DNA from: a virus
Length of the DNA stretch: 23,107 bases
Reading direction: 5' to 3' (one strand)
IMG/VR virus record: IMGVR_UViG_3300037583_000049
Coordinates: 1-23,107 of that record
Part shown: one piece after another, positions 1 through 23,107 of the stretch
Layout of the letters: each line of letters begins with the position of its first letter
Position numbering within the stretch: position 1 is the stretch's first letter
Program-made: the position numbers and the translations under genes
The notes under the pieces: model-generated
Database searches by the model: none
Seen by the model: the letters and a program-made list of their open reading frames with translations, nothing else
Told to the model about the DNA's origin: nothing

Positions 1-519
1 TCAGCATAAGCGATAGACCCGCCCGCGCCCCTCGACCTTCTCGGAAGCGATCGTCAGGCCCAACTTCTTCTTCAGCGCGCCGGACATGGCGCCTCTCACA
101 GTGTGCGACTGCCATCCCGTGGCGGCAACGATCTCGTCGATGGTCGCGCCGCCCTCGGCGCGGAGCATCTCGATCAGCTTGGCCTGCTTGGTGCCGCTGC
201 GCGGTTTGCGCGCCTTGGGCGCTGTGCCGGGAACCGGTTGCTCCGGCTCGACGCCGATGGCGGCGAGGCCCGCATCGGTGATGTGCAGCAGGATGGCGCG
301 GCCGTCCTCGTCATTGCGCCAGATGCGGTTGAGAGCAGCGTCGGCCTTCGCGCGTTGGTCGGTCACCGTCTCGGCGATGAGCCGGCGTTTCAGGAGCGCG
401 CCGACCACCTTGTTGGCGGCGCCACCTCGCAGGGAGCCGGGGAGAGGCAGGACGTTACGGTCGTCGCGCTGCGCGGCGGCGCTGAGGATCACGAGTTGGG
501 TGTCGGAAAGCTTTGTCAT
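1..519 (-). CDS. DUF3489 domain protein, winged-helix DNA-binding-like
   Basis: A 172-residue protein. I start it at the ATG at 519, because GGAG lies 7 bases upstream and the earlier in-frame start at 618 would add a low-complexity Arg-rich leader. Residues about 108-171 match the DUF3489 pattern by eye: KQAKLIEMLR, then TIDEIVAATGW, then HTVRGA and KKLGL, ending in RGRVYRL. This reads as a winged helix-turn-helix. The N-terminal half (about 4-90) also looks like a MarR-type winged helix, ending in LLHITDAGLAAIG. DUF3489 genes are common in alphaproteobacterial prophages, often near serine recombinases, but no recombinase is in view. The gene is transcribed away from the late genes and follows the 89-residue gene at 615-884, probably in one transcript. 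The exact role is unknown; a regulatory role is inference. The stop codon is at the first base of the window. Confidence 0.82.
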   Translation of the reverse strand: MTKLSDTQLVILSAAAQRDDRNVLPLPGSLRGGAANKVVGALLKRRLIAETVTDQRAKADAALNRIWRNDEDGRAILLHITDAGLAAIGVEPEQPVPGTAPKARKPRSGTKQAKLIEMLRAEGGATIDEIVAATGWQSHTVRGAMSGALKKKLGLTIASEKVEGRGRVYRLC

Positions 520-540
520 GTGGGATCTCCGGTTTCGGGA

Positions 541-591
541 CCGCGACCGTCGCGGCCCTTCTACGACCCCGAGCCGCGCAGGGCGCGCGGC
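541..591. other. Two GC-rich hairpins between the minus-strand genes
   Basis: The spacer between the two minus-strand genes (520-614) holds two perfect inverted repeats. CCGCGA/TCGCGG with a 3-base loop lies at 541-555. A 7-base stem with a 5-base loop lies at 573-579/585-591. Neither is followed by a T-run on the minus strand, so they do not look like intrinsic terminators. They could be attenuation or RNA-processing structures, or chance in GC-rich DNA. Confidence 0.3.
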
Positions 592-614
592 AGGAGTTCC
601 GGCCGAGCCGGAGA

Positions 615-884
615 TCACGCGGCGTATTCGCCTTCGCCGAACAGGAAGTCGGTGATTTCCCTGAGGTCGCTGGCGACGTGGTCGAGCGACCCGACGCTGC
701 CCCAGTTGACCGCTTCGGGATCGAACCCGAAGTGGTCGTCGCTGAGCGCCTGCAGGCGGACGAGCATCTCGTCGATTTCGGCTTTCTTGCCGATGAAGGC
801 GGCGAGGGCAGCCTCTTGGTTCTTCCGCGCCTTCTCGGCGCGGAGTTCGTGGCGCGGGGTGGTCTGGGCGTTCAGGCGGGTCAT
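615..884 (-). CDS. Small prophage protein of unknown function
   Basis: An 89-residue, charged, probably cytoplasmic protein. I start it at the ATG at 884 because AAGGAG lies 6 bases upstream; the ATG at 899 has no such site and would use the AAGGAG as codons. Residues about 10-50 are Lys/Glu/Ala-rich and likely helical, possibly a coiled coil. The C-terminal part is acidic, with DFLFGEGEYAA at the end. I see no catalytic motif, signal peptide or membrane segment. It lies upstream of the DUF3489 gene on the same strand, 95 bases apart, and is divergent from the terminase genes. I do not recognise the family. Co-transcription with DUF3489 suggests a shared accessory or regulatory job, but this is inference. 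Confidence 0.7.
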   Translation of the reverse strand: MTRLNAQTTPRHELRAEKARKNQEAALAAFIGKKAEIDEMLVRLQALSDDHFGFDPEAVNWGSVGSLDHVASDLREITDFLFGEGEYAA

Positions 885-917
885 GGCGGGCTCCTTCATC
901 TGCGTCGTTTCGTTGGA

Positions 918-999
918 TTGAACTTCGCTCTGAAGGGCCGATCTATCCAGTATAATCGCAGCAATATCATGGCTTTATGATCGAGCGGGGAGCAATCGC
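918..999 (+). promoter_or_regulatory. Divergent control region with TATAAT box before the late genes
   Basis: A perfect TATAAT lies at 951-956 on the plus strand. The hexamer 17 bases upstream (CTCTGA, 928-933) is a poor -35, so an activator may be needed. On the minus strand TATACT overlaps the same bases (949-954) and could serve the 884 gene, again with a weak -35. An inverted repeat ATCAT-N6-ATGAT lies at 966-981, downstream of the box, where a repressor could bind. This stretch is AT-rich compared with its surroundings. A GGGGAG ribosome site at 987-992 precedes the GTG at 1000. In lambda-type phages the cos site lies upstream of the small terminase; I cannot recognise one here. Confidence 0.45.
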
Positions 1000-1569
1000 G
1001 TGTCATCGGCCAGCCAGCCCATCGCGGTGATCGCGAAGCTCCTGGATCTCTCCGAGCGGCGGGTCCAGCAGCTGAGCCGGGAGGGCGTGATCCCCAAGGC
1101 CACGCGCGGGCAGTACGACCTTATCGGTTCGGTGCGCGGCTATGTGCGATACCTGCGCGACCAGGCCGCGAAGGCGCAGGCCGGGGCGCCGGATTACGCC
1201 GCCGAGCGGGCCCGGTTCCTCCGGGCGCGGGCCGATCTCGCCGAGATGGAGGCGGAGGAAAGGCGCGGCGCGGTGATCGCGGCCGAGGACGTGGAGGCCG
1301 CCTGGATCGCGGTGCTGGCACTGTTGCGCACGCGGCTACTGGCATTGCCCGACCGGCTGGCGCCGCAGCTGCATGGCGCCGGGAGTCCCGGCGCGGTGCG
1401 GGACATGCTGCGCGGGGCGCTTCGCGAGGCGCTGGAGGAACTGGCGGAGACGGATGTGCGCCCTGAGCGAGACGACGACCCTGCGGCTGACGGGAACGGC
1501 GGTGCTGCGCCGGACGGTGGCCCGGGCGCTGAAGACGCTGACTCCGCCGCCGGAGATGACGATCAGTGA
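1000..1569 (+). CDS. Terminase small subunit, Nu1-like
   Basis: A 189-residue protein starting with GTG at 1000; GGGGAG lies 7 bases upstream. The small subunit recognises phage DNA and recruits the large subunit for packaging. Residues about 7-50 form a winged helix-turn-helix typical of the Nu1 family: IAKLLDLSERRVQQLSREGV, then a wing ending in a Gly-Tyr-Val-Arg-Tyr-Leu-Arg helix. Residues about 65-150 are long charged helices, likely for oligomerisation and contact with the large subunit. The C-terminal 35 residues are acidic and Gly/Ala-rich, probably disordered. The gene directly precedes the GpA-type terminase and overlaps it by about 115 bases, as judged from the chosen start of that gene. 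The assignment rests on the N-terminal pattern and the position. Confidence 0.82.
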   Translation: MSSASQPIAVIAKLLDLSERRVQQLSREGVIPKATRGQYDLIGSVRGYVRYLRDQAAKAQAGAPDYAAERARFLRARADLAEMEAEERRGAVIAAEDVEAAWIAVLALLRTRLLALPDRLAPQLHGAGSPGAVRDMLRGALREALEELAETDVRPERDDDPAADGNGGAAPDGGPGAEDADSAAGDDDQ

Positions 1570-3409
1570 CTGGGCGGATGCCAACCGCCGGCTGAGTTCC
1601 GAGGCGAGCGCCGAGCCCGGGCGCTGGCGCACCTCGCGGGCCGAATACCAGCGCGGGATCATGGATGCGATCTCGGATGCCGCCGTGGAGACAGTTGTGG
1701 TCATGTCATCTGCCCAGACGGGCAAGACCGAAACCCAACTCTGCGCGGTCGGCTACCACATCGACCGGGACCCGGCGCCGATCATGGTGGTGATGCCGAC
1801 CGAGCGCGATGCCGAGACCTGGTCGAAGGACCGGTTCTCGCCGATGGCCCGCGACACGCCGTGTCTGAGGGACAAGATCGCCGACCCCAAATCGCGCGAT
1901 GGCAACAACAAGATCCTGCACAAGCGCTTTCCGGGCGGGCATCTGACGATTGTCGGGGCCAACGCGCCCTCGGGGCTTGCGAGCCGGCCGATCCGGCTCT
2001 TGCTCTGCGACGAGGTCGACCGCTACCCGTTCAGCGCGGGCGCCGAGGGCGATCCGGTGAACCTGGCGAAGAAGCGCACGGTGACGTTCTGGAACCGCAA
2101 GATCGTGCTGGTCTCGACGCCCACCAACAAGGGCGCGAGCCGGATCGAGACGGCCTATGAGGAAAGCGACCAACGGCAATACTGGGTGCCGTGCCCGGAG
2201 TGTGGCGAGGCCCAGGTGCTCACATGGACCCAGGTCAAATGGGACAAGACCGAACAGGGCGAACACCGCCCCGAGACGGCGCGGTATGAGTGCATCCGCT
2301 GCGCGGCGAAGTGGGACGACCAGGCAAGATGGGCTGCCGTGGGACTGGGCGAGTGGCGGGCGCGCCGGCCTTTCACGGGCATCGCCGGGTTCCATCTTAA
2401 CGAGATCTACTCGCCGTGGGTGCGGCTCGAGGCGATGGTGAAGGCCTTCCTGTCGGCGCGCGCCGGTGGCGACGAGGCGATGAAGACCTTCGTCAACACC
2501 TCGCTGGGGGAGACCTGGGTCGAAACCGGGGATGCGCCGGACTGGCAGCGGCTCGCGGGGCTCAAGGAGGACTGGCCAGCGGGCACGGTGCCGGAGCGGG
2601 GTCTGTTCCTGACCGCCGGCGCCGACGTGCAAAAGGACCGGATCGAGGTCGATGTCTGGGCCTGGGGCCGTGGGCTGGAAAGCTGGCTCATCGACCACGT
2701 AGTGATCGAGGGCGGCCCGGCCGATCCGGCGTGCTGGGCAAGGCTCACGGAACTTCTTGGGCGGACATGGAGCCACGCGAGCGGCGCGCCGATGCCCATC
2801 GCGCGGCTGGCAATCGACACCGGCTATGAGACCAGCGCGGTCTACGCCTGGGCGCGGCAGGTTGGCTTCGCGCAGGTGGCGCCGGTGAAGGGCGTCGAGG
2901 GGTTCAACCGGGCGGCGCCGGTGACGGGCCCCACTTACGTCGATGCCACTGTCGGCGGAAAACGCCTGCGCCGGGGCGCGCGGCTCTGGACGGTGGCGGT
3001 GTCCACCTTCAAGGCCGAGACCTACCGGTTTCTCGGGCAGGACTGGCCCACGGTGGAAGAGATCGCGGCCGGGGCCGCACTTCCGCCCGGCACGGTGCAT
3101 CTGCCGGGCTGGGTCGACAGCGAGTGGCTCAAGCAGCTCGTCGCCGAGCAGCTGGTGACGGTGAGGAACAAGCGCGGCTTTGCGAAGCTCGAATGGCAGA
3201 AGCTGCGGGAGAGGAACGAGGCGCTGGACTGCAGGGTATATGCCCGTGCGGCCGCGTGGATCCTCGGGGTCGACCGCTGGTCGGACAGGCAATGGGACGA
3301 GCTGGAGCGGCAGGTTGCTGCGCCGGAACAGGATGCGCCGGCGGCGTTGTCACGGCCAGCGAGACCTGCGCGCCAGCGCCGAACCGTGCGCTCGAATTAC
3401 ATGGGATAA
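1454..3409 (+). CDS. Terminase large subunit, GpA family
   Basis: This 651-residue protein is the ATP-driven packaging motor and DNA-cutting nuclease (lambda GpA is 641). I start it at the ATG at 1454, which leaves about 35 residues before the conserved ISDWADANRRLS segment; an upstream ATG at 1373 adds an Arg/Cys-rich leader, and an ATG at 1559 would trim the front. Visible motifs are Walker A SSAQTGKT (85-92, K91), Walker B RLLLCDEVD (181-189, D187/E188), a zinc-type CPEC (247-250) and CIRC (280-283) pair, and nuclease-like acidic residues in GADVQKDRIE (D391), AIDTGYE (D455) and NEALDC (D592). The start overlaps the small subunit gene. The stop is followed after two bases by the gpW-like gene. 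A GpA-type terminase implies packaging of concatemers, probably at cos-like sites. Confidence 0.93.
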   Translation: MCALSETTTLRLTGTAVLRRTVARALKTLTPPPEMTISDWADANRRLSSEASAEPGRWRTSRAEYQRGIMDAISDAAVETVVVMSSAQTGKTETQLCAVGYHIDRDPAPIMVVMPTERDAETWSKDRFSPMARDTPCLRDKIADPKSRDGNNKILHKRFPGGHLTIVGANAPSGLASRPIRLLLCDEVDRYPFSAGAEGDPVNLAKKRTVTFWNRKIVLVSTPTNKGASRIETAYEESDQRQYWVPCPECGEAQVLTWTQVKWDKTEQGEHRPETARYECIRCAAKWDDQARWAAVGLGEWRARRPFTGIAGFHLNEIYSPWVRLEAMVKAFLSARAGGDEAMKTFVNTSLGETWVETGDAPDWQRLAGLKEDWPAGTVPERGLFLTAGADVQKDRIEVDVWAWGRGLESWLIDHVVIEGGPADPACWARLTELLGRTWSHASGAPMPIARLAIDTGYETSAVYAWARQVGFAQVAPVKGVEGFNRAAPVTGPTYVDATVGGKRLRRGARLWTVAVSTFKAETYRFLGQDWPTVEEIAAGAALPPGTVHLPGWVDSEWLKQLVAEQLVTVRNKRGFAKLEWQKLRERNEALDCRVYARAAAWILGVDRWSDRQWDELERQVAAPEQDAPAALSRPARPARQRRTVRSNYMG

Positions 3410-3411
3410 AC

Positions 3412-3627
3412 ATGGCCACGCTTGCAGAGCTTCAAACCCGCCGGGATGCGCTCGCGGCCGCGCGCGCGAGCGGCGTTGCCCGGGTCAGCTACGACGGCAA
3501 AACGGTGGAATACCGCAGCCTTGTCGAGATTGACCGCGCCATCGATGTGCTCGACCGGGAAATCGCCGCGCTCGAGGGGCGCAGCGTGATCCGTCAGGTG
3601 CGCGTGACCACGACCAAGGGGCTCTGA
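3412..3627 (+). CDS. Head-tail joining protein, gpW-like
   Basis: A 71-residue protein. The pattern is a short N-terminal helix (LAELQTRRDALAAARASG), a beta-hairpin (VARVSYDGKTVEYRS), then a second helix (LVEIDRAIDVLDREIAAL) and a short tail. This is the gpW fold and length (lambda gpW is 68 residues). In lambda, gpW sits under the portal and closes the head after DNA packaging. It lies between the terminase and the portal gene, exactly where gpW is in lambda. The ribosome site is weak, so translation is probably coupled to the terminase gene, whose stop lies two bases upstream. No catalytic residues are expected. Confidence 0.8.
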   Translation: MATLAELQTRRDALAAARASGVARVSYDGKTVEYRSLVEIDRAIDVLDREIAALEGRSVIRQVRVTTTKGL

Positions 3628-3630
3628 GCG

Positions 3631-5100
3631 ATGGGCCTGTTCGATGCCTTGCGCCGCCACAAGACCGGCGGGGCGAAGGGAGTGCGCGCGCGCCTCGAGG
3701 GCGCCATGGCAAGGCGGCGGCTCAGGGGCTGGCAGCCGCCCCTGGAAAACATCAACTCACTTGTCTCGGCCGGCGGCCCGCGTCTTTTGGCCCGCTCGCG
3801 CGAACTGGTGGTGACCAACGGATACGCGGCGAACGCCTGCGAGGCCTGGGCCGCGAACCTCGTCGGCGATGGGATCAAGCCCTCGTCGCTGCTGGAGGAC
3901 GGTGCCTTGCGCGACATGGTCCAGCGTCTGTGGCTCGCCTGGACCGACGAGGCGGATGCCGACGGGCTCACCGACTTCTACGGCCTGCAGGCGATGGTGG
4001 CCCGCGAGATGTTCGTGGCCGGCGAATGCTTCGTGCGCCTGCGCCCCCGCCGGCCGGAGGATGGTCTGCGCGTGCCGCTGCAGGTGCAGCTGCTGCAATC
4101 GGAAATGCTGCCATTCGACAAGACGGAAACCGCGCCGAACGGCAACGTGATCCGCTGCGGCATCGAGTTTGACCGGATCGGGCGGCGCGTCGCCTACCAC
4201 TTCCGCCGTCGCCATCCGGGCGACAGTACCGACAGGGGCGACACGATCCCGGAGACGGTGCGGGTGCCGGCGGCCGACGTCCTGCACATCTACCGCCCGC
4301 TGGACGCGGGCCAGATCCGGGGCCTGCCGCATGTGGCCCCGGCGATGGTGCGGCTGTTTCTCTTGGACCAGTACGACGATGCCGAGCTGGACCGGAAGAA
4401 GACCGCGGCGATGTTCGCGGGCTTCATCACAAAGGCCGCGCCCGAGGAACAGCTGATGGGCGCGGTGGAGGATGCGGAGGACGGTACCGGGATCGCAAGC
4501 CTCGAACCCGGCACCCTGCAGGTGCTGCTGCCCGGCGAGGACGTGAAGTTCTCGAACCCTGCCGATGTCGGCGGTGGCTACGAGGCCTTCCAGTATCGCA
4601 CCCTGCTGGCGATCTCGGCCTCGCTGGGGCTGCCCTATCACCTGGTCACCGGCGACGTGCGGCAGGCCAACTATTCGAGCCTGCGCGCCGAGCTGGTCGA
4701 GTTCCGCCGGCGCTTCAGCCAGCTGCAGCACGGGGTGATGGCCCATCAGCTCTGCCGGCCCATCTGGGAGCGCTGGCTGGAAACGGCGGTGCTGGCGGGC
4801 GCGCTGATCCTGCCCGACATGGGTGCGGCCCGGGCCGTGCAGTGGATCCCGCCGCGCTGGGACTGGGTGGATCCCTTGAAGGATATCCAGGCGCAGCTTC
4901 TGGCGATCGAGGCGGGGCTGATGTCGCGCAGGAAGGCGGTCGAGGCCACCGGCTACGACATCGAGGAGATCGATCGCGAGAATGCGGCGGATGCGGCCCG
5001 CGCGGCCGAGCTGGGCCTGAGCTATGGCAAGAGCCCAGGCGAGACACAGGGCGCACGGGCGACGCCTCCAAAAGACACCAACCCCAACAAGGGACCCTGA
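3631..5100 (+). CDS. Phage portal protein, lambda gpB family
   Basis: A 489-residue protein (lambda gpB is 533). The portal is the dodecameric ring at the capsid vertex through which DNA enters and leaves. Conserved-looking segments are LVVTNGYAANACEAWAANLVGDG near residue 55-75, the VLHIYRPLDAGQIRGLPHVA region near 225, LDQYDDAELDRKKTAAMFAGF near 250, and ANYSSLRAELVEFRR near 345, all typical of the lambda portal family. The C-terminal 30 residues are hydrophilic and low in order. The start at 3631 is three bases after the gpW-like stop, with AAGGGG upstream. The prohead protease follows after three bases. No sign of truncation. Confidence 0.92.
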   Translation: MGLFDALRRHKTGGAKGVRARLEGAMARRRLRGWQPPLENINSLVSAGGPRLLARSRELVVTNGYAANACEAWAANLVGDGIKPSSLLEDGALRDMVQRLWLAWTDEADADGLTDFYGLQAMVAREMFVAGECFVRLRPRRPEDGLRVPLQVQLLQSEMLPFDKTETAPNGNVIRCGIEFDRIGRRVAYHFRRRHPGDSTDRGDTIPETVRVPAADVLHIYRPLDAGQIRGLPHVAPAMVRLFLLDQYDDAELDRKKTAAMFAGFITKAAPEEQLMGAVEDAEDGTGIASLEPGTLQVLLPGEDVKFSNPADVGGGYEAFQYRTLLAISASLGLPYHLVTGDVRQANYSSLRAELVEFRRRFSQLQHGVMAHQLCRPIWERWLETAVLAGALILPDMGAARAVQWIPPRWDWVDPLKDIQAQLLAIEAGLMSRRKAVEATGYDIEEIDRENAADAARAAELGLSYGKSPGETQGARATPPKDTNPNKGP

Positions 5101-5103
5101 TCC

Positions 5104-6120
5104 ATGAACAACTGGTATGTGATCCGCGCCACCGCCGAGGGCGCGGAACTGTCGATCGATGACGAGATCGGCGCCTATGGCGTGTCCGCCAAGGACTTCA
5201 TCAATGAGCTCGGGCAACTACCGGGCGATACGGCGCTGACTCTGCGGCTCAACAGCCCCGGCGGCTCGGTGTTCGATGCGGTGGCCATCTACAATGCGCT
5301 GAAGCGCCACGCGGGCCCCATCACGGTGAGCATCGACGGCATTGCCGCCTCGGCTGCCTCCTACATCGCCATGGCGGGCGACAGCGTGGTGATGCCGGAA
5401 AACGCCTTTCTGATGATCCATGATCCTTCCGGTCTGGTGATGGGCACCGCCGCCGACATGCGCGCCATGGCCGAGGCGCTGGACAAGATCGCTGGTGCGC
5501 TCGTCAAGGGCTATGCGGCCAAGACCGGAAAGGCGGAGGAAGAGGTGGCCGCGCTGATGGCGGCGGAGACCTGGTTCACCGCCGCCGAGGCGGTGGAGGC
5601 GGGCTTTGCCGACAGCATGGCGGAGCCCGTGAAGATCGCCGCCAGCTTCGATGTGACCCGCTTCCGCAATGCACCGCCCGAGGTGGTCGAGGCGTTGGCG
5701 AAAACTGGAGATGCGAAGAATGGAGAGGTGAGGGCCGCGGGCACGGCGGGTGGTGACCCCAGCCCCCCGACATCGGAGAACAGCGAGGTGGTGCGGCCCG
5801 CCGTGCCGGTACCGCCCGTGGAAAGCGCCACGCCTCTGGTGACCGATCCATCCGCGGCACCCGATTCCTCCACCGCTCGCACCGAGGCGATGGCCTATGC
5901 CCGCGCCGTGGTCGATCTCTGCCGCCTCGCCGGACAGCCGCAGACGGCCGCCGGCTTCCTCGAGCGCGAGGCCCCCCTCGAGGAGGTGCGCGCGGCGCTG
6001 CTGGCGGCCCGTGCCGACGCCGATCCCGAGATCATGGCCCGTCACCCCCAGCCCGGCCCGGGCCCCTCGGCCCGTCCCTGGGCCGACATCATCAACCGCA
6101 CCTTCAAGCGCAAGGGATAA
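5104..6120 (+). CDS. Prohead protease, ClpP/S49-like
   Basis: A 338-residue serine protease of the ClpP/S49 type that would cleave scaffold and head proteins during maturation. The N-terminal 190 residues hold the fold: LRLNSPGGSVFDA near 47-59, the nucleophile motif GIAASAAS (79-86; S83 is the best match to the ClpP GxAAS position) and MIHDPSG with H106. WFTAAEAVEAGFAD near 157-170 is the usual end of the domain. The remaining 150 residues are Pro/Ser/Thr-rich in the middle (about 205-255), then helical. In lambda the C-terminal part of the protease gene also encodes the scaffold (Nu3), and the long tail here may do the same; that is inference. I found no clear internal scaffold start. It lies between portal and decoration genes. 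Confidence 0.9.
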   Translation: MNNWYVIRATAEGAELSIDDEIGAYGVSAKDFINELGQLPGDTALTLRLNSPGGSVFDAVAIYNALKRHAGPITVSIDGIAASAASYIAMAGDSVVMPENAFLMIHDPSGLVMGTAADMRAMAEALDKIAGALVKGYAAKTGKAEEEVAALMAAETWFTAAEAVEAGFADSMAEPVKIAASFDVTRFRNAPPEVVEALAKTGDAKNGEVRAAGTAGGDPSPPTSENSEVVRPAVPVPPVESATPLVTDPSAAPDSSTARTEAMAYARAVVDLCRLAGQPQTAAGFLEREAPLEEVRAALLAARADADPEIMARHPQPGPGPSARPWADIINRTFKRKG

Positions 6121-6126
6121 CAGACC

Positions 6127-6504
6127 ATGACCGTTCTTTCCGAGACCACCCACCCCGGCGGCTTCCTCGTCTGGGAGGCCTTCCGCGATTACACCCGCGA
6201 GGTCGTCACCATTGCCACCGGGACCAGTAACCCGGTGCTCGAGCCCGGCACCGTGCTGGGCAAGATCACCGCCTCCGGCAAGTACGGCGCCCACGACCCG
6301 GCCGCGCTGGACGGCACCGAGACCGCCGTCGCCGTGCTCTGGGGCAAGGCCGATGCCACCGCCGCCGACGTGCCGGCGGTCGCGCTTTTGCGCGGCCCCG
6401 CCATCGTCAACGGCAAGGACCTGGTCTTTGCCGGCACGCCGACCCAGCCCGAGATCGATGCGGCGCACGCGGCACTGGCCGCCGCCGGCATCCTGGTGCG
6501 CTGA
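6127..6504 (+). CDS. Head decoration protein, gpD-like
   Basis: A 125-residue protein that would bind as trimers on the expanded capsid and stabilise it. The pattern fits the gpD family: an N-terminal flexible arm (TVLSETTHPGGFLVWEA), YTREVVTIATG, then LEPGTVLGKIT and ALDGTETAVAVLW, a small beta-tulip domain, ending in EIDAAHAALAAAGILVR. Lambda gpD is 110 residues. It lies between the prohead protease and the major capsid gene, as in lambda. AAGGGATAA precedes the ATG. No membrane or signal segment. Confidence 0.88.
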   Translation: MTVLSETTHPGGFLVWEAFRDYTREVVTIATGTSNPVLEPGTVLGKITASGKYGAHDPAALDGTETAVAVLWGKADATAADVPAVALLRGPAIVNGKDLVFAGTPTQPEIDAAHAALAAAGILVR

Positions 6505-6531
6505 CACCCCCAACACTGAAAGGACATTCCC

Positions 6532-7545
6532 ATGCCCACCCTGGACATCTTCGACACCGATGCCTTCTCGGTGATCGAGCTCACCCGCGCGCTCGAGAAC
6601 ATCCCCTACAAGCCGGCGACGCTGACGGGCTCCGGCCTCTTTGCCGATCGCGGGGTGCGAAGCCGCACCGTCGTGATCGAGAGCCGCGACGGCACGCTGT
6701 CGCTGATCCCGTTCTCCGAGCGCGGCTCGGCCTATGAACAGCAGATCCCGGAACGCCGTGACGTACGGGCCTTCGTCTGCCGCCAGTTCAAGAAACAGGA
6801 CGTGCTCTGGGCCTCGGAAATCCAAGGCATCCGCGCATTCGGGTCCGAATCCGAGACCCAGCAGATCCAGGCCGAGGTGGCCCGCCGCCTGCGCCGTCTG
6901 CGCAACGATGCCGAGGCCACTTTCGAGTATCACCTCCTCAACGGCATCCAGGGCAAGGTGCTGGACCCGAAGGACGGGGCCACTGTCATCGACTACTTCA
7001 CCGAGTTCGCCATCACCCCGGCGGCGGAGGTGAACTTCGACCTCGCCGCCACCAATCCCGCCTCGGGCGCCCTTCGCAAGAAGTGCCAGGCGCTGATCGA
7101 GAGCGTCGAGGGCGATCTCGGCGGGCTGTCCACCGGGGCGGTGCAACTGCGCGCCGAATGCGGCTCGGCCTTCTTCTCGGACCTCGTGGCCCACAAGGAG
7201 GTGCGCGAGACCTATCTCAACACCGCCGCGGCCGCCGATCTGCGCGCGCGCGTGGCCGACGAGGTCAGCTTCGGCGGCATCACCTTCCGCCGCTACCGGG
7301 GCAACGCGGCCTTCGGGGTTCCGCCCGACAAGGCCTTCTTCTACCCCGAGGGCGTCGAGGGGCTCTTCGAGATCTACTATGCCCCGGCCGACACCTTCGA
7401 GACGGTGAACACGCTTGGCCTGCCGCTCTATGCCCGCTCCATCCCCGATCGCGACCGCGACGAATGGGTGCGGCTCGAGATCGAAAGCAACCCCCTGCCG
7501 ATCTGCACCCGCCCGCAGGTGCTGCGCTCGGCACGGCGTGCGTGA
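6532..7545 (+). CDS. Major capsid protein, gpE-like (HK97 fold)
   Basis: A 337-residue capsid protein of the lambda gpE family (lambda gpE is 341). Typical features are the N-terminal segment FSVIELTRALENIPYKP, followed by GLFADRGVRSRTVVIE, the EVARRLRRLRNDAEATFEYHLLNGIQGKV helix region near 122-150, and the C-terminal YARSIPDRDRDEWVRLEIESNP segment, which forms the conserved end of the fold. A good ribosome site (AAAGGA, 6518-6523) precedes the ATG, consistent with very high expression; the 27-base gap before it is larger than elsewhere in the operon. The stop overlaps the next start by one base. Confidence 0.93.
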   Translation: MPTLDIFDTDAFSVIELTRALENIPYKPATLTGSGLFADRGVRSRTVVIESRDGTLSLIPFSERGSAYEQQIPERRDVRAFVCRQFKKQDVLWASEIQGIRAFGSESETQQIQAEVARRLRRLRNDAEATFEYHLLNGIQGKVLDPKDGATVIDYFTEFAITPAAEVNFDLAATNPASGALRKKCQALIESVEGDLGGLSTGAVQLRAECGSAFFSDLVAHKEVRETYLNTAAAADLRARVADEVSFGGITFRRYRGNAAFGVPPDKAFFYPEGVEGLFEIYYAPADTFETVNTLGLPLYARSIPDRDRDEWVRLEIESNPLPICTRPQVLRSARRA

Positions 7546-7856
7546 TGAATGCCTTTGCCATGGCCATGGATGCGCTGTTTGCGGACGTGAACCTCGGGCT
7601 GGATGCCACCTGGTATCCGGCCGGTGGGGCGCCACAACCTGTCCGCGTGATCCGCAAGGCGCCGGACGAGGTGACCTCCTTCGGGTCCGCGCAGATCCTG
7701 TCGGAGACCACGCTGGTCGATGCGCGTGTCTCCGAGATGGCGAACCCCAGGCCCGGCGATGGCATCACCATTGGGGCCGACAACTTCACGATCCAGGGGG
7801 AGCCCCGGCGCGACCGGGATCGGCTCATCTGGACCCTCGAACTGGTGCCGGCATGA
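7545..7856 (+). CDS. Head-tail connector, gpFII-like
   Basis: A 103-residue protein with a helical N-terminus (NAFAMAMDALFADVNLG) and a beta-rich remainder: ATWYPAGGAPQPVRVIRKAPDE, then LVDARVSEM, PGDGITIGADNFTIQG and RLIWTLEL. The GDGITIG/FTIQGEP pattern and the size match gpFII-like proteins (lambda gpFII is 117), which join the capsid to the tail. The ATG shares one base with the capsid stop, so translation is probably coupled. It is followed by the DUF6441 gene with an ATGA overlap. The family call is by pattern and position, not by alignment. Confidence 0.72.
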   Translation: MNAFAMAMDALFADVNLGLDATWYPAGGAPQPVRVIRKAPDEVTSFGSAQILSETTLVDARVSEMANPRPGDGITIGADNFTIQGEPRRDRDRLIWTLELVPA

Positions 7857-8485
7857 GGCTGAAGATCGACTTCGACCCTGATCTCGTTGCCATGCTGCAG
7901 GAAGAGGTAAGCGCCGGTGAGCGGGCCGTGAAGGCTGCGATGGCGCAGGCCGGAGGGGACCTGAAACAGGCTTGGCGTCGGCAGATCACGGGTGCCGGCC
8001 TCGGCCACCGCCTGCCACGCACCATCCGCAACCGCACCTATCCGCAGCAGGGCGACAGCTTCGATGCGGCGGCGTTTGTCTGGTCGAACGCCCCCGAGAT
8101 TATCGGCGCGCATGACCGGGGCGTGCTGATCCGCTCGAAACGGGGCTTCTGGCTGGCGATCCCGCTGCCCGCCGCCGGCAAGGGGCGGCGCGGGGCAAAG
8201 CTGACACCGGGCGAATGGGAACGGCGGAGGGGCCTGCGCCTGCGCTTCGTCTATCGCCGCCGCGGTCCCAGCCTGCTGGTGGCTGATGGGCGGCTCAACA
8301 CGAAGGGTCTCGGTGTCGCCTCCCGCTCGAAAACCGGACGCGGCCGTGCCACCGTGCCGATCTTCCTGCTGGTCCCGCAGGTGAAGTTGCCGAAGCGGCT
8401 GAACCTCGACCGCGACGCCGAGCGGGCGCTGGACGGCCTGCCGGGGCTGATCGTGTCGAATTGGGTGAAGGGGAGGATCCGTTAG
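7853..8485 (+). CDS. DUF6441 family phage protein (tail completion position)
   Basis: A 210-residue protein. The sequence fits DUF6441, a family I recall mainly from alphaproteobacterial prophages: N-terminal LKIDFDPDLVAMLQEEV, the AWRRQITGAGLGHRL motif near 40-54, GAHDRGVLIRSKRGFWLAIP near 86-105, LRFVYRRRGPSLLVA near 130-144, and FLLVPQVKLPKRLNLDRDAE near 171-190. It is very basic. The position between the connector and the tail terminator is where lambda has gpZ, a minor tail protein needed for correct head-tail joining, so a similar role is inferred. It overlaps the previous gene (ATGA). After it, the operon is interrupted by an opposite-strand gene. Confidence 0.75.
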   Translation: MRLKIDFDPDLVAMLQEEVSAGERAVKAAMAQAGGDLKQAWRRQITGAGLGHRLPRTIRNRTYPQQGDSFDAAAFVWSNAPEIIGAHDRGVLIRSKRGFWLAIPLPAAGKGRRGAKLTPGEWERRRGLRLRFVYRRRGPSLLVADGRLNTKGLGVASRSKTGRGRATVPIFLLVPQVKLPKRLNLDRDAERALDGLPGLIVSNWVKGRIR

Positions 8486-8487
8486 CG

Positions 8488-8564
8488 ACTCATCCAGACG
8501 GTGCCACAACGTCAGAGATCGACGCCCCTGAGTATCGACAGCCAGTCTTCGAACTCATCCAGAC
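8488..8564. repeat. 12-base direct repeat at cargo gene 3' end
   Basis: ACTCATCCAGAC occurs at 8488-8499, in the gap between the convergent genes, and again at 8553-8564, inside the 3' end of the minus-strand gene. The copies are 65 bases apart. A perfect 12-base repeat this close is unlikely by chance, but its meaning is unknown. Confidence 0.5.
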
Positions 8565-9468
8565 CATACTTGTTCTTTGCCAGATTGCACGCGAGATGCG
8601 TGATGGCGACATTTGCATCGTCGTAGGCGCCGTTGGCGCTGTCGGTTCGATCCGCAGAGGGCTGGAGCATCTTGTTGCCTCCACCGGCAACGAGCGCGCC
8701 ACCGCACAGGGCGCATCGTCCACCTTGTTCGCCCCATTTACGGACGAGGAGAGCATTGAGATCGGAGAGGTTCGGCGCCGAGCGCAGCGGATTGACTTTC
8801 ACTCCGGTCTCTCCGCCGCGCTTGACACGCTCAATGATCAGCATCGCCATCCGATAGGCTTCTTGCCTTATCGAAGGCTCGACCTCTGCCGAAACGCTGC
8901 TGCGCAGTTCGAGGTAATTGGCGACGTCTTCGCGAAGGTTCAGGGTTATGGGCTCGATTTCGAGCGCCATAACTGCCTCTCGCTCGGCGCCGGTCGCTTC
9001 GACGACAGCGCCTCGATTGGCGATCTCGGCGAAGGATCGGTATGCCATCGGGATCGTGTCGTGTGCGGCGGGATATGGCGGCCCGACCATGTTGGCGGCT
9101 GCCAGCACCGCCATCGAGTGGGGCCAGCGATCGCCCCATTGCGCATTCGAGTTCGCCCAGACGTCCGGAGGCACGATCTTGCGTGTCTCGAGGATCTGGT
9201 TGGGCTCGATAGTCACTGCCGAAATAAGGCGGCTTCGGTGTTCCGGCATGCGGGTCATCTCGGCGCTAGTCGTGCCGACGTAAACGAGAACATCCCGCCC
9301 AGCCACGAACTCACGTCGGAGCCGATCACCGACGGACCGCTTGGTGAAGGACACGCAGGGCCACTCATCACTGATCTGGCCCCATTCGCTCTTCAAGAAC
9401 ACTCGTCCATCGGGCTTCATCATATCGGATACGCGCATGTTCCCGAAAATGATTGAAAATGAGCGCAC
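8512..9468 (-). CDS. HNH endonuclease with possible PUA/EVE-like N-terminus (cargo)
   Basis: About 318 residues if started at the GTG at 9468; an ATG at 9438 (308 residues) is an alternative. Neither has a convincing ribosome site. The C-terminus is a zinc-type HNH nuclease: CALC (C252, C255), PSADRTD (D273/R274), AYDDANVAITHLACNLAKNK (N286, H291, C294, N295, K298). The usual first catalytic His is not obvious, as in some phage HNH proteins with S-x-DR. The N-terminal 160 residues suggest a PUA/EVE-like fold: FSIIFGN, VLVYVGTT, RSRLISAVTI, GDRWPHSMAV, and HDTIPMAYRS. EVE/PUA-like plus HNH would fit a nuclease that cuts modified DNA, but this half is a hypothesis. It lies opposite to the late operon, between two genes normally adjacent, and is lower in GC (52% by hand count in 8821-8880, 75% in 8221-8280). 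This suggests a later acquired gene, perhaps expressed in the lysogen. Confidence 0.65.
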   Translation of the reverse strand: MRSFSIIFGNMRVSDMMKPDGRVFLKSEWGQISDEWPCVSFTKRSVGDRLRREFVAGRDVLVYVGTTSAEMTRMPEHRSRLISAVTIEPNQILETRKIVPPDVWANSNAQWGDRWPHSMAVLAAANMVGPPYPAAHDTIPMAYRSFAEIANRGAVVEATGAEREAVMALEIEPITLNLREDVANYLELRSSVSAEVEPSIRQEAYRMAMLIIERVKRGGETGVKVNPLRSAPNLSDLNALLVRKWGEQGGRCALCGGALVAGGGNKMLQPSADRTDSANGAYDDANVAITHLACNLAKNKYGLDEFEDWLSILRGVDL

Positions 9469-9508
9469 GTGCAATTCGGCAAGTACGTCTTCACTCTGAG
9501 GTTCACCG

Positions 9509-9928
9509 TTGCCCACCCCCCGCGAAACCATCCTCGCCGCGCTGCATGCGCGGCTCTCGGCGTTGCCCGCCACCGTCCTGCGGGGCGAAGTGCTGCCCGA
9601 ACGCGTGCCGGCCGGGGGCCTGCTGATTCTTCGCGACGGCGAGCCGGGGGAGCCGGAGGTGACGCTCTCGCCGCTCGCCTACCATTACCAACACCGCGTC
9701 GAGATCGAGGCGGTGGTACAGGGCGCCGACCGTGATACCGCCTTCGATACGCTCTGCGCCAGCATCGGTACGGCGCTCGCCGTTGACCGGACGCTAGGCG
9801 GCCTCTGCGAATGGGTCGAGGCGGAAGCGCCGCGGCCGGTCGATCTGCCCATCGAAGGGGCGGCGAGCCTCAAGGCGGCGGTGATACCCGTCGTCCTGCA
9901 CTACACCACGGCCGATTCGCTCGGCTGA
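9509..9928 (+). CDS. Tail terminator-like protein (gpU position)
   Basis: A 139-residue protein. The start is TTG at 9509, with GAGG 7 bases upstream; a TGA at 9497-9499 rules out an earlier in-frame start. The N-terminus is a helix (RETILAALHARLSAL), followed by beta strands (GLLILRDGEPGEPEVTLSP, YHYQHRVEIEAVVQ), a helix (DTAFDTLCASIGTAL) and a last strand (AAVIPVVLHYTTAD). This alpha/beta pattern and the position just before the tail tube gene match tail terminators, which cap the tail tube and bind the head. The unusual start codon may reflect rearrangement when the neighbouring cargo gene arrived. Database entries of this type are sometimes named acyl-CoA transferase without basis, to my recollection. 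Confidence 0.65.
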   Translation: MPTPRETILAALHARLSALPATVLRGEVLPERVPAGGLLILRDGEPGEPEVTLSPLAYHYQHRVEIEAVVQGADRDTAFDTLCASIGTALAVDRTLGGLCEWVEAEAPRPVDLPIEGAASLKAAVIPVVLHYTTADSLG

Positions 9929-9950
9929 TCTCACATCATAGGAGAACAAG

Positions 9951-10889
9951 ATGGCACGCGCCCAGGGGGCGCGGTCGCAGCTCGCGGCCGCGTTCGAGAC
10001 GACCTATGGCACCGCACCGGCTTCCGGCTTCATGCAGATGCCCTTTGCCAGCGCCTCGCTGGGAGCCGAGCAGCCGCTGCTGGCCTCGGAACTACTCGGC
10101 TACGGCCGCGACCCGCTGGCGCCATTGAAGGATGCGGTGACGGCCGATGGCGACGTCACCGTGCCGCTCGACGCCGAGGCCTTTGGCTTCTGGCTGAAGG
10201 CCGCCTTTGGGGCACCGACCACCACGGGCACCACCAACAAGACCCACACCTTCAAGTCCGGCAGCTGGACCCTGCCCAGCATGGCGATTGAGGTGGCGAT
10301 GCCCGAGATCCCGCGTTTCGCCATGTACACGGGCTGCGTGCTGGACCAGTTCAGCATCGCCATGCAGCGCTCGGGGTTGCTGACAGCGGATGTGAAGCTG
10401 GTGGCGCAGGGAGAGAACGTCGCCACGGCCACGGCGGCTGGCACCCCCACGGCCTACGCCCTGCAGCGCTTCGGCCACTTCAACGGCGCGATCAAGCGCA
10501 ACGGCACGGCGCTCGGCAACATCGTCTCGGCCGATCTCACCTATGCCAACAATGTCGAACGGATCGAGACCATCCGCAACGATGGCCGCATCGACGGGGC
10601 CGACCCCTCGATTGCCGCGCTGACCGGCAAGATCGACGTGCGCTTTGCCGACACCACGCTGATGGACCAGGCGCTGAACGGGACGGCCGCCAGCCTCGAG
10701 TTCTCCTGGACTATCTCGGCGAATGTGAGCCTGACCATCACCGCCCATGCCGTTTATCTCCCGCGCCCCCGGGTGGAAATCCAGGGACCGCAGGGCATCC
10801 AGGCCAGTTTCGACTGGCAGGCGGCTTACGACTCCGTGGCCGGGCAGATGTGCACGGTCGTCCTCAAGAACCAGGTGGGGAATTACTGA
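9951..10889 (+). CDS. Phage tail tube protein
   Basis: A 312-residue protein that would stack in rings to form the tail tube. The opening ARAQGARSQLAAAFETTYGT is typical of siphovirus tail tube proteins with an N-terminal arm, followed by alternating beta strands: DGDVTVPLDAEAFGFWLKAAFG near 65-87, HTFKSGSWTLPSMAIEV near 98-114 and ADLTYANNVERIETI near 192. The C-terminal SASLEF-like region and VSLTITAHAVYLPRPRVEI end the core. A strong ribosome site (AGGAGA, 9940-9945) precedes the ATG, as expected for an abundant structural protein. It is followed by the chaperone gene with a one-base overlap. Confidence 0.85.
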   Translation: MARAQGARSQLAAAFETTYGTAPASGFMQMPFASASLGAEQPLLASELLGYGRDPLAPLKDAVTADGDVTVPLDAEAFGFWLKAAFGAPTTTGTTNKTHTFKSGSWTLPSMAIEVAMPEIPRFAMYTGCVLDQFSIAMQRSGLLTADVKLVAQGENVATATAAGTPTAYALQRFGHFNGAIKRNGTALGNIVSADLTYANNVERIETIRNDGRIDGADPSIAALTGKIDVRFADTTLMDQALNGTAASLEFSWTISANVSLTITAHAVYLPRPRVEIQGPQGIQASFDWQAAYDSVAGQMCTVVLKNQVGNY

Positions 10890-11326
10890 TGCTGACCCTC
10901 GATCTTTCCAATGAGCCCCGTTGGCACGAACTGGCCCCCGGCGTCCGGGTGCAACTGCGCCCGCTGACCACCGCGCTGATGGTGGCGACGCGCAGCGATC
11001 CTGCCGTCGAGGCGGTGCCGGAGGACGCGTCCGACGAGGAGCGCGCATTGGCTTTCGCCAAGGCGCTGGCGCGGCGGGCCGTTCTGACTTGGGAGGGCGT
11101 TGGCGACGCAAGTGGCAACCCGATCGATCCGAGCCCCGAAGCCATCGACGCGCTGCTCGACATCTGGCCCATGTTTGAGGCCTTCCAGCTGGCTTACGTC
11201 TCGAGGGGCCTGCTGCTGGAACAGGAAAAAAACGCCTCCGCGCTCTTGCCGAGTGGTCCTTCGGTGGGGGCGAGCGATACTGCGAGGCCTGCCAAGGGCC
11301 GTGCCCGGACTGCCCGGCGCGGCTGA
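10889..11326 (+). CDS. Tail assembly chaperone, gpG-like (zero-frame product)
   Basis: A 145-residue zero-frame product. It begins with a beta-rich part (MLTLDLSNEPRWHELAPGVR, VQLRPLTTALM), then helices with an acidic stretch (EDASDEERALAFAKALARR), and ends in a basic, Ala/Arg-rich tail. Its place between tail tube and tape measure is that of lambda gpG, which binds the tape measure protein during tail assembly. The ATG overlaps the tail tube stop (TGATG). At codons 113-115 it carries a perfect A AAA AAC slippery site (11227-11233), so part of the ribosomes should shift to the -1 frame, giving a 225-residue fusion. The basic tail after the slip (residues 116-145) is therefore specific to the unshifted form. 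Confidence 0.78.
   Translation: MLTLDLSNEPRWHELAPGVRVQLRPLTTALMVATRSDPAVEAVPEDASDEERALAFAKALARRAVLTWEGVGDASGNPIDPSPEAIDALLDIWPMFEAFQLAYVSRGLLLEQEKNASALLPSGPSVGASDTARPAKGRARTARRG
11227..11233 (+). other. -1 ribosomal frameshift site, A AAA AAC
   Basis: The heptamer A AAA AAC lies in the exact phase X XXY YYZ of the chaperone frame (codons GAA AAA AAC at 11225-11233). The -1 frame is open from 11179 to the TAG at 11563-11565, and has no ATG, GTG or TTG until the TTG at 11389. A possible downstream stem CCGCGC (11238-11243) with GCGCGG (11317-11322) starts 4 bases after the site; this pairing is long-range and uncertain. Lambda gpG/gpGT uses the same strategy at G GGA AAG. Confidence 0.8.
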
Positions 11327-11565
11327 ACCGACCTCGTACTTTTGAGGGCTGGCAGGTCTGGGATCTTGTCGGCCGCCTCGGCGGCCAGTTGCGGGTGCTA
11401 CCTGGTGCTGTCGTTGGCTGGGATTTTTCCGCGGCGCTGGCACTTGGGCATGCACTGGGCGTGTCGCCCACCGCCATGGCAGAACTGCTGCCGGTCATCG
11501 AGGCGGTGATGGTGACCAAGCTCAACGAACAGATGGAACACGCGCATGGCCGAGAAGAGGGTTAG
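11233..11565 (+). CDS. Trans-frame extension of tail assembly chaperone, gpT-like
   Basis: This -1 frame segment of 110 codons would be made only as a fusion to residues 1-115 of the upstream chaperone, giving a 225-residue protein. It opens with RLRALAEWSFGGGERY, then four cysteines in CEACQGPCPDC (fusion residues 132, 135, 139, 142) that could bind a metal, then FEGWQVWDLVGRLGGQLRV, a hydrophobic helix region (SAALALGHALG) and a final helix before the stop. It has no start of its own before 11389. The TAG overlaps the start of the tape measure gene by 20 bases. In lambda the T part of gpGT binds the tail tube protein; the same role is inferred here. Confidence 0.75.
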   Translation, partial: RLRALAEWSFGGGERYCEACQGPCPDCPARLNRPRTFEGWQVWDLVGRLGGQLRVLPGAVVGWDFSAALALGHALGVSPTAMAELLPVIEAVMVTKLNEQMEHAHGREEG

Positions 11566-13690
11566 CGTCCGCCTTGCGGCGGTCGGCGGCAGGCAGGTAC
11601 GCGCCGAGCTGGAGGGCGTCGGTGAAGCCGGCGCCCGCGGCTTCGGCCGGCTCAGCCGCGAGATGGAAGCAGCCAACGCAAGGCTCGCGAGCTTTGCGCG
11701 TCGGGTGCGGGTGGCCGCTGCTGCCGCCGTCGCGGCTGCCACCGCCGCGGGTATCGCCATGGTGCGCTCCGGCCTGCAAACGGTCGATGCGCAAGCCAAG
11801 CTAGCACAATCTCTGGGTACCACGGTCGCCTCGATCCAGACGCTGGAACGGGCGGGCGAACTCGCCGGCGTGTCCATGTCCGGCATCGAGCAGGCGACGA
11901 AAGACCTGACGCGCCGTCTCAGCCAGGCTGCCGCAGGAACCGGCCCCGCCGTGCAGGCGCTGGAACGTCTGGGGCTCTCGGCTTCAGACCTTCTGGCCCT
12001 GCCGCTCGACGAACGCGTCGGCGCGATCAATGCCGCGATCGAGGCCTTCGTCCCTGTCGCGGAGCGCGCGGCCGTCGCGGGGCAACTCTTTGGCGAGGAA
12101 GGCTCCATTGCCATGAGCCGGATCGACACCGCGACCTTGCGGCAGGCGACCGAGGACGTGCGCGCCTTCGGCGTCGTGGTCTCCGAGACGGACGCCGACC
12201 AGATCGAGCGGACAAACGATGCCATCTCCCGGCTCGGGCTGATCTGGCGAGGGGTGTCGAACCAGCTTGCCGTCGCCGCGGCGCCGGCGCTGGAAGCGGT
12301 GGCCGATGCCATGGCGACGCTCGCCAGCCGCGCCGGCCCGCTCGGCAAGGCCATCTCCGGATTGTTCGAGAACATCGGCCGGCTGACGACCTATGCCGCC
12401 ACCTTTGCGGGTTTCCTCGCCAGTCGCTGGGTTGCCGGTCTTGCCGCCGCGGCCTTGTCCGTCCGTGGTCTCGCCACCGCGCTGGTCGTCCTGCGCGGCG
12501 CGCTCGTCCGCACTGGCATCGGCGCCTTGATCGTCGGTGCCGGTGAGTTGATTTACCAGTTCACGAAGCTCGTGCGCGGCGCCGGCGGCTTTGGAGAGGC
12601 GCTCGAGCTCATGGGCAATGTGGCGAAGGCGGTCTGGGACGGGATCAAGGTGACCGTCACCTCCTTCGTCGACGATTTTCGGGCCATGCGCGCGGACATC
12701 GAGGCGATCTGGCTGCGCCTGATGGCGTTTCTCTCGCAAAAATGGGCCGACTTCCTCGCCCAGATCGGCCCGACCTTCAACGCGGTCTCGGAGCGCATCG
12801 GTGCGGATGCCCGGATCGACGTCTTCGGCGCGCAGAGCTACGCCTCCTACCTCGATCACGCTGCCAGCAATGCCGGGCACCAGGCCGATGCGCTGCGCGG
12901 TCGTGCGGCCGATACCCGCGCCCATGCCTTCGAAGGCGTGCGCGAGGCGGTGGACGCGCTCCGCGCCGCGATGCAGGCAAGCGGCGAAGACGGGGCGGAT
13001 GCGCTGGACCAAGCCGCTGAGGCGGCCGACCGGGTGACGGAGGCGCTGGATGCCGCTGGTCAGGCGGGCCGGGCTGCGGGCGCCGCCAATGCCGATGGCG
13101 CGGACCAGGCCGCAACCGGGTGGGCGGCCGTCACCGCGACGCTCGCCGACTACGCCGCCAAGGCTCGCGACATCGGCGCCGATATCGGCCAGTCCCTGGT
13201 GGGCGCCTTCCGCAGCGCCGAGGATGCGGTGGCCGAGTTCGTGAAGTCCGGCAAGCTGGACTTCCGCGATCTGGTGACTTCGCTCATCGCCGATCTGGCC
13301 CGGCTTGCGGCAAGGCGGTTCATTCTCGGCCCCATCGCCAGCGCCCTCGGCGGCATCCTCGGCGGCGCGGGCGGGCTCTTTGCGAACATCCTGCATGACG
13401 GCGGAATGGTCGGACCCAATGGACCCTCGCGCATGGTCCCGGCCATGGCCTTCGCCGCCGCGCCCCGCATGCATTCGGGAGGCTGGGCCGGCCTCCGCCA
13501 TGACGAGGTGCCCGCGATCCTTCAACGCGGCGAACGCGTGCTCTCGCGCCGCGAGGCGCAGGTCTACGGCGCCGGAGGGGGCGTCACCATCAACATCAAC
13601 ACCCGCGACGCGGAGAGCTTCCGGCAATCGCGCACCCAGGTCGCCGCCGATATTGCCCGGGCGGTGTCGCTCGGACGCAGGGGGCTCTGA
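11546..13690 (+). CDS. Tail tape measure protein, lambda family
   Basis: A 714-residue protein that sets tail length and is ejected before the DNA. The N-terminal 130 residues include Ala-rich helices and a heptad-like coiled coil (residues about 15-60). A long hydrophobic stretch lies at about 281-338 (FAGFLASRWVAGLAAAALSV, LIVGAGELIYQF), typical of tape measures that enter the membrane. Residues about 440-530 are Ala-rich and helical. The C-terminal end has GKLDFRDLVTSLIADLARLA near 568-588 and a Gly-rich segment, the usual end of lambda-type tape measures (TIGR01541 family). The start at 11546 lies inside the -1 chaperone frame. If 0.15 nm per residue applies, the tail would be about 105 nm long. 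Confidence 0.9.
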   Translation: MAEKRVSVRLAAVGGRQVRAELEGVGEAGARGFGRLSREMEAANARLASFARRVRVAAAAAVAAATAAGIAMVRSGLQTVDAQAKLAQSLGTTVASIQTLERAGELAGVSMSGIEQATKDLTRRLSQAAAGTGPAVQALERLGLSASDLLALPLDERVGAINAAIEAFVPVAERAAVAGQLFGEEGSIAMSRIDTATLRQATEDVRAFGVVVSETDADQIERTNDAISRLGLIWRGVSNQLAVAAAPALEAVADAMATLASRAGPLGKAISGLFENIGRLTTYAATFAGFLASRWVAGLAAAALSVRGLATALVVLRGALVRTGIGALIVGAGELIYQFTKLVRGAGGFGEALELMGNVAKAVWDGIKVTVTSFVDDFRAMRADIEAIWLRLMAFLSQKWADFLAQIGPTFNAVSERIGADARIDVFGAQSYASYLDHAASNAGHQADALRGRAADTRAHAFEGVREAVDALRAAMQASGEDGADALDQAAEAADRVTEALDAAGQAGRAAGAANADGADQAATGWAAVTATLADYAAKARDIGADIGQSLVGAFRSAEDAVAEFVKSGKLDFRDLVTSLIADLARLAARRFILGPIASALGGILGGAGGLFANILHDGGMVGPNGPSRMVPAMAFAAAPRMHSGGWAGLRHDEVPAILQRGERVLSRREAQVYGAGGGVTININTRDAESFRQSRTQVAADIARAVSLGRRGL

Positions 13691-14316
13691 TGGCATTTCA
13701 CGAGGTCCGGTTCCCCGATGATATCAGCCGCGGCGCCCGTGGCGGGCCGGAACGACGCACGCAGATCGTCGAGCTCGCCTCGGGCGACGAGGAGCGCAAC
13801 GCCAGCTGGGCGAACTCGCGCCGACGCTACGACATCGCCTACGGCATCCGCCGCGCGGACGATCTCGCCGCCGTCGTTGCCTTCTTCGAGGCCCGGAACG
13901 GGCGGCTCTACGGTTTCCGCTGGAAGGACTGGGCCGACTACAAGTCTTGCCTGCCGTCACAGGCACCGGCGGCGACGGACCAGGTCATTGGCACGGGCGC
14001 TGGGACCACAACTGCCTTTCAACTGGTGAAATCCTACGTTTCCGGCGGGCAGACATGGACCCGCACGATCACCAAACCGGTCGCCGGAACCGTGCTGGTG
14101 GCTATCGACGGCACCGAGCAGACCTCCGGCTGGTCGGTCGACACCACCAACGGCATCGTCAGCTTCACCACGGCCCCGGCCGCGGGCGCCGTCATCACCG
14201 CAGGCTTCGAGTTCGACGTGCCGGTGCGCTTCGACACCGACACGCTCGACGTGACCCTCGACATCGAGCGGCTTGGCTCCATCACCTCCATCCCGCTCCT
14301 GGAGATCCGGCGATGA
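13690..14316 (+). CDS. DUF2460 distal tail protein, GTA gp12-like
   Basis: A 208-residue protein of the DUF2460 (TIGR02217) family, the counterpart of orfg12 in the Rhodobacter capsulatus gene transfer agent, where it forms part of the distal tail ring. Recognised segments are FHEVRFPDDISRGARGGPER at the start, RRYDIAYGIRRADDLAAVVAFFEARNGRLYGFRWKDWADY near 45-85, and the C-terminal FDVPVRFDTDTLDVTLDIE near 175-195. The ATG shares one base with the tape measure stop (TGATG). In GTA clusters the DUF2163 gene would follow directly; here a lysis cassette of about 2.4 kb separates the two. Confidence 0.92.
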   Translation: MAFHEVRFPDDISRGARGGPERRTQIVELASGDEERNASWANSRRRYDIAYGIRRADDLAAVVAFFEARNGRLYGFRWKDWADYKSCLPSQAPAATDQVIGTGAGTTTAFQLVKSYVSGGQTWTRTITKPVAGTVLVAIDGTEQTSGWSVDTTNGIVSFTTAPAAGAVITAGFEFDVPVRFDTDTLDVTLDIERLGSITSIPLLEIRR

Positions 14317-14660
14317 ACGACAATACCGGCTTCGTCGCGACGGTGCTGCGCGACCTTGCCGCCTCCACCGCCGTGATCCTCGCCGCCTGGGGTGCGCTTG
14401 GCGGTGCAACCAACGCGCTGACCACGAAGATGCGCCTGCGCGATGCGCTGCGCCACATCCTGCTCGGTGGGCTGATCGCCGCCGGGATGGGCAGCCTGTC
14501 GATGGCCGTCGTCACCAGCTGGCTGGGCCTGCCGCCGCAGGCCATTCCGGCCGGGGGCGCTGCCGGTTCCGCCGCCTATCTCGTCGGCGTCTTCGGCCCG
14601 GCGGTAATCGAACTGGTGCTGGCCCGGCTGCGCCGAGCTCGGGAGGGCGGCGATGACTGA
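14313..14660 (+). CDS. Putative holin (three membrane segments)
   Basis: A 115-residue membrane protein. Hydrophobic segments are at about 14-34, 48-71 and 81-105, with basic residues between them (KMRLRDALRH) and a charged tail (RLRRAREGGDD). Size, three segments and position directly upstream of the endolysin fit a class I holin, which would form lesions in the inner membrane to release the endolysin. The ATG overlaps the DUF2460 stop (ATGA), and the 3' end overlaps a 43-residue membrane protein gene by 8 bases. I see no clear family signature; the call is by topology and context. Confidence 0.7.
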   Translation: MNDNTGFVATVLRDLAASTAVILAAWGALGGATNALTTKMRLRDALRHILLGGLIAAGMGSLSMAVVTSWLGLPPQAIPAGGAAGSAAYLVGVFGPAVIELVLARLRRAREGGDD

Positions 14661-14784
14661 GCTCGTCCGTGTCCTGCGCGGCCTGCGGCGCCTGACAGAC
14701 GACCCGCGCGATGCCTTCACCCACCGTCTGCGCATCGGCCTCGCCATCGCCGCGCTGATCCTGATCCTTTCGCTCCTCGGATAG
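14653..14784 (+). CDS. Small membrane protein of lysis cassette
   Basis: A 43-residue protein. It is basic at the N-terminus (VRVLRGLRRL, HRLR) and ends in one hydrophobic segment at about 28-43 (GLAIAALILILSLLG), with almost no residues after it. This is the layout of a tail-anchored small protein. It overlaps the holin gene by 8 bases and ends 4 bases before the endolysin start. It could be an accessory holin, antiholin or pinholin-like protein. The function is not known. Confidence 0.6.
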   Translation: MTELVRVLRGLRRLTDDPRDAFTHRLRIGLAIAALILILSLLG

Positions 14785-14788
14785 TTCC

Positions 14789-15442
14789 ATGCACATGACA
14801 GACCGGGGCCTCATGGCCCTTGCCCGGCACGAGGGGATCGTGCCCGGACCCTACCGCGATTCCACCGGCACCTGGACCTACGGCATCGGCCACACCGCCG
14901 CCGCCGGGCCGCCCGATCCGGCAGAGATGCCGCGCGGGATGCCCAAGGACCTGGTCGTGGCAATCCGTGAAGCGTTCCGGCTGTTCCGCGAGGACATCGG
15001 AAGCTACGAGGCCGACGTCCGGCGCGCTGTGACCGTGCCGGTTGAGCCTCACGAGTTCGATGCGCTGGTCAGCTTCCACTACAACACCGGCGGCATCGCC
15101 AGGGCGGCGCTGACCCGGCACCTCAATGCCGGCAATCGCGTAGCCGCCGCCGACGCGTTTCTGAACTGGCGCAAGCCCGCCTCGATCATTCCGCGCCGGG
15201 AGGCCGAGCGCGACTTGTTCCGGCTTGGCCGGTATCCCGACGGCACAATCCCGGTCTGGAGTGTGGATCGCACTGGCCGAGTGGACTTCTCCCGGCCGAT
15301 CCAGCGGCTGAGTGCAGACGAGGCCCTGTCGCTGCTTCGCCCGTCGCGAACACCGCCGCCAGCCGCTTCCAAACCAGACGCGCCGACCGGCTGGCTCGCC
15401 CGGTTGGTCACAATCCTCACACGCCTGTTCAGAAGGACCTGA
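14789..15442 (+). CDS. Endolysin, GH24 lysozyme family
   Basis: A 217-residue muramidase that would cleave the glycan strands of peptidoglycan. The catalytic triad of T4-type lysozymes is visible with the right spacing: E15 (RHEG), D24 (YRDSTG) and T30 (WTYGIGHT), matching T4 E11, D20 and T26. Further family segments are SFHYNTGGIARAALTRHLNAG near 95-115 and FLNWRKPASIIPRREAERDLF near 124-144. There is no signal peptide or N-terminal membrane segment, so it depends on a holin. The C-terminus beyond about residue 185 is a Pro-rich linker and then a basic amphipathic helix (WLARLVTILTRLFRR, 202-216), perhaps a membrane-contact tail. It is followed by a small membrane protein gene. Confidence 0.92.
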   Translation: MHMTDRGLMALARHEGIVPGPYRDSTGTWTYGIGHTAAAGPPDPAEMPRGMPKDLVVAIREAFRLFREDIGSYEADVRRAVTVPVEPHEFDALVSFHYNTGGIARAALTRHLNAGNRVAAADAFLNWRKPASIIPRREAERDLFRLGRYPDGTIPVWSVDRTGRVDFSRPIQRLSADEALSLLRPSRTPPPAASKPDAPTGWLARLVTILTRLFRRT

Positions 15443-15447
15443 TCCCC

Positions 15448-15678
15448 ATGCGCTACATCCGACCCAACTCGCTCACCTGGTGGGCGGGGCTGCTCGCCAT
15501 GCTGATCGGCATCGCCTCCGTCGCGCTGCCCACCACCGGCGCGCTTGGCGAACTTTCGCGCCTCGTCGCGCTGCTCGCCGGCTCGGGCGACGCCTCGCCA
15601 GCGGGGCTCATGTTCCTTGGCCTTGGCCTGATCGGTCTGCGCGATCGGATCGAGCGGGGGTTTCGGGGCGATGTTTGA
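15448..15678 (+). CDS. Small membrane protein of lysis cassette
   Basis: A 76-residue protein with two hydrophobic segments: about 11-31 (WAGLLAMLIGIASVAL) and about 51-65 (PAGLMFLGLGLIG), ending in a charged tail (RDRIERGFRGDV). AAGGA lies about 10 bases upstream of the ATG. The gene overlaps the following 33-residue gene by 8 bases. Such proteins are common after the endolysin in alphaproteobacterial prophages, to my recollection, without known role. A second holin is possible. Confidence 0.65.
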   Translation: MRYIRPNSLTWWAGLLAMLIGIASVALPTTGALGELSRLVALLAGSGDASPAGLMFLGLGLIGLRDRIERGFRGDV

Positions 15679-15772
15679 GTTTCTGGCGGGGCTCATACTG
15701 GGCGGCTGCCTCGGTGTCTTCATCGTGGCCCTCTGCGTGGCCGCCGCGCGTGGGGAGCGGGACGATGGCTGA
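15671..15772 (+). CDS. DUF3789-like 33-residue membrane protein
   Basis: A 33-residue protein consisting of one hydrophobic segment (FEFLAGLILGGCLGVFIVAL, residues 2-21) and a short charged tail (ARGERDDG). The GGCLGVFI pattern resembles DUF3789, a family of tiny phage membrane proteins. It overlaps both neighbours: its start lies in the preceding gene and its stop in the following i-spanin gene, which implies coupled translation. Role unknown. Confidence 0.55.
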   Translation: MFEFLAGLILGGCLGVFIVALCVAAARGERDDG

Positions 15773-15995
15773 ATTCCTGATCTGGCTGGTTGCGGCACTG
15801 GGTGCGCTCGGGGGCCTGGTGCTCGGCCGCCTCTGGGGCCGCGTGGAAGGAAAGCGTCAGGGCAAACGGGAGGCAGAACGCGATGCATTGGAAGACACGA
15901 TCGAGCGCACCGAGCGCGGGCGCGAAGCGGTGCGCGATGGCCGCGGCGCTGGCGATCCTGTTGACCGGCTGCGCCAAAACGATGGTGCCTGGTGA
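15765..15995 (+). CDS. i-spanin, Rz-like
   Basis: A 76-residue protein with one N-terminal membrane segment (about 3-22, FLIWLVAALGALGGLVLG) and a charged helical domain with coiled-coil character (GKRQGKREAERDALEDTIERTERG), the layout of an inner-membrane spanin. It would bridge the periplasm and, with an outer-membrane lipoprotein, fuse or disrupt the outer membrane in the last step of lysis. A lipobox-bearing reading frame overlaps its 3' half in another frame, as Rz1 overlaps Rz in lambda. Its TGA overlaps the ATG of the HNH endonuclease gene. The call rests on topology, size and context. Confidence 0.68.
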   Translation: MAEFLIWLVAALGALGGLVLGRLWGRVEGKRQGKREAERDALEDTIERTERGREAVRDGRGAGDPVDRLRQNDGAW

Positions 15996-16068
15996 TGGAA
16001 GTGCCAATCAACAGACCAACGCAAATTGCACCTTCTCTGGTGCGCGAGCTCTTGCACTACGATCCTGA
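15883..16068 (+). pseudogene. Truncated o-spanin lipoprotein start (Rz1-like remnant)
   Basis: A reading frame inside the i-spanin gene encodes a lipoprotein signal: basic residues, then MAAALAILLTGC with a perfect lipobox (LTGC; Cys 30 counted from the ATG at 15883, or Cys 12 from the ATG at 15937). This is the overlap seen in Rz/Rz1 pairs. Shortly after the lipobox the frame enters the HNH gene, which is clearly coding in another frame from 15995, and ends at 16066-16068. I read it as the 5' end of the original o-spanin gene, cut off by the HNH gene. A complete lipoprotein gene follows the HNH gene at 16548. It might still be translated as a short lipopeptide. Confidence 0.45.
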
Positions 16069-16579
16069 CACCGGCCAATTGACATGGAAGTCCCGAAAAC
16101 CCTGTCATTTCAAGCACTGCGAGCGTGATCCGGATTGGGTATGCAAGATCTGGAACGCCAAGTACTCCGGTCGTTCCGCTTTTGGGCGTCGGCAACATGG
16201 CTATGTCGCTGGCCACGTCCTCGGGGTGAACGTCTATGCCCATAGAGTGGCTTACGTGATCATGACGGGGGCATGGCCCGCCAAACAAATCGACCACATC
16301 AACGGCCAGCGTGACGACAATCGCTGGCAGAATCTCCGGCTTGTTGATCCACAGGAGAATTCGAGAAACACGGCGATCTCCCGCTGTAACAGTTCAGGTG
16401 TCGTTGGCGTCAGCTGGAACCGGGAGAAGCGGCGATGGTGGGCTTACATCAACGAGGGAAACAGGCAGCGCAGGTTGCTGGGAGCTTTCAGATCGAAAGC
16501 CGATGCTGTGGCCGCGCGAAAGGCAGCGGAGAAGCAGTTTGGATATCATGAAAATCATGGCCGCAAGCCTGCTGCTTAG
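15995..16579 (+). CDS. HNH homing-type endonuclease with AP2 domain
   Basis: A 194-residue protein (from the ATG at 15995; a GTG at 15992 adds one residue). Residues 13-34 (PSLVRELLHYDPDTGQLTWKS) are the usual opening of this family. The HNH core is AHRVAYVIMTG (H83), then AKQIDHINGQRDDNRWQNLRLV (D100/H101, N113). Residues 133-183 form an AP2-type DNA-binding domain: SSGVVGVSWNREKRRWWAYI and LLGAFRSKADAVAARKAA. Such free-standing HNH-AP2 genes act as homing endonucleases in phages. Its GC is visibly lower than its neighbours. It lies between the i-spanin and the o-spanin gene and overlaps both: the i-spanin TGA overlaps its ATG, and its 3' end overlaps the o-spanin start by 32 bases. This suggests insertion into a spanin pair. 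Confidence 0.88.
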   Translation: MEVPINRPTQIAPSLVRELLHYDPDTGQLTWKSRKPCHFKHCERDPDWVCKIWNAKYSGRSAFGRRQHGYVAGHVLGVNVYAHRVAYVIMTGAWPAKQIDHINGQRDDNRWQNLRLVDPQENSRNTAISRCNSSGVVGVSWNREKRRWWAYINEGNRQRRLLGAFRSKADAVAARKAAEKQFGYHENHGRKPAA

Positions 16580-16739
16580 CGGCTGCACTTCCACCGTGCC
16601 GATCTCGGATGCCGGTTGCATTTCCTACACAGAGGCCCGGCTGGCACGGCCACCTGCGGCGACCGTCCCGGAGGTGCCGCCGGAATGGGCGGACTGGATC
16701 GCCGATCTCGATGACCGCATGACGGGAACCTGCCGGTGA
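16548..16739 (+). CDS. o-spanin-like lipoprotein, Rz1-like
   Basis: A 63-residue lipoprotein. The signal is short: MKIMAASLLLSGC, with a perfect lipobox (LSGC, Cys 13). The mature part (about 50 residues) includes a Pro-rich stretch (ARPPAATVPEVPPEW) typical of o-spanins, and ends in WADWIADLDDRMTGTCR. It would sit in the outer membrane and pair with the i-spanin. The start lies inside the HNH gene, so its signal peptide is encoded partly by HNH DNA in another frame; an ATG at 16557 is an alternative start. The ribosome site is weak. The stop overlaps the GTG of the DUF2163 gene. Confidence 0.65.
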   Translation: MKIMAASLLLSGCTSTVPISDAGCISYTEARLARPPAATVPEVPPEWADWIADLDDRMTGTCR

Positions 16740-17623
16740 AAGCCCTCTCGCCAGCCCTGCAAACCCATCTCGACGAGGGAGCCACGACGCTTGCCTGGTG
16801 CTGGCGGATCACCCGCGCCGACGGGCAGGTGTTCGGCTTCACCGACCATGATCGGGTGCTCAGCTTCGATGGCACCCGCTTCGAGCCCGAGAGCGGCTTC
16901 GCAGCCTCGGAACTGCGCGCCTCGGGCGATCTCGCGGTGGACGCGCAGGATGCCGAAGGCGTGTTGCGTTCGGGTGTCATCACCGAAGCCGACATCGCCG
17001 CGGGGCTCTGGGACGGGGCAGCGGTCGAGGTCTGGCGGGTGAACTGGCAGGATACCAGCCAGCGGGTGCTGATGCGGCGCGGTGCGATCGGCGAGATCCG
17101 GCGCGGGCGCGTGGCATTCACTGCCGAGATGCGCTCGCTCGCCCATGTGCTCGATCAGCCGGTGGGGCGGAGCTTTCAGGCCGGATGCGACGCCGTTCTG
17201 GGCGACGGGCGCTGCGGGATCGACCTCGAGAACCCTGCGTGGAAGGGCACCGGCACCGTCGCGGTGTTGCTGCGTGACCGGGCGTTTTCTGTGGCGGGGC
17301 TGTCGGGTTTCGCGGCTGGGCTCTTCAACTTCGGCACGCTGACCTGGGACACGGGTGCCAATGCCGGCCGGCGGGTGGAGGTGGAACGCCACGAACTCGC
17401 CACCACCGGCGAGGCAATGATCACGCTCCTGGAACCGCCCGGCAGCCCCATTGCCGCGAACGACGCCTTCACCATCCGCGCCGGTTGCGACAAGGCCTTT
17501 GCCACCTGCCGCGACCGCTTTGCCAACACCGCCAACTTCCGCGGTTTCCCGCACATCCCCGGCAATGACACGGTGCTGCGCTACGCGGCGCAGGGCCGGG
17601 CAAATGACGGGAGCGTGCTTTGA
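16736..17623 (+). CDS. DUF2163 baseplate hub protein, GTA gp13-like
   Basis: A 295-residue protein of the DUF2163 (TIGR02218) family, the counterpart of orfg13 in the R. capsulatus gene transfer agent. It starts with GTG at 16736, overlapping the lipoprotein stop (GTGA). Characteristic segments are TTLAWCWRITRADG and GFTDHDR near 17-40, DLAVDAQDAEGVL near 65-77, and the C-terminal ATCRDRFANTANFRGFPHIPGND. Four cysteines in two pairs (C151 and C160; C251 and C258) fit the iron-sulfur cluster known in GTA and lambda gpL-type hub proteins. It is followed by the NlpC/P60 gene. Confidence 0.92.
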   Translation: MKALSPALQTHLDEGATTLAWCWRITRADGQVFGFTDHDRVLSFDGTRFEPESGFAASELRASGDLAVDAQDAEGVLRSGVITEADIAAGLWDGAAVEVWRVNWQDTSQRVLMRRGAIGEIRRGRVAFTAEMRSLAHVLDQPVGRSFQAGCDAVLGDGRCGIDLENPAWKGTGTVAVLLRDRAFSVAGLSGFAAGLFNFGTLTWDTGANAGRRVEVERHELATTGEAMITLLEPPGSPIAANDAFTIRAGCDKAFATCRDRFANTANFRGFPHIPGNDTVLRYAAQGRANDGSVL

Positions 17624-18081
17624 TGATCGACGTCATCCGCCGCCCCGTCGCCCGGGCGAAGGTGATCTCCGCCGCGCGATCCTGGCTCGGCACGCCCTAT
17701 CACGACCAGCAGAGCGTGCGCGGCGTGGGCTGCGACTGCCTCGGGCTCGCGCGCGGCGTCTGGCGCGAGGTGGTGGGGCCGGAACCCTTTCCGATCCCGC
17801 CCTACAGCCGCGACTGGGGCGAGACAGGCCCTGCGGAGGTGCTCGCGGAGGGCGCACGCACCTGTATGATCGAAGTCGCGACGGCTGAAGCTACATCCGG
17901 CGCGCTCCTCATGTTCCGCATGCGCGAGCAGGCCATCGCCAAGCATGTCGGCATCTTCACGGACACCGGTACCCTCATCCATGCCCGCGAGCGGCTGGGC
18001 GTGATCGAGGAGCCCTTCACCCGATCCTGGCGGCGGCGTCTGGCCTTTGCCTTTCTCTATCCGCAACCCCGGAGGCGATAA
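17623..18081 (+). CDS. NlpC/P60 tail peptidase, GTA gp14-like
   Basis: A 152-residue cysteine peptidase of the phage NlpC/P60 type (TIGR02219), the counterpart of GTA orfg14. It would cleave peptide crosslinks in the cell wall during DNA entry. The nucleophile lies in GVGCDCLGLARG (C39), and the partner His in AKHVGIF (H108). A second His (H120, TLIHA) follows. I start at the ATG at 17623, which overlaps the DUF2163 stop by one base; a TTG one codon earlier is possible. The 3' end overlaps the next start by one base, and GGAGG in its last codons is the ribosome site of the next gene. Confidence 0.92.
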   Translation: MIDVIRRPVARAKVISAARSWLGTPYHDQQSVRGVGCDCLGLARGVWREVVGPEPFPIPPYSRDWGETGPAEVLAEGARTCMIEVATAEATSGALLMFRMREQAIAKHVGIFTDTGTLIHARERLGVIEEPFTRSWRRRLAFAFLYPQPRRR

Positions 18082-21000
18082 TGGCGACCCTCGTGCTCGG
18101 CCTTGCCGGTCAGGCCATCGGCGCCTCGATCGGCGGCGGTATCCTGGGTATCTCCGCCGCCACCATCGGCGGGGCGATCGGCACCATGGCCGGCTCCGTC
18201 GTCGACAGCTGGATCGTGGGCTCGCTCCAGCCTGACCAGCGCTACGAGGGCGCAAGGCTCGACTCCCTGCGGGTCACCTCGGCCACCGAGGGCACCACGA
18301 TCCCGCGCGTCTTCGGCCGCATGCGATTGGGTGGCAACATCATCTGGGCCACCGACTTCACCGAGCATGTCAGCACCAGCACCCAGGGCGGCGGCAAGGG
18401 CGGCGGGCCGAGCGTCACCACGACCGAATATTCCTACACCGCGTCCTTCGCCGTCGCGCTGTGCGAAGGGCCGATCACCGGCATTGGCCGCATCTGGGCC
18501 GATGGCGAGCTTTTTGATACCTCCACCATCAACTGGCGCTGGTATCCAGGCAACGAAGCGCAGGCGGCCGACCCGTTCATTGCCGCGAAGATGGGGGCCG
18601 AGGGCGCGCCGGCCTATCGCGGCACGGCCTATGTGGTCTTCGAGGAGCTCGATCTCACCCAATTCGGCAACCGCATCCCGCAGTTGTCCTTCGAGGTGTT
18701 TCGGCCCCTGGCCGATCCCGACACTGCCGAGGGCGCGATCCGGGCCGTCACGATGATCCCCGGCGCGGGCGAGTTCGTCTATGCCACCGAGCCGGTGATG
18801 CGGGTGGAAGGGGCGAAGACGACGCCCGAGAACGTCCATGCCGAGACGGACAGGGCGGATTTTCTCGTGTCCCTCGACAGGCTCGAGGCGCTGGCGCCGG
18901 GGGTCGAGAGCGTGTCGCTGGTGGTCAGCTGGTTCGGCAACGATCTGCGCGCGGGCAACTGCAGCATCCGCCCCGGTGTCGAAACCACCGCGAAGACCAC
19001 CACGCCGCAGGTCTGGCAGGTAAACGGAGTGGATCGCGCTTCGGCGCATCTCGTCTCATCGGATGCCGACGGCCGGCCCGTCTATGGCGGCACGCCGAGC
19101 GACGCGGCCGTGGTTCAAGCGATCCGGGAACTGAAGGCGCGGGGCTACCGCGTCACTTTCTATCCGTTCATCCTGATGGATGTCCCCGAGGGCAACACCC
19201 TGCCGAACCCCTACAGCGACAACGCCGCGATCCTCGGCCAGCCGGCGTTGCCCTGGCGTGGCCGGATCACCTGTTCACCGGCGGCGGGTTACGCGGGTAC
19301 GGTGGACAAGTCGGCAACGGCGGCCAGCCAGGTTGCCGGCTTCTTCGGCAATGCGCAGGTCCCCGACTTCGCGGTCTCGGGCGAGACCGTCTCCTGGACC
19401 GGTGGCAATGACTGGGGCTGGCGGCGGATGATCCTGCACTACGCCCATCTCTGCGCGGCGGCCGGCGGGGTCGATGGCTTCCTGATCGGCTCGGAGCTGC
19501 GCGGGCTTACGACGATCCGCGACAGCGCGACGAGCTATCCGGCGGTGGCGGAACTGCAGAGCCTCGCGGCCGACGTGCGCTCCATCCTCGGTGCCGGCAC
19601 CGCGATCGGCTATGCGGCAGACTGGTCGGAATATTTCGGCCACGATCCGGCCGACGGCTCGGGCGACCGCTTCTTCCACCTCGATCCCTTGTGGGCGGAC
19701 GGGAACACCGATTTCATCGGCATCGACAATTACATGCCGCTGTCCGACTGGCGTGACGGGTTCGAACACGCCGACGCGGTTCAAGGCTGGTCCGCCATCT
19801 ACGACCGGTCCTACCTGCAGGGGAACATCGCCGGCGGCGAGGGGTTCGACTGGTACTATGCGAGCGACGCCGACCGGGACGCGCAGAACCGGACGCCCAT
19901 CGCCGACGGCGCCCATGGCAAGGATTGGGTGTTTCGCTACAAGGATCTGGAGAGCTGGTGGTCGAACCCGCATTTCGACCGCCCGGGCGGCGTTGAAAGT
20001 GCGACGCCTACCGATTGGGTTCCGGAAAGCAAACCCATCCGTTTCACCGAGTTCGGCTGCCCCGCCATCGACCGGGGCACGAACCAGCCCAACGTCTTCC
20101 ATGACCCAAAGTCCTCGGAAAGCGCCGCACCATACTTCTCGCGCGGCTGGCGGGACGACGCGATCCAGCGGGCGTATCTCGAGGCCACGGCGCTCTATTG
20201 GGCCGATCCGGCGAACAACCCGGTGTCCAGCACCACCGGCCTGCCGATGATCGACACCTCCGAATGCGCGGCCTGGTCCTGGGACGCGCGCCCGCATCCC
20301 TTCTTCCCGGCCCTGACCGACGTCTGGTCGGACGGCGCGAACTGGCAACTTGGCCACTGGCTCACCGGCCGCCTCGGCGCTGTGTCGCTCGCGGCCCTCG
20401 TGCGGCATCTGTGCCTCGCCGCTGGCATGGATTCGGCGCATATCGACGTCTCCGGCCTCTGGGGCGCGGTGGAGGGGCTGGTGATCCCGGCCATCGAAAG
20501 CCCCCGCGCCACCATTTCCATGCTCGCGCGCCACTTCGGTTTCGATGCCGTCGAGAGCGAAGGCGTGCTGCGCTTTGTCATGCGCGGGCGCGCGTCCGTG
20601 GCCACCATCACCCCCGACGATTTCGTGGCCGGAAACGGCGAGGACTTCGAACGGACCCGGGGCCAGGAGACCGAGCTGCCGCAGGTGCTGCGCTGGAGCG
20701 TCGCCCGCGCCGACGAGGATTATGACAGCGCTCTTGTCGAGGCCCGCCGCATAACCACCGGCGCGGTGCGCGTCAGCGCCGAAAGCTTCCCGGTCGCCGT
20801 CGGGCCCGAGGAAGCCGAGCGCCGTTGCCGCCGGGCGCTCATGGAGACCTGGACCGGCCGTGAGCGGGCCGCTTTCGCGCTGCCACCCTCGCGCCTCGCG
20901 CTCGATCCGGGCGATGTTGTCGTGTTCACCGACGGCACCGCCACCGAGTTCCGCCTCACCCGCATTGCCGACGGGCTCGCCCGCCGCATCGAGGCCGTGC

Positions 21001-22029
21001 GCCAGGACCGCGAGGTCTACGACCAGCCGCCGGGAGCCCAGCGCGCGGCCGCCGTGGCGCGTTCGGTCCCGCTCGGCGCGCCGCAGGTGGCGATCCTCGA
21101 TCTGCCGCAGCTGACCAGCGCCCACAAGCCGCCCCGGCCGCTCATTGCCGTCGATGCCGATCCCTGGCCGGGCACGGTTGCCGTCCTGCGATCCCCCGAG
21201 ACCTCGAGCTGGGCGAGCTTCGCCACCATCACCCGCCGGGCGCGGATCGGCACGCTGGTCGCCGACCTTCAGGCAGGACCGCCCTGGCGATGGGATCGGG
21301 GTACGGTCATGGAAATCGACCTGCCTTGGGGCCAGCTTGAAAGCGTCACCGAGTTGCAGCTCTTCGCCGGCGCCAACGCCTTCGCCGTCGAGAGCGCGCC
21401 GGGAAGCTGGGAGGTGTTGCAGGCCCGCGACGTGACGCTCATCGCCCCAAGCCGCTATCGCCTGACCACGCTCCTGCGCGGTCAGCGCGGAACGGAACAT
21501 GCCATCGTCAACCCGGCTCCGGCCGGGGCGCGGGTGGTGGTGCTCGATGCGGCCGTCACCGAACTGCCCTTCACGTCCGGCGAGATCGGCCTGCCATGGA
21601 ACCTCGCCGTGGGGACCGGCCACGCGGCCCGTGTCGGACCCGAGGTACACGACGCTGTTGCTCGCGCCATCGGGCGCCTCGCTCCGGCCCTTCGCGCCCG
21701 TGCATCTCGGGGCAAGGGCCGAGCCGTCGGGCGACATCATCCTTTCCTGGACCCGCCGCTCCCGCGACCCGGCCGCAGACAGCTGGGAGGCGACCGAGGT
21801 GCCGCTTCTGGACCAGCCGGAAGCCTGGGAGATCGACATCCTCGACGGCGCAACCGTGAAACGAGCGCTGGCGGCGGGATCGACCAGCGTCACCTACAGC
21901 ACGGCCGACCAGGTCGCCGACTGGGGCGCGGCGCTGGCGCCGGGTGCCGCACTGACCATCCGCGTGGCCCAGCTCTCGCCATCGCTCGGTCGCGGCATCC
22001 TGGCCGAGACCACGCTCACCATCGCATGA
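18081..22029 (+). CDS. J-like tail tip protein with GTA TIM-barrel domain; apparent frameshift
   Basis: A large tail tip and host-contact protein, the counterpart of GTA orfg15. The N-terminus is a hydrophobic Gly-rich segment (about 3-52), followed by SLQPDQRYEGARLDSLRVTSATEG and a beta domain. Residues about 430-720 look like the GTA TIM-barrel domain (DWGWRRMILHYAHLC, TDFIGIDNYMPLSDWRDG, FTEFGCPAID with E657 at a glycosidase-like position). Residues about 780-950 resemble the phage-tail_3 family. Near 21611-21615 the frame seems to shift by one base: the 18081 frame continues to 22040 with an Arg/Gly/His-rich end, while the next frame gives GPATRPVSDPRYTTLLL and VRVAQLSPSLGRG, expected for the family, and stops at 22029. 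With the extra base removed the product is about 1315 residues. A strong GGAGG precedes the start. Confidence 0.88.
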
Positions 22030-22036
22030 GGCATCT

Positions 22037-23107
22037 ATGACCACACCGAACCTCGCGCTCCCCTATATCGCCGCCGCGCAGGCGCAGAAGCATGTCACGC
22101 ACAACGCGGCGCTCGACCGGCTCGATGGCCTCGTGCAGCTTGCCGTGAAGGACCGGGATCTGACCGCGCCACCCGCGAGCCCCGTCGAGGGCGACCGCTA
22201 CATCGTCGCTGCCGGCGCCACCGGCGCATGGGCCGGTTGGGACGGGGATGTGGCCCTTTTCTCGGCCGGTGCGTGGGTTCGTCTGCCTGCGCGCGCGGGA
22301 TGGCGGGTCTGGATCGAGGACGAGGCGGTTCTGCTGGTCTTCGACGGCACGTCCTGGATCGGCGTGACACCGGATGCGCTGCAGAACCTGACCCGGCTGG
22401 GTTTGGGCACGACGGCCGATGCGGCCAACCCATTCGCGGCCAAGCTGAACGGGGCGCTCTGGATCGCGCTTGCCGCGGCCGAAGGCGGCAGTGGCGATCT
22501 GCGCCTCACGCTCAACAAGGAAATCGCCGCCGGGGTTCTGTCCTTCCTGCTTCAGTCGGGGTTTTCCGGCCGGGCCGAGCTTGGCCTCCTCGGCTCCGAC
22601 GACCTGACCCTGAAGGTGAGCCCGGACGGCACAGCCTGGCTCGACGCGCTCACCGTCGACCGTGCCACCGGCATCATCGATCAGCCGCAATGCCCGCGCT
22701 TCAAGGCCTATACGAACTACGACAACTACGTCGCGCTCACCATCTGGACGAAGATCGGCATCAACGCGGTCGAGGCCAATGACCAGGGGGCCTTCGACCC
22801 CGCAACCAACCTCTTCACCGCACCCGTCACGGGCACCTACCTCTTCGGCGCGAGCCTTCTCTACAAGGTCAATGCCAGCACCTCGGCCCGAATGCGCGGG
22901 CGCCTCGTCCTGAACGGCACCACCGAAATCCGCGGCTCCTTCGGCGAGGTCTCCAGCGCCCACAAGTCGCTCGCCACCGCGCTCTGGTTGCAGACGATGG
23001 TGCCGCTGAGCGCGGGCGATACCGTGGAACTGCAGGGGTACTTCCGTGCGGCAGATGGGTATTTCGCGGCGGATCATACGTCGTTCTGGGGGGCGAAGGT
23101 GGGATAG
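22037..23107 (+). CDS. DUF2793 tail fibre with C1q-like head
   Basis: A 356-residue protein. Residues about 1-110 form the DUF2793 domain: TPNLALPYIAAAQAQKHVTH, ALDRLDGLVQLAV, then EGDRYIVAAGATGAWAGWDG and LVFDGTSWIGV. Residues about 221-356 resemble a C1q/TNF-like jelly roll: FTAPVTGTYLFGASL, ARMRGRLVLNGT, TMVPLSAGDTVELQGYF, and SFWGAKVG at the end. C1q-like domains trimerise, and would suit a receptor-binding head. The gene begins 7 bases after the restored stop of the tail tip gene, with GAGG at 22028-22031. It ends with TAG at the last base of the window, so it is complete. A tail fibre role is inferred from position and fold. Confidence 0.8.
   Translation: MTTPNLALPYIAAAQAQKHVTHNAALDRLDGLVQLAVKDRDLTAPPASPVEGDRYIVAAGATGAWAGWDGDVALFSAGAWVRLPARAGWRVWIEDEAVLLVFDGTSWIGVTPDALQNLTRLGLGTTADAANPFAAKLNGALWIALAAAEGGSGDLRLTLNKEIAAGVLSFLLQSGFSGRAELGLLGSDDLTLKVSPDGTAWLDALTVDRATGIIDQPQCPRFKAYTNYDNYVALTIWTKIGINAVEANDQGAFDPATNLFTAPVTGTYLFGASLLYKVNASTSARMRGRLVLNGTTEIRGSFGEVSSAHKSLATALWLQTMVPLSAGDTVELQGYFRAADGYFAADHTSFWGAKVG

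Follow-up and report, generated by a model that had tools for sequence, protein, structure and literature searches.

Reader modules that have been recombined with HNH or GIY-YIG nucleases are the pattern of modification-dependent nucleases (PMC11037411, PMC7897488). In VcaM4I, an EVE domain (residues 1-147) is followed by a linker (148-178) and an HNH domain (179-309) (PMC7897488), and the virus-encoded HHPV4I is a further modification-dependent endonuclease (PMC10101028). The defence hotspots that have been described in P2/P4 prophages lie near cos/replication, repressor or integrase (PMC9122126, PMC9519451). The locus analysed here, an antisense gene between two late genes of a 23.1-kb virus record (the whole of which is referred to as the window), falls among these already known kinds, reader-HNH nucleases and prophage defence hotspots; what is new is the gene family and the slot that it occupies, as variants of them.

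The product of this gene resembles VcaM4I (PMC7897488) in that both proteins are ~309 aa in length and consist of an N-terminal (in our case putative) reader of ~150-165 aa, a linker and a C-terminal HNH domain; like VcaM4I, it probably stands alone. However, its front domain shows no significant sequence match to EVE, only a weak one bridged by a homologue. Like the wH/PUA-HNH and wH-GIY-YIG modification-dependent endonucleases (PMC11037411), the family has putative readers recombined with HNH or GIY-YIG ends, but its front domains are of another kind, and no winged-helix match to them was found. As with HHPV4I (PMC10101028), the gene is virus-borne. We consider it rather probable that the protein is a stand-alone, restriction-type nuclease carried by a prophage, in which a front reader of a probably modified base is coupled to an HNH domain, and that it protects against other phages.

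The gene runs on the minus strand, and the DUF6441 gene and the tail terminator gene on either side of it are both on the plus strand (Table 1). Its description in the original prediction as a low-GC gene that splits these late genes is borne out by its GC content of 0.61 (GC3 0.71), against 0.67-0.71 (GC3 0.84-0.89) in the neighbouring late genes. The predicted gene and its end at 8512 also stand, but its start does not. The alignment of homologues begins only at MRVSDMMKP, and everything from that M on is conserved, whereas upstream of it the frames of three copies (L002, L006 and L011) are closed by stops a few codons away and the other copies diverge. The true start is therefore the ATG at 9438 and not 9468. 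Accordingly, FSIIFGN, one of four motifs originally cited for the front half, lies upstream of the gene and is not protein, while the other three (VLVYVGTT, RSRLISAVTI and RWPHSMAV) are located in the conserved front domain. Among the 10 copies in the slot, dN/dS ranges from 0.03 to 0.16 (median 0.058, or ~0.06; front domain 0.045, HNH domain 0.065). This purifying selection shows that the gene is real and not a frame left open by chance. A lysogen, Rubellimicrobium thermophilum DSM 16684, has a copy with 95% identity. The length of the frame is by itself weak evidence in such GC-rich DNA (308 codons versus a maximum of 298 in shuffles). The window protein had no match in Pfam, NCBIfam or PADLOC, and a PDB sequence search yielded none for the single protein or for its front domain. 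No relatives were found in the phage collection, and viral scans with divergent members gave nothing new. The sigma-70 consensus was looked for in the leader and was not found. A second low-GC gene is present among the tail genes of the window (15992-16579, plus strand, 195 aa; GC of the region ~0.56), and its product (QIDHINGQRDDNRWQNLR...) looks by eye like an HNH_3/AP2-type homing endonuclease.

Table 1. Features of the locus (positions in the window)
Feature	Position	Strand	Remarks
DUF6441 late gene	7853..8485	+	left border of the slot; phrog_6367
Cargo slot	8486..9508		1023 bp in the window; empty or with another load in relatives
Reader-HNH gene (reader putative)	8512..9438	-	308 aa; ATG at 9438, stop codon at 8512-8514; originally predicted as 8512-9468; based on homologue alignment and dN/dS
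C-terminal HNH nuclease domain	8515..8769	-	residues 224-308 (last 85); CALC...ADRTDS...N...ITHLACN; phrog_1035, phrog_3322, DraIII
Linker	8770..8943	-	residues 166-223; mainly helical in a low-confidence model; placed like the linker helix of VcaM4I
Front domain, probable reader module, remote EVE/PUA-like	8944..9438	-	residues 1-165; invariant W26-P27, W105, Y133
Leader	9439..9508	-	70 bp, from the gene to the tail-terminator start; Shine-Dalgarno-like GGGA ahead of the ATG
Tail terminator gene	9509..9928	+	right border of the slot; phrog_4204

The HNH end, proposed from CALC...ADRTD...HLACN, was confirmed: these motifs are present and conserved, and the domain matches HNH/endonuclease VII profiles of PHROGs (E 3e-6 and 1e-5), with no match in Pfam. 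In a 17-sequence alignment, C242, C245, H281 and C284 are invariant and N276 and N285 nearly so. Where HNH domains classically have their first histidine, this alignment reads D263-R264, and because that histidine appears to have been replaced by D-R, we only infer catalysis. Among PDB profiles, the type IIP HNH restriction enzyme DraIII (PDB 4l0k) comes closest to the HNH end; this similarity is weak (E 0.002), and none was detected between DraIII and the front domain of the window protein.

The front 165 residues, for which a PUA/EVE-like fold had been suggested, matched no model in Pfam (EVE included), NCBIfam or PADLOC. Two AlphaFold models were of low confidence (pLDDT 39 and 41) and gave no usable fold for the front domain, and Foldseek searches with them returned nothing under E 0.001, that is, noise, the weak matches to YTH domains (E ~5) being left unused. 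The family profile of the front domain, compared with EVE using hhalign, scored E 0.22-0.42, not above reversed and unrelated controls. The profile signal came only through a bridging homologue (L181/L032), which aligns with the window's front domain over 155 columns (profile comparison, probability 98%, E 1.6e-14). The sole Pfam match of the bridging domain of L181 up to E 10 is EVE, although at E 0.018 this match is weak and below the cut-off. L181 and L032 together aligned with the EVE profile at E 3.7e-4, with reversed and unrelated controls at 0.085 or higher. The segment that aligned, GDLILIY...GKALGFLEV, has its counterpart in GRDVLVYVGTT...RLISAVTI of the window protein, which falls at the expected strands and contains two of the motifs originally cited. 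The suggestion of a PUA/EVE-like front half thus finds a remote echo in a bridge that weakly matches only EVE, but no match in the window protein or the family profile. By analogy with P24, W82 and Y130 of VcaM4I, rather than by alignment, a base pocket may be formed by the invariant W26-P27, W105 and Y133.

As a module, the front half is separable: it has been paired with different nucleases (HNH and GIY-YIG), and the swapping is seen directly within the slot. In one slot locus (L013), the same HNH end (82%) is joined to a different front domain, which we refer to as beta, and in the slot of another phage (L094) beta (75% over 173 residues) is joined to a GIY-YIG/T5orf172 end (T5orf172, E 4e-5). 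The similarity of beta to EVE (E 0.006) is too weak for a claim. The front domain of the window protein is found again, with GIY-YIG-like ends, in the chromosomal genes of L181 and L032; in L181, the next gene is a PD-T7-1 homologue. Relatives of the beta front are also fused to HNH_2 nucleases (L123:1087-2352, L124:1033-2349 and L125:1447-2385). Type I R-M genes (HsdS-like and HsdR-like) flank the first of these, and a C5-methyltransferase gene adjoins the second, these neighbours having been named by eye.

Outside the slot, homologues with 31-76% identity are present on alphaproteobacterial plasmids and chromosomes, and the plasmid copies are not accompanied by phage genes. On Sinorhizobium plasmids, the homologue adjoins a true Gabija pair (GajA, E 1e-274; GajB, E 3e-240), and on the side away from Gabija there are toxin-antitoxin genes and a small restriction-like gene of the type II methyl-directed kind. 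In L014, a 149-aa product directly downstream of the homologue (L014:6993-7442) matches type II methyl-directed restriction in PADLOC (E 2e-26) and weakly DUF6998, and may be a partner of the homologue. In several Sinorhizobium plasmid copies (L018, L021 and L042), the frame is split near the start of the HNH domain, which suggests decay or silencing of some copies. Other homologues lie beside HsdM, HsdS (type I R-M), PtuA and PtuB (Septu) in L133, beside HsdM and an integrase in L038 and, in Caulobacter, next to a further HNH nuclease and an nSTAND3 protein.

These neighbourhoods bear on the main rival explanation, namely that the protein is a type II restriction enzyme, either orphan or conventional. 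Its front domain would read an unmodified sequence, and host or phage methylation of that site would protect self. This rival takes its place from methyltransferases that lie near some relatives. In a phage (L130), the homologue is directly downstream of two type II-like methyltransferases; with HsdM adjacent in L038 and L133 as well, not every copy stands alone. Genes with a related HNH end and a DUF3427-like front (L031/L135) lie beside Vsr and a C5-cytosine methyltransferase, and the arrangement in L135 (L135:4816-6475 and 8914-9984) is probably a complete R-M system. The DUF3427-like match in L031 was below the cut-off (E 7e-4) and is not relied on. That the HNH end comes closest, among PDB profiles, to the type II enzyme DraIII also fits this explanation. 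However, no methyltransferase is present in the slot or among the annotated genes adjacent to the homologue in the Sinorhizobium, Acetobacter and Caulobacter contexts, which favours a stand-alone enzyme, and without such protection a type II enzyme should be lethal to its own host. We regard a type II enzyme as unlikely.

The slot was surveyed in 77 non-redundant loci that hold both flanking genes (within L043-L122). In two of these (L054 and L097) the slot is empty, and the DUF6441 and tail terminator genes abut, overlapping or ~2 bp apart. The remaining 75 loci carry inserts of 261 to 2850 bp, on either strand, which fall into ~40 unrelated cargo types by translated similarity and are in every case AT-richer than the flanks (GC 0.57 versus 0.70). 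Of the sampled loci, 13 carry the HNH gene and L013 carries the chimera, but most of these loci were fetched for having the gene, and the count is therefore no estimate of frequency. Most cargos have no defence annotation, but among the others several are members of known systems: the inventory includes a prokaryotic viperin (pVip; L055, E 1e-87), PDC-S20 (L050/L051), PD-T7-1 (L117, E 6e-180), AbiEi/AbiEii, a pPIWI-associated nuclease (Aga nuclease/pP_pnuc), ParDE toxin-antitoxin, NYN and PIN-like genes. Because part of the cargo looks metabolic (sulfate permease, decarboxylase and hydrolase), the slot is best described as a general moron site that holds many defence genes. In L045, the 3' end of the DUF6441 gene is repeated beyond the cargo, near the tail-terminator start, suggesting that recombination or duplication at the DUF6441 end brought this cargo in.

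The junction thus displays the features of a hotspot: its place between two conserved genes is constant, turnover of its cargo is high, defence genes form part of that cargo, and some sites are empty. As in the P2/P4 hotspots (PMC9122126, PMC9519451), this is a small high-turnover locus between two conserved phage genes that is loaded with defence systems, but it differs from them in its location within the late structural block, between the DUF6441 and tail terminator genes, and in having cargo on either strand. A limited keyword search yielded no description of the slot, and DUF6441 was not mentioned in the literature searched. Given the known defence genes in the same slot and the Gabija, Septu and type I R-M genes next to relatives, the anti-phage role originally proposed for the gene is strongly indicated.

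An anti-phage role could also be played by an HNH effector that responds to something other than modification, such as a phage protein or a DNA structure, with the front domain serving as another kind of sensor. The many kinds of defence genes held by the slot are in keeping with such an effector, as is the lack of a confident AlphaFold fold for the front domain. In contrast, the front modules occur joined to either of two nuclease families, which is also seen in known modification-dependent enzymes. This and the EVE signal of the bridging homologue point away from it, and we rank this explanation after the type II enzyme, as likewise improbable.

HNH genes are common as homing elements, and together with the low GC content and the insertion between late genes, this could suggest a selfish homing-type HNH endonuclease. 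However, the slot accepts ~40 unrelated cargos, the homologues in defence islands share no common flanking site, and the front domain is under strong purifying selection (median dN/dS 0.045); we judge a homing origin very unlikely. That the gene serves in tail structure or morphogenesis, as its position among the late genes might suggest, is scarcely credible given its antisense orientation, the presence of the same family on plasmids without phage genes, its absence from most relatives (which have unrelated genes instead) and the two empty sites. The comparison with related prophages that the original prediction had called for therefore identifies the gene as dispensable cargo rather than a part of the tail, and both the homing and the structural readings are rejected on the slot evidence.

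For the modification-dependent nuclease that we prefer, a mechanism can be proposed by analogy with EVE/PUA readers. The feature that the front domain would read in incoming DNA is most likely a modified base, and its detection would license the HNH domain, in the manner of VcaM4I. We propose that transcription proceeds from the gene's own leader and runs against the late operon, so that the gene could be expressed in the lysogen, where the nuclease would protect both the host and the prophage against other phages. Most likely, the gene is therefore a weapon against rival viruses and not a part of the virus particle.

In a broader perspective, we give about even odds that the DUF6441/tail-terminator junction, largely of alphaproteobacterial prophages, is a previously unreported defence hotspot within the structural block and a workshop in which readers are recombined with HNH and GIY-YIG nucleases, the window gene being the type member of a family of modification-dependent nucleases with an unrecognized PUA-like reader. 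The family itself is compact and unannotated and poses a testable question as to its substrate, and the slot is a place in which more such genes may be found. The swapping of front domains and nucleases in a single slot represents a route by which new restriction specificities can arise in phages.
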